From: a bacterium
Lineage (GTDB): Bacteria; Bacteroidota; Ignavibacteria; Kapaibacteriales; UBA7675
NCBI GenBank assembly: GCA_030430495.1
Contig: JAUIKM010000041.1
Location: 1 to 52,061, forward strand
Direction of reading: 5' to 3'
Length of the DNA stretch: 52,061 nucleotides
Shown: in pieces, positions 1 through 52,061 of the stretch
Layout: the number at the start of each line of letters is the position of its first letter
Position numbering within the stretch: position 1 is the stretch's first letter
Translations under genes and position numbers: made by a program
Notes under the pieces: model-generated
The model's database searches: none
The model's input: only the letters and a program-made list of their open reading frames with translations
What the model was told of the DNA's origin: nothing

Positions 1-582
1 CCTTCGAATAGTCATTGATTTAACTCCATACAGTCATTAAACATTTGTGGCACAAGCGCACGGCAATCCCTGCCCCGCCAATCCGTGATCTGCAGATTGG
101 TGCGGAGAATCGCCAGGCGATTTTTTGAATATGTTTGACTGATTGACTCCGATATGCACGCGCCGCACGGTATGCGCAGCTGTGTGATGTGCTTTACCGC
201 GATCCGGAGCCAATTAGTTGGGCTGAGACTGGAACGCCAAGCATTCAATGTAGATCAAGTGGGCGTCATAGATCCAACGTTGTGCGGCTGACAGACATTG
301 TGATTTGTCATATGGTGCGCTTCAGCCTGCTGCAATGATAGTTTATATTATTAATACAACAAAGTATTTTTGTGCATTTCTGTAAGACCAGCCATAGACC
401 GGCAACCGTCACACTGTTGTATCTCCAACAGTCTTCTTCTGTTGAATTCATGGCCTGTTTTTACCGCGTCGCTTTTGCAACACCGTGTCACTAAATGCCG
501 CCTCATCGGCACTCACGACTGGGTGGCCGTCTGAGTCTTCCGCGGCAGACAAATCCTATTCAAGCGACCAAGGCTCAAACAT
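1..582. other. Gene-free stretch at window start
   Basis: No convincing gene is seen. The only sizeable open frame (12-248, minus) has no ribosome binding site, signal or recognisable motif. Base composition is AT-richer than the neighbouring genes, especially around 330-380. The downstream side receives the acylphosphatase stop at 583. No strong terminator hairpin with a T tract was found. Confidence 0.5.
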
Positions 583-870
583 TCAACGCCTGATCTCAAA
601 TCCCCTGAACTCCCCACTCGCAGAGTAAAACTGCGCTGAACACTCGCTGACCCGCGACATCGGCGGCCCGAGGCGCAGGCGTGACGCCAGTTCTTCCAGC
701 GCGGCGCGCGGGCCCTCCGCAACCGTCAGGACTGCGCCGTCGCTCTGGTTCCGCGTCCAGCCCGTCAACCCGAGATCCCGCGCCTGCTGAAGAACAAAGT
801 ACCTGAAACCGACGCCCTGGACGCGTCCGCGCACGGTGATTTCTATCCGGTTCTGTTGCTCTGCGGCCAT
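583..870 (-). CDS. acyP: Acylphosphatase
   Basis: A 95-residue protein matching the usual size of acylphosphatase, a small cytoplasmic enzyme that hydrolyses acyl phosphates such as acetyl phosphate or 1,3-bisphosphoglycerate. The signature GRVQGVGFRYFV is at residues 15-26, giving the phosphate-binding Arg23. GWTRNQSDGAV follows at 37-47 with the catalytic Asn41. The ATG at 870 is chosen because the family fold begins a few residues later; the frame is open for 28 more codons upstream with no homology. It lies 177 bp downstream of the three T9SS cargo genes on the same strand and may be at the end of that transcript, but no functional link is evident. Confidence 0.93.
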   Translation of the reverse strand: MAAEQQNRIEITVRGRVQGVGFRYFVLQQARDLGLTGWTRNQSDGAVLTVAEGPRAALEELASRLRLGPPMSRVSECSAQFYSASGEFRGFEIRR

Positions 871-920
871 AGCGTTCAAAGACAAAAAGTTGTCGGATTG
901 ACCATGCGCCTGTTTGCGGC

Positions 921-949
921 ACGGAGATGAACAAAAAGAAAAAGCGGGC
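921..949 (-). repeat. Weak copy of the dispersed TTTTGTTCGTC-type repeat
   Basis: Read on the minus strand this stretch is a GCCCGC block, a pyrimidine run and TTTTTGTTCATC. It resembles the copies at 41854, 13726, 46424 and 50311 but is shorter and more diverged. It sits just upstream of the acylphosphatase start. Confidence 0.3.
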
Positions 950-1047
950 AACAATCGTGCCCGCGCCTGGTATTCGGCAAGGTAAACAACGCCCGCAGGT
1001 ACGGCCCGAATCCGTTAAACAAACCGGCGGGAAGTGAGCGCTTCGCG

Positions 1048-1914
1048 TTAATTCAACACAACAAAAGAACGCGAAGCCAGCGTCACGCCGCGCTCGGTCT
1101 CCAGCAGTCGCGCCTGGTATACGCCGGCGGGCAGACTGCCGACGTCGATGCGCATCTCGCCGGCGGAAGAAGCGGGCAGGTGTAGTATCTTTTCAAGCGC
1201 GCCGCGCATATCGCGGATTTCCAGAACGGCGGGACGCGTGCGGGCGGGCAGCGCAACCGTAATGAAGTCGACCGCCGGCTGCGGATAAAGGCGCAGCGAC
1301 ACAGGCGCCTCGACTTCCTGTACGTCCGAGGTGGTGACACCCTCAAAGGTAAAAGCTGCCGGCGCCTTGAAGTTTCCTTCAACTTCAACAAAACGCGGCG
1401 TAAACGGGTCCTGCTGTTCGTATTCGGAAATTGTCGACTTAAACAGGTCGCCATTGTTCCAGCACAGATCGGTCGTGCCCTCGGACACACGCACGCGGTC
1501 GAGTTTAACCTGGCAGACCACGCGCTCTTCCATTGCGGGAATTTTAATGGCGCGCGACTCCAGTTCTTCGCCCGATTCAATCTGCGGTGAAATCAAGGCG
1601 ATAAAGATGATATTGCCCTGCGTCACCTGTGCGTCGTAGTCGTACCAGTCCAGCACGTCTACGTTGGGATGCGTGGCGCTGATCGTCGGCGCGGAGATGA
1701 AATTTGCGTTGTTAAAACAGAGCACAAAGTCGCTCTCGCTCAGGTAGAGATCCGATTCGCTGATGTTAAATATGCTTATGTCAAAGTGAAACACCGGGCC
1801 GTCCATGCGCTGGTTTTCCACGGAGACGATAAAACGCGTCATCGCCGCGGCGTGGGCGGCGCCGAACACAAGCAGGAGCAGTGTAAGAAGAATCTTGCTC
1901 AACAATCGCGACAT
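1048..1914 (-). CDS. Secreted protein with T9SS C-terminal sorting domain (trio member 3)
   Basis: 288 residues. A signal peptide covers residues 1-24, with a long Leu-rich core ending at AHAAA. The body (about 25-200) is a beta-rich domain with the paired-Cys layout seen in the two upstream paralogues. From about residue 202 there is a T9SS type A sorting domain: LYPQPAVD at 209-216, then a GVYQARL strand near 270 and a terminal SFVVLN. In Bacteroidota such domains direct transfer across the outer membrane and then cleavage or anchoring. It is the most diverged of three tandem paralogues and lies 57 bp behind the preceding one, so one transcript is likely. Ligand or substrate unknown. Confidence 0.85.
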   Translation of the reverse strand: MSRLLSKILLTLLLLVFGAAHAAAMTRFIVSVENQRMDGPVFHFDISIFNISESDLYLSESDFVLCFNNANFISAPTISATHPNVDVLDWYDYDAQVTQGNIIFIALISPQIESGEELESRAIKIPAMEERVVCQVKLDRVRVSEGTTDLCWNNGDLFKSTISEYEQQDPFTPRFVEVEGNFKAPAAFTFEGVTTSDVQEVEAPVSLRLYPQPAVDFITVALPARTRPAVLEIRDMRGALEKILHLPASSAGEMRIDVGSLPAGVYQARLLETERGVTLASRSFVVLN

Positions 1915-1971
1915 GTCGCTGTTTCCCGTTAAAATGAGGCCGCGCGGAAGTCCGCCTGTCCCGCGGCAAGT

Positions 1972-2838
1972 TTACTTGGCCAGCATAAAACCAACGCTGC
2001 CGATCTGCTTGCCGTTGCCGTCGCGCACATGCACCACGTAGGCGCCCGTTGCCAACCCGGCCGGCAGCTCAAGATCGGCAACTTCACCGGCGCCGTTGGT
2101 CGAACGTTTAAATGTCTCCACAACGCGACCCGTTACGTCGTAGATATCGAGCAGCACCTGCGTGAAAGGATGCTCCGGAATGGAAACGGTCATTAGATCG
2201 CGCACCGGATTGGGCCAAACACCGATGTTGGAGGCCGGACTCGGGACAACCGTGCCGCCCTCACATTGCTGCAGGTTAACATCCACGAGGAATTCACGAT
2301 CGGCGAAAGGTTCTTTCTCAGGGTAGGAATGCACTATGGTCTGAAAGCCGCGAAAAAAGCCGAAGTTGAAACCGGCCGGGATGGACGGTTCACAGATGGT
2401 GCCGACCACCACGCGGAAGAGATGCACTTTTTCGTCGCGGCCGACATTGATAATCCGATCGCTGATATCGGTTTCGCCATCCTGAATCAATGGCGCATTT
2501 AAACTGAATCCAAATGCGTTTTCAGCGAGGCTGCTCAGGTCGCTTACATCGTCGTTGTAACCGAAGAGGCGCAGCGCCGGGGCGAGCGTCACCTCGATGG
2601 AGGGCGCGCCGCAAAAACGGCGCACATCACATTCAAACACAAAGTCCGCCGTAGCGAGATTGAGCGGCTGCGAACCCGCATTGAGCGCGTAGACATCAAA
2701 AACCGAAGCATTCCCTTCGTCGGGCTGGTTCTCAATGCACAGGCTGAAGTCGGTCTGTCCGCGCAGTTCAACCGCAAATACGGCGGTTAAACAAAAAAGC
2801 GCGGACAGGATATTCAGGAGGGTTCCGGGAAGCGGCAT
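1972..2838 (-). CDS. Secreted protein with T9SS C-terminal sorting domain (trio member 2)
   Basis: 288 residues with an N-terminal signal peptide (cleavage probably near residue 27, before QTDFSLC). The body shares with the 2906-3760 protein the pattern LNLATADFVF, then a Cys a few residues on, then NAFGF, DRII and RVVVGTIC, suggesting a conserved beta-sandwich with disulphides. The C-terminal sorting domain starts near residue 205 with VWPNPVRD and contains YDVTGRVV and GAYVVHV, typical of T9SS type A. No enzymatic motif is visible. Most likely an exported adhesin-like or matrix protein, inferred only from architecture. Confidence 0.87.
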   Translation of the reverse strand: MPLPGTLLNILSALFCLTAVFAVELRGQTDFSLCIENQPDEGNASVFDVYALNAGSQPLNLATADFVFECDVRRFCGAPSIEVTLAPALRLFGYNDDVSDLSSLAENAFGFSLNAPLIQDGETDISDRIINVGRDEKVHLFRVVVGTICEPSIPAGFNFGFFRGFQTIVHSYPEKEPFADREFLVDVNLQQCEGGTVVPSPASNIGVWPNPVRDLMTVSIPEHPFTQVLLDIYDVTGRVVETFKRSTNGAGEVADLELPAGLATGAYVVHVRDGNGKQIGSVGFMLAK

Positions 2839-2905
2839 CTGGATGTGTTAAGTCGTGCTTTGTGTATTCCGTTGACTGTTGTGTAATCGGTCTGCCGCCA
2901 CAAAG

Positions 2906-3760
2906 TTACTTCGTCACCATAAAACTGGCGCTGCCGACCTGTACGTCGCGCGCGTCGGTCACGGTCACAACATAGGCGCCGGCCGGGACTTCACTGGGCA
3001 TCTGCAGGTCGTTAACTTCGCTGTTGCCCGTCGTTTCAGCTACGTAGGATTGCACCACGCGGCCCGAAACATCGATAACGTCGATGGTGAAACGCTCAAA
3101 GGGGCGGTTTTTAATCAACAGGTTGTAGTCTTCGCGCACGGGATTCGGGAACACCACGATATTGGACTCGACCGGTTCCGGTGCGGGGTCGCTGCCGTCG
3201 CAGATCGTAAACCCTTCGTCGATATTAAACTCTTTGCCGCGGAACGGCGGAAACTCCGGATAGGAAAACACGGTGGTGCTGAAGGAACGCGCCGCGCCGA
3301 AGCGAATGTTGCTGGGTACGCTGCGGTTGCAGACGGTGGAGACGACAACCTGAAACAGTCGTCGGCTCTGGTCTTTGTTAATCTGCAGAATGCGATCCGT
3401 TATCACGCTGATGTCGTCTTCCACAAAGGGCGCAACAAAGGCAAAACCAAAGGCGTTGTTTTTGATTTCCGTTAAGTCGCGCACGACAAAATCGTAGCCC
3501 AACAGACGAAGTTCATTGTCGAGTTTAACATCGATAATCGCCGCATCGCAGAAGTGGTCGCGATTGTACTGAAAAATGAAGTCGGAGGTAGCCAGGTTGA
3601 TCGGCGCCGATCCCGTGTTTTTCATGTACACGTCGTACACCACCGTATTGCCTTCATTGCGTTCGCCCGACACACACAGCTCGTAACGCGGCTGCGCCGT
3701 CGCGGCTGTCGCGGCAAGGACAAAACACACCAGCACCCAAATCCATTTGTGACTCTGCAT
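2906..3760 (-). CDS. Secreted protein with T9SS C-terminal sorting domain (trio member 1)
   Basis: 284 residues; signal peptide 1-22 ending ATAATAQ. The start at 3760 is backed by a GGAAGAG ribosome binding site. The body carries INLATSDFIF, NAFGF, DRILQI and FQVVVSTVC, closely matching the 1972-2838 protein. From residue 201 FPNPVRED opens the T9SS type A sorting domain, continuing with VIDVSGRVV and GAYVVTV. It is the first gene of a tandem trio transcribed towards the acylphosphatase, with gaps of 67 and 57 bp. The function of the mature domain is unknown. Confidence 0.87.
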   Translation of the reverse strand: MQSHKWIWVLVCFVLAATAATAQPRYELCVSGERNEGNTVVYDVYMKNTGSAPINLATSDFIFQYNRDHFCDAAIIDVKLDNELRLLGYDFVVRDLTEIKNNAFGFAFVAPFVEDDISVITDRILQINKDQSRRLFQVVVSTVCNRSVPSNIRFGAARSFSTTVFSYPEFPPFRGKEFNIDEGFTICDGSDPAPEPVESNIVVFPNPVREDYNLLIKNRPFERFTIDVIDVSGRVVQSYVAETTGNSEVNDLQMPSEVPAGAYVVTVTDARDVQVGSASFMVTK

Positions 3761-4030
3761 GATTTTCTCTTCCTGATTTTTTTGCTTGTCCCCGAGTGAG
3801 AGCTTTCAGGTTCGTCGGCAAGGCTGCGGGGCCGAGGTCACCGTATTTTCTCCGGTCAAAAAGCCGGAAGCCGGGCGGTCCGGTTTGTCGAATCGGGAAT
3901 AACCAAGCCAATGGCGCTTAAGTTACGCGACAGCGGACAAAATTGGAAGGCAATTCCGGGTCTGCCCACAACTTACCCAATTGGCCGCCAAGCCGTGTTC
4001 CGACAAGTACCCAACGACGACTGAGCGCTG

Positions 4031-5500
4031 TTATTCGCGCATGAGCGCTTCAATTTCATCAGCCCGGCGCGGAAGGTCGGCGGAAAGAATTTCAACTCCG
4101 TCGTCGGTAATCAGCACATTGTCTTCCACGCGGATGCCAATATTCCACCAGCGTTCGTCGCAGGGGCTGCCCTGCGGCACGTAGATTCCCGGTTCGACGG
4201 TAAACACAAACCCGGGTTTGAGCCAGGAGGAGGAACTCACGTCGTGCACGTCCAGCCCCAGCCTGTGTGAGACGCCGTGCGGAAAGTACCAGCCCACCTC
4301 GTCAAACGTGCGCGTCACGCCCAACCGCAGCAGTCCATTGCCCAGCACGCGTCTGCAGGTCGTGAACAGTTCGCTCCACGGCATGCCCGGGCGGCAGAGC
4401 GCAAAGACGCTGTCCTGCGCCTCCAGCACCAGGTCGTAGAGTTGGCGCTGCTCCGGACTGAATGTGCCGTTGACGGGGAAAGTGCGCGTGATATCGGCCG
4501 TGTATCCGCAGAACTCCGCGCCGCAGTCCATCAGCACCAGGTCGCCGTCCCTGGTCTGCCGCCTGTTGTCGATGTAGTGCAGGATGCAGGCGTTCGATCC
4601 GCTGCCGACGATGGAGGGATAACCGACGGCCTGCGCGCCCTGCATAAAAAAGGCGCTTTCCATGATGGTTTCCAGCTGGTACTCCCACATGCCCGGCTCC
4701 GCGCGGCGCAGCGTCTGGCGAAAACCTTCCAGGGTGCGGTCGATGGCGTTGTGCAGCAGGACCACTTCCTCCGGACCCTTGATTTCGCGCATGGCGTTGA
4801 TTTCCTCGCGCAGACTGCGCAGTCGAACATGCGGGTATTTGGCGTCGAAGTAGTCGCGCACCTGGTTTTCCAGGTAAGTGCGGCTCAGAAACAGCGGGTT
4901 TTGGATGAATTTGGTGGGCCACTGCGAGACGTAGGCGGTTTTCACCCGGGCCAGCAGGCGAGACATAAATTCACCGTATCCGTCCAGTGATGCGGTGTGC
5001 ACGCCGTAGGCGTCGGACGCCTCCTGGCGGTCGAGAGTCGGGCCGTGCCACAGCGCATCGCGCGGATCCTGCTCTCTGACAAAAAGCAGTTCGTCGACCG
5101 GGTCGCCGTCCGCCTGGGCGGCGATGCCGTTTTTGATCAGGACCAGCACCATACCGGGTGCGTCGGCCCCGGTCAGGTAGAGCATGTCGCTGCTCTGGCG
5201 GTACTCAAAATCGACGTCGTTCTGTCGGTTGCGCACGTCCGCGCTGAAAAAGAATGCGGCCGAGCTGTCGCTCATCTGTTCCAGCAGCAGGGCGCGTCGG
5301 GCGGCGTAGACGCTCACGGGCACGCCGCAGGATTCGCGCTCGACGGTATACCTGACGTCGGGCGGCTGGGCGACGAGCTGCGGCGCCGCGGCCGCCGGGC
5401 AGAGGCACATCAGCATCAGGCGGGCGAACAGTGAGCGGAATACTGTGCCGCGGCTGCGGCGCGCGAGGACTTGTTGGTTCTGCGTCTTCAAACGTGTCAT
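4031..5500 (-). CDS. pepP: Exported Xaa-Pro aminopeptidase (M24B, aminopeptidase P type)
   Basis: 489 residues. Residues 1-45 look like a signal peptide: a basic start, a hydrophobic stretch at 22-44, then a site near VAQ. This implies a periplasmic or secreted form. The N-terminal aminopeptidase P domain spans about 60-225 and the M24 'pita-bread' domain about 230-489. All five dimetal ligands can be read: Asp325 (LMDCGAEF), Asp336 (TADITRTF), His412 (PHGVSHRLGLDVHD), Glu436 (TVEPGIYVP) and Glu459 (IRVEDNVLIT). The enzyme removes N-terminal residues preceding proline and usually needs Mn2+. An AGGTGG ribosome binding site precedes the start. It is divergent from pfkA. The symbol is by family; the exported form may carry another name. 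Confidence 0.93.
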   Translation of the reverse strand: MTRLKTQNQQVLARRSRGTVFRSLFARLMLMCLCPAAAAPQLVAQPPDVRYTVERESCGVPVSVYAARRALLLEQMSDSSAAFFFSADVRNRQNDVDFEYRQSSDMLYLTGADAPGMVLVLIKNGIAAQADGDPVDELLFVREQDPRDALWHGPTLDRQEASDAYGVHTASLDGYGEFMSRLLARVKTAYVSQWPTKFIQNPLFLSRTYLENQVRDYFDAKYPHVRLRSLREEINAMREIKGPEEVVLLHNAIDRTLEGFRQTLRRAEPGMWEYQLETIMESAFFMQGAQAVGYPSIVGSGSNACILHYIDNRRQTRDGDLVLMDCGAEFCGYTADITRTFPVNGTFSPEQRQLYDLVLEAQDSVFALCRPGMPWSELFTTCRRVLGNGLLRLGVTRTFDEVGWYFPHGVSHRLGLDVHDVSSSSWLKPGFVFTVEPGIYVPQGSPCDERWWNIGIRVEDNVLITDDGVEILSADLPRRADEIEALMRE

Positions 5501-5627
5501 GCTTTTTCCACCTGCTCAAATTTCTGTAATTTTCGCCGTCAACTTGCTCTGTCGCGTGCCTGCGGGCACGAGCTTCCAGATGCGGAAACTGTTCCGCCGG
5601 GGGCATTTGCAAACGAACACGGCGGCC

Positions 5628-6593
5628 ATGAGCTCCAAAAGAATAGTCATAATCACCAGCGGCGGCGATGCGCCCGGCATGAACGCGTTTATCCGCGCCG
5701 CCTGCCGCGCCGCGCTGCACGAAGGCTGGGACGTGTACGGCGGCCGCCGCGGCTACGAAGGACTGATCAACGACGATTTTGTGCCGCTGGACCGCGCCGC
5801 AACGGCCAACCGGATAGCGCGCGGCGGCACCTTCCTGGGCACGGCGCGCTCCATGGAGTTTTTCAAGCCTGAAGGCCGCGCCAAAGCCGCTGCAAATTTA
5901 CACAAACGCGGCATCGACGCCCTTATAGCCTGCGGCGGCGACGGCACCTTCCGCGGCGCGGAACTGCTGCAGGCCGAACACGGCATCCAGGTGGTCGGCG
6001 CGCCGGGCACGATCGACAACGACCTCGTCGGCTGCGACTACACCATCGGCTACGATACCGCGGTCAACACGGCGGCGGAAGCCATCGACCGCATTCGCGA
6101 CACGGCGGAATCGCACGGCCGCACCTTCTTCGTCGAAGTGATGGGCCGCCACGCCGGCAGCATCGCGATGGACGTCGGCGTCGCCTGCGGCGCGGAATTT
6201 ATCGCCGTGCCGGAGACGGTCACCAACCTGGCGGAAGTGTGCGCCCACATGCACCGCAAAGGACCGCAAAAACGGTTCATCGGCGTTATCGGCGAAGGCG
6301 ACGAGGAAGGCGACGCCACGATGATTGCCGCCAAAATGAAGGAAACGTACGGCATCGAGGTCAAGGTAACGATCCTGGGCCACATCCAGCGCGGCGGCTC
6401 GCCGACGGTACGCGACCGCATTCTTGCCTCCCGGCTCGGAGTGGCGGCCGTGGAAGCGGTCCGCAACGGGGCAAGCAATATAATGGTGGGAGAAGTCGGC
6501 AGCAGCATCGTACACACGCCGCTGGCGGAAACTTTCGGAACGCACAAACCCATCCGTCCCGGTATATTGCAGCTTGCAGAAATATTGACCTGA
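5628..6593 (+). CDS. pfkA: ATP-dependent 6-phosphofructokinase
   Basis: 321 residues, the standard length of bacterial PfkA. It phosphorylates fructose 6-phosphate to the 1,6-bisphosphate in the cytoplasm. Visible motifs are the N-terminal SGGDAPGMNA, GGDGTF (103-108), PGTIDND with catalytic Asp130, MGRHAG and HIQRGGSPTVRDR. Glycine in GGDG and in GTIDND, instead of the GGDD/KTIDND of pyrophosphate enzymes, argues for ATP as donor. The ATG at 5628 is chosen because the frame extends 61 codons upstream without homology and across the divergent pepP start. It heads a run with nadK (28 bp away) and pyk. Confidence 0.96.
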   Translation: MSSKRIVIITSGGDAPGMNAFIRAACRAALHEGWDVYGGRRGYEGLINDDFVPLDRAATANRIARGGTFLGTARSMEFFKPEGRAKAAANLHKRGIDALIACGGDGTFRGAELLQAEHGIQVVGAPGTIDNDLVGCDYTIGYDTAVNTAAEAIDRIRDTAESHGRTFFVEVMGRHAGSIAMDVGVACGAEFIAVPETVTNLAEVCAHMHRKGPQKRFIGVIGEGDEEGDATMIAAKMKETYGIEVKVTILGHIQRGGSPTVRDRILASRLGVAAVEAVRNGASNIMVGEVGSSIVHTPLAETFGTHKPIRPGILQLAEILT

Positions 6594-6621
6594 CAACGAA
6601 AAGAGAGTACACGACACAAGT

Positions 6622-7521
6622 ATGACCAGCACCGGCACCTGTTTTGGCCTGTTTACCAACACGAGCAAACCCGCGGCAATCCGTTCGGCGGAATACGCGG
6701 TGCAACTGCTCCAGGCCGCCCATGCCAAATGCTGCGTCGAGCCGTCGGTAGCCGTCCATTTTTCGCAAAAAACACGCGAGTACGTGCGCGAGGTCGAGCT
6801 GGACCAGTTCGGCAAGTTCGCGGACGTGATTATCAGTTTTGGCGGCGACGGCACGATGCTGGCGGCCGCGCGCAGCTTCCTGGACGCAGAAATCCCGATC
6901 ATGGGCATCAACCTGGGGCACCTGGGTTTCCTGGCCGAGTTTGCCGTCGACGAACTGGAAAGCGCCATTACTTCCGTGCTGAAGGGCGACTACCTGCTGG
7001 AGGATCGCTTTGCGCTGCACGCGTCCTTCGGCGACCGCGAGGCCTACGCGCTGAACGATTTTGTCGTGCACCAGTCCGAAATCGGGCGCATGATCAGTCT
7101 GCGCGCCAGCGTCGACGACGAAACCGTGGCGGAGTACCGCGCCGACGCGCTGATTGTTTCTACGCCGACGGGCTCCAGCGCCTACAACCTTTCCGCCGGC
7201 GGCCCGCTGATCGCGCCGTCGTGCAGCGTCGTCTGCCTGACGCCGGTTTCGCCGCACGCTCTGACGTTCAGACCGCTCGTGGTGCCGGACACGGCAGAAA
7301 TCCGCCTGGAGGAATCATCGGGCCGCGCGCTCTGCGACCTGATAGCCGACGGCGTCAACATCGGCAAGATCGACAGCGGCGGCGTGGTGACGATCCGCCG
7401 GTCTGATCAGAAGATCAAACTGCTGAAGCGCGCGCAGCGCTCCTACTTCGACATTCTGCGCACCAAACTCCTGTGGGCGGCCGATGCAACCGGCAGCGAC
7501 GCAGGCCACAAAGACTCCTGA
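6622..7521 (+). CDS. nadK: NAD kinase
   Basis: 299 residues. It makes NADP+ from NAD+ and ATP or polyphosphate, the only known route to NADP. The kinase signature SFGGDGTML is at 72-80, NLGHLGFLAEF at 98-107 is the next conserved block, the NAD-contacting pair reads ND (145-146) in place of the commoner NE, and the Gly-rich TPTGSSAYNLSAGGP is at 181-195. An AAAGAGAG purine tract precedes the start. It lies between phosphofructokinase and pyruvate kinase on the same strand with gaps of 28 and 40 bp, so co-transcription is likely. This would tie NADP supply to glycolytic gene expression (inference). Confidence 0.96.
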   Translation: MTSTGTCFGLFTNTSKPAAIRSAEYAVQLLQAAHAKCCVEPSVAVHFSQKTREYVREVELDQFGKFADVIISFGGDGTMLAAARSFLDAEIPIMGINLGHLGFLAEFAVDELESAITSVLKGDYLLEDRFALHASFGDREAYALNDFVVHQSEIGRMISLRASVDDETVAEYRADALIVSTPTGSSAYNLSAGGPLIAPSCSVVCLTPVSPHALTFRPLVVPDTAEIRLEESSGRALCDLIADGVNIGKIDSGGVVTIRRSDQKIKLLKRAQRSYFDILRTKLLWAADATGSDAGHKDS

Positions 7522-7561
7522 ACGCCGGGCGCAGCCTGCCCGACTCACATTGGAAAACGAC

Positions 7562-9016
7562 ATGGCTCTGGAAAACTATAAAACCAAGATCCTGTGCACC
7601 GTCGGCCCGGCCATCAAGTCGGCCGACAAGCTGGAAGAGGTCATCCGCGCGGGCGGCAATGCGTTCAGGCTCAACTTTTCGCACGGCTCCCATGCGATGC
7701 ACAAGGAAACAATCGAGCGCATCCGGGCCGTCGAGAAAAAACTCGGCATCGCCATTCCGATCGTCGCGGACGTGCAGGGCCCCAAGATCCGCGTCGGCGA
7801 TCTGAAAAACGACGTCGTCAGCCTGATCAACGGCCGCGAAGTGCTGCTGGCGCACGACGCACACTGGAAACGCATGGGCTGCCCCGAGGAGATAATCCCG
7901 GTGCAGTACGGTTCGCTGGCCAGGGACGTGCGCAAGGGCGACGAACTGCTGTTCGACGACGGCCTGCTGAAAGTCAAGGTGCTGGAGACGCAGGACAACA
8001 TCGTGCGCGCGCTGGTGAGCGTCGGCGGCCTGCTCAAATCGCGCAAGGGCATCAACCTGCCGAACGTGAGCATCAGCCAGCCCTCGCTGACGGAAAAAGA
8101 CAAGGCGGACATCGAGTTCGCCGTGGAGCACGACTGCGACTACATCGCCGTGTCCTTTGTGCGCAACGCCAACGACGTCATCGCCGCCAAGACGCTGATC
8201 CGGCGACTCAAAGGCAACCAGAGCGTCATCGCCAAGATCGAAAAACCCGAAGCGCTGGTGAACATCAAGGCGATCATTGAGGCGTCCGACGCCATCATGA
8301 TTGCGCGCGGCGACCTGGGCGTGGAGATTCCCGCCTCCAAGGTTCCGACCGTGCAGAAAGAAATCATCAAGCTCTGCAACGAATGTGCGATGCCCGTCAT
8401 CACAGCCACGCAGATGCTCGAATCGATGGTGCAGAATCACCGGCCGACACGCGCCGAAGCCAGCGACGTGGCCAACGCCGTGCTCGACGGCACCGACGCC
8501 GTCATGCTGAGCGCGGAGACATCCGTCGGCGCTTTCCCGATTGAGGCCGTGGCGTACATGCGGCGCATCTGCACCGAAGCCGAAAAACTCTTCGCCGCAT
8601 CGGAAGACCGCCTGCCGCACACCATCCTGGCGGACAACCTGCACGAAGAAGATGCGCTGACGAGTTCCGTGGCGCGCGCCGTTGTGGCGATTTCCGAAGA
8701 GGTGGCGATCAAAGGTATTGCCGTCCTGACCTACACGAGCCGCACGGTGCGTTTTATTGCGCATAACAGACCGGATATCCCGATCATCGCCATTACGCTA
8801 CAGACGCCGACCGCCCGCAAGGTCAATCTGCTGCGCGGCGTACACGCCGTCCTCATGCAGCAGTTTACTTCAACCGATGATGCGGTTGAAGCTATCAAAA
8901 CAAAGCTGGTGCGCGACCGCCTGTTTCCGTCGGGTTCCCAGGTCGTCATTACCGTCGGCCGGCCGCTGCAGCAGCTGGCCCGGACCAACATGATTTCGAT
9001 CGAAAAACTTCCCTGA
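7562..9016 (+). CDS. pyk: Pyruvate kinase
   Basis: 484 residues, matching type I/II bacterial enzymes (470-480). It converts phosphoenolpyruvate and ADP to pyruvate and ATP. Seen: TKILCTVGP near the N-terminus, FRLNFSHG (35-42) with the substrate-site Arg, Asn and Ser, VIAKIEKPEAL with the catalytic Lys, MIARGDLGVEIP with Mg ligands, and the long helix MLESMV...RAEASDVANAVLDG. The C-terminal allosteric domain is complete. The ATG at 7562 aligns with family starts; an ATG at 7484 would overlap nadK by 38 bp and add 26 unconserved residues. Last gene of the pfkA-nadK-pyk run. Confidence 0.96.
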   Translation: MALENYKTKILCTVGPAIKSADKLEEVIRAGGNAFRLNFSHGSHAMHKETIERIRAVEKKLGIAIPIVADVQGPKIRVGDLKNDVVSLINGREVLLAHDAHWKRMGCPEEIIPVQYGSLARDVRKGDELLFDDGLLKVKVLETQDNIVRALVSVGGLLKSRKGINLPNVSISQPSLTEKDKADIEFAVEHDCDYIAVSFVRNANDVIAAKTLIRRLKGNQSVIAKIEKPEALVNIKAIIEASDAIMIARGDLGVEIPASKVPTVQKEIIKLCNECAMPVITATQMLESMVQNHRPTRAEASDVANAVLDGTDAVMLSAETSVGAFPIEAVAYMRRICTEAEKLFAASEDRLPHTILADNLHEEDALTSSVARAVVAISEEVAIKGIAVLTYTSRTVRFIAHNRPDIPIIAITLQTPTARKVNLLRGVHAVLMQQFTSTDDAVEAIKTKLVRDRLFPSGSQVVITVGRPLQQLARTNMISIEKLP

Positions 9017-9040
9017 TCTACCCGAAAATGCCGCCCGATC

Positions 9041-9079
9041 CGGCCGATTAAAAGAATATTGCCGCCATGTAATCGGCCG
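9041..9079. repeat. 10-bp perfect inverted repeat after pyk
   Basis: CGGCCGATTA (9041-9050) and TAATCGGCCG (9070-9079) are exact complements around a 19-base loop, 24 bases past the pyk stop. There is no T tract after it. It could be a 3'-end stabilising hairpin, a weak terminator or a protein-binding site. Confidence 0.5.
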
Positions 9080-9212
9080 TCGCCATTCTGTCAAAACCCC
9101 GTGCACCGACGCAATCCGGCATTTTATTGACGCATCTTTGACGTTATTTCGACAGAGGCGTCATGCCAGTTTTTACGATTAACAATGTGGAAGCTTTGTG
9201 GAAACAAATGCC

Positions 9213-9245
9213 TTTTGGACAGCGAGCGCGCAGTATATATTGGGC
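9213..9245 (+). promoter_or_regulatory. Possible promoter / NrdR-box-like sequence upstream of nrdJ
   Basis: TATATATTG at 9234-9242 matches the core of the NrdR box (published form about ACACWATATATWGTGT); the full 16-mer at 9230-9245 matches at roughly 12 positions. The same bases can be read as a -10 (TATATT, 9236-9241) behind TTGGAC (9215-9220) at a short 15-base spacing. NrdR represses ribonucleotide reductase genes in many bacteria, but usually through two boxes. Only one is visible here, some 385 bases before the nrdJ start. Weak evidence. Confidence 0.25.
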
Positions 9246-9629
9246 TCCCGTTATAGACTTACTACGAGTCGAATCACGGATTGAGAGAGCGAAGACGCTG
9301 CGACAACACACATTGTTCGGAGCGAACGGACAGTCGACAGGCAACACGGGACGGTAATCCGGGTCGAACAGGCAGGATCTCCCACGCGATCAAGAGTTAA
9401 TACAACACGTCTAAAATCGGTCAGCGGCGACGGCTAATAAGGGGTCGGCGATGGAATTCCCTCCCCCTAATCCAAACTGTCGCTTTTTTTGTCGACCGAC
9501 GCGACGGCGGCAGTCAGGACGACGTGGAGACGCCTCCGCGACACTCAGGCACGATGAGCTGGAAGCAGAGCGAAAACAATCAGGCATATCATACGATTTA
9601 TAGTACATCCATAGATTTCGGAGTTTCAG

Positions 9630-12600
9630 ATGCAGATTACTCGCCGGTTTACAAAGGACGGAGCCAGTCCTTTTGATCAGTTTGAATACACAACGCGCTC
9701 GTCCGTGCTGCGCAATACGGACGGATCGCCTGTGTTTGAGATGAATGACATCGAGGTGCCCAGGCAGTGGTCCCAGATGGCGACGGACATTCTGGCGCAA
9801 AAGTACTTCCGCAAAGCGGGCGTTCCCCTGAAAGACAAAAACGGCAAAGCGCTGCTCAACGAGGACGGCACTCCGAAAACCGGCTCGGAATCCTCGCTGC
9901 GTCAGGTCGTTGAACGTCTGGCGGGGTGCTGGCGTCACTGGGGTGAAGAACACGGCTATTTCAACAGCGCCGACGACGCGCAGGTGTTCCACGATGAAAT
10001 CGCCTATATGCTGATGAACCAGATGGCGGCGCCGAACTCGCCGCAGTGGTTCAACACCGGCCTCAACTACGCCTATGGCATCAGCGGCAAAGCGCAGGGC
10101 CACTATTATGTGGACGCCAAAACCGGCAAACTGCAACGCTCGACCGACGCCTACACACATCCGCAGCCGCACGCCTGTTTTATCCAGTCCGTCAACGACG
10201 ACCTGGTCAACGAAGGCGGCATTTTTGACCTGGCGACGCGCGAGGCGCGCATCTTCAAATACGGCAGCGGCACCGGCTCCAACTTCTCCCAGCTGCGCGG
10301 CGAAGGCGAACCGCTCTCGGGCGGCGGTATTTCCTCCGGTCTGATGAGTTTCCTGAAAATCTACGACCGCGCCGCCGGCGCCGTCAAGTCGGGCGGCACC
10401 ACGCGTCGCGCCGCCAAAATGGTGATTGTCGACATCGATCACCCCGACATCGAAAAATTCATCGAGTGGAAAGCGCGCGAAGAAGAAAAAGTCGCCTCGC
10501 TCGTTGCCGGCTCACGCATCAACCGCAAGCTGCTGCAGGCCATCGTCGACGAAGCCATTGAGAATGGCCACGACATGCACCAGAACCTCAAACTGGCCGG
10601 CCTCGCCAAAAAAGCGATCGACAACGGCGTGCCCACGTCCTACGTGCTGCGCTCCCTCTCTCTCGTCGAACAGGGTTTCACCGATCTGGATCTGCGCGAA
10701 TTCGACACGCACTACGAGTCGGACGCCTACGTGACCGTCAGCGGTCAGAACTCCAACAACTCCGTTCGCGTGACCAACGACTTCATGAAAGCGGTGCTCA
10801 ACGACGAGCCCTGGAAACTGCGCTGGCGCACAAACCGCGAAAAAACCACGGTGGTGAACGCCCGCGACCTGTGGCGCAAAATCACGCTCTGCGCCTGGAA
10901 AAGCGCCGACCCGGGCCTGCAGTTCGACACGACCATCAACGAGTGGCACACCTGCCCCAACGACGGCCGCATCAACGGCAGCAACCCCTGCTCCGAGTAC
11001 ATGTTCCTGGACGACACGGCCTGCAACCTGGCCAGCCTCAACCTGATCAAGTTCCTCAACCGCGAAACAGGCGAATTTAAAGTCGAAGACTTCCGTCACG
11101 CCGTGCGCCTCTGGACCATGGTGCTGGAAATCTCGGTACTGATGGCGCAATTCCCGTCCAAAAAGATCGCGCAGCTGAGCTATCAGTTCCGCACGCTGGG
11201 CCTCGGCTTTGCCAACCTGGGCACGATCCTGATGACCAGGGGCATTCCCTACGATTCGGACGAAGGCCTGGCCATCGCCGGCGCCATCAGCGCCATCATG
11301 ACGGGCGAATCCTATGCCACGTCCGCCGAAATGGCGAGTGAACTGGGCGCTTTCCCCAGATACGACAACAACCGCGACGAAATGCTGCGCGTGATGCGCA
11401 ACCACCGCCGCGCCGCGTACAACGGCCTGACGCACGAGTACGAGCACCTGACAATTACGCCGAAAGGCATCAGCCCGGCTTACTGTCCGGAAAATCTGGT
11501 GGTCGCCGCGCGCGACGCATGGGATCGAGCCCTCGACCTCGGTGAAAAACATGGATATCGCAATGCGCAGGTCAGCGTAATCGCCCCGACGGGAACGATC
11601 GGCCTCGTTATGGACTGCGACACGACCGGAATCGAGCCGGACTTCGCCATCGTCAAGTTCAAAAAACTGGCGGGCGGCGGCTACTTCAAAATCGTCAATC
11701 AGTCCGTGCATCAGGCGCTGCTCAACCTGGACTACAACGACCAGCAGATTGAGGATATCGAGAAATTCTGCAAAGGCCGCGGCACGCTGGTGGGCTGCCC
11801 GCACATCAATCAGGTCTCGCTGAAAGACAAAGGTTTTACGCCCGAAAAAATCGACCTCATCGAGCAGCAGCTCGACAATGTCTTCGACGTGCGTTTTGCC
11901 TTTAACAAGTGGTCGCTGGGCGAAAGCTTCTGCCGCGACCTGGGTTTCAGCGACGAAGAACTGAACGACCCGGCCTTTGACATGCTCACGGGCCTGGGTT
12001 ACTCCACGGCCGACATCGACGAAGCCAACGACTACATCTGCGGCACGATGACGCTGGAAGGCGCGCCGCACCTGAAGGACGAGCACCTGCCGATCTTCGA
12101 CTGCGCCAACAAATGCGGCCGCAACGGCAAGCGCTTCATCAAACCGCTGGCACACGTCAGCATGATGGCCGCCGTACAGCCCTTTATCTCCGGCGCCATC
12201 TCCAAAACGGTCAACATGCCGAATGAGTCGACCGTGGCGGAAGTGGCCGACATTTACCAGCAGGCCTGGGAAATGATGACCAAGGCAATCGCACTCTACC
12301 GCGACGGCTCCAAACTGTCGCAGCCGCTCAACTCTTCCATGACCGGCGAGCTGGACGAGCTCTTCCTGCTCGGCGCGGAAGAAGAAGCGTACGAAGACGT
12401 GCATCCGCAGGAAGTCCAGAAGAAAATCATCGAGCGCGTTTACCATCGCACGGAACGCCGTCGCCTGCCGAAAAAACGCCGCGGTTATGCGCGCGAGGCC
12501 GTCATCGGCGGACACAAAGTCTACTTCCGTACCGGTGAATACGAAGACGGCTCCGTCGGCGAGATTTTCATCGACATGTACAAAGAAGGCGCGTCCTTCA

Positions 12601-13160
12601 AAGGTCTGATGAACTGTTTTGCGGTGTTGGCCTCCAAGGCGCTGCAGTACGGCATGCCGCTGGAAGAGCTGGTCGACTCGTTCACCTTCACGCGCTTTGA
12701 GCCCGCCGGTCTCGTCGAGGGCCACGAAGCCATCAAAAACTGCACTTCGGTGCTCGACTACATCTTCCGCTCCGTCGGTTACGACTACCTCAAACGCACC
12801 GACTTCGTGCACGTCAACGCCGTGGACGAACTGCCTGCCAAAGGCGAGGGCGACGAAGACAATGACAGCGGCGGCGGCAAGCGCGGCAGCAACCCGGGAT
12901 CGACGCCCCAGGCGCGCAAGGACGACGACGACATCCAGCCGATCGGCTCGCTGATGGGCACGCTCGGACTCGGCAACGGCGTAAAATCCAACGGCAACGG
13001 CGCGGAGACGGCGCGACTGACGGAAGAAGTCAAAATCATGGAAGCGCGCAGCAAGGGCTACACCGGCGAGCAATGCCTGAACTGCAACTCGATGCGCGTC
13101 AAACGCAACGGCTCCTGCACTGTCTGCGAGGACTGCGGCAGCACGAGCGGATGTTCGTAA
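9630..13160 (+). CDS. nrdJ: Adenosylcobalamin-dependent (class II) ribonucleoside-diphosphate reductase
   Basis: 1176 residues, the long form of NrdJ. It reduces ribonucleotides to deoxyribonucleotides using a B12-generated thiyl radical, without oxygen or a second subunit. Seen: NSPQWFNTG, the redox Cys near residue 181 (HACFIQ), FKYGSGTGSNFS, and NPCSEYMF at about 451-458 carrying catalytic Asn, Cys and Glu, then APTGTIGL. A charged Glu/Gly/Asn/Asp-rich linker follows around 1070-1110. The C-terminus (about 1149-1175) has six Cys in C-x2-C / C-x2-C-x2-C and a final Cys, a zinc-ribbon that also carries the reducible tail cysteines. GGAG at 9619 supports the ATG. Single gene with its own terminator. 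Confidence 0.97.
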   Translation: MQITRRFTKDGASPFDQFEYTTRSSVLRNTDGSPVFEMNDIEVPRQWSQMATDILAQKYFRKAGVPLKDKNGKALLNEDGTPKTGSESSLRQVVERLAGCWRHWGEEHGYFNSADDAQVFHDEIAYMLMNQMAAPNSPQWFNTGLNYAYGISGKAQGHYYVDAKTGKLQRSTDAYTHPQPHACFIQSVNDDLVNEGGIFDLATREARIFKYGSGTGSNFSQLRGEGEPLSGGGISSGLMSFLKIYDRAAGAVKSGGTTRRAAKMVIVDIDHPDIEKFIEWKAREEEKVASLVAGSRINRKLLQAIVDEAIENGHDMHQNLKLAGLAKKAIDNGVPTSYVLRSLSLVEQGFTDLDLREFDTHYESDAYVTVSGQNSNNSVRVTNDFMKAVLNDEPWKLRWRTNREKTTVVNARDLWRKITLCAWKSADPGLQFDTTINEWHTCPNDGRINGSNPCSEYMFLDDTACNLASLNLIKFLNRETGEFKVEDFRHAVRLWTMVLEISVLMAQFPSKKIAQLSYQFRTLGLGFANLGTILMTRGIPYDSDEGLAIAGAISAIMTGESYATSAEMASELGAFPRYDNNRDEMLRVMRNHRRAAYNGLTHEYEHLTITPKGISPAYCPENLVVAARDAWDRALDLGEKHGYRNAQVSVIAPTGTIGLVMDCDTTGIEPDFAIVKFKKLAGGGYFKIVNQSVHQALLNLDYNDQQIEDIEKFCKGRGTLVGCPHINQVSLKDKGFTPEKIDLIEQQLDNVFDVRFAFNKWSLGESFCRDLGFSDEELNDPAFDMLTGLGYSTADIDEANDYICGTMTLEGAPHLKDEHLPIFDCANKCGRNGKRFIKPLAHVSMMAAVQPFISGAISKTVNMPNESTVAEVADIYQQAWEMMTKAIALYRDGSKLSQPLNSSMTGELDELFLLGAEEEAYEDVHPQEVQKKIIERVYHRTERRRLPKKRRGYAREAVIGGHKVYFRTGEYEDGSVGEIFIDMYKEGASFKGLMNCFAVLASKALQYGMPLEELVDSFTFTRFEPAGLVEGHEAIKNCTSVLDYIFRSVGYDYLKRTDFVHVNAVDELPAKGEGDEDNDSGGGKRGSNPGSTPQARKDDDDIQPIGSLMGTLGLGNGVKSNGNGAETARLTEEVKIMEARSKGYTGEQCLNCNSMRVKRNGSCTVCEDCGSTSGCS

Positions 13161-13191
13161 TCGCGCCTCAGCGACACAACGACAATTCAGC

Positions 13192-13223
13192 AAAAAGGCC
13201 GTCCATCTGGGCGGCCTTTTTTT
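13192..13223 (+). terminator. Rho-independent terminator of nrdJ
   Basis: GGCCGTCC / GGGCGGCC forms an 8-bp stem (one G-T pair) around ATCT, flanked by an A run and followed by seven T. It lies 32 bases past the nrdJ stop. Confidence 0.9.
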
Positions 13224-13324
13224 GTTTGAGGCTCCGTGAAATTTTTTTCAATAAAATTCACATTTGCCTGAGACTTTCATCAATTGCCTGTGTCAATGTT
13301 CCCGAAGCGATAACTCCGTAGTAT

Positions 13325-13394
13325 AGTGGTTTGTACAGAACAGCGCAGGGGGGCTCTTGAAACACCACGTTTCAACCCTGCGTTGTTTTTTTGT
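13325..13394 (+). terminator. Terminator-like hairpin with conserved 5' block, copy 1
   Basis: The 5' block AGTGGTTTGTACAGAACAGC (13325-13344) runs into a 12-bp stem: AACAGCGCAGGG (13339-13350) with CCCTGCGTTGTT (13376-13387). An inner GAAAC/GTTTC stem sits in the loop, and a T run follows to 13392. It looks like an intrinsic terminator, but no gene lies directly upstream, since nrdJ already has one. It is a sequence and structure match to copy 2. Confidence 0.55.
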
Positions 13395-13567
13395 TTTAAA
13401 CATTTCCGTCGCTGTGCCAACGCACACAGCACATTCCAGCGACTTTCTGTAACTCGCATTTCTTCGGGGTGTTGTACCTGGGTCTACGAAACCAACAGCA
13501 GACGTCTTCTTTGGAATTGGGGGCGAACGGGCGCACGGAGTAATATCCGTTCCATTCGCGTTAAAAG

Positions 13568-13636
13568 AGTGGTTTGTACAGAACAGCACAGGGCGAGCGC
13601 TATTGCAGTGATCGCCTTGTGTTGTATTATTTTTTG
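13568..13636 (+). terminator. Terminator-like hairpin with conserved 5' block, copy 2
   Basis: The same 5' block as copy 1 (25 of 26 bases over 13568-13593). The stem pairs AACAGCACAGGGCGA (13582-13596) with TCGCCTTGTGTTGT (13612-13625), followed by ATTATTTTTT. Relative to copy 1, one stem pair has changed on both arms (G-C to A-T) and another is now G-T, so pairing is kept while sequence drifts. Confidence 0.55.
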
Positions 13637-13725
13637 GCGCACTTACCCGGCGCAGGGCTTCCGGCACAGGTGTGTTCCACGGCACGCCAAACACTTTGAA
13701 CTTAAACCTTCACCTGAGGGCATGA

Positions 13726-13785
13726 GCACTTCGCCGCTTGTCGTTTCACTCCGCGGCTTGTTTATTCCTCTTGTTTGTCACCGGG
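13726..13785 (+). repeat. Dispersed intergenic repeat, copy B
   Basis: CACTTCGCC near the left edge, then CCGCGGCTTG, a pyrimidine run and CTTGTTTGTCACCGGG. It matches the copy at 41854-41909 in order and spacing, and the minus-strand copies at 46424 and 50311. Confidence 0.5.
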
Positions 13786-13913
13786 ATTGAATCCTGAAAC
13801 GGGTTTACAGCTTAACACTGCTCAGACGAGAGCACTAGACACAGCCCGCAGGTCAACACAGCTGCACACGATGAATAAACTCAAACGCCTTTGACACTAA
13901 ACACAACTGTTGT

Positions 13914-14351
13914 TTAAGACCGGTTCAGCGACGCGCTGAATCGCAGCGCAGAATTTACACTCGCAGACCAAAAATCACACAGAGCAATCACAACTGCACG
14001 CGCGACGACAATACGTACCGCGTCTGCCCCCGCTGTATTCAACCTCATGCCAGATGCAAACTCAACGACCTGAGGCGACACAACTGCACGCGCGACGACA
14101 ATACGTACCGCGTCTGACCCTGCTGTGTTCAACCTCATGCCAGATGCAAACTCAATGACCTGAGGCGACACAACTGCACGCGCGACGACAATACGTACTG
14201 CGTCTGACCCCGCTGTGTTCAACCTCATGCCAGATGCAAACTCAACGACTTGAGGCGACACAACTGCACGCGCGACGACAATACGTACTGCGTCTGACCC
14301 CGCTGTATTCAACCTCATGCCAGATGCAAACTCAATGACTTGAGGCGACAC
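13914..14351 (-). CDS. Possible repeat-protein fragment made of 30-residue units
   Basis: The minus-strand frame through the 90-bp tandem repeat stays open for 145 codons from a GTG at 14351 (open back to about 14391). It encodes four near-identical 30-residue units containing SPQVVEFASGMRLNTAG and RIVVARAV. There is no ATG, ribosome binding site or signal peptide, so this may be a decayed gene or no gene. In its favour, four of the six variable positions between units are silent third-codon positions, and the other two give only Val/Ile and Ala/Ser changes. Function not recognised. Confidence 0.25.
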   Translation of the reverse strand: MSPQVIEFASGMRLNTAGSDAVRIVVARAVVSPQVVEFASGMRLNTAGSDAVRIVVARAVVSPQVIEFASGMRLNTAGSDAVRIVVARAVVSPQVVEFASGMRLNTAGADAVRIVVARAVVIALCDFWSASVNSALRFSASLNRS

Positions 14352-14371
14352 AACTGCACGCGCGACGACAA
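13991..14371. repeat. Tandem repeat, 90-bp unit, 4.2 copies
   Basis: Full units start at 13991, 14081, 14171 and 14261, and a partial fifth at 14351 breaks off after CAACTGCACGCGCGACGACA. Spacing is exactly 90 bases. Only six positions vary among the four copies (unit positions 29, 37, 41, 47, 76 and 80). There are no spacers, so this is not a CRISPR array. Unit length divisible by three keeps frames open on the minus strand; in the plus frame that shares the same wobble positions each unit contains a TGA. Confidence 0.95.
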
Positions 14372-14974
14372 CAGCTTGAAGTTCACATGTTTAAACGTCA
14401 AGTCTTCAGATTGGGGCTCTAGTACTTGAGACTTAAACAAGACTTATACCTAAAAAAAATGGGCCCCGCCCCCCGCCACCGCCTGTCCAGTTTTTCCCAT
14501 TTTCCTCCACCTCCAGGCACACCCTATCAGCCCCTGATTCGTGGATTTTTCTTCTTCAGCCCGCATCCCTTCTCACCGGATGCCAGGCGTGGCGCGGCCA
14601 AACCTTCCGGATGGTTCGACTCCCGCAACATCCGCATATTGCGCCCGCCCTGCAAGTGTAAAAACGTCAACGTACCGTTTTCACCGCCAGGCGGGCAGTT
14701 AAACGCAGGTGAACGCAGTGACAAGCATCCCCAGACGCAGCAATTAAGCGACCACGATGCAAATACCCGGTGCGATTCCACGCCGCTGCAGAATACAGCC
14801 GGGAGGATACTCAGAAAACTGAATCAAACTCTTGTAGTGATTGCGTTCCGACAGATCGCGACCGGAAATACTCCACATTCATGAACTCGCTGCACGCCGC
14901 TTCCGCGGCTCCGGACCAGGCTCATAAAACTTAACACAATCACAACTCACTCTCCCGCGGCCGTCACGCCTTGC
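14372..14974. other. Gene-poor island, right part
   Basis: Nothing convincing. A frame at 14426-14884 (plus) is rich in Pro and Ser, has no ribosome binding site and starts in an AT-rich patch; I do not regard it as a gene. A run of C and G after an A8 tract (14450-14480) is compositionally odd. Confidence 0.45.
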
Positions 14975-14975
14975 A

Positions 14976-15013
14976 AATAAAAACCCGCCGAAGCAAACAG
15001 CTGCGGCGGGTTT
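14976..15013 (-). terminator. Rho-independent terminator of fumC
   Basis: On the minus strand AACCCGCCG pairs with CGGCGGGTT (9 bp, loop of 13) and is followed by TTTTATTTG. It lies 33 bases past the fumC stop. Confidence 0.9.
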
Positions 15014-15045
15014 CCAATACTTGAACATGTGTTCGACGACGCGGC

Positions 15046-16437
15046 TCAGGCGCGCGGACCGATCATGTCTTCAGGCCTGACGTACTCGTCGAATTGTTCT
15101 GCCGTCAGCAGCTCGAGTTTAATCGCGGCTTCTTTCAGGCTCAGGTTGTGCTCGTAGGCGTATTTGGCGATTTTAGCCGCGTTGTCGTAGCCGATGTGCG
15201 GATTCAGCGCCGTCACCAGCATCAGCGAGTTGTTGCGGTAGAAGTCGATGCGCTCGCGGTTCGCCTCAATCCCGTCTACGCAGAACTGCGTGAACATCGT
15301 GCACGTGTCCGAAAGCAGACGCACGCTCTGCAGGAAGTTGTAGATCATCACCGGTTTGAAGACGTTGAGCTCAAAGTTGCCGGATGCGCCGGCAACATTG
15401 ATCGCCGCGTCGTTGCCCATCACCTGCGCCGCCACCATCGTCATCGCCTCCGACTGCGTCGGATTGACTTTGCCCGGCATAATCGACGAGCCCGGCTCGT
15501 TGGCCGGAATGGTGATCTCCGCAAAACCGTTGCGCGGGCCGCTCGCCATCCATCGAATGTCGTTGGCAATTTTCATCAGCGAAGCCGCCAGCGTTTTCAG
15601 TGCGCCGTGGCCGAACACAATCGCGTCGTGCGCGGCCAGCGCTTCAAATTTGTTGGGCGCCGAAACAAAGGGCAGATTCGTCAGCGCGGCAATCTGCGCG
15701 GCGGCGCGCTGTGCAAACTCCGGATGTGTGTTTAAACCCGTGCCGACGGCCGTGCCGCCCAGCGCCAACTCGTACAGCCCCGGCAGCACGCCGTTGATGC
15801 GGTTAACCGCATTTTCCAGCTGTTGCACATAACCGGAAAACTCCTGTCCCAGCGTCAACGGCGTCGCGTCCATCAGGTGCGTGCGGCCGCTCTTGATGAT
15901 GCCCTTAAACTGATCCGCCTTGTAGCTCAGCGCGTCGCGCAGGTGCGACACCGCCGGAATCAGGCGGTGCACCAGGGACTCGGCCGCGGCAATGTGCATC
16001 GCCGTCGGGAACGTGTCATTCGAACTCTGCGCTTTGTTAACATCGTCGTTGGGATGCACCGGCGTTTTTGATCCAAGTTCGCCGCCCGCAATTTCAATCG
16101 CGCGGTTGGCAATCACTTCGTTAACATTCATGTTCGACTGCGTGCCGGAACCCGTCTGCCACACGCGCAGCGGAAAGTGCTCGTGCAGTCGTCCCTCAAT
16201 CACGTCGTCGGCCGCCTTGACAATCAGGTCGCGTTTTTCACCGGAGAGCAGGCCGAGTTCGGCGTTGACCAGTGCAGCGCTTTTCTTGAGAATTCCGAAT
16301 GCACGAATCAGTTCGCGCGGCATCGTTTCTTCGCCGATGGCAAAGTGAATCAGCGAGCGAGCCGTCTGCGCGCCGTAATACACCTGCGCAGGTACGGGAA
16401 TCTCTCCCATGGAATCGCGTTCAATACGTTGTTGCAT
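15046..16437 (-). CDS. fumC: Fumarate hydratase class II
   Basis: 463 residues, the usual length for the oxygen-stable class II fumarase, which interconverts fumarate and malate in the TCA cycle as a homotetramer. Seen: the N-terminal [27 protein letters not shown]-type [27 protein letters not shown] with the catalytic His region, and the superfamily signature [11 protein letters not shown]. The ATG at 16437 is chosen because this is where family homology begins; the frame runs on 33 codons upstream without it. It stands alone, with a strong terminator. Confidence 0.97.
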
Positions 16438-16715
16438 CGTGGCCGTCCGGGTAAATTGAGAGAATGCGGATTGACTGGCGGAAGTCGCCCAGGCCGGACC
16501 TGTTCCGCCCTGCACGACGCGCTGTATAACGAACATGTCGCCCCGAAATTATCTCGCCGCGCTACAGTCCGCGTCACCGTTTCGTAACACGCAGCCCGCT
16601 CCCTGCCGCCCGGCGCACATTTCCGCAGGCTGCAAGCCGGTTGCGCCCTAGTTTTGCACTCACACTGCCATCTCTACAGATCATTCTACCCTCTTACTCT
16701 ACTCAGGAGTTTTCC

Positions 16716-17288
16716 ATGCTTCGATCCGCATGTATTCTTGCACTTGTCTGTTTTGCCGTCGCTTTGGGCACACAGGAGATGCAGGCCCGCAAATTCAAAC
16801 TGAACAAAAGCGACGCCACCGGATGGTGGGGCTGGGAATGCAAGGACGGCAGCGCTTCCGGCTGGGCCGCGACCAAATCCGCAGCCAAGGACGCCGCCAG
16901 GGATGCCTGCGGCGGTAGTTCACTCAATGCCAACTACACTGAACCCGGCTCCAGCGCATACGGTACGCAGTACGAACTGGGCGTCTACTCCGGCGTGCTC
17001 GTGCAGACACTTGAAAATGACGACGTTTTTTACGATGCCGCGGAGATACGCGAGAGTGCCGCGAACTACCTCTTCGACGGCTCGTCGACCGATGTTACCC
17101 TCACGGACGCAGAGATCGTGGCGGCACAACTGCAAGCCTGGGGCATTTACCTGGGCGGCACAACGCAGGCGCAACTCACCTCCGCTCACAACCTGACGGA
17201 CGCGCAATTCCAGCGCATTGTCGATCAGGATTTCGACACCGGCTACGTCACCGTCGAAGGCGGCGCGCTCTATGTTTGGGAGTGGTGA
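16716..17288 (+). CDS. Small secreted protein, tandem pair member 1
   Basis: 190 residues with a signal peptide (MLRSACILALVCFAVALG, cleavage probably before residue 24). CAGGAG at 16704-16709 marks the start. The mature N-terminus has GWWGWECKDGSASGWAATKS followed by regularly placed Ala and a second Cys (RDAC), suggesting a small disulphide-closed domain. The C-terminal half is acidic, with LNDxxF-like repeats and QAWGIYLGG, and ends YVWEW. The Cys and Ala spacing recalls DUF4189-type secreted domains, but this is resemblance only. It is clearly paralogous to the next gene. Function unknown. Confidence 0.85.
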   Translation: MLRSACILALVCFAVALGTQEMQARKFKLNKSDATGWWGWECKDGSASGWAATKSAAKDAARDACGGSSLNANYTEPGSSAYGTQYELGVYSGVLVQTLENDDVFYDAAEIRESAANYLFDGSSTDVTLTDAEIVAAQLQAWGIYLGGTTQAQLTSAHNLTDAQFQRIVDQDFDTGYVTVEGGALYVWEW

Positions 17289-17321
17289 AACATTCTCCCC
17301 GCCTGATTAAACAGCCTTTTA

Positions 17322-17341
17322 AATCCGCTTTTGTTCGTCGC
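17322..17341 (+). repeat. Short dispersed element AATCCGCTTTTGTTCGTC
   Basis: This 18-base block recurs at 48768-48785 and shares its TTTTGTTCGTC core with the longer dispersed repeats. Confidence 0.4.
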
Positions 17342-17363
17342 GCAGAGTCAGGTTTAAAACACA

Positions 17364-17396
17364 GCAGGCCGTATCAGGGCTTTCCGTTCGGCCTGC
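17364..17396 (+). terminator. Hairpin after pair member 1
   Basis: GCAGGCCG (17364-17371) pairs with CGGCCTGC (17389-17396). The surrounding text (GGTTTAAAACACA, CAGGCCGTATC, GGGCTT) is repeated after pair member 2, so the hairpin was duplicated together with the gene. There is no T tract. Confidence 0.5.
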
Positions 17397-17565
17397 CTGA
17401 GCCCGCCGCATGGATTTCCGCGACGCGGCCGGTTCGCCAATCACTGCGCTCCCGTGCACAAAACTTGTCAGTCGCCGCTCCCGGCGGCGCGAGATCATCT
17501 TTTCCGCTCACATCTACACTGCCGTTTAACAATCCATTCTTCTGTTTAATTTCATGGAGATTACC

Positions 17566-18141
17566 ATGTTTCGAATCACGTGTTGTGTATTGTTAGTTGT
17601 TCTTGGCGTTGCCATAACTGGCCAGGACCTCTTCGCCAAAAAGTATCGTCTGCGCGAATCCGAAAAAACCGGCTGGTGGGGCTGGGAGTGCAAGGACGGC
17701 AGCGGCTACGGTTGGTCCCCGACCAAATCCGGCGCGCGCAACGAGGCCAAAGAAGCCTGCGGTACAGTCGACAATTCCAATTTCACCGACCCGCTTTCGG
17801 ACACATACGGCCTGGATTATGACGCAGCCGACAACTATGTCGGCGTTCTGGTGCAAACACTGGATAATGACGACGTGTACTACGATCCGAGCGAGATGTC
17901 TGAAAGCGCGGCTTTTTACATCTACGAAGGTTATACCGAAGACCCCAATCTGACCGCGGAGGAAATAGTGGCTGCGCAGTTGAACGCCTGGGGCATTTAC
18001 CTGGGCGGTGAAACGCGTCAGGAAATCATCGACATGCACAACCTGACGGAAGTGCAGTTCGACATGATCGTCGCGTTTGACTACGAAGAAGCCTACGTCA
18101 CCGTGGAAAACGGTCAGGATTACCTTTGGGAATGGTATTGA
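17566..18141 (+). CDS. Small secreted protein, tandem pair member 2
   Basis: 191 residues. The start at 17566 follows GGAG with proper spacing; an ATG 12 bases earlier overlaps that site. Signal peptide about 1-23. The mature part begins with KTGWWGWECKDGSGYGWSP, then TKSGARNEAKEAC, matching pair member 1 almost residue for residue. The C-terminal half has LTAEEIVAAQLNAWGIYLGG and ends DYLWEWY. Two Cys (in ECKDG and KEAC) are conserved between the pair. Secretion route: the general signal peptide only, with no T9SS domain. Function unknown. Confidence 0.87.
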   Translation: MFRITCCVLLVVLGVAITGQDLFAKKYRLRESEKTGWWGWECKDGSGYGWSPTKSGARNEAKEACGTVDNSNFTDPLSDTYGLDYDAADNYVGVLVQTLDNDDVYYDPSEMSESAAFYIYEGYTEDPNLTAEEIVAAQLNAWGIYLGGETRQEIIDMHNLTEVQFDMIVAFDYEEAYVTVENGQDYLWEWY

Positions 18142-18213
18142 CGCCTTCCGCGGCTGCCTGAACAACCGCTTTATGTCCATCCTGTTCGCCGTCGGGCGAC
18201 GGGTTTAAAACAC

Positions 18214-18248
18214 AACAGGCCGTATCCGGGCTTCCGGTACGGCCTGTT
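18214..18248. terminator. Strong hairpin between convergent genes
   Basis: AACAGGCCGTA (18214-18224) pairs perfectly with TACGGCCTGTT (18238-18248), and CCGG/CCGG pairs inside the loop. It lies between the plus-strand pair and the minus-strand lipoprotein and could terminate both. It is a diverged copy of the hairpin at 17364. Confidence 0.7.
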
Positions 18249-18287
18249 TAAGTCTGTGTGGGTGCAAAAATTCACGCGGCTTTCAGC

Positions 18288-18929
18288 CTACAGATCGAGG
18301 TCCGCCTCCAGGCGCGCCACGATGTCGGCTTTCACTTCTATCCGTGTGAATTCCACCGGCGGCTCCGGCAGCGGTGCACTCGCTTCGCTGAAATACGTCT
18401 CCACGTAGTAGCGATTGTGCTCGAGCAACAGATGCGAAAGCGTCTGCGCCAGCGGCGCTTCGATCTCGTATACCTGCGGCGTCAGGATAAAGTCCGCCAC
18501 CTTGACGTTCTCAAACCGGCCAACTTCAAAACGCGTATCGCGGTCCGGCGTATTCGGATTGTCGGCATCCGGGAACATGATGTAAAACATCACCGAGTCA
18601 AAAACGACCTCGTTAACATCGATGTCGTTGCTCACGTCGTTGTCCGTGTTGACCTTCGGGATGATTCGCTCCACCCACCAACCGATCTGGTAGGGCCGCG
18701 CCGACTGCAGTTTCTCGCGGTTTTCGCGGAACGACTGGTAGTCGTTCAGGTCGATCAACTCGAGATCGGTGTCAGGCACGTGAGTGTCTTTAAACGTCGC
18801 TTCGTAGTTGGCCGCCAGCTGAAAGGTGAACGTGCCCAGATCGTCCACCGTACCAAAACAGCCGGAGAGCAGGATTGAAAGCCCGGCTACGCCGCAGCAG
18901 ATCAGAACTTTGTGCAAGGAAGTTTGCAT
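18288..18929 (-). CDS. Putative lipoprotein
   Basis: 213 residues. The N-terminus is a lipoprotein signal: hydrophobic core, then LSGC with the lipidated Cys at 24. The remaining sequence is acidic and soluble-looking, with Asp-rich stretches (NTDNDVSNDIDVNE) and no family I recognise. It is followed 65 bases upstream (in transcription order, after) by the outer-membrane barrel candidate at 18995-20092 on the same strand, so the two may be co-transcribed and work at the outer membrane together. Confidence 0.8.
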   Translation of the reverse strand: MQTSLHKVLICCGVAGLSILLSGCFGTVDDLGTFTFQLAANYEATFKDTHVPDTDLELIDLNDYQSFRENREKLQSARPYQIGWWVERIIPKVNTDNDVSNDIDVNEVVFDSVMFYIMFPDADNPNTPDRDTRFEVGRFENVKVADFILTPQVYEIEAPLAQTLSHLLLEHNRYYVETYFSEASAPLPEPPVEFTRIEVKADIVARLEADLDL

Positions 18930-18994
18930 GATGTCTCTGTATGTAAAATTGTGTTAATCTCTGTTTCTGTTTAACCAGTACGGCTGAACGCACA

Positions 18995-20092
18995 TCAGAA
19001 CCACAGTCCCAGCCCAAAACTCACGCCGGCTTGCGAAGCCAGAAATCCGGAGGCATGCAGCTCCAGAACACCGAAGCGATAAGCCGCGCCGCCTGTCAGC
19101 CGGAACGAGTTGTGCGACTCAATCGCGATGTTGATCGGCTCGCCCTTGCGGATCTCCTCATAGGGACTGTTGACGATGTCGTCGGAATTCTGGCTGTCGA
19201 TTTCGCGAATCGCGACAAAGTCGCCGTCCATGCCTTCAACCTGCACGCCGGCAAAGACGGTCAGCTCCGAACGAATGCCGTCGTCCTCGCGGTCCATCGT
19301 CTCGGCGCCGTCCTGAAAAGCCCAGGTTTTACTGCCGTGCAGACCAACGGCAAAGGTCGTGAATTCGTACATGCCGGTCAGCTCCATCGCGGCGTAATTT
19401 GCGTTCAACGCCAGGCCGATGGTAGAGGCCGTTGTGTCGTTTTCCTTAAACAAATCAAAGAAGTGATCAAAGCGCTGATCCAGCCCGAGCGAGTAATACG
19501 ACAGCGAGCGGTTGACATCTTCAACGTCAAATGAAGCGCCTACAAAACGGAAGCGCAGCTGCGTGCCCGTGGGAATGCCCAGCGCCAGCTGCACCACCGG
19601 AATTCCCGGCATGCCGCTGATATTGTTCCCTTCCATGAATGTGACCGTACGCGCATAGTTGAAATCATCGGAAGGCTGCGGCGCACTGAAGGCCGGCGTC
19701 GAGATTCCCCCGTAGATCGTGGGTTGTGATACGGTATTCGGCAAATTGCGCCGCTCGCGCTCTGAGCGCAGCTCGACGTTTTCGGACAGCGTCGTGTCCT
19801 GAAAGTCGGCCGGCAAGACAGCGTCATATGTGAGCTGGTCATCGGGAATGGCAAAAGCCTGCACCGCAAAATTGATACCGATCGTCCAGTCGCTGTCACT
19901 GTGTAGGGCGGTTGTGTATAGATTCGAATTGACGCTCTCCTCAACTGTTGTGAAAAGCGGCTTGAGGTAACCCTCAAGATTATCCGACGTCATCAGCGTG
20001 AACTCTTTGCTGATTGTGAATGGTTCTTCCGCCTGCAACGAAGCGCCGCCGATTGTTGCTGCCGCAACAATACACGCGATAAGTCTTTTCAT
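18995..20092 (-). CDS. Putative outer-membrane beta-barrel protein
   Basis: 365 residues with a signal peptide (MKRLIACIVAAATIGGASLQA). AGGTG just upstream supports the ATG at 20092 rather than the one 29 codons earlier. The mature protein alternates short beta-like segments with polar turns (for example LQLALGIPTGTQLRFRFVG and GLALNANYAAMEL) and ends GVSFGLGLWF, an aromatic C-terminus typical of outer-membrane barrels. The pattern resembles the DUF6588-type proteins of Bacteroidota, but I cannot confirm the family. First gene of a pair with the 18288-18929 lipoprotein. Confidence 0.7.
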   Translation of the reverse strand: MKRLIACIVAAATIGGASLQAEEPFTISKEFTLMTSDNLEGYLKPLFTTVEESVNSNLYTTALHSDSDWTIGINFAVQAFAIPDDQLTYDAVLPADFQDTTLSENVELRSERERRNLPNTVSQPTIYGGISTPAFSAPQPSDDFNYARTVTFMEGNNISGMPGIPVVQLALGIPTGTQLRFRFVGASFDVEDVNRSLSYYSLGLDQRFDHFFDLFKENDTTASTIGLALNANYAAMELTGMYEFTTFAVGLHGSKTWAFQDGAETMDREDDGIRSELTVFAGVQVEGMDGDFVAIREIDSQNSDDIVNSPYEEIRKGEPINIAIESHNSFRLTGGAAYRFGVLELHASGFLASQAGVSFGLGLWF

Positions 20093-20425
20093 TTGATTAC
20101 ACCTGTAAAAAACGGGTCTATATTGCCAGATCATCATCCAGATATTGGATTCAGCTGTATGCCTACGCAGATTATACATCTTCCAAAATTAGGCGCAATA
20201 ATTATTAATTCCAAAACTTCAGTGCAGGAAAATTGCGGAGGCATCCGGAAACCGGACTACGGCAGTGAGCCACACTCCATCCCGGCGGCACAAAACCGTC
20301 GACACAGTGACAAACAAAAAGGATTTGAAAGGGCTACGAAGTAAAGCCCGGTCAGAAGTGAACGAGTGCGGTCCGACTATTCGGACAGGCGGACGCGGTG
20401 TACGCCGGAAGCAGAAAAACAACAG
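20093..20425. other. Intergenic stretch between barrel gene and tRNA
   Basis: 333 bases with no gene. It is AT-rich near 20190-20220. It holds a near-palindrome ATCCAGATATTGGAT (about 20146-20160), some 55 bases upstream of the 20092 start, which could be an operator. Nothing else stands out. Confidence 0.4.
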
Positions 20426-20499
<74 letters not shown>

Positions 20500-20535
20500 G
20501 TACGCCGGCCGAATCCGACACAGCGTAAATCTTGT

Positions 20536-21339
20536 TTAATTAAACAGGCCGACAAAGATACCGCCCTGAACGGTCAGACCGGACGTATCAAAGCCGGGTG
20601 CGTCGCTGACGGGGCTGACAATGCGGTCTGTTTCCCAGTCGCCCGTCGTCATGTTAAGCATGTAACCGCCGTTGACGCGGATCATGGCAAAGTCGGTGAC
20701 GATGTACTCGATGTCGAGGCTCAGGCCGATGCTGATGTGCGAGGCCTCAAGCAGGCGGTAGTTGTTTAAGTTGTCCGCGCTAAAATCGAATTCGCCGTCA
20801 AAGCTGCGATCGCCGCTGCTCTGTGAAGCGTTGATCTGCATGGAGCCGAAGTACAGTCCAAGGCCCGGCAGAACGGCAAAGTCGTTGGAGAGCTGCACCG
20901 CGTAATCCACGACGGGCCCCTGGAAATCCGTCGAGTACTGGAAGCGGCGGTCCACCGTCACCGGCTCGGAACCGGCGGGTGTAATCTGCACGCTGCCCTC
21001 GTGAATATCCGTGCCGCTCATTGAGGAATAACCGACGCGCAGGTTTTCAACAAAACCGAGCGCAAGCACAACTTCCCAGCCCGTCATGACCATGGGCGAG
21101 GAGATGTCGCCTTCATCCGGCAGAACCTGCGCCAACATGCCGGAAACGTCGTCAAAATTGCCGAAGTGCAGCGTGGTGGTAAAACCGCCCGCCACCGCGT
21201 AGTAGGGATCGGTGTTGTCGAAATCCTCCTCCACGTCTTCCCAGTCAAAACTGTCCAGCTCATCATCCTGTGCATGAACACCAGCCGTCGCAAAAACAAG
21301 TGCCAGCAGCATCAAACCAAAGCGTTTCATCGAGTTCAT
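20536..21339 (-). CDS. Putative outer-membrane beta-barrel protein
   Basis: 267 residues; signal peptide ending GVHAQ at residue 24. The ATG at 21339 has AGGAT in position; a second ATG three codons on is possible. After a very acidic mature N-terminus (DDELDSFDWEDVEEDF) come beta-strand-like segments (VVLALGFVENLRVGYSS, GLGLYFGSMQI, SIGLSLDIEYIV) and a C-terminus GGIFVGLFN, fitting an 8- to 12-stranded barrel. No family is recognised. The tRNA lies just downstream; the FadL-like gene is upstream on the same strand. Confidence 0.68.
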   Translation of the reverse strand: MNSMKRFGLMLLALVFATAGVHAQDDELDSFDWEDVEEDFDNTDPYYAVAGGFTTTLHFGNFDDVSGMLAQVLPDEGDISSPMVMTGWEVVLALGFVENLRVGYSSMSGTDIHEGSVQITPAGSEPVTVDRRFQYSTDFQGPVVDYAVQLSNDFAVLPGLGLYFGSMQINASQSSGDRSFDGEFDFSADNLNNYRLLEASHISIGLSLDIEYIVTDFAMIRVNGGYMLNMTTGDWETDRIVSPVSDAPGFDTSGLTVQGGIFVGLFN

Positions 21340-21427
21340 GAACCTATCCTGGTAGTTGAAACAGAACAGCAAAATTACGAAGCCCGGTGCATATATCCTA
21401 TCTGACCGCGGCGCGCCGCAAAAGCGA

Positions 21428-22699
21428 TCAACGCCGGCCGAAAGGCTTGAACCAGGTGTCGCCCATGCTGAGTGAGAATGACAGCCGGAAGAAACGTTCC
21501 TGAATCAAATTGTCGTCCATGGTGCCGCGCTGACCTATCGTGACGGCGGCGTCAAGCATGGCGCGCGAGCTGACGGGAATCTGCACGCCGGCCGAGGCGG
21601 CTATTTCATCGAGCCCGGTGCCGCGGATCTGGTAGTAGTCCTGCAGGTAGCTAAGACCAAAGTTCCAGGTCCAGCGATCGTGGTAGCGTTGGTAGGCATT
21701 GGTGGTGCGCAGCCACTGCACGCCCGCGCTGACTTTGTTCGAGCGGCGGAATTCAGCCTGGCCGTCTCCCGTGCGGACGGAAAAAGAGCTGAAGTCCTTG
21801 CTGAGCACGTCGGCGGCCCACACAAATTCACCGACCGTATAACTGGCGCCGAAGCCGAGAATCGACGGCATCGGGCTGACGGCCGAAGCCGCAATGGTGG
21901 AATCGCCGTAGAGCGTCACGAGATTGGAGCGATACTCGTTTTCAACTTCCACATCCAGATCGGTGTTGAAGGTCGCCGTGGCGCCGAGCCGCAGGCGCGG
22001 CGTGACGTTGTAGGTAAGTCCCAGGCGCAAACCGGCGCCGGAAAAACCAAAGCTGCGGCGGGTTTCCGCCGCGGAAAACAGACTGCTGCCGTATTCGGTC
22101 AGGGTGGAGGTGTTGATACTGCCGATGTAAAACACGCCGTTGATGCCGACCGCCAGGTCTTCCATGGGCCGGATTGCTCCACCCAGGAAAAACTCCGACA
22201 GGCCGCCGCTGCCGCGGTATTCGGTCGAAGAACTGACCGTCTCGCCGTCGTCGTAGACGTCGTTTTCCGTGGTCTGGAAGCGGTAGTTGACGGTGCTGAA
22301 GGGCCGGATGCCGAAGAGCAGGCCGGCGCCCAGCGCCGTGTCAATTGACATGCCGGCGGTGAGGCCCTGAATCTTGCCGTTGTTCTGCGAAACCGTGCGC
22401 AGATCGGTGTTGGCCTGAATCTGGCGGAACGAGTAGGCCGCCTGGATGCGCGTCGTCTCAAGGTCCGACACCGCAGCGGGGTTGACCGAGTTAAGCGCGT
22501 AGGGCGATGCGACGGCGATCGAGGTGCCGCCGAGTCCTTCGTACACGGCGCTGACGTGATCGTAGAGATCGCCGACGCCGAAGACCGAGTAGTTGGATCC
22601 GCCTTGCGCCATCAATTGAACGCCGGAGGGCGCAACAGCCAGCAGCGCCGCGGCCAGGACCAGAGCTGAGAGTTTTTTGGTCGGAATTCTGTGCATCAT
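21428..22699 (-). CDS. FadL/OmpP1-like outer-membrane transport protein
   Basis: 423 residues; signal peptide to about residue 32 (ending MAQ). The mature start GGSNYSVFGVGDLYDH followed by GGTSIAVASPYALNSVNPAAV is the familiar opening of Bacteroidota FadL-like porins, where NPAA lies in the N-terminal hatch. The rest alternates beta segments. The family moves long-chain fatty acids or other hydrophobic molecules across the outer membrane. The next gene upstream (stop 22737, 37 bases away) is a lipoprotein on the same strand, so they probably share a transcript. Substrate unknown. Confidence 0.8.
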   Translation of the reverse strand: MMHRIPTKKLSALVLAAALLAVAPSGVQLMAQGGSNYSVFGVGDLYDHVSAVYEGLGGTSIAVASPYALNSVNPAAVSDLETTRIQAAYSFRQIQANTDLRTVSQNNGKIQGLTAGMSIDTALGAGLLFGIRPFSTVNYRFQTTENDVYDDGETVSSSTEYRGSGGLSEFFLGGAIRPMEDLAVGINGVFYIGSINTSTLTEYGSSLFSAAETRRSFGFSGAGLRLGLTYNVTPRLRLGATATFNTDLDVEVENEYRSNLVTLYGDSTIAASAVSPMPSILGFGASYTVGEFVWAADVLSKDFSSFSVRTGDGQAEFRRSNKVSAGVQWLRTTNAYQRYHDRWTWNFGLSYLQDYYQIRGTGLDEIAASAGVQIPVSSRAMLDAAVTIGQRGTMDDNLIQERFFRLSFSLSMGDTWFKPFGRR

Positions 22700-22736
22700 T
22701 CAGGTATACCGTTGTGTGCGCAGGCGCGGACGCCGC

Positions 22737-24065
22737 TCATCGCGGGCGCGTGCGGTAGAAAACTTTCAGTTGCGGGCGCACGGATGCGTCGTCCGCATCG
22801 GGACCGTAGAATACGAGTCTGTCCATTTCCGACTGTTCTTCCGACGACAATGTGTGCAACAGGAAGGCCTCGTCGCCGCCGTTGCGCAGCCAGTTTTCGA
22901 TGATCGTCTGCAGGCCCGTCAGCAGATAGCGGCCGCTGTCGTCGGCCTGAATGTCGACCGAACGCGACAGCGTTGTGTTCTGCACGAGCGAGCCGTCTTC
23001 CGAGGCGCGCACCGTAACGGCATTGCTGCGTCCGTTGCCGCCGCGTCCTTCGAGCGTCAGGTCTTTGTCGATGGTCAGATCCAGCTCGGCATACGCCACG
23101 CGCGACAGGTCGGGAATCATGTCAAAGTCGAGCTGGATGGCGTAACGCCAGGCGCTGCCGCCCTGCAACACAAAACGCTTTTCGGGCGCGGGCGGCGTGG
23201 CGACATAAGAGCCGTCGTTACCGGCCTCGATCAGCAGTGTGTCGACGCCGGAGCTGTCGACGTGCTGATAGACCAGTTCCAGTTGGCTGAAGGGAATATC
23301 TTCCAGCGTCGAGATTTCCGGCGTGGCGAAACTGCGGATGATGTTGACGCCTTCGGCAGGCAGGAGCGCCAGACCGTAGTTGTCATCGGCGGGCGGTTCT
23401 TCGCCGCGCCCTTCAAACTCTTTGCGCAGCTCTACATACTCGCTGCGACGACGCATCCAGTCGCGGAAGAGGTCCTGACTGATGTCGTTCACTTCGAAGG
23501 CAAAGATCGAATCCGCAAAGGCGATCGGGCCGCTGAAGTGCGCGGCTTCCGCTTCGGCAAAGAGCGGCAGGCCGGCGTCGCGGCGGTTTTCAATCTGGGT
23601 GCGCGTCGTAAACGCGCCAAACGTTTCTTCGTCGCGCCACTCCAGGTCGTGAACGCCGAAGTCGACCAGATCGGAGCTCGTGTCGCCGATGGCATACGTG
23701 GACACCTGCAGGCGCAGTTTAAGCGACTGAATGGTGTAGCGCGCCGGATCGAAGAGATCGAGGTCGTCAACATCGTCTATCGTCGCAAAGCGCAGAATGC
23801 TCAGCGCCTCGCTGCCGTCGGCCAGTCGACCGACGTAGAGCGGCCCGGCGTTGAACAGCGGACGGCCCGACGCAAAGGTGTCGATGCGCCCGTTGTCAAA
23901 GCTCAGCATGAGCGGGACTTCGGAGGAGAGCAGACGGTAGGTGTCGGCTGTGTCGACCACAAAATCGCTGCCCAGATCGGTCGGCAGATCGTTGCAGGCG
24001 GACATGCCGAGGAGCGCGAGGCAGGTCGTGAGCCAGAGGGCGACGGCCCTGCGAATGTTCGTCAT
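22737..24065 (-). CDS. Putative lipoprotein, DUF4270-like
   Basis: 442 residues from the ATG at 24065, chosen because it gives a clean lipoprotein signal (LALLGMSAC, lipidated Cys24); the frame runs 73 codons further upstream into glgA without any feature. CNDLPTDLGSDFV after the lipobox and a long beta-rich body with many 'YxxxxxLKLRLQV'-type strands resemble DUF4270 lipoproteins of Bacteroidota. That assignment is tentative. It sits between glgA (148 bases upstream) and the FadL-like porin and probably shares the porin's transcript, suggesting an outer-membrane role. Confidence 0.75.
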   Translation of the reverse strand: MTNIRRAVALWLTTCLALLGMSACNDLPTDLGSDFVVDTADTYRLLSSEVPLMLSFDNGRIDTFASGRPLFNAGPLYVGRLADGSEALSILRFATIDDVDDLDLFDPARYTIQSLKLRLQVSTYAIGDTSSDLVDFGVHDLEWRDEETFGAFTTRTQIENRRDAGLPLFAEAEAAHFSGPIAFADSIFAFEVNDISQDLFRDWMRRRSEYVELRKEFEGRGEEPPADDNYGLALLPAEGVNIIRSFATPEISTLEDIPFSQLELVYQHVDSSGVDTLLIEAGNDGSYVATPPAPEKRFVLQGGSAWRYAIQLDFDMIPDLSRVAYAELDLTIDKDLTLEGRGGNGRSNAVTVRASEDGSLVQNTTLSRSVDIQADDSGRYLLTGLQTIIENWLRNGGDEAFLLHTLSSEEQSEMDRLVFYGPDADDASVRPQLKVFYRTRPR

Positions 24066-24213
24066 AGGTTCGGAGTTGACATGAAAAATTACCGGAGCCG
24101 AATATACGGATAGCCGAAAGCGATATTTGGTCACAACGCCGCATCTTTTTTCAGGCGGCGGCATTGTGCCGATTGCATCCCGGCCGGGCGGGTCCGATAG
24201 CTGCGGGCGGAAC

Positions 24214-25692
24214 TCAGGCTTCGAACAATCCGCGGTAAATATCCTCGTACTCGCCGGCGGCTTTGTTCCAGGAGTGATCCTCACTCATACCCTGCGCGAC
24301 GATGGTATTCCAGCGCGATTTGTCGCCGTAGGCTTCCAGTGCGCGCGCCACCGCGGCGAGCATCGCCTCGGCGGTGTAGTCGTCAAACACAAAGCCGTTG
24401 CCGGGGCCGGCTTCGCCGTCCTCCTCACGCACGGTGTCTTTCAGACCGCCGGTCGCGCGCACGACAGGCACGGTGCCGTAGGCAAAGGAATACATCTGGT
24501 TCAGGCCGCAGGGCTCAAAGAGCGAAGGCATCAGGAACATGTCCGCGCCGGCTTCAATCAGGTGCGCCAGATTGTCGTCAAAGCCGATCTTGACGCCGAC
24601 TTTGTCCGGGTGATCTTTCTGCAGGGACTCCAGAAACTCCTGGATATCCTGGTCGCCTTCACCCAGCACCAGCAGTTGCAGATCGTGTTCCAACAGCTTG
24701 CCCGCCGCATCCTGTATCAGACTGAGACCTTTGTGCGGAACAAGTCGCGAAATCATTGCGATCACCGGACGGTCCGCCTTGAAATTCAGGCCGAAGCTCT
24801 CGAGAACTTTTTCCTTGTTGGCTTCTTTTTTATCGATGCTGTCCGCGGTGTATTTGCGGGCGATACTTTTGTCCTTTTCGGGATTCCAGACGGTCGTGTC
24901 GATACCGTTCAGCACGGGCGAGAACACGTCTTTGCGGGCCGCCAGAACTTCGTTCAGTCCGTCGGTCAGTTCGCCGTTCTCGAGGATTTCACGCGCGTAG
25001 GACGGGCTGACAGTCGTGATATGGTCGGCGTAGCTGAGTCCCGCTTTGAGGAAATTGAAGCGGCCGTTGTGGCTGACGCGCTCGCGCACGCCCTCGTCAA
25101 AGCCCGCTTTGGGGAAGGTCGCGTCCAGATCGAAGTCGCCCTGGTTGGCGATGTTGTGGATCGTGAACACAATTTTTGTGTCGGCGAACTGCTCGGGGAA
25201 CATCTCCCGCATGTAGACCGGAATCAGGCCCGTGTGCCAGTCGTTGCAGTGCACCACGTCCGGGAACCAGCCCAGCAGCATGCAGGTCTCAATCACCGTG
25301 CGGCTGAAAAAGATGAAGCGCTCGTCGTTGTCCTCGTAGTCCTGGCCCGTTTCCGGATCCGAATACACGCCCCACTTGGAGTCGAAGTAGCGGTGGTTCG
25401 TCGTCATGTAGGCCTGCACCTTGGTGCGCGGATTGACGATGGACGAGGATTTGACGGTCGCCGGTTCCGTCAGTTCACCCACCGGAATAGGCAGGTCTTT
25501 CAGTCGGTTGATCTCGTGAATGCGGTTGCGCCGTTCGCTGATCGGCCCGTACTTGGGCAACATCACGCGGATGTCGTGGCCAAGGTCGCGCAGTGCCAGC
25601 GGCAGTCCGTAGGCGACGTCCGCCAAACCGCCGGTTTTGGCAAAGGGAAAAATTTCACTCGCGCAGAATAAAATGCTTAGCGGTTTCGCCAT
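24214..25692 (-). CDS. glgA: Glycogen synthase (ADP-glucose, GT5)
   Basis: 492 residues, near the usual 480. It extends alpha-1,4-glucan from ADP-glucose. Seen: the N-terminal FCASEIFPFAKTGGLADV with the nucleotide-binding KTGGL, DVVHCNDWHTGLIP, FTIHNIANQGDF, VLNGIDTTVWNP, and the C-terminal Rossmann part with ISRLVPHKGL and PSLFEPCGLNQMYSFAYG carrying the catalytic Glu. The ATG at 25692 aligns with family starts; the extra 19 codons to 25749 do not. No strong ribosome binding site, but an A-rich tract, as is common in this group. A short palindrome (25714-25727) lies just upstream. Confidence 0.96.
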   Translation of the reverse strand: MAKPLSILFCASEIFPFAKTGGLADVAYGLPLALRDLGHDIRVMLPKYGPISERRNRIHEINRLKDLPIPVGELTEPATVKSSSIVNPRTKVQAYMTTNHRYFDSKWGVYSDPETGQDYEDNDERFIFFSRTVIETCMLLGWFPDVVHCNDWHTGLIPVYMREMFPEQFADTKIVFTIHNIANQGDFDLDATFPKAGFDEGVRERVSHNGRFNFLKAGLSYADHITTVSPSYAREILENGELTDGLNEVLAARKDVFSPVLNGIDTTVWNPEKDKSIARKYTADSIDKKEANKEKVLESFGLNFKADRPVIAMISRLVPHKGLSLIQDAAGKLLEHDLQLLVLGEGDQDIQEFLESLQKDHPDKVGVKIGFDDNLAHLIEAGADMFLMPSLFEPCGLNQMYSFAYGTVPVVRATGGLKDTVREEDGEAGPGNGFVFDDYTAEAMLAAVARALEAYGDKSRWNTIVAQGMSEDHSWNKAAGEYEDIYRGLFEA

Positions 25693-26160
25693 ATTGTTGT
25701 TATGTTCGGGTTGAAGTTGGACAACTTGCCGTGATGGTTGCGCTTCCACCGCCTGCCGTCGGGCAGCGCAAAACGATCTACAATACCGCCGTGGAACGTT
25801 TTAAACACAAAAAGAGCACGCCGCAGCAGGGCCGCAAGCTCCGTGTCCGATGTATCCGACAAGCCACAAACCACATCGGAACTTGTTGTTTCCCCGACGG
25901 AAACATCGGAATGCCTATAGACCCCGGCCACAATGAATCAGGCGAATAAAGCCGATTGTACTCCGGCGGAATTCACAAAAATAGGCAAAGAGACGAGCTT
26001 TTCCAATCGCAGGTGAGATTTACATTACAAATTCGAAACGCCGGCCCTGTATTGATGCGGGGCGGCTCCGCAAATCGGCAAACTGGCGCGGCAAATGGCG
26101 GCGCTGCATTGCACCGCAAAGCTGGAAATGTGATCACAAAAGAAAGAATCAGGCGGTCGT
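25693..26160. other. Intergenic stretch between TonB-like gene and glgA
   Basis: 468 bases, no gene. It contains the palindrome at 25714-25727 and TGTGATCACA (26132-26141) 20 bases past the tonB-like stop. No clear terminator with T tract was found for the envelope operon, although TTCTTTCTTTTGTG follows its stop on the minus strand. Confidence 0.45.
25714..25727. promoter_or_regulatory. Palindrome upstream of glgA
   Basis: AAGTTG-GA-CAACTT is a perfect 6-2-6 inverted repeat 22 bases upstream of the glgA ATG. It could be an operator or a small leader hairpin. No known regulator's site is recognised. Confidence 0.3.
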
Positions 26161-26937
26161 CTAGATCCGGAAAGTAAAGGTGATAAATCCGAACATGTCC
26201 TTTTGTTCGGAAATCGGCCCAAATCGCCACTGCTTCAAGGCATTGACGGCGCGCACCGACAGCGCCGGCTCGCCCTGTTTGACCGGCATCACATGCGTTA
26301 CGCGTCCGTCGGGCGTAACGGTAAACCTCAGACGTACTTCCACGGAGCGGTTGACGCCGCGCGGATAATTCGGCAGTTCTTTCCGCAGCACGACGCGGTT
26401 GCCGCCGCCGCCCCACTCCACATCGCCGAAACCCTCGCCCTTGCCGGCTCCGCCGCCAAAGTCGCCGAGCCCGCGGCCCGCCTCGTCCGGATTGGTGATC
26501 GAAGCGCCAATATCTTGTTTGCCTTCGCGCGCTTCGTCTTTTTTGGGCGAGGACGTCTCCGCGCGTTTTTCCTGCACGATATTCGGAATGGCGTTGGGAT
26601 GTTCGGAGCTGGTGTTCTCCGCGCGTTTGGCGTTCTCGGGCGCACGCTGGGCGTCTTCCAGCGGCGTCGGCGTCTCCTTGCCGGCGCGTTTGGCGCCTTC
26701 CTTTTCCAGATTGCCTTTTGATATTCCCGTGCCGTCGCCCAGCCCAAAGACAATCATGGTCGGTATGCGCTCCTGAAGTTCCAGATCGCGCGGCGTGACG
26801 GTAATGTTGGCGTACTGGAAAAACAGCCAGAGCAATGCGGCATTCACCAGCAACGCCAGGCCGAAGCTGCGCGCCGTGTTTGAATTCCACGGAATCTGCA
26901 GCTCAAATCCGCTTTCTTCCATTCGTGACTGCTGCAT
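26161..26937 (-). CDS. TonB-family energy-transducing protein
   Basis: 258 residues. One N-terminal membrane helix (about 24-43) anchors it in the inner membrane. A charged Glu/Lys/Pro-containing spacer (about 80-165) with a Gly-rich patch (GRGLGDFGGGAGKG) would cross the periplasm. The C-terminal 75 residues form a TonB domain: LPNYPRGVN, VRLRFTVTPDGRVTHV, then ALSVRAVNALKQWRFGP. The family transmits proton-motive force from ExbB/ExbD to outer-membrane receptors; no exbB or exbD is in the window. Last gene of the TPR-barrel-SPOR-TonB run, 75 bases after the SPOR gene. An alternative ATG lies five codons in. Confidence 0.88.
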   Translation of the reverse strand: MQQSRMEESGFELQIPWNSNTARSFGLALLVNAALLWLFFQYANITVTPRDLELQERIPTMIVFGLGDGTGISKGNLEKEGAKRAGKETPTPLEDAQRAPENAKRAENTSSEHPNAIPNIVQEKRAETSSPKKDEAREGKQDIGASITNPDEAGRGLGDFGGGAGKGEGFGDVEWGGGGNRVVLRKELPNYPRGVNRSVEVRLRFTVTPDGRVTHVMPVKQGEPALSVRAVNALKQWRFGPISEQKDMFGFITFTFRI

Positions 26938-27012
26938 CTGTGAATAGCTCCACTGTCAATTGAGAATGCCTGCTGCCGGAAAAATTCATTGTGTGATCGC
27001 GTTCGGCCGTGC

Positions 27013-28719
27013 TCAGCGCACGCGCACCACCCAGGCCCGCGCATAACCCAGATTTCGTGCGCTACGTTCCGCATCCTCGCGCGTTTCAAAAATTCCAAAT
27101 CGCACGCGGTACCAAATCCGGTCGCGTATGTATTGCGTCGTGATAAACGCACTCGAAATATTGTCGTTCTGCAGTTTGTGCAGCCACTCCTCCGCATCTT
27201 CCAGGGAAGGCGAAGAATAGATCTGCACCACGTATTCTCCGCGCGGACTCGGCGCTGTCTGCCTGGCCGGAACGCTCTTGTTTGCACTCGCTTCCGCTGT
27301 GGACGGCGACGCTGTCGCAGCCGGCATATTTGTCGACTCTGCCTCCGCATTCATTTCTTCGGGGACTCTTTCGACTTCGGCAAGACCGGCTGACGACTCC
27401 TCCTGATTATTTCTGTTTGCCCCGGCTTGTGGCTCCGCGGCGGAATGCGCGGAGTTGTCGTGTCCTGCGTCCGCTGCCGGCCGCGGCGACGCCTCGCTGT
27501 CCGGCGCGTTGCCGCGCAGTTCCGATTCACCGAGTTCCGTCCATTCCTCTGTAGCGTCGTCGGCATGGACGTTTGCCTCGGCGTGATCGTCCACCTGTTC
27601 CGCGTCCCGCGCCTCTGCATCACCGGCCACATGGTCGGCGGCGTGATCGTCCACCTGTTCCGCGTCGGCCAGGGCGGCCGTGGAATCGTCCGCGGCGTCC
27701 GACGCTGTAAAGGGATTGGGGCTGTCCAGCAGAAACCAGGCTGCGGCGGAGGCCATCACCAGTACGAGCAGTACCGCCGCAATGGGCATCAGTCCAAATT
27801 TTCTGCGGGAAGTCTTTGTGCGCGCGGTTTTTGTCGATTTCGAGCTCGTTTTGCTCGCCGCCGCCGACGACGCACTCGTAGATGACGCGGCCGGCGCTTG
27901 TTCGACTTCGTGCTGCGACGGATGACTGCGCGACTCGACGTCGCTCAGATCTATTTCCGGTGCATCGGCATGGTCCTCGCCGACGTCCTGACCGACTTCA
28001 TCGGCTTCGACGATGGCGCTGGCGGGCGCGGCTTCCGGCGCGCGCTCGCGTTTTTTGGATTTGGACAGGTCTTCGCGAATAATGGCTTTGAGTTCTTCGC
28101 CCAGCGATATGGACTCGGCGTGGGCATTCTCACTCTCGGCCTGACCGAGGTTGACCGCCTCCACGGGTGCGGGCGGCGCAGGTGGAGCGGAGGGCGCGGG
28201 AGGTGCGGGAGGTGCTTCCGGCGCGGGTGGAACGGGCGGTGCCGCCGGCGCGTCGTCCGGTGCGGGCAGGTCCGCTTCGATATCTTCCGGCAGATCGACG
28301 GAACCCAGCGTCTCCTCCAGGTCGGCGTCGACCGCGGCGGGGGCCGCAGGCGCGGCCGGGAGATCAAAATCCGCGTCGTCGTCGTCCAGGCTGAACGGCG
28401 CATCGGCGATGCCGGACGGAGCCGCACCGCGGAAATCGTCATCGTCAATGTTTTCGTCGGCCATGCGCATCGCCTCGTCAACGCTCATGGGCGCTTCAAA
28501 CTCAACGGCCTCCGGCGCATCGTCCGCCGCCTCTGTGCCGCCGCTCTCAGTGACTTCGGCGGACAGGTCATCCGCGGCGTCGATGTCGGGCTCGGGCATA
28601 GCGGCGGCCGGACGCGACGGATGTCGCTCCAGACGCTCCAGCTGGAAGGTTTCGTCGTCGGGGGCAAAACCGCCGCGGCGTTCTTCCTCACGCATGTCGG
28701 GATTATTCGTGTCGGCCAT
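27013..28719 (-). CDS. SPOR-domain membrane protein with long acidic Ala/Pro-rich cytoplasmic region
   Basis: 568 residues. Residues 1-300 are low complexity, rich in Asp, Glu, Ala and Pro (PPAPEAPPAPPAPSAPPAPP-like), with no signal peptide. A Lys/Arg-rich patch (KTARTKTSRRK) precedes a single membrane helix at about 308-331, so the N-terminal part is cytoplasmic. A second acidic linker contains the repeated AEQVDDHA. The C-terminal 75 residues are a SPOR domain (GEYVVQIYSS, WYRVRFGIF, AWVVRVR), which in the known family binds denuded peptidoglycan at division or remodelling sites. Second-last gene of the envelope operon. Confidence 0.88.
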   Translation of the reverse strand: MADTNNPDMREEERRGGFAPDDETFQLERLERHPSRPAAAMPEPDIDAADDLSAEVTESGGTEAADDAPEAVEFEAPMSVDEAMRMADENIDDDDFRGAAPSGIADAPFSLDDDDADFDLPAAPAAPAAVDADLEETLGSVDLPEDIEADLPAPDDAPAAPPVPPAPEAPPAPPAPSAPPAPPAPVEAVNLGQAESENAHAESISLGEELKAIIREDLSKSKKRERAPEAAPASAIVEADEVGQDVGEDHADAPEIDLSDVESRSHPSQHEVEQAPAASSTSASSAAASKTSSKSTKTARTKTSRRKFGLMPIAAVLLVLVMASAAAWFLLDSPNPFTASDAADDSTAALADAEQVDDHAADHVAGDAEARDAEQVDDHAEANVHADDATEEWTELGESELRGNAPDSEASPRPAADAGHDNSAHSAAEPQAGANRNNQEESSAGLAEVERVPEEMNAEAESTNMPAATASPSTAEASANKSVPARQTAPSPRGEYVVQIYSSPSLEDAEEWLHKLQNDNISSAFITTQYIRDRIWYRVRFGIFETREDAERSARNLGYARAWVVRVR

Positions 28720-28743
28720 AAGCTCAGGTCGTCAATGCGCTGT

Positions 28744-30384
28744 TCAGAACAGCCAGCTCACGCCGGCGCGCGCAAAAATTTCGCGCTCTTTGTAGTCGCG
28801 CCAAATGTAAATATTCTGTCCAAGCAAATTGCTGAAACTGACGTCGATCGAAAAGTTCGGCTGCACTATGATACGCGAATGCAGGCCAAGGTCAAAAAAT
28901 GCGTCCACTCTGCTGCTGTCCGCCAGATCGGCCTGGCGCTCGCCCACGAACAACGCTTTGACGCCTACCTGCACACTTTCACCGAACACATGCGCCAGCT
29001 CGGTCTGCAACATCAGCGGGGCCGCGTAGGGAATTCCGCCGTTTTCGCCGTCGAGCGATGTCGCCAGCATGTCGAGCTTGCCGCTGAGCGAGGTCTTTTC
29101 GCTCAAGTGCCAGAGTACTTCGGCCTTGCCGCTCAGCCGCGTTCCATCGCGGAACACGGTCGTAAATGTCGCGGTTGAAGTCGGCTCAAATGCCCCGGCG
29201 TCGTTGAGTACTTCCGCCCCGATGCCAAACAAAAGAGCAAGCCGTGGATGCGGATGGTAAATCATGTTCAGGTCCACCCCGGCGACGACGTATTCAAAGG
29301 CCACGTCGGCATCGGCGTCAACATAGGGGTTTTCACGCCAAAGTCCATGGAAATCGCGACGTTGCAGGCCGCTCTTCAGCTCACCGCGCAGCGAAAGCGA
29401 TTCGCTCAGTTCCAGCTCTCCGCCCGCGCGCAGACGCGGCGCAAATGTCGACTCGCCGCGCGTGTCGCTGCCGACGTCGAATCCCAGTTCGCTCGTGAGC
29501 GTGAGCGCTGAATCGCGCAGATCGCCGGTCAGCGCCAGGGTCATCAGGCTCAGGCTATTGGAGTTCAGACTCTGGATATTGATGTCCGCCAGTCCGCCGA
29601 GCTGAAAACCATCGCCGCTGCGTCGCAGACGCAGGTAGCCGTCCAGCCCGAAGTGATCAGCGTCGCGCGCGCCGCCCAGCGAGAGCACATCCATGCCGAA
29701 GCCGAGATTAAAATCCATTCCGCCGGACGAGCCATGTGTGTCGACGTCAAAATCGACAAGCGTCACGCCGCGCGCTTCAGCAGAGTCAAGCGCATAGAGA
29801 TTGTAGTCCTGGCGCTCGATGTTCAGGTTCGCGACAGTGCGGCTTCCGCCGAAGATCCAGAATTTTTGCGGCGCAACATAGTCGGAGCGCAGCCCGGCGT
29901 GAATGCGACTGTAGCCCGCGTCGTCCACGTGCCCATTGCTCAGTTGCAGGCCTCCGCGGGCATAGAGCGAATATCCGTCCAGCTGGGCGCTCAGCCCGGC
30001 CAGCACATCCGCCGTAAGGTACATGCCCAGCGAGCCCTGCAAAAACCCTTTCCAGGGCGACTGCTCGGTGGACAACATTGGCAGGGCGGCCGGCGGCATA
30101 AGCGGCGGCGCCAGTTTTTCGAGTGAGTTGAGCTGGTCGAGTTCGCGTTGCTGCAGGCGTGGAATCGAACGCGGCGCGGCTTTGCGGCCGCCGCGGATCG
30201 AGAGACTCTCGCGGCCTCTGATGATAATTTCCGGTAGCTGCAGCGGCTGCTGTTCGTTCTCTTTTTTGCTTCCGCTTTCCTGCGCGGACAGGTCCGCCAC
30301 AGACAGCAGCGCACAGAGCGACAGCAGTAAAACCAGGCGGCGCGGAGTGCGCGGCGCGAAGGCAATTGTAAGAGCGTGTTTCAT
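28744..30384 (-). CDS. Outer-membrane beta-barrel protein (TonB-dependent-receptor-like)
   Basis: 546 residues; signal peptide to about 35 (ending LSAQ). Its ATG overlaps the TGA of the TPR gene (ATGA, 30381-30384), indicating translational coupling. After the signal, LQLPEIIIRGRESLSI resembles the short plug-start or TonB-box-like segment seen before receptor barrels, although no full plug domain is present. From about 110 on there are alternating beta segments, and the protein closes NLLGQNIYIWRDYKEREIF...SWLF, which matches the last strands of TonB-dependent receptors. The presence of a TonB-like gene in the same operon suggests they interact (inference). Confidence 0.78.
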   Translation of the reverse strand: MKHALTIAFAPRTPRRLVLLLSLCALLSVADLSAQESGSKKENEQQPLQLPEIIIRGRESLSIRGGRKAAPRSIPRLQQRELDQLNSLEKLAPPLMPPAALPMLSTEQSPWKGFLQGSLGMYLTADVLAGLSAQLDGYSLYARGGLQLSNGHVDDAGYSRIHAGLRSDYVAPQKFWIFGGSRTVANLNIERQDYNLYALDSAEARGVTLVDFDVDTHGSSGGMDFNLGFGMDVLSLGGARDADHFGLDGYLRLRRSGDGFQLGGLADINIQSLNSNSLSLMTLALTGDLRDSALTLTSELGFDVGSDTRGESTFAPRLRAGGELELSESLSLRGELKSGLQRRDFHGLWRENPYVDADADVAFEYVVAGVDLNMIYHPHPRLALLFGIGAEVLNDAGAFEPTSTATFTTVFRDGTRLSGKAEVLWHLSEKTSLSGKLDMLATSLDGENGGIPYAAPLMLQTELAHVFGESVQVGVKALFVGERQADLADSSRVDAFFDLGLHSRIIVQPNFSIDVSFSNLLGQNIYIWRDYKEREIFARAGVSWLF

Positions 30385-33300
30385 CGTCTGCGCTCCAGAG
30401 ATTTTTGCAGCCGTTCGATGTTGGCGTTGGCGGTTTGTGCGTATTCGTTGTCGGCTCCCAGCGCCGCGACCAGCCGGAACGTTTCCAGCGCTCCGTCGAT
30501 GTCTTCGAGTTTTTCCAGGCTCCAGGCCAGAATCAGCAGTGCTTCGGAGCGGTAGGGCTCAAATTCGGGAAAACGCTCGCGCACGACGATGGCCGCGTCC
30601 CTGGCCGCCTCGTAGTTTTCCTGCCAGTACCAGGCCTGCGCCACGCGGTACTGGGCTTCCGCGCCCAGCTCGTCGTCGCGCTCAGCCACCTGGCTGAACT
30701 GCACGCGCGCCGAGTCGTATTCCTTGCGCCGCATGTGGTACACGCCGACGCGAAAGCGGCTGCGGTCGCCGTAGTAACTGCCGCGGTATTCATCCGCCAC
30801 GGACAGAAAAGCACTCAGCGCGGACGCGGTATCGGAACGCGAGAGGCGCAGCATGGCCTGCTCAAAACCGGCCTGCACGGCGGCATCGCTCTCCGGAAAA
30901 CGCGAGCGCGTCAGGCCCAGCAGGGAGTCCGCCGCATCGGCTTCGTTGAGGCGCATGGTCGTCATAGCCAGATCAAAAGAAGCCTGCGGCGCGATGTCGT
31001 GCTCGGGATAACCGTTGACCACGCGGCGGAAGGCGTCGAGCGCCAGGCGGTACTGCTCCAGATCTTCCTCGGTCTCGCCGAGGCTCACATAACTTTTGCC
31101 CATGTAATAGAGCGCTTCGGGCACGCGCTCACTGTCGGGATGATCTTCGACGTAGCGTCGATAACTTTCGACCGGATTCGACTCGGTGCGCTGCCAGAAT
31201 CCGCGGTCGGGGCTGAACAGCTCTTCCTCAACCAGCGGCGAGCCCGGATTGAGGGCAAAAAACTGCGCACGCACGTTTTTGGCTTCTTCCTCGCGACCCA
31301 ACAGCGTCAGACAGTATTCCATATTGTTGAGTGCGGAGCCGATCAGCGAACTGCCGGGATAGGCGTCGACAATCTCACTGTACACTCCGAGCGCAAGTTC
31401 GTACTGGCCCAGGTTGTAGTAGGCGTCGGCCACGGCGTGATGCGCGCTCTGGAACTTGGGCGAATCGCTGTAGGTCTGCATCAGACGCCGCATTTCCGCG
31501 ATCGACTCCTCAAAGCGGTTGCTTTCAAACAACATCCAGCCGACGGAATACAGCGCTTCCGGCGCGAGGCTGGAACGCGGAAACTCTTTGAGGAAGTTGC
31601 GCAGCTCGGCAATGGCCTGGTCGTAGCGGCGCAGGCGGTAGAGCGACTGTCCGAGTTGGTAGAGCGCGTACTCGCCCAGCGTCGTTTCCTTGTCGCGCCG
31701 CACCACCTGGCGGTAGGAGTCCGCCGCGGCGGAGTAATTGCGGTTGAGGTAGTGAGCATCGCCTTCGCGCACCAGAACGTCGACGGCAAAACGCGTGTCG
31801 GGAAACTCGCGCAGCAGCCGACCAAAGGTCTTGGAGGCGTTGTTAAACTGGCGCGTGCGGAATTGCGTCCAGCCGAGGCCGTAAAATGCTTCTTCGCGGC
31901 GGTCGCTGTTGGGCAGGTTGCGCACGATGTAGTTGTAGGCCTGTTCGGCTTCGTGCATGAGCGTCGCTTTGTAGAAACCCTCGGCCAGCCAGAAACGCGC
32001 CTCGGGAATGCGGTCGTCGCCGGGATGTTCGGCAATGAATTCCTGCAGCTGGGTCGTGGCTTCGCGGCTGGGTTCGTCGCCCGCGCCGTTGCTGGCGCCC
32101 ACCAGCGCAATGCCGCGCTTGAAACGGGCGTCGGCCAGGTAGAGCGCGCGGTCCGGCATGCTGCGTTCGTCGCTGCGCTCAGCTATCTGGATTACCTCGG
32201 AATAGGCCGTGGCCGCGGTTGAATAATAAGCCGCATCCAGCGCCGCCGCGCCGAGCAGCAGGTAGGAACGGGCGCGCGTCACGGCGTCCGGCGCTTCTTT
32301 GACGGCGCGCTCGAGCGTGCGGCGCGCCTGGTCCATCAATCCATCTTCGTAGTGCATCTGCCCCAGCTCCAGCAGGGCCAGCCCCAGGTAGGGGTAATCG
32401 CTGCGCGAAGTCAGAGCGCCCAGTTCGCGCACGGCCGTCTCGCGGTCGCCCTTGCGTTTGAGCGCCAGGACGCGATAGAGGCGCGCCGAGGCGTCGATGG
32501 CCGGCTCGGTTTCTTCGCGGTTCAGCAGCAGATCGTAATATGCGAGCGCGCGGTCGTACTCGCCCATATTGAGCAGGGCCCAGCCCGCTCCCAGTTGCGA
32601 GCGCGTGCGCAGCTCGGTCGAGAGATCGGCGTTGAGCGCCGCTTCGAACGATTCGAGCGCTTGTTTTGAGCGGCCACTGAGGTTGTGCGCTTCGCCGCGC
32701 AGATAGAGCATCTGGGACTCGGCGTCCTCGACGTAACTCTGCGGCTCGAAGCTTGTGGCCGGGCTCGCGCCCTGGCCTTCGAGCGTGCGAATCACCGTTC
32801 CGGCGCTCTCGAGTTCTTCGAGCGCGGGCGTCGGTTTGCGCAGGGAGATGTAATTCTGTGCGGCGTGAATGTGCGCTCCGACGCGCGTGTTGCGCCGCGG
32901 ATAGTCTTTTGTTATGCGATCGTAGAGCGTGAGAGCTTCTTCCAGGCGGCGGGTGCGTTCGGCAAACTGCGCCAGAAAGTAGAGTGCGTCGTCCGCGTAT
33001 TCGTAGGTCGGATAGGAATCGGCGCAGCGCGCCAGCGGCGCTTCGGCCATTCGGTCGTCGCCCGAGAGCGCGTAGGAAATGCCGCTCCAGAACAGACCGG
33101 CAGATGCAAAGGGCGTATAACTTGTGTCGCGGCGGCGCATGGCGTCGACCTCGGCCTGGTCGGCCGCAGCCTGAAACGACTGCGCGGCGGAAATGTAGTC
33201 GCCCTGATCAAAGTAGAGCAGCGATTTGGCGCTGAGAGCGTGCGCGCGCCAGGGCGAGTTATTGCGCGTTGCGAGCAATTCGTCGAAGCGCTCGTGCGCG

Positions 33301-33569
33301 TCGCGAAACTCGCCGGCTTCGATGTGGTTCAGCGCCAGGTTGTAGAGCGCCTCGTCGCGCGCCGGGGAGACAGGACGCTCGCGCAGCAGGCGACGCAGCA
33401 TTCGCGCCGCTTCCAGGCGCAGCCCGGCTTCGTCCAGCGCCGCGGCATGCTGCAGGTCTTCCACCGCGGACTGCGAATGCGGCAAGTTTGCAACCTGTCC
33501 GGCGGCGGGCGCTGCGGCGCACAACAGCCCCAACAGCATGGCCGGAATCAAGGCCGACGTCAGTTTCAT
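30381..33569 (-). CDS. Large periplasmic TPR protein
   Basis: 1062 residues; signal peptide 1-25 (ending PAAGQ). The ATG at 33569 follows GGAAGAG; the frame upstream lacks such a signal. The rest is almost wholly tetratricopeptide repeats of about 35 residues, with many units of the form 'AxYxLGxxxYxxGxYxxAIxxFxxFLxxYPxSxxxxxAxY', the style of BamD/CpoB (YbgF)-type periplasmic scaffolds. Examples are YALYQLGQSLYRLRRYDQAI and SAHHAVADAYYNLGQYELAL. First gene of the envelope operon and coupled to the barrel gene, so it probably acts as a scaffold for an outer-membrane assembly (inference). Confidence 0.9.
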   Translation of the reverse strand: MKLTSALIPAMLLGLLCAAAPAAGQVANLPHSQSAVEDLQHAAALDEAGLRLEAARMLRRLLRERPVSPARDEALYNLALNHIEAGEFRDAHERFDELLATRNNSPWRAHALSAKSLLYFDQGDYISAAQSFQAAADQAEVDAMRRRDTSYTPFASAGLFWSGISYALSGDDRMAEAPLARCADSYPTYEYADDALYFLAQFAERTRRLEEALTLYDRITKDYPRRNTRVGAHIHAAQNYISLRKPTPALEELESAGTVIRTLEGQGASPATSFEPQSYVEDAESQMLYLRGEAHNLSGRSKQALESFEAALNADLSTELRTRSQLGAGWALLNMGEYDRALAYYDLLLNREETEPAIDASARLYRVLALKRKGDRETAVRELGALTSRSDYPYLGLALLELGQMHYEDGLMDQARRTLERAVKEAPDAVTRARSYLLLGAAALDAAYYSTAATAYSEVIQIAERSDERSMPDRALYLADARFKRGIALVGASNGAGDEPSREATTQLQEFIAEHPGDDRIPEARFWLAEGFYKATLMHEAEQAYNYIVRNLPNSDRREEAFYGLGWTQFRTRQFNNASKTFGRLLREFPDTRFAVDVLVREGDAHYLNRNYSAAADSYRQVVRRDKETTLGEYALYQLGQSLYRLRRYDQAIAELRNFLKEFPRSSLAPEALYSVGWMLFESNRFEESIAEMRRLMQTYSDSPKFQSAHHAVADAYYNLGQYELALGVYSEIVDAYPGSSLIGSALNNMEYCLTLLGREEEAKNVRAQFFALNPGSPLVEEELFSPDRGFWQRTESNPVESYRRYVEDHPDSERVPEALYYMGKSYVSLGETEEDLEQYRLALDAFRRVVNGYPEHDIAPQASFDLAMTTMRLNEADAADSLLGLTRSRFPESDAAVQAGFEQAMLRLSRSDTASALSAFLSVADEYRGSYYGDRSRFRVGVYHMRRKEYDSARVQFSQVAERDDELGAEAQYRVAQAWYWQENYEAARDAAIVVRERFPEFEPYRSEALLILAWSLEKLEDIDGALETFRLVAALGADNEYAQTANANIERLQKSLERRR

Positions 33570-33671
33570 TCTCTTCCACTCTGAATGCAACAATGCACCG
33601 TTCCTTCCCATACGGTCCATGGAGCCTAAATTAAGAAAAAATACAACACGCACCGGAAAGCGTTTTCGGCC

Positions 33672-33698
33672 ATCACTTAAAGTATTACTTTAAGTGAT
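33672..33698. promoter_or_regulatory. 27-bp perfect palindrome in a divergent promoter region
   Basis: ATCACTTAAAGTA (33672-33684), one T, then TACTTTAAGTGAT (33686-33698): 13-base arms with no mismatch. It lies 103 bases upstream of the TPR gene start and 194 upstream of the DUF58 start. The near-zero loop argues against an RNA hairpin and for a dimeric protein's operator. Confidence 0.6.
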
Positions 33699-33822
33699 TC
33701 GCGCCGTTTGGAACGGGCCGCCGGGAGACCCGCGGAAGGCAAAATCATCTGGACGAAAGCGGGCCGCAGGTGTTACAGTGCCGGCCGGTCGGGCTGTGCA
33801 ATTTTATTTGCCACATATGCGT

Positions 33823-33836
33823 ACTACGCACGTAGT
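33823..33836. promoter_or_regulatory. Second palindrome upstream of the DUF58 gene
   Basis: ACTACG-CA-CGTAGT, a perfect 6-2-6 inverted repeat, 56 bases before the DUF58 ATG. Possible operator; no regulator recognised. Confidence 0.3.
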
Positions 33837-33891
33837 CCCGCGCACGGTCCCGTACGGAGCGGGCCGAACACGCTCTATTGAATTGAGGATT

Positions 33892-34791
33892 ATGGAAGAT
33901 CATCGCAAATACCTGAAGCCGGAAGTCATCTCACGCTTGCAGCCCTTCAACCTGAAGGCGCGCCTCGTAGTCGAAGGTTTTATCACCGGTCTGCACAAGT
34001 CGCCCTACCACGGCTTCAGCGTTGAGTTTGCCGAACACCGCCAGTACATGCCGGGCGACGACCTGAAACACATCGACTGGAAAATCTACGGCCGCACAAA
34101 CCGGCACTACGTCAAACAGTACGAGGAGGAAACGAACCTCAAATGCACGCTCATCGTCGATTCAAGCGCTTCGATGAAATACGCCTCGCCCGGCAACATC
34201 AGCAAGTTTGAATACGCGTCCTATCTGGCGGGCGCACTGGCGTATCTGATGACCAAACAGCAGGACGCCGTCGGCCTGGCCACCTACGACTCGGAAGTGC
34301 GGACCTATATGCCGCCGCGCTCGCGCGGCTCCTTTATTCAGGAAATTCTGCGCACGCTGGACAACACAACGCCGTCCAACGAAACCGGCACGGCACAGGC
34401 GCTGGACCGCCTGGCCGAACGCATCTCACGCCGCGGCCTGATCATTATTATCAGCGATTTTTTCGACGATACGGCTTCGATTCTGGCGGCGCTCAAACAC
34501 TTCCGCCACAAAAAACACGAAGTGATCGCCTTCCAGGTGCTCGACCCGCGCGAACTGGATTTCAACTTCGGCAGCGACGCAATTTTCAAAGACCTGGAGA
34601 CGGCCGAGGAGATGACGACGCAGCCCTTCCAGATCCAGCAGGCCTATATCGAGACCATGGCCGCATTTACGGAAGAACTGAAACGCGAATGCCGCACGCG
34701 CAGCATCGACTACATGCTGCTGAACACCTCCGAACCGTTTGACAAGGCGATGGTCCACTACCTGAGCCGCCGTCAGCGCATCGGCGGCTGA
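33892..34791 (+). CDS. DUF58 domain protein (vWA-like, MoxR-associated type)
   Basis: 299 residues, soluble. The DUF58 core YMPGDDLKHIDWK is at 52-64, followed by the vWA metal site D-x-S-x-S as Asp90, Ser92 and Ser94 (IVDSSASM). The rest follows the vWA fold with LIIIISDFFDD. The family usually occurs with MoxR AAA+ ATPases and membrane vWA proteins and is thought to help assemble or activate partners; no MoxR gene is in the window, though one could lie elsewhere. GAGGAT sits just before the ATG at 33892; the 66 upstream codons in frame show no homology and cover the palindromes. Divergent from the envelope operon. Confidence 0.92.
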   Translation: MEDHRKYLKPEVISRLQPFNLKARLVVEGFITGLHKSPYHGFSVEFAEHRQYMPGDDLKHIDWKIYGRTNRHYVKQYEEETNLKCTLIVDSSASMKYASPGNISKFEYASYLAGALAYLMTKQQDAVGLATYDSEVRTYMPPRSRGSFIQEILRTLDNTTPSNETGTAQALDRLAERISRRGLIIIISDFFDDTASILAALKHFRHKKHEVIAFQVLDPRELDFNFGSDAIFKDLETAEEMTTQPFQIQQAYIETMAAFTEELKRECRTRSIDYMLLNTSEPFDKAMVHYLSRRQRIGG

Positions 34792-34988
34792 CGCAAGAAC
34801 CGACTGACGACATGGCGGAACGCCCATTCCGGCCCGACGCGCCGACACCCGGCGCGACAAACGACGACGAACAAAAATGGATTTAAAAGGCCACGTCTGC
34901 GTGAGCCGCAGGTCAGAAGTACACGCGCGCGAATCCAGCTGCAAGTTTCAGGGCTGCAATGGACGATGCCGTCCCGCGGGCCCGAGCG

Positions 34989-35408
34989 TCAATCCTTGTC
35001 GGTGGGGCGCAGAATCTCGCGCAAAAGGTCGTCGCGGTGATTTTCGCGCACGACGCGGTGCAGCGTTTCGAGGTGGTCGTTGAGGAAGGCGATGTTGTAC
35101 ATGAGTGAGATGATTTCCTGGCGTTCGGCGGAGTCGATACGGACGTCCTGCAGGATGTCGCGGCGTTTGAAGTTGAGGTATTCGCGGAAGCCGGACTGCG
35201 CCACGTCGAAGCGATAGTGTTCCACCTCGTGCAGGAATTCGTCAAAGTACCTCAGGCCGACCTGGATGGGATCGGTAAAGTCGTCCAGGTGTTCGTTCAG
35301 CGATTCCAGCAGAATCTGGGCGTACTTGAAGGGATGATGCGATTTCAGGTACAGTTCGCCGCCGAGACGGGCCAGCCCGGGAATGTGCTCCGAATGATGC
35401 GATAACAT
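34989..35408 (-). CDS. Small helical protein of unknown function
   Basis: 139 residues from the ATG at 35408, which has AGAGGA in position; the 63 codons further upstream lie inside the preceding gene. Predicted mostly helical and soluble, with no signal peptide or membrane helix: YAQILLESLNEHLDDF, YFDEFLHEVEHYRF, EIISLMYNIAFLNDH. Several His are present but in no known metal motif. It starts only 4 bases past the stop of the 35413-37125 gene, so the two are almost certainly translated from one message and may act together. Not recognised. Confidence 0.78.
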   Translation of the reverse strand: MLSHHSEHIPGLARLGGELYLKSHHPFKYAQILLESLNEHLDDFTDPIQVGLRYFDEFLHEVEHYRFDVAQSGFREYLNFKRRDILQDVRIDSAERQEIISLMYNIAFLNDHLETLHRVVRENHRDDLLREILRPTDKD

Positions 35409-35412
35409 GAAA

Positions 35413-37125
35413 TCAGTTCCTCTGTTGCAAAAGTGTGGTTTGACAATTCGCCGATTGACCGGAACGTGCTGCGGACGCGTCCGCGCTGCCCGGACCGCCC
35501 GGCTCCGAGGGCCGCTCCGGCGCACGCGTGCCGCTTTCCTCGCCGCGCGCATGCACGCGCACGAACCAGCCTTCGCGGTCGATAGCCTGCAACTCACGCA
35601 TCACCAGCGTCCAGAGGTGTTCGTAGGGAATCACCTCCACGCCGTCGATGGCGCCGTCGTACAGCGGTTTGATGGCAGCAAGCCGGTCCAGATGTTTGCC
35701 GGCGCGGCGCTGGATATCCGCCGCGTCAAAGTTGCGGTACAGCACGGTCAGCAGAAGCCGCACAAAACAGTGACTGCGCGCGTGCGAGCGCTGACGCAGC
35801 CAGGTGCTGTTGTAGGTCTCGAGAATCGCTGCGCGATCCAGTAATGCATCGAATTCCCGATAACGCAGCAGGAACAAAAAGTGTGCAATCGTGATTGCGA
35901 CGTTATAACCGCGTTTATCCCGTGAAAATACGGGTAAGTCATTCACAAAGCCATAAATGTTGAACTTTTTGGCAAAGAGACTTTCAGGCTCGGGGATGTC
36001 GATGCGCCCGGCTTCACAGGCAAAACGCAGATAGGCTTCAAAAATCCGCCATTTTTCGAGTCGCTGCGGGTAGGCCGCCAGCTGACGGCGGCGCGCGGTG
36101 GCGCAGCGGTAGACCTCGGCCGCGGCGCGGTATTCACCTGCGTGCATCTCCAGCAGGAAGTTCAGTTCCAGCAGCGCAAACCAGTTGTAGTCGCCCTCCG
36201 TCAGCTCGCGGAGGCTCTCGCGCACATGCCGCCGACCGCGCTCGTATTTGCGCAAAAAGAGGCAGCAGTAGAGGCGCGTGAGGTGCAGTTCCGCGCGGCG
36301 CGCATTGCTGCTGTGCCCGCCGGCCGCCAGCCAGGCGTCGAACTCGTCGCAGACGCGCAGCACGCCGGCGTAGTCCTGCACAATCTCGTGTTCCAGCAGG
36401 TGCAGGCGGTGGCAGTACATGCGCAGCGTGTACGAGCTGTGGCGGCGGCGCTGCATTTCCAGCCGGCGGCGGTACTCACGCGCTTCGCGCGCCAGCGAAA
36501 AATCCGGCGCCGCGGAACGCGAAAAACGCACAATAATGGACTCGGCCATTTCGCGCGCTTCCACCTCCGCGCCGTCTACCTCCAGGCAGCTGTTGATTTC
36601 GCGCGTCAGGGACTCAAAGCGCTCTTCGTCGCCGTCGAGCGCGGCGCGGCGGCGCAGGACGTTGCCGGCGCAGACCGCGATGCGCCACAGTTCGTGTTTG
36701 CGCGCTTCGCGGCGCAGGGAGGCGGCCAGCGCCTCGGCCGCAACATGTGCGCCGCAGCGCTGCAACAGGTTTACAACCAGGCGCCGGCGCTCGCAGCGAT
36801 AGATGGCGCGGCCGCGGTCCGAGAGCGGAAAGCGGCGCACGTCGAGGAAGAGCAGCATGCGCTGGGCGTGGCGCATCACCTCGCTCTTGAGCGTGATGTA
36901 AGGCCGCGCGGTCGGCGCGTCGTCGTAGATCAGCGCAGCGGCGCGGGCATCCAGCTCGCGCGCGTCGTCGGGGGCCGGCCCGGGCTGCGTTTCGGCCGCA
37001 TCGGCCGCGGCAAATCGAAAGAGCTGCGCGCATTTGGAGCCGGCCGCAAAGAACTGATCCTCGCCGCGGTCGGTCCGCCGGTATCGCGTTACCACTTCGG
37101 CTATATCGCGCAACAACTGCATCAT
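35413..37125 (-). CDS. Helical-repeat protein of unknown function, paralogue A
   Basis: 570 residues from ATG-ATG at 37125 (AAGAG before it); a GTG 12 codons earlier is less likely. No signal peptide. Arg- and Leu-rich, wholly helical, with TPR-like spacing in the middle: LLEHEIVQDYAGVLRVCDEF, LTRLYCCLFLRKYERGRRH, GDYNWFALLELNFLLEMHAG, YRAAAEVYRC. The C-terminal part has VIPYEHLWTLVMRELQA, and the last 45 residues are disordered-looking. Organisation matches the 37471-39018 protein, including GDYNW/GEINW and IPYE/IPFE at equivalent places. No helix-turn-helix or enzyme motif. Function unknown. Confidence 0.8.
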   Translation of the reverse strand: MMQLLRDIAEVVTRYRRTDRGEDQFFAAGSKCAQLFRFAAADAAETQPGPAPDDARELDARAAALIYDDAPTARPYITLKSEVMRHAQRMLLFLDVRRFPLSDRGRAIYRCERRRLVVNLLQRCGAHVAAEALAASLRREARKHELWRIAVCAGNVLRRRAALDGDEERFESLTREINSCLEVDGAEVEAREMAESIIVRFSRSAAPDFSLAREAREYRRRLEMQRRRHSSYTLRMYCHRLHLLEHEIVQDYAGVLRVCDEFDAWLAAGGHSSNARRAELHLTRLYCCLFLRKYERGRRHVRESLRELTEGDYNWFALLELNFLLEMHAGEYRAAAEVYRCATARRRQLAAYPQRLEKWRIFEAYLRFACEAGRIDIPEPESLFAKKFNIYGFVNDLPVFSRDKRGYNVAITIAHFLFLLRYREFDALLDRAAILETYNSTWLRQRSHARSHCFVRLLLTVLYRNFDAADIQRRAGKHLDRLAAIKPLYDGAIDGVEVIPYEHLWTLVMRELQAIDREGWFVRVHARGEESGTRAPERPSEPGGPGSADASAARSGQSANCQTTLLQQRN

Positions 37126-37315
37126 ACTCTTGTTTTCCCCGCTCCAGATTTCATGCGGCACGGCGGCCGGTTGCGGCGCGCCCGGCGACGCTCTGAACGG
37201 CGGGCCGGACGTCCGCGAGTGAACTTACCGCGCCCTGTAAATCGGCATAAATCGCCACGCGCGGCGGCTCGAAATTAGCAGCAAACAAACGTCCAACTTT
37301 ATCCGGAGTCCACGC

Positions 37316-37525
37316 ATGCAAGTGCTGCTTTCCATCCTTCTGTACCTGAGCGTCATCGTAAGCCCGGGCACGTATTACGACATCGAAATCGACGCAATCG
37401 CCCAGCAAAACGAGAGCGAAATCAGCGCCATTCAGGCCGACGCCGACCTCACCCAGCAAATCGTTGAAGACTACCAGGACGACGTCTCGATGATACTGAT
37501 CATCGACTGGGAAACGGAAAAGTGA
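37316..37525 (+). CDS. Small signal-bearing protein between two helical-repeat paralogues
   Basis: 69 residues. GGAG at 37303-37306 with 9-base spacing precedes the ATG, good evidence for translation. The first 17 residues (MQVLLSILLYLSVIVSP) form a short hydrophobic segment, either a signal peptide or a membrane anchor. The remainder is strongly acidic (DIEIDAIAQQNESEISAIQA, IIDWETEK). It is divergent from paralogue A (191 bases apart) and its last 55 bases overlap the 3' end of paralogue B on the other strand. No family recognised; it could be an exported peptide precursor or small membrane protein. Confidence 0.6.
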   Translation: MQVLLSILLYLSVIVSPGTYYDIEIDAIAQQNESEISAIQADADLTQQIVEDYQDDVSMILIIDWETEK

Positions 37526-39018
37526 TCGGGGCGGCCGGAGCTCGCCTCCGGCCGCAAGTCCGCCCGTTTGCCGGGCTGCCGGAGGCGCGCAGCGGCACGA
37601 CGCGGCGTCGCCCGGCGGCAGAAGACTTCAAACGGAATGAGTTCACACTCGTCGCGGCCGGCGGCGTCCGCCAGGGCCGTCAGAGCGCGCCGGCGCAGCA
37701 GTGCAAGGTCGGGCGCGGCGTCGTGCTCCGCCAGGAGGCGCAGCAGCAGTTCGCTGCGCGGCGCGCAGGCGGCCGCGGGCCGCAGGTCAAGCAGATCGAG
37801 GCATCTGCGTCGCAGGCCGGCGTCTGCCGCCGCGGCGGTCAGCCCGACCACTACCAGCAGCGCTGCATCCATCTCCCAGACGGGCATGCCCCGCCTCAGA
37901 CAGGGCAGCGCGGAAAACTCGGCTGCAGGGTCGGGCGGCTTGCCCGTCAGTCCCAGGGCGTTCAGATTGTGTTCCACCAGCGCCCAGCGCGCCGCCAGAC
38001 TCAGCGGCGTCCCGCCGCCCGCGGCTTTGTGCGCGGCACGGGCGCGGCGCAGCAGCCGACCGGCCAGAGCGTAGTCGCCGCGGCGCAAAGCCAGAATTGT
38101 CGTTTGCTGCAGTGCGGCATGCCAGTTGATTTCACCGCGATCACACCGGCGCGCCAACTTCTCCCCCAGGTCAAACGCCCGCTCATCATCGGCACGCACC
38201 AGGCAGTGCAGGCGCAGCAGTTCCACGCGCAACAGATGAGAAGCGGCGACGGGCTGCGTTCCGCCCCGCAGAAAAGCGTGGTAATCCTCACAGAGGCGCA
38301 GGGTCTGCGGCAGGCGGTCCAGCGCCATGGCGGCCTGGATGCGCAGCTGAAACCAGGCGTTTGTCAGCGCGCGGCTGTTGTGAATGCGGCGCAGATCCTC
38401 CAGATTGGCAAAGTAGTGCGAAGCCGCCAGGCCGACGGCGCGACGGCGACGCCCCAGCACGTGGGCGTCCAGCATGTGGCGCTGCACCAACTCGGCGGCG
38501 TAGACCTCGGCGTCGCGCAGGTCGCGGAGGCGGCGCGTCTCTTCACTGTACTGCTCAAAGGCGCGGCGTTCGCCGCTGAGCGCGGCATTCTGGCGCAGGA
38601 GCAGGCTGGTTTCCAGCTGAATCCCGGTGGCTTCCAGCGCGGCGGCGCGGCGGTGCAGGCCGCGGACCAGCGGCATCGCGCTCTCGCGTTTGCCGAGCAG
38701 CACCAGCGTCTTGAGGGCGGCCAGCTGCATGCCGCAGCGATGCAGCTTCCAGGCCGGCGTGCGGCGCAGGGCGCGCCTGGGCCGCAGGAGCAGCAGCACG
38801 TCGATCATTGCTTCCAGAGCGCGACTCCGCAATGTGATGCGCCGCCGCCGCGCCTTGTGCTCCTCATCCGGTGACGCGACTTCGCACTCGGCGGCGGCGC
38901 CCAGCAATGCCGTGCACAACCGCCGCACCTGACGCCCGCCGCGCAACAGCGCGGTCGGGTCGCACTCGCGACTGCGTATCCGGTTAATCGCATCCGCGAT
39001 GCCTTTAAGTGAATACAT
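37471..39018 (-). CDS. Helical-repeat protein of unknown function, paralogue B
   Basis: 515 residues from the ATG at 39018, chosen because MYSLKGIADAINRI lines up with MMQLLRDIAEVVTRY of paralogue A; a TTG 12 codons upstream is the other option. No signal peptide. Arg/Leu/Ala-rich helices with TPR-like periodicity (LRLCEDYHAFLRGG, LRVELLRLHCLVRAD, GEINWHAALQQTTILALRRG, YALAGRLLRRARAAH). ELIPFEVFCRR lies at the place of A's VIPYEHLWTLV. Overall more Arg-rich and more diverged than A. The 3' end overlaps the small plus-strand gene by 55 bases. Function unknown. Confidence 0.75.
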   Translation of the reverse strand: MYSLKGIADAINRIRSRECDPTALLRGGRQVRRLCTALLGAAAECEVASPDEEHKARRRRITLRSRALEAMIDVLLLLRPRRALRRTPAWKLHRCGMQLAALKTLVLLGKRESAMPLVRGLHRRAAALEATGIQLETSLLLRQNAALSGERRAFEQYSEETRRLRDLRDAEVYAAELVQRHMLDAHVLGRRRRAVGLAASHYFANLEDLRRIHNSRALTNAWFQLRIQAAMALDRLPQTLRLCEDYHAFLRGGTQPVAASHLLRVELLRLHCLVRADDERAFDLGEKLARRCDRGEINWHAALQQTTILALRRGDYALAGRLLRRARAAHKAAGGGTPLSLAARWALVEHNLNALGLTGKPPDPAAEFSALPCLRRGMPVWEMDAALLVVVGLTAAAADAGLRRRCLDLLDLRPAAACAPRSELLLRLLAEHDAAPDLALLRRRALTALADAAGRDECELIPFEVFCRRATPRRAAARLRQPGKRADLRPEASSGRPDHFSVSQSMISIIETSSW

Positions 39019-39270
39019 ACAGAAATGCGCGCTTTCAGAGTGAATGATCTGCAATTGACACGAAAATCAAAATAAAGATAATCAATTAATTAATCAGATA
39101 TTTCTGCAGTCTTGCGGTAAATGCCGCGCGGCGCGGACGAACGGGAGGTAATTCGGCGCGACCGCGGCGGCCGATCCGATCAATAATTGTAGTTTTGCGG
39201 AATCTTCCGCGCCGTTCGGCTGCGCCGCGGCCGCAAGCGACGGCAATCTTCCGCACCTTCCGGTTGTTCC

Positions 39271-40032
39271 ATGGCCTATCTCCTCTGTGTTGTTCCCTGC
39301 TACAATGAAGCCGCGCGCCTGCCGCGGCGGGAGTTCCTGTCCTTTGACGGCGGCCCGCACCGGGTGGAGTTCCTGATGGTCAACGACGGCAGCCGCGACA
39401 ACACACTGGAAGTTCTGAACGAGATGCAGGCGGCGAGCGGCGGCGGCATCCGCGTGCTGAACCAGCCGGTCAACGGCGGCAAGGCCGAGGCGGTGCGCCG
39501 CGGCATCCTGGCCGCACTGGAACAACAACCGGACTACGTGGCGTACTGGGACGCCGACCTGGCGACGCCGCTGTGGGAAATACCGCGATTTATCGAAGTT
39601 CTGGAAGAAAAACCGCAGGTGGAACTCGTGATGGGCTCACGCGTCAAACTGCTGGGCCGCAAGGTCGAACGCAAGCTGGCGCGCCACCTGCTCGGACGCG
39701 TCTTCGCCACCGTCGTCTCGATGTCCCTGCGGCTGGCGGTGTACGACACGCAGTGCGGCGCCAAGATGTTCCGCGTCAACGAGTTCACACGACAGCTGTT
39801 CGACGAGCCGTTTCTCTCTCGATGGGTCTTTGACGTGGAGATTATCGCGCGTATGCCGGCGCACTTCCGGCGCACGTCCGTTTCACCGGCGGATGCGATG
39901 TACGAGCTGCCGCTGCGGCAGTGGGTGGATGTGGACGGCTCTAAAGTAAAAGCGACTGATTTCCTGACCGCCGCGCTTGACGTGCTGCGCATCCGGCGGC
40001 GCTACGGCGGATTCACCCCGCGGCGGGACTAA
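39271..40032 (+). CDS. Family 2 glycosyltransferase (dolichyl-phosphate-mannose/glucose synthase type)
   Basis: 253 residues, a single GT-A domain without membrane helices. Seen: CVVPCYNEAARLP at 6-18, VNDGSRDNT at 37-45, NGGKAEAVRRGI at 68-79, and the DxD site as Asp94-Ala-Asp96 (YWDADLATP), then DTQCGAKMF and a SRWVFDVEI motif. This pattern is that of DPM1/DPG1-like enzymes moving a sugar from a nucleotide donor to a polyprenyl phosphate or related acceptor. No partner gene is nearby. No clear ribosome binding site. Donor and acceptor unknown. Confidence 0.9.
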   Translation: MAYLLCVVPCYNEAARLPRREFLSFDGGPHRVEFLMVNDGSRDNTLEVLNEMQAASGGGIRVLNQPVNGGKAEAVRRGILAALEQQPDYVAYWDADLATPLWEIPRFIEVLEEKPQVELVMGSRVKLLGRKVERKLARHLLGRVFATVVSMSLRLAVYDTQCGAKMFRVNEFTRQLFDEPFLSRWVFDVEIIARMPAHFRRTSVSPADAMYELPLRQWVDVDGSKVKATDFLTAALDVLRIRRRYGGFTPRRD

Positions 40033-40097
40033 CAGGAGAATCAGGCCGTCGGCGGCAACAAAGCGAACGCCCAGGCATGCTCACCGTGCTTTCAGAC

Positions 40098-40132
40098 CAA
40101 AAAAAAGAGTGAAAACCCTCTGGTTTCCACTC
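40098..40132 (-). terminator. Rho-independent terminator of the 40224-40631 gene
   Basis: On the minus strand GAGTGGAAACC pairs with GGTTTTCACTC (11 bp, one G-T) and is followed by eight T. It lies about 90 bases past the stop and could also slow plus-strand read-through from the glycosyltransferase. Confidence 0.85.
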
Positions 40133-40223
40133 CCGATTATCTCATTCTGAACGTGCCTTAACGCAGGCAGTATGTGCCGTCACAGCTTTGTCCGGACGGC
40201 GATTATACGATGAATTGTTTTGG

Positions 40224-40631
40224 CTATATCACTTTGGCAAAGTAACTGGAGTAAGAATCAGGCGCCAGGGATTCTGCAACTTCGTAGCGGTTCTTGTCAG
40301 CGGAAGATTTCAGTTGGTCAAACGTGGAGTCTCTGGCAAACTTGGACTGGATATGATCGAATTCTATCTTGGAGTGCAACCAGTGGTCGAAATTCAGCAG
40401 CATGGCCTTGATGCAGTTGACGCCCTGGTACGTGCCGCTCGTCTCGCGCTGGATAAACTCGTGCAGCTCGTCCGTGTGCTTGGCATCGAAATAGTAGGTC
40501 TTGTGCGACGTGCGGTTACCATGGCCTTTGGCATAGTAACGCACCAGCACGCCCATGTCATCGAAGATGAACTCAAGGCCCATCGTGTCTCCGATGTCAT
40601 TGGTGCGGGTAAAATCGAAGTATGTCGCCAT
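40224..40631 (-). CDS. Small orphan cytoplasmic protein
   Basis: 135 residues with a very strong ribosome binding site (GGGAGGG, 6 bases before ATG) and its own terminator, so it is surely expressed. No signal peptide or membrane helix. The N-terminal half reads as beta strands (YFDFTRTND, LEFIFDDMGVLVRYYAKG, KTYYFDAKHTDE) and the C-terminal half as helices (CIKAMLLNFDHWLHSKIEFD). Composition is less GC-biased than the neighbours, which could mean a recent arrival. It is divergent from the dehydrogenase gene; a TATAAT at 40755-40760 lies in the shared upstream region. Not recognised. Confidence 0.78.
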   Translation of the reverse strand: MATYFDFTRTNDIGDTMGLEFIFDDMGVLVRYYAKGHGNRTSHKTYYFDAKHTDELHEFIQRETSGTYQGVNCIKAMLLNFDHWLHSKIEFDHIQSKFARDSTFDQLKSSADKNRYEVAESLAPDSYSSYFAKVI

Positions 40632-40852
40632 ACGCTACCCTCCCGAGATTGGAATTGGAAAAAATATGCTGGAATGGATGTACGCCGCGTGGCTCTGCCG
40701 GCGATTTTACTTTTGGTGCAGTTTAACCGCCCGCGCACTTCGGCGTAGCAAGGTTATAATAATAAATTAATCGGTAAGTAAAAGGACTTTTTATCCACCT
40801 TGACGACGGGAGCGGCACGAGCCGCTTTTTTTCTCCAAAACACGCGCCGCCC

Positions 40853-41830
40853 ATGCCAAATATCACCTTTCTCATCGACGAAACCCCGCACTGGCGCAGA
40901 CGCATCAACGCGCTGCAAAACGACTTCCCGGACCTGCGAATCGACGTTCCGGAAGGTGAAAAACACCTCGTTAACTCACTTGCAGAGGCGGACGCAGTCG
41001 TCGCCGGACGTTTTCCCGCCGAACGGCTGGAGCAATCGCCCAAACTGCGCGCCATTTTTGTGCCTTTTGCCGGCGTCAACCCCTTTCCGCTGGCGGAAAT
41101 CAAAAAGCGCGGCATCGACCTGTTCAACTCCCACGGCGCCGCGCCTTTTGTGGCCGAACGCATTCTGGCGCTGACCCTGGCGCTGCTGGGCCGCGTGGCC
41201 GAAGCCGACCGCAAACTGCGGCGCGGCGAGTGGTTGCGCGCCGAACCGGAGATGTTCTGGCATTCGCTGCGAGATAAAAATGTCGTCTTTTTGGGCGCGG
41301 GACATCTGGCGCGCGAAGCCGCCGCGCTGATGAAATCGCTCGCGCAATCGCTGACCGCCTGGGGACGCCGCCCGCGCCCTTCCCCGCCGCTCAACTTCGA
41401 CGACTGCACAAGCGACAAACAGGCGGCGCTGGAACGCGCGGACCTGCTGATTCTGACCGCGCCTTTGACGCCGCAAACGGAAGGCATTCTCGGCGCAGCC
41501 GAATTGCGTCAGCTGAAGAATGCTTTTATCGTCAACGTCGGCCGCGCGCAACTGATCGACGAGGCGGCGCTGTACAACGCTCTGGCGGACGGCACGCTTG
41601 CGGGATTTGCGACGGACGTGCACTACGTCTACAAACGCGGCGAGGACGGACCTGTCATGCCGTCGCAACTGGATTTCCACGAGCTGGATAATGTGGTCAT
41701 GACGGCGCATTCGGCGGCGCATGTGACGGCGGCGCGCCAGGCCAATATCGACGGAGCGTTTGCCAACATCCGCAGCTGGCTGGGCGGCGGCACGGACCTG
41801 CAGCGGGTCGACCTCGACGCCGGATACTGA
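40853..41830 (+). CDS. D-2-hydroxyacid dehydrogenase family protein
   Basis: 325 residues. The central NAD-binding Rossmann domain starts VVFLGAGHLAREAAALMKSL at about 144-163; the third Gly of GxGxxG is Ala here. Catalytic Arg231 (VNVGRAQLIDE) and His286 (MTAHSAAH) are in place. The usual Glu of the 'DVFxxEP' segment is less clear: this protein has TDVHYVYKRGEDGP. The family oxidises or reduces D-2-hydroxy acids, for example 3-phosphoglycerate, glyoxylate or hydroxypyruvate. Substrate cannot be told; lacking an ACT domain, it is not a classical SerA. No strong ribosome binding site. Confidence 0.88.
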   Translation: MPNITFLIDETPHWRRRINALQNDFPDLRIDVPEGEKHLVNSLAEADAVVAGRFPAERLEQSPKLRAIFVPFAGVNPFPLAEIKKRGIDLFNSHGAAPFVAERILALTLALLGRVAEADRKLRRGEWLRAEPEMFWHSLRDKNVVFLGAGHLAREAAALMKSLAQSLTAWGRRPRPSPPLNFDDCTSDKQAALERADLLILTAPLTPQTEGILGAAELRQLKNAFIVNVGRAQLIDEAALYNALADGTLAGFATDVHYVYKRGEDGPVMPSQLDFHELDNVVMTAHSAAHVTAARQANIDGAFANIRSWLGGGTDLQRVDLDAGY

Positions 41831-41853
41831 TCGCAGATTCCTCACTCAAGACC

Positions 41854-41909
41854 GCTTCGCCTCCTCACTGCACTCGGCGGCTTGCTTTTCTCTTTTGTTC
41901 GTCACGCGG
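41854..41909 (+). repeat. Dispersed intergenic repeat, copy A
   Basis: GCTTCGCCTCCTCACTGCAC, CGGCGGCTTG, a pyrimidine run and TTTTGTTCGTCACGCGG. It lies 24 bases past the dehydrogenase stop and about 170 before the first DUF7619 gene. Matches copies at 13726, 46424 (minus) and 50311 (minus). Confidence 0.5.
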
Positions 41910-42079
41910 TTGGGAACGCGTGGGTTGTTGACGCTCTCTATTCTAATCCAGATGTTGGCGTAGTTCAAAATGCCATTATTGATCACCTTGTAACCACCAA
42001 AAAACAGCAGTGTTCGACCTGCACTCCATTCATGCTGCCCCTGAATGAACCAAGTTCCAAGACAGATCCGGGAAACGAT

Positions 42080-44080
42080 TTGAAGACACTCCGCTTTGGC
42101 ATTGCCGCAGTATTATTGATTTTAACATCCGCCGCCGACCTGACATCGCAGGAGTATCAAGCCTATTCATTCCAGGGCAAACTGCGAATTCTTGCAGACG
42201 AGAAAAATGTCTTTCAAAACTCCATCAAGAATGGCGATGACGTGATGGGGCAATTCATTTGGGACACCAGCATGGGGCCTGACTCCATCTACCTGGGCCG
42301 CATGGCATTTTACAACATGGAAGATGGTGTAAGCGGCCTGTCGATGTCTTGCAATGGCTGGAATTTCAACTCAGTTCGGACCGTGGGTGATCAACTGAAC
42401 GTCAAAGGTACACACGTAATGTTGACGAATCTAGAGAGCACCAACACGGGTAATCCTGACAGATATAACCGAAGTCACGGCATCTATCTGCGGTCCTACC
42501 AAAACAACGTCCCACTTGCCGAAGACCCCTCAAAGACTTTCATGGCACTTGAATTGTTCCGAGATGACGATTCGATGGACGGATTCTCACTCTACCTCCT
42601 GCCGGACCTGGATGAAGAGCTGCAACCATTAAGTGATTGGACCGCACGAATCTGGATTGAATCGACCGATCCGGCTAAACCGTATGTCGTAATCTGCAAC
42701 ATTACCACGCTCGGAAAATACATTGCTTCCCCAAATACGCTGACTGGAAAATTCTACGCGGACAAGGACAACTCGTGCGACGAGAGCACTGCGGAATTTG
42801 GCCTGCCCAGCCGGGTTGTGCTCTTCGAACCGGGACACTATGCAGCCATCTCCGACAATACCGGGCGCTACGACCTTTTTCTGCCGCCTGGTGAATACAC
42901 TGCAAAGATCGCAAGTCCTTTTCCATGGGAGCGGAATTGCCCCGGCGCAACAATTACGATTCCCGACAGCGCTGAAAACAATCAACTGGACTTTGGACTA
43001 AGCACGACTGAATATGTTCAGGCCCTTGATATCAGCCTTGCCGCATCACTTCCGCGACCCGGCTTCGAATTGCAATACACGATCACCGTCCGCAACATTG
43101 GTACACTGCCTTATAGCGGCCGGGTCTATTTCACACACGACCCGATCCTGCTCGACTTTGCCGCCAAACCTGCCGCGGATGATTACAGCATGCCGCATGC
43201 GATGTGGTACATCGACAACATGCAGTTAGACGAAGTGCGCCATTTTCAGGTTTCCGTACGCGTGCCGCCGGACGAAAAACTGCTCGGCACCGTTATCTGC
43301 GCCAGGGCTGATTCCGACAGCGACTACAAAAACAACGACGACCTGCTGCGACGCACGAGCGACGAGATCTGCCAGGAGATTCGCGGCGCATACGACCCCA
43401 ACGACATCCAGGTGTTTACGGGCACGCGCAACGCCGACGGGCCGATCCTGCAGGACCAGACCGTGCTCTCCTATCTGATTCGTTTTCAGAACGAAGGCAA
43501 CGAAGACGCCATCACCGTGCGCGTGGTTGACGAGCTGAGCGAGTTTCACGACATCGCCAAATTGCGCATCGGCGCGGCGAGCCACGACTACGAGTTTAAC
43601 TTCACGGAAAATGGCGCGCTGGAGTGGACGTTTAAGGACATTAACCTGCCGCCGAAATCCGAGGACAAAAACGGCAGCATGGGTTATTTGAAGTTTGAAG
43701 TGCAGTTAAAAGACGGTCTGCCGGTCGACACGGAGATTCCCAACAAAGCGGCGATTTACTTCGATTTCAACAGCCCGGTGATCACCAACACGGTGGTGAG
43801 CCGCATCACGGACGCCGCGACGTCGGTGGACGAAACGTTAAACGATATTGGCCTGCAGATTTACCCCAATCCCGCGAGCGAGACTGTCACGATCACGCGC
43901 CAAAACAGCGGCCGCTCCAAATTGGAACTTCTCAGTCAACTGGGCGAGCGTTTACTCACTACCGCATTCAGCGGCACAAGTCAGGTGCTGGACCTGAGCG
44001 GTCTGGCGGCGGGCAGTTATTACCTGCGGATCACGGAGGGCGCAGAGACAATTGTAGCGCCGCTGCGGATTGTGCGCTGA
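42080..44080 (+). CDS. Large secreted surface protein, DUF7619 plus T9SS sorting domain (family member 1)
   Basis: 666 residues if it starts at the TTG at 42080, which has GGGAAACGAT before it and yields a clean signal peptide (KTLRFGIAAVLLILTSAADL). An ATG at 42032 would add 16 polar residues. Domains: variable N-terminal part to about 215; carboxypeptidase-regulatory/SdrD B-like fold at 223-308 (GRYDLFLPPGEYTAKI); DUF11-like domain from about 318 (YTITVRNIGTLPYSG); DUF7619 from 436 (GAYDPNDIQVFTG to IYFDFNSPVITN); T9SS domain from about 592 (IYPNPASETVTI). Bases before about 43000 are distinctly AT-richer than after. Likely surface adhesin; ligand unknown. Confidence 0.88.
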   Translation: MKTLRFGIAAVLLILTSAADLTSQEYQAYSFQGKLRILADEKNVFQNSIKNGDDVMGQFIWDTSMGPDSIYLGRMAFYNMEDGVSGLSMSCNGWNFNSVRTVGDQLNVKGTHVMLTNLESTNTGNPDRYNRSHGIYLRSYQNNVPLAEDPSKTFMALELFRDDDSMDGFSLYLLPDLDEELQPLSDWTARIWIESTDPAKPYVVICNITTLGKYIASPNTLTGKFYADKDNSCDESTAEFGLPSRVVLFEPGHYAAISDNTGRYDLFLPPGEYTAKIASPFPWERNCPGATITIPDSAENNQLDFGLSTTEYVQALDISLAASLPRPGFELQYTITVRNIGTLPYSGRVYFTHDPILLDFAAKPAADDYSMPHAMWYIDNMQLDEVRHFQVSVRVPPDEKLLGTVICARADSDSDYKNNDDLLRRTSDEICQEIRGAYDPNDIQVFTGTRNADGPILQDQTVLSYLIRFQNEGNEDAITVRVVDELSEFHDIAKLRIGAASHDYEFNFTENGALEWTFKDINLPPKSEDKNGSMGYLKFEVQLKDGLPVDTEIPNKAAIYFDFNSPVITNTVVSRITDAATSVDETLNDIGLQIYPNPASETVTITRQNSGRSKLELLSQLGERLLTTAFSGTSQVLDLSGLAAGSYYLRITEGAETIVAPLRIVR

Positions 44081-44249
44081 GTGCGCGAAGAATCACACAA
44101 ACTTTTGCAGCTTTGCGGTGTCGGTCTTGCGGTCGACCGCGGTTCGCGTAGGAAGGACTGGCGGCGGCACATCAAAATACTTGCCGCAGTTTTCAGCGTT
44201 TGGATCACTTGTACTGAAAACGCGGCTCACACAATAACCGGGAATTCCC

Positions 44250-46286
44250 ATGTTCAAAAGTTTAGGGCCTGCTTCTCACCTGACGACCGGACTTTTTTGT
44301 TTGACGTTCATTTGTTTGATGTTCGGCGGCGGGGCTCGGCGACTTGAGGCGCAGGGGATGGCGCGGTATGAATTCGACATGATCGTTACCAATGTTATAG
44401 ACAATGACAATATTCTGAATGACAAAATCTCAATTGGAGACGAATTGACACTGGAGATCGAAATGCCGTATCGGCCTCCGTCGAACTACATGAGGACTTA
44501 TAGTACCCCCATACCGTTTGAAATGCGAGCATACAACGCGAGAATTCAATTCAACTACAATGCTCAGCACGTTAGAAATTGGGGTATGAGTTGGGACGTT
44601 CAACCAAAACAGAACCATGGAGACTCGTGCACAACCGGTTTAAATATGGACGTCACAAACTCATTCCAATCTCTGATTACCGATCCCACCGCCTGCCCAT
44701 ATTTTGCAATTGAATGGAAAAGGACATTGACCAGAGACGATCCGGATTGTTTTATCCCGGACACTCTGAACATGCTCCAATGGACACAAGGAACGATATT
44801 GTTTAGTGACCTATTTGACCGTTCAACCAAGCTTTATAAGGTCTACGCAACGTTCGGTCAGGGCCGGTTGACAGAATTGACGGGAGGGGCTATGAATATA
44901 ACTGCATTTCACGATCTCAACGGCAACTGTCGCCGCGAAGCAGGCGAGCCCGGAATTGATAATGTCAGTTTCACAGTCGGCAGCCAACCTTTCGTCCTTA
45001 AAACAGAAAGCAACGGTGAATTGTTTATCCAGTCGCCGCTCAGCAAGGGATACCTTACGATCTTGCCGCAGGACGACTGGGAGTTAAACTGCACCGGCGA
45101 CCAGATTACATACGACCTGATAGCTCTCGGTCCCAACCCGACGGTTGAAATCCCGCTGCATGAAAAACCGCCGGTGGTGGACCGCCCCAAACTGCCGGCC
45201 GCGCCGTTGAGCATCGGCGCAACAGCATTGCGCCCCGGCGAGACGGCCGATTACATCATTTTCCTGAACAACCAGGACGAGAATACACAGGACGGCACGC
45301 TGCGCTTTGAGTTCGACGAACGCCTGCGGTACGTGTCGAGCAAACCGGCGCCGAGCGAAGTCAACCTGCCGTTGCTGGTCTGGGACGTCAATCAGATCGA
45401 ACCGGAAGAACGCCGCCGTTTTATCGTGCGATTCAAGGTTCCGAATGATCCTGCGCTGCAGGGCGAGAACTTCTGCAGCGCCACAAAGTTCGACTACGAC
45501 GGGCAGCGACAATTTTACTTGGACTCCTATTGCCAGGTTGTCGCCGGCGACTACGATCCGGTCCGTTTACAGCGGATTAAACAGGATAAAACACAGGAGA
45601 ACGAAACCGTTGACGCGCAGGTGGAAGCGGAGTTCATCATTCAGATACACAACGACGACAGTCGCACGGCGCGCAACGTGCACGTGACAATTCCGGCAAC
45701 GACCGACTTCGACTTAAACAGACTCTTTGTCGGTGCGGCTTCTCACGAATACGCGACCTCGAAAAGCGAGGACGGCGATATAATCATCAGTTTTCACAAC
45801 ATCATGCTGGCGCCGGACGGTGCAGATGTTAACACGGAAGCTTTTGTGCGTTTTGGTGTTACGCAGGATGATGTCGCCTTCGACGACGAATTTGTGCGCG
45901 AACAGATCGACGTGCGCTTTGACTATATCGAAGACGTAGATGCGGCGTTGAGCGCGGCGCAGACCTTTGCCGGGCCGCCGCAATTCGGCGAGTCCGAGGC
46001 GGTCGTCAGCGATGTGGCGGCGGACCTGACGCTCGGCGAGGTTCGCGTGTTTCCGAATCCGACGAGCGACGTCGTGACAATCGCGTTAAACAGCGCCGAA
46101 TGGACGCGGAAAACGACGATCAGCCTGACGAATCTCGTCGGCCAGACCGTCCTGACGCGGACGATGTTAAACAACAATTACTCTCTTGATGTGCGCACGC
46201 TGCCGGCGGGCAGTTATTACCTGACGCTGCAGCGCGGTACGGCGACGGCGGTACATCACCTGAAGATTATGCGCCAGACTCATTGA
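44250..46286 (+). CDS. Large secreted surface protein with T9SS sorting domain (family member 2, diverged)
   Basis: 678 residues; signal peptide to about 35. GGGAA precedes the ATG. The N-terminal part (to about 210) is unlike its relatives and AT-rich at the base level. A short carboxypeptidase-regulatory-like fold follows (FHDLNGNCRREAGEPGIDN), then a DUF11-like domain (PLSIGATALRPGETADYII), then a decayed DUF7619-like region: DYDP is kept but NDI and GTRNADG are absent, while FVGAASHEY survives. The T9SS domain starts near 600 (VFPNPTSDVVTI) and ends HHLKIMRQTH. It lies 169 bases behind member 1. Confidence 0.86.
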   Translation: MFKSLGPASHLTTGLFCLTFICLMFGGGARRLEAQGMARYEFDMIVTNVIDNDNILNDKISIGDELTLEIEMPYRPPSNYMRTYSTPIPFEMRAYNARIQFNYNAQHVRNWGMSWDVQPKQNHGDSCTTGLNMDVTNSFQSLITDPTACPYFAIEWKRTLTRDDPDCFIPDTLNMLQWTQGTILFSDLFDRSTKLYKVYATFGQGRLTELTGGAMNITAFHDLNGNCRREAGEPGIDNVSFTVGSQPFVLKTESNGELFIQSPLSKGYLTILPQDDWELNCTGDQITYDLIALGPNPTVEIPLHEKPPVVDRPKLPAAPLSIGATALRPGETADYIIFLNNQDENTQDGTLRFEFDERLRYVSSKPAPSEVNLPLLVWDVNQIEPEERRRFIVRFKVPNDPALQGENFCSATKFDYDGQRQFYLDSYCQVVAGDYDPVRLQRIKQDKTQENETVDAQVEAEFIIQIHNDDSRTARNVHVTIPATTDFDLNRLFVGAASHEYATSKSEDGDIIISFHNIMLAPDGADVNTEAFVRFGVTQDDVAFDDEFVREQIDVRFDYIEDVDAALSAAQTFAGPPQFGESEAVVSDVAADLTLGEVRVFPNPTSDVVTIALNSAEWTRKTTISLTNLVGQTVLTRTMLNNNYSLDVRTLPAGSYYLTLQRGTATAVHHLKIMRQTH

Positions 46287-46423
46287 CGGCCAACGCTGTG
46301 GCGTCTGATGAACTTTTGACTTTGCACCTGCGGGCGGCCGATGGCCGCCCGCGGCATTTATAGCCGCTCGCAACGCACAGACAGCGCAACTGCGAACCGA
46401 CCCATGGGATCAACACCTGCGGC

Positions 46424-46483
46424 TGCACGACAAACAAGAGGGAAAAACAAGCCGCCGAACAGAGTGAAGGAGGCGAAGTGCTC
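46424..46483 (-). repeat. Dispersed intergenic repeat, copy C
   Basis: On the minus strand: GCACTTCGCCTCC, then TTCGGCGGCTTG, a pyrimidine run and CTTGTTTGTCGTGCAGCC. GCGGCT near one end and AGCCGC at the other can pair in this copy. Confidence 0.5.
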
Positions 46484-46500
46484 TGAAAAATCGGTTGAAG

Positions 46501-46530
46501 TTGAAACGGGCCGGACAGGTTTGGTATATT
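46501..46530 (+). promoter_or_regulatory. Sigma-70-like promoter candidate for family member 3
   Basis: TTGAAA (46501-46506), 18 bases, then TATATT (46525-46530). The spacing is acceptable and the 5' leader would be about 125 bases. Bacteroidota promoters differ from this form, so it is tentative. Confidence 0.35.
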
Positions 46531-46661
46531 GGGACAACGCCAGACATCACACACAAAGCCGCGGACAGCCGCGTGGCATCGGTGCGCCCAAACAACGATG
46601 CACGGGCCCGGTCCGGAAAACGGCGCTCTTTCCTCAATTCAATTTTACTCCAGGAGTTATT

Positions 46662-48647
46662 ATGCGCAAACCTGACAGGTTCGCACTGTGGCTGTGTTTG
46701 CTGGCGGTTGGTGTGATGCCGCTGCAGGCGCAGGAAGTTCTCTTTTTCAACTGGACCGCGGAGGTCGTGGAAGCGGGCGGCGCCAATACCGCCCTGACCG
46801 ACGACATCCAGGCAGGACACACACTGACCGGCGTACTGGCCTACAATCCCACGCTGGAGCCGCTGCAGGAAAGCGGCCAGGATCGACACGTGTACAATCT
46901 GGGGGCCGACCCCGCAAGCAGGCTGGACATGAGCGTGAGCGGCCACGATTTTAACGTCGTGACTCACGGCGGCGACATGGGCATTACGGCCGGCTTTACG
47001 GCGCATCTGTTCAGTTCGCTGGACGCGGACGGGCAGCGCTGCCAGAAGGCTTTCCACCTTGTGGCGGAGTCCCTGTATCTGGACGACAACAACGAGACCT
47101 ACCACAATCTGGTCGAGTTTTATCTGGACGACTGGGACTGCGAAGGCGAGTACGACAGCTCACATCTGCCGACGAATTTTACGCTGGCGGACTGGGAAAA
47201 CGCCGAGGTGAAAATTGCGGTGTACGACGATCCCGGCGGCGACTTCTGGATGCGCGCCAGAATCACGAATCTCTCGCTGGGCGCTGAAGGCGGCGCGACG
47301 GTAAGCGGCACGGTTTTTGGCGACTACGACGCCGACTGCAAGCTGAACGGCATGGACGGCGGACTGAACCAGCGCTTCGTCAAATTCACGCCGGGACCGT
47401 TTACGGCGATTACGGACGCACAGGGCGCGTACAGCATCAGCCTGCCGCCGGGCGATTACACGGCCGAAGTGGTCGAGCGCCCGCTCTGGGAGACGATCTG
47501 TCCTTCCGGCACGGTGTCGATCAGCCTGCCGACGGCGGAAAGCAGCGAGACGCTGGACTTCGGTCTGGAGCCCACGACGCTGACGGAAGCGGCGTCGATC
47601 AGCCTGGCCGGCAGCCAGCCGCGCCCCGGTTTTGCGATGAGCTACACGATCCGCGTGCGCAACACGGGCACGCTGCCCTACTCCGGTACGGTGCGTTTTA
47701 CACACGACAACCTGCTGACGGGTTTCAGTGCGGTCCCGCAGGCCGACAGCTACAGCACGCCCGTGGCGGAGTGGGAAATCACGGACCTGCCGGTGGGCGC
47801 CGTGCAAAACATTAACATCACCATGCAGGTCCCGGCCGACGAAACGCTGCTCGGCACGATCGTCTGCGCCTCCGTTGAAAACGAAACCTCGGACAAAGCC
47901 GGCGACGAGCTGCTGCAGGAAAGCCGCGACGAACTGTGCATGGAAATTCGCGGCGCATACGACCCGAACGACATTCAGGTGTTCAGCGGCACGCGCAACG
48001 CCGACGGCGTCATACTGCCGGAGGACATGGTGTTAACGTATCTGATTCGCTTTCAGAACGAAGGCAATGCCGAGGCGATCAACGTCCGCGTGGTGGACCA
48101 GCTGAGCGAGTTCCACAACATCGACAAAGTACGCATCGGCGCGGCGAGCCACGACTTTGTGTTTAACATCAAGGACGGCGGCGCGCTGGAATGGACGTTT
48201 AACAACATCAACTTGCCGGCGAAAGACGAGGACGAAGTCGGCAGCATGGGCTATATCACGTTCGACGTGCACCTGAAAACGGGCCTGCCGGTCGACACGG
48301 AAATCCCGAACAATGCCGACATTTACTTCGACTTCAACAGCCCGGTGCGCACCAATACGGTCGTCAGCCGCATTCTCAACAGCGTTACCTCCGTCGGCGA
48401 CGACGGAGACGCGGTTGCGGTGCAGCTCTTCCCCAACCCGACCAGCGACAAACTGGTTGTCCGTTTTGACCAGGCGCAATCGGCTGAAGTAAAGTTAAAC
48501 AACCTGTTGGGCGAGACCGTTCTGACGCAGCGCATACACGGCAGCGTGCAGGAACTCGACCTGACGTCCTTCGCTTCGGGCAACTACTACCTGACGATCC
48601 ACACGGCGCAGGGCGTGACGGTTAAACCCGTGAGTATCACCCACTAA
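46662..48647 (+). CDS. Large secreted surface protein, DUF7619 plus T9SS sorting domain (family member 3)
   Basis: 661 residues. CAGGAG five bases ahead of the ATG at 46662, and a signal peptide ending PLQAQ at 24, fix the start; the frame is open 107 codons further up through intergenic repeats. Domains: N-terminal beta-rich part to about 210 (relative of member 4); SdrD B-like fold from 214 (SGTVFGDYDADCKLNG, YSISLPPGDYTAEVVE); DUF11-like domain (YTIRVRNTGTLPYSG); DUF7619 from 431 (GAYDPNDIQVFSGTRNADG to IYFDFNSPVRTN); T9SS domain from 588 (LFPNPTSDKLVV). Secreted and surface-bound by T9SS. A strong terminator follows. Confidence 0.92.
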   Translation: MRKPDRFALWLCLLAVGVMPLQAQEVLFFNWTAEVVEAGGANTALTDDIQAGHTLTGVLAYNPTLEPLQESGQDRHVYNLGADPASRLDMSVSGHDFNVVTHGGDMGITAGFTAHLFSSLDADGQRCQKAFHLVAESLYLDDNNETYHNLVEFYLDDWDCEGEYDSSHLPTNFTLADWENAEVKIAVYDDPGGDFWMRARITNLSLGAEGGATVSGTVFGDYDADCKLNGMDGGLNQRFVKFTPGPFTAITDAQGAYSISLPPGDYTAEVVERPLWETICPSGTVSISLPTAESSETLDFGLEPTTLTEAASISLAGSQPRPGFAMSYTIRVRNTGTLPYSGTVRFTHDNLLTGFSAVPQADSYSTPVAEWEITDLPVGAVQNINITMQVPADETLLGTIVCASVENETSDKAGDELLQESRDELCMEIRGAYDPNDIQVFSGTRNADGVILPEDMVLTYLIRFQNEGNAEAINVRVVDQLSEFHNIDKVRIGAASHDFVFNIKDGGALEWTFNNINLPAKDEDEVGSMGYITFDVHLKTGLPVDTEIPNNADIYFDFNSPVRTNTVVSRILNSVTSVGDDGDAVAVQLFPNPTSDKLVVRFDQAQSAEVKLNNLLGETVLTQRIHGSVQELDLTSFASGNYYLTIHTAQGVTVKPVSITH

Positions 48648-48678
48648 TCCCGCGCGGAGTTAAACGCTTTTCCAACTC

Positions 48679-48709
48679 GGGTCCGTCCCTCGCGGGGCGG
48701 ACCTTTTTT
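48679..48709 (+). terminator. Rho-independent terminator of family member 3
   Basis: GGTCCGTCCC pairs with GGGGCGGACC (one T-G) around TCGC, followed by six T. It lies 32 bases past the stop. Confidence 0.93.
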
Positions 48710-48710
48710 G

Positions 48711-49064
48711 TTTAACATTTATCTGCGTCGCGAATTCAGGCGGGGGCTTTTACTGCGTAAGCCCCATCAATCCGCTTTTGTTCGTCATCGGGATTTCAGC
48801 GCCGGGCGCGCGCGGCGGCGGCGGGTCTGATTTTTTTACGCAGCAACTGAGTTCTTTTGCGGATCACCTGTCTGGTCCCCCACACGCGGATCGCAGTTTC
48901 AAATACACACTCAAATCGACCCGCAGAGGCAGCAACTCCAACCGTCGTTTCCCAACCCCATCGGCGCAATTCTTCGGGCACGCGGGCGCAGGCCGTCCGC
49001 GGGAACTTCTACCACAACTCCGAAACGCCAAACAACAATATTTAACAGTAATTCCGGAGTCACC
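48711..49064. other. Intergenic stretch before the broken family member
   Basis: 354 bases, no gene. It contains AATCCGCTTTTGTTCGTC (48768-48785), which is the same block as at 17322, and an AT-rich stretch with TATTTAACAG about 25 bases before the remnant's start. Confidence 0.4.
48768..48790 (+). repeat. Short dispersed element AATCCGCTTTTGTTCGTC, second copy
   Basis: Same 18 bases as at 17322-17339, followed by ATCGG. Related by its core to the longer dispersed repeats. Confidence 0.4.
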
Positions 49065-49289
49065 ATGCAACTCTTTGACAGGGTTTGCCTGCTGCTGTGT
49101 TTGTTCTTCACATTGACGGGCTTCGCTCTTCTACTTCCGCACTCGCACGACGCGCGGGAGTTGGTTCGCATCGACAGGATATCGAAGTCGGTCAGCATCG
49201 GGCGGGCACGTACTTCCTGACGATCGAGACGGACGCGTGGCGGGGCGCGAGATGCGCAGCGTCAGGATCGAGCGCCGAGGCGCGGCAAC
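49065..49289 (+). pseudogene. Remnant of a secreted T9SS family gene
   Basis: GGAG and an ATG at 49065 open a frame with a good signal peptide (MQLFDRVCLLLCLFFTLTGF) that stops after 51 codons at 49220. In the +1 frame the same stretch encodes DIEVGQHRAGTYFLTIETDA, which matches the last-strand signature of a T9SS sorting domain (AGSYYLTLQRG and SGNYYLTIHTA in members 2 and 3). A further shift gives MRSVRIERR, the expected terminal strand. The simplest reading is a family member that lost its middle by deletion and then gained frameshifts. A hairpin terminator remains downstream at 49476. Confidence 0.55.
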
Positions 49290-49475
49290 AAGGTGTGATT
49301 GTGTGCGACTGCAACAGCCTGCCCGGCGGGCGGACTGTTGTTGTTCAACAGAACGCGCACCGGCAACAAGACAAACAACAGACAGCAACCGCGCTACTCA
49401 AACAGACATCCATGCGAAGTCGGCCAACAGCCGGGCTCAAACAACGAACAACACTGAGAACTCACACAATTTAAA

Positions 49476-49510
49476 CATCCCGCTCCGCATGAGCGGGATG
49501 CATTATTGTT
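49476..49510. terminator. Hairpin after the broken family member
   Basis: CATCCCGCTC (49476-49485) pairs perfectly with GAGCGGGATG (49491-49500) around CGCAT, then CATTATTGTTT. Works as a weak terminator on the plus strand and possibly also on the minus (TTTAAATT). Confidence 0.65.
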
Positions 49511-50499
49511 TAAGCGACCGTGGTCCAGAAGCACCAGGGACCAACTTGTGAATTGACCCGGCGAGAATGCAGGAATAAGCGTTTTTACGTGGAACAGCAA
49601 GGCCCCGGCAAGGCGAGGATGCACACCCGGGAAATGTATGTTTAACAGCAGCCGGCAGCTGATTCAGGCTGGTGAATTCCGGGCAAACATTAAACGTGGC
49701 AAAGAGACAAATAAGTGGACGTGCGGGTCCGGAAGGCGGTCAGGTGCGTGTGAGAAGCCGGGAGGCGAGTAGTTAATGTGTGCAACCGGACAGTGAACAG
49801 GTCGCATGCACAATTGTGAGACGGACAAATGCACGGCTGAGATCAAAAGTACACAGATCACATGCGAATCGGCAGGCGGGCAAGTGCACGGGTGAATCCG
49901 GAAGGCGAGTAAACGGGTTTGAAGTTCATGAGTTTAGTTGGGATGTTTTTGTGTGAGATCAAAGGACCCACCCCGACACCACCACCTTTCCAGGAACGAT
50001 ACCCACCAATATAGCTTCCCTTACCCGCTACGCGCGGGCTCGTTCAGCATGCCATCAAACCGTGGTGGATCAAGTGACGCCGCAACCGGTATGCAGGCGC
50101 CAAAGACAAGCTTAAAACCATCCTTGCGCTTTTCCATGGCGAAAAAACTGACCGTAGCGTTTCTTGTGGTTGAACGTGACAGATTCTCCGCTGAACGGGA
50201 ATCACATTTTCAATCTGGAAGGCTTTAAGGACCCACAACGGCCGTTATTCCGAACGGGAGTCTGATCGGCTGTCGCCCGGGTGACAGATTCCACGTACTG
50301 CAATTTCTGGCGCGCTGACGAGCAAAAGAAAAAAGCAAGCCGCGCAGGCGGCGAAGTGTCAAGGGAAATCAGCAGAACATTCCGCGCAATGCATTTTTTT
50401 GAGACCTTTTTCCGGCGGCGCTTGTCTTGACCACCGCAATGATTCCGCGGCCTCTTCATTTGCCCCCTCCCCGTCGGATTACTGCCCGAATGCCCATCA
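49511..50499. other. Gene-free stretch before the last gene
   Basis: Nearly 1 kb without a supported gene. Around 49700-49915 loosely repeated phrases occur (GGACAAATGCACGG / GGCAAGTGCACGG; TCCGGAAGGCGAGTAA / GTCCGGAAGGCGGTCA). CTGTCGCCCGGGTGACAG at 50268-50285 is a near-palindrome. A minus-strand copy of the dispersed repeat is at 50311-50360. The whole looks like degraded sequence. Confidence 0.5.
50311..50360 (-). repeat. Dispersed intergenic repeat, copy D
   Basis: On the minus strand: CACTTCGCCGCC, GCGCGGCTTGC, a pyrimidine run, then CTTTTGCTCGTCAGCGCG. Shorter in the middle than copies A-C. Confidence 0.45.
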
Positions 50500-50564
50500 C
50501 AGGACTTGACAGTTCAACGGGTCCGGCGACTCCCCAACAAACGCCGGACCACGTAAAAGTCCTG
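50500..50564 (+). promoter_or_regulatory. Two-stem structured element upstream of family member 4
   Basis: Outer stem CAGGACTT (50500-50507) with AAGTCCTG (50557-50564), 8 bp perfect. Inner stem GGTCCGGCG (50520-50528) with CGCCGGACC (50542-50550), 9 bp perfect, 13-base loop. An asymmetric internal loop (12 and 6 bases) lies between them. It ends 62 bases before the ATG at 50627, so it could be an mRNA leader structure or a terminator-like fold of a lost gene. No T tract. Confidence 0.5.
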
Positions 50565-50626
50565 CAAGCGCGTAGTGCCCCATTTTCTCCGTTTATCGTT
50601 TAATTGAACATCTATGAGGTTTCAAC

Positions 50627-52061
50627 ATGCACGTGTTTACGAGACTGGCACTTTGTTTTTTACTCCTGCCCGCGACGGCGTTGATGCTACAGGCGCAACA
50701 GCCCACGACTTTTCAGTTCAGCGCCGAAGTCACACAGATTGTCGATCAAAACAACAACTTCGGGATCAATGTAGGTGATTTGGTGATTGGAACTTTGGTT
50801 TTACCGGCAACCTACGAAACGGTTTCCGGGAATGCCGGAAGTGCGGTGCACGACCTGACCAAAGATGCCTCGAGCAGCATTGCAGTATTGGTTGGCGGGC
50901 ACGAGTTTACATCATCGCAATGGGTAGAGGGGAACGACTTCCGCGAGCGGGGTTTTTATGCCACCATGTACAACAGCCTCGTAGATCAGAACAGCGGCCC
51001 GACATGCCGAAACACGATTCAGATAACGAGCGAGGTCAATATTTTCCCCGATCAGAAAGATGTTACCTTCAGCCAGATCGGGATCTATTTTGAGAATGAC
51101 GACTGCGACTTTGCGCTGGACGTTATGCAGCTGCCTACGAGCATCAACCTGAGCGACTGGAATCGCATGGCACGCGTCGTCGTCGGCCGCTATGAAGACC
51201 GGGACGGCCGCGATATTCAACTGGAAGCCAAAATTACTTCGATTACAGCGGACGCAGAATCCGGCGCAGTGGTCAGCGGCAACGTGTTTGCCGACTACAA
51301 CAGCGACTGCGAATTCAACGGCACGGACCAGAATCTGATGCGCCGTTTTGTGAAGTTCACACCGGGGCCGTACCTGGCGGCGACAGATGTCAACGGCCAC
51401 TACAGCCTGACGCTGCCGTTGGGCGACTACGACGTGGAAGTTATTGAGCGCGAACTGTGGTCGCAGACCTGCCCGGCCGGTCCGGCGTCGGTATCGCTGA
51501 CGGAAGAAGGCAGCGAGGTCAACATCGACTTTGCGCTGGAAGCCGAACGTTTAACAGAAGCGATCGATGTTTCGGTGATGTCGAGTCGCGCCGTCCCCGG
51601 CTTTGCAATGGCGTACTATATCTCCGTGCGCAACATCGGCACGCTGCCCTATTCCGGCACGATCCGCTTTACGCCCGACGGCCTGCTGACCGACTTCAGC
51701 AGCGAGCCACAGGCGGACAGCTACAACTATCCGACAGCCGAATGGGAGATCGTCGATCTGCCGATTGACGCGAGAATGGAAATGCACGTCACCATGAAAG
51801 TTCCCGCGGACGAAGGCCTGCTCGGAAGTGAAATCTGCGCCGTCGTTGAAAGCGAGCGGGAAAATGACGGCAGCGACGAACTGCTGCGCAAGGACAGCGA
51901 CGAAATCTGCCAGGAAATCCGCGGTTCTTTTGATCCCAACGACATCCAGGTGTTCAGCGGCACGCGCAATGCCGACGGCTCGATTCTGCCGGAAGACAAG
52001 GTGCTGACATATCTGATCCGCTTCCAGAACGAAGGCAACGAAGACGCCACTACGGTGCGCG
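50627..52061 (+). CDS. Large secreted surface protein, DUF7619 family member 4 (runs off the window)
   Basis: 478 residues are visible; the frame is open to the last base, so the gene is partial. GAGG 7 bases before the ATG at 50627 and a signal peptide ending LMLQAQ at 24 set the start. Domains: N-terminal beta-rich part similar to member 3; SdrD B-like fold from about 217 (SGNVFADYNSDCEFNG, YSLTLPLGDYDVEVIE); DUF11-like domain (YYISVRNIGTLPYSG); DUF7619 starting at about 432 (GSFDPNDIQVFSGTRNADG). The rest of DUF7619 and a T9SS domain are expected beyond the edge. The first 500 bases are AT-richer than the rest. Confidence 0.9.
   Translation, partial: MHVFTRLALCFLLLPATALMLQAQQPTTFQFSAEVTQIVDQNNNFGINVGDLVIGTLVLPATYETVSGNAGSAVHDLTKDASSSIAVLVGGHEFTSSQWVEGNDFRERGFYATMYNSLVDQNSGPTCRNTIQITSEVNIFPDQKDVTFSQIGIYFENDDCDFALDVMQLPTSINLSDWNRMARVVVGRYEDRDGRDIQLEAKITSITADAESGAVVSGNVFADYNSDCEFNGTDQNLMRRFVKFTPGPYLAATDVNGHYSLTLPLGDYDVEVIERELWSQTCPAGPASVSLTEEGSEVNIDFALEAERLTEAIDVSVMSSRAVPGFAMAYYISVRNIGTLPYSGTIRFTPDGLLTDFSSEPQADSYNYPTAEWEIVDLPIDARMEMHVTMKVPADEGLLGSEICAVVESERENDGSDELLRKDSDEICQEIRGSFDPNDIQVFSGTRNADGSILPEDKVLTYLIRFQNEGNEDATTVR

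What the first reader, a model, noticed from the sequence alone, without database searches (positions are those of the whole stretch)
35413..39018. Small signal-bearing ORF between two paralogous helical-repeat proteins
Seen: two unrecognised TPR-like proteins of 570 and 515 residues with matching architecture (GDYNW/GEINW, IPYE/IPFE) flank a 69-codon plus-strand gene with a good GGAG site, a hydrophobic N-terminus and an acidic tail. A third small helical protein is coupled 4 bp behind paralogue A. Known: in RRNPP systems cytoplasmic TPR receptors sense small exported peptides encoded next door. Inference: this could be a peptide-receptor or toxin/regulator-like module of a new kind. Against a direct RRNPP assignment, the genes are divergent or convergent rather than co-directional, and no DNA-binding domain is visible.
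Basis: partly seen in the sequence, partly recalled or inferred. Interest (0 to 1): 0.62.

Follow-up and report, generated by a model that had tools for sequence, protein, structure and literature searches.

The report
Small-protein ligand and TPR receptor pair
A bacterium related to Candidatus Kapaibacterium carries 13 copies of an undescribed 69-residue protein, nearly always encoded back-to-back with a TPR protein, and in relatives the same small protein sits beside a TPR-bearing sensor kinase, which suggests an unrecognised family of peptide or small-protein signals with their receptors.

Summary
The 69-codon gene S (37316-37525,+) belongs to a conserved protein family with 13 copies in this genome. 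It evolves as protein-coding sequence (pS 0.65-0.93 against pN 0.20-0.36). It lies divergently upstream of TPR protein A (35413-37125,-), one of 17 paralogues in the genome. Of 79 family loci, 72 can be judged: 58 are divergent to an A-like protein, 12 divergent to a membrane TPR histidine kinase, 2 co-directional, none without a TPR neighbour. S-type proteins have a conserved hydrophobic leader, a variable middle and a locus-specific acidic C-terminus, kept in tandem copies and in one orthologue group. S and receptor distances correlate (r 0.29 overall, 0.56 within this genome; 0 of 2000 permutations). A folds as a TPR superhelix whose nearest solved structures include NprR, Rap and AimR, alongside LGN. 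Best explanation: S encodes the ligand of its neighbouring TPR receptor, a signalling pair that works like RRNPP systems. It is not filed as RRNPP: the leader lacks the basic start of a Sec signal, A matches no RRNPP model, and a DNA-binding domain is only weakly indicated. Binding, processing, export and output are unproven.

The parts
37316..37525 (+). S: 69-aa acidic small protein with a conserved hydrophobic leader (MQVLLSILLYLSVIVSPGTYY...), proposed ligand of A
   Evidence: HMM family; 13 copies in the genome; pS/pN; pairing tally
37305..37308 (+). GGAG ribosome-binding site of S, 7 nt before the ATG; similar sites precede most homologues
   Evidence: sequence; upstream sequences of 40 homologues
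35413..37125 (-). A: 570-aa TPR superhelix protein, proposed receptor of S
   Evidence: 17-member paralogue family; profile match to consensus TPR E 3e-7; AF2 pLDDT 85.1; VIA-align Z 14-15.6 to LGN, NprR, Rap, AimR
36844..37125 (-). N-terminal helical domain of A (about residues 1-94); HTH-like arrangement suspected, not shown
   Evidence: domain model of a homologue, pLDDT 84.9; weak matches to sigma-4 and other HTH folds, Z 3.5 or less
37126..37315 (.). divergent intergenic region (190 bp) between A and S, presumed shared promoter region
   Evidence: sequence; no motif shared with relatives seen in alignments
37471..39018 (-). B: diverged paralogue of A without an S of its own; its 3' end overlaps S convergently. 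The B-S-A order also occurs in Ca. Kapaibacterium IP29b_bin.46
34989..35408 (-). C: 139-aa helical protein 4 bp behind A; accessory of one receptor sub-clade, not a core part

Best explanation
A and S are a receptor-ligand pair. S encodes a small acidic precursor or small protein with a common hydrophobic leader and a variable, locus-specific C-terminal part. The TPR superhelix of A binds the product of S and changes A's activity; A probably acts as an intracellular regulator. In family f3 genomes the same small-protein family is instead read by a sensor histidine kinase whose TPR domain is predicted to lie in the periplasm. Shown here: S is a conserved coding gene; it is linked to a TPR protein at every locus that could be judged; S and receptor co-vary; A is predicted to be a TPR superhelix; the kinase is an alternative partner. 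Inferred: binding in the TPR groove, the C-terminus as the specific part, export in at least the kinase lineages, and regulation of nearby genes. Cell-to-cell signalling is possible but less certain (about 0.35).
For: Tally: 58 loci divergent to an A-like protein, 12 divergent to a TPR kinase, 2 co-directional, 0 of 72 judgeable loci without a TPR neighbour. Unsupervised clustering of all neighbouring ORFs ranks S first: 38 loci, 37 of 40 members upstream and divergent. Coding selection and mirror-tree r 0.29 (38 pairs) and 0.56 (12 own-genome pairs), 0 of 2000 permutations each. TPR fold next to NprR-NprX, Rap-CSF and AimR. Partner kinases are TPR + HisKA + HATPase, with an N-terminal hydrophobic segment and a second one before HisKA. 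Tandem S arrays: L240 first 18 residues 0.94, middle 0.35, last 12 identical; L082 keeps -DRRED with third positions 25% identical over the last 12 codons. DRxED orthologue group: first 15 residues 0.49, middle 0.27, last 6 0.79 identity.
Against: The leader has almost no basic residues and an E or D at position 2 in 45 of 73 members, unlike Sec signals. A is predicted cytoplasmic while the kinase TPR is predicted periplasmic, so one route must serve two compartments, or the systems differ. No processing site, exporter, transcription or binding evidence exists. TPR folds match many unrelated proteins, and LGN ranks first. Four of 17 own-genome receptors have no S, and A-like proteins in Saprospiraceae and family f8 mostly have none. 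C-terminal conservation is clear only in some groups. Part of the tandem C-terminal identity may be recent duplication or gene conversion (L240 last 12 codons: 97% nucleotide identity).
Confidence: 0.6

Rival explanations
1. S is a small membrane or membrane-associated modulator that acts inside the producing cell on its TPR partner (like MgrB or SafA on PhoQ), not a released peptide signal.
For: Leader conserved in sequence, not only in hydrophobicity; no basic n-region; N-terminal 15-residue hydropathy median 2.1; kinase partners.
Against: A-like partners are soluble and mostly lack predicted membrane segments; tandem amplification and locus-specific C-termini fit a ligand better.
Confidence: 0.22
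2. S is a permanent subunit or folding partner whose hydrophobic helix fills the TPR groove of A; no signalling is involved.
For: S and receptor co-vary; LGN-type TPRs bind long helical peptides (LGN tops).
Against: Many A-like proteins stand without S; separate divergent transcription; a kinase of a different protein class as partner; several S copies per receptor.
Confidence: 0.1
3. S is a small hydrophobic toxin or other selfish element with A as its antidote.
For: Short hydrophobic protein, tandem copies, many loci per genome.
Against: Kinase partners; no PADLOC match; no phage match for A; receptors outnumber S in the genome; acidic tail.
Confidence: 0.05
4. S is an ordinary small-gene neighbour kept by co-duplication, without functional link to A.
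For: Paralogues may duplicate as a unit; this would also give the distance correlation.
Against: Paralogues down to about 20-30% identity still keep S while the aligned intergenic sequences show little similarity; pairing with a different protein class, the TPR kinase.
Confidence: 0.03

Closest known systems
RRNPP (Rap, Rgg, NprR, PlcR, PrgX, AimR) with propeptides (Phr, SHP, NprX, PapR, AimP)
   Same: TPR receptor plus adjacent small gene; many paralogous pairs per genome; fold matches to NprR, Rap and AimR; locus-specific C-terminus; Rgg/SHP groups I and II are also divergent (PMC13361665)
   Different: No RRNPP sequence model matches; Kapaibacterium-related hosts instead of Firmicutes; about 69-residue acidic small protein without basic n-region; the same ligand family also serves a sensor kinase
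Peptide-sensing two-component systems (e.g. ComD/ComE)
   Same: Small protein gene next to a membrane histidine kinase
   Different: Sensor domain is a predicted periplasmic TPR; the ligand family is shared with cytoplasmic TPR proteins; no double-glycine leader or exporter gene noticed beside the locus (not searched systematically)
Small-protein kinase modulators MgrB / SafA
   Same: Short N-terminal hydrophobic segment, possible C-terminus outside, kinase partner
   Different: Most partners here are soluble TPR proteins; tandem arrays; very acidic; no sequence relation tested

Membership tests
RRNPP | Receptor with a multi-repeat TPR superhelix | tested here: met
   (profile match and predicted structure)
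RRNPP | Adjacent gene for a propeptide of 100 aa or less | tested here: met
   S 69 aa; family pairing tally
RRNPP | Receptor sequence related to known RRNPP families | tested here: not met
   No RNPP_C or other RRNPP model for A or B; none among the families listed for 26 relatives
RRNPP | Propeptide with a canonical secretion signal (basic start plus hydrophobic stretch) | tested here: not met
   Hydrophobic stretch present, but 3 K/R against 63 D/E in residues 2-15 of 73 members; SignalP was not available
RRNPP | N-terminal HTH (or the Rap three-helix bundle) for output | tested here: inconclusive
   Helical N-terminal model, weak HTH-like matches Z 3.5 or less
RRNPP | Active peptide is the C-terminal part of the precursor | tested here: inconclusive
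   C-terminus kept in tandem copies and in the DRxED group; activity not testable
RRNPP | Export, maturation, Opp re-import | not testable with these tools
   Five Opp-type binding proteins exist in the genome, which is not specific
Peptide-sensing two-component system (f3 loci) | Membrane histidine kinase next to the small-protein gene | tested here: met
   TPR + HisKA + HATPase_c, two hydrophobic segments; 12 divergent loci
Peptide-sensing two-component system (f3 loci) | Kinase activity changes when the peptide binds | not testable with these tools
   needs an experiment
Anti-phage defence systems | Match to a known defence protein model | tested here: not met
   PADLOC, 0 matches for six proteins

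The most novel reading that the evidence does not exclude
An unrecognised class of ribosomally made signals in Kapaibacterium-related bacteria, one propeptide family read by two receptor types (cytoplasmic TPR regulators and TPR sensor kinases), with up to 13 parallel channels in one cell; that would be RRNPP-like peptide communication outside the Firmicutes.
Probability: 0.38. Interest if true: 0.92.

Novelty: new variant of a known kind. Interest (0 to 1): 0.8.

Why it matters
RRNPP surveys have covered Firmicutes and their phages and plasmids (PMC10075063), and no paper in the searched library was found to describe this family. If right, a largely uncultured group of bacteria uses many parallel, genetically encoded small-protein signals. 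The exchange of partner between a soluble TPR protein and a TPR sensor kinase gives a natural experiment on how TPR grooves recognise ligands, and the S-receptor pairs could be tested directly in a laboratory strain.

Tried and rejected
Pfam, NCBIfam, PADLOC and PDB sequence searches gave no family for A, B, C or S beyond a profile-level TPR match. Searching the N-terminal domain for a known DNA-binding fold gave only weak, mixed matches: sigma-4, KorB, DnaA-IV, TetR-like. Aligned divergent intergenic regions of related pairs showed no shared operator motif; receptor start sites in that script are approximate. B as partner of S was rejected: S-type genes are divergent to a TPR gene at 70 of 72 judgeable loci, and B belongs to the minority without an S of its own. 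C as a core part was rejected: it occurs only with one sub-clade. Two weak S-like hits without a TPR neighbour (L227 and L238, E about 3e-4) are regarded as chance or remnants and fall outside the 1e-5 cut-off of the tally. In one search the ungapped last-12 figure for L015/L067 (0.00) is an offset artefact and is not used.

Full report
Observation. The genes are real and placed as described: A 35413-37125(-), S 37316-37525(+) with GGAG 7 nt before its ATG, B 37471-39018(-), C 34989-35408(-). A and B are paralogues. No Pfam or NCBIfam model reaches its cut-off for any of the four. The window is one 52-kb contig of a 5.6-Mb draft genome. Named relatives recovered with A-like proteins are Candidatus Kapaibacterium sp. 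IP29b_bin.46, Ignavibacteria bacterium UBA7675, and members of Saprospiraceae, Chitinophagales and Reichenbachiella. The host is therefore a relative of Ca. Kapaibacterium (inference; the genome itself is unnamed).

Family and pairing. A is one of 17 paralogues in the genome, and 22 of 61 genomes in a relatives sample have one. S is one of 13 copies in the genome, and 39 of 123 genomes of the order have at least one. The two were searched independently and the copies coincide. In the own genome 12 of 13 S genes are divergent to an A-like gene and one (L012) is downstream of one on the same strand. Clustering every ORF near the receptors without using S as a query put the S family first: 38 loci, with 37 of its 40 members upstream and divergent. 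A scripted tally over all loci held gave 79 S loci. Of these, 58 are divergent to an A-like protein, 12 are divergent to a TPR histidine kinase, 2 are co-directional with one of these, and 7 lie so close to a contig end that the upstream gene cannot be seen; none of the 72 judgeable loci lacks a TPR neighbour. Part of that set was fetched through the receptor, which biases the count, but the loci found by the S-only search of whole genomes behave the same when read. The pair also occurs in another order of the class (G314; receptor E 1.7e-93).

S is protein-coding. Pairs at about 55-68% amino-acid identity have pS 0.65-0.93 and pN 0.20-0.36, and codon position 3 varies most. Most homologues have a ribosome-binding site, while aligned intergenic DNA of related pairs shows little similarity. 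S distances follow receptor distances: Mantel r 0.29 for 38 pairs and 0.56 for 12 own-genome pairs, 0 of 2000 permutations each. This does not prove contact; co-duplication would give the same signal.

Anatomy of S. The leader M-[E/D]-x-L-L-x-I-L-x-Y-L is the most conserved part. Own-genome paralogue column entropy is 1.05 for residues 1-20, 1.78 for 21-50 and 2.08 for 51-69. Residues 2-15 of 73 members hold 3 K/R and 63 D/E, so this is not a canonical Sec signal. The rest is acidic: median net charge -11 in 40 members. Nine loci carry 2-3 S genes in tandem. In L240 two copies share 94% of the first 18 residues, 35% of the middle and all of the last 12. There the last 12 codons are also 97% identical as DNA, so recent exchange is possible. 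In L082 the copies share only 32% of the middle, yet both end in -DRRED, with third positions 25% identical over the last 12 codons, which fits selection on the protein. An orthologue group from four genera ends in -DRxED: last six residues 79% identical, middle 27%.

The receptor. A profile of the family matches designed consensus TPR proteins (E 3e-7). AlphaFold2 gives A a mean pLDDT of 85.1 as an all-helical superhelix. VIA-align places LGN (Z 15.6), NprR-NprX (15.1), RapI (15.1), Rap-CSF (14.7), phage Rap (14.7) and AimR (14.3) at the top, with rmsd 3.8-5.5 A over about 250-295 residues. Helical repeats give such values easily, so this shows the kind of fold, not membership. The N-terminal domain, folded alone from a homologue (pLDDT 84.9), resembles sigma region 4 and other HTH domains only weakly (Z 3.5 or less); a DNA-binding role is open.

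A second receptor type. In family f3 genomes the S gene stands divergent to proteins of about 740-830 residues with many TPRs, HisKA and HATPase_c. Hydropathy gives an N-terminal segment and one before HisKA in the full-length readings, hence a predicted periplasmic TPR domain. In the f3 genomes checked that carry S (G245, G212, G243, G059), the kinase next to S is the best match to the query kinase among 11-22 kinase-type matches per genome. No A-like protein was found in the f3 genomes. One small-protein family linked to two kinds of TPR sensor is the strongest sign that S is what the TPR part senses.

Output. In several f2 genomes S is directly followed by genes for a secreted Cys-rich protein of about 230 residues and a secreted protein of about 750-865 residues (L214, L215, L217, L242-L244; 'secreted' rests on signal-like N-termini only). 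This suggests that the pair controls, or is expressed with, surface products. In this window S is followed by the convergent gene B, so the targets of A-S here are unknown.

Comparison. In what it works like, the closest system is RRNPP, where an adjacent propeptide is bound by a TPR receptor; divergent order is normal for Rgg/SHP groups I and II (PMC13361665). In membership it fails two tested features (sequence relation, canonical secretion signal) and is not filed as RRNPP. Published RRNPP searches covered Firmicutes and viruses (PMC10075063), and the library searches found no description of this family; most subscription papers are not in that library.

Confidence. Functional unit of S and TPR protein: about 0.95. 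TPR protein binds the S product: about 0.75. The C-terminal part is the specific ligand: about 0.5. Released cell-to-cell signal: about 0.35. These probabilities are my judgement.

Noticed in passing
L206, L207, L208, L210, L212, L219, L220, L230, L231, L233, L234, L268: The S-family gene is divergent to TPR + HisKA + HATPase histidine kinases in family f3 genomes; no A-like protein was found in the f3 genomes sampled.
   Followed up: yes
L214, L215, L217, L242, L243, L244: S is the first gene of a tight gene row with a secreted-looking Cys-rich protein of about 230 aa and a secreted-looking protein of about 750-865 aa; possible target or cargo of the system.
   Followed up: partly
L082, L086, L216, L223, L236, L237: S proteins ending in -DRxED are followed on the same strand by a conserved gene of about 125-150 aa (MLxxxPVxNCMHF...PGVVGVL...).
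   Followed up: no
L117-L120, L123, L129-L131, L134-L137, L139, L140, L142, L143: Saprospiraceae-type A-like proteins stand without S in a fixed neighbourhood (cytidylate-kinase-like gene downstream, often a conserved 73-aa gene upstream); this may be the ancestral, S-free form.
   Followed up: no
L211, L223, L232, L239, L240, L241, L245: Several contigs end inside or just beside S genes, often tandem S arrays, probably because the repeats break assemblies.
   Followed up: no
L225 4283-5851: An A-like gene interrupted by an in-frame stop next to an intact S gene.
   Followed up: no
window 34989-35408: C has relatives only behind A's orthologue and a second receptor pair without S (G000:C80, G002:C186): an accessory of one receptor sub-clade.
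   Followed up: partly
window 30381-33653: A 1090-aa ORF with many TPR-like repeats and a signal-like N-terminus lies nearby; not examined for a link to A-S.
   Followed up: no
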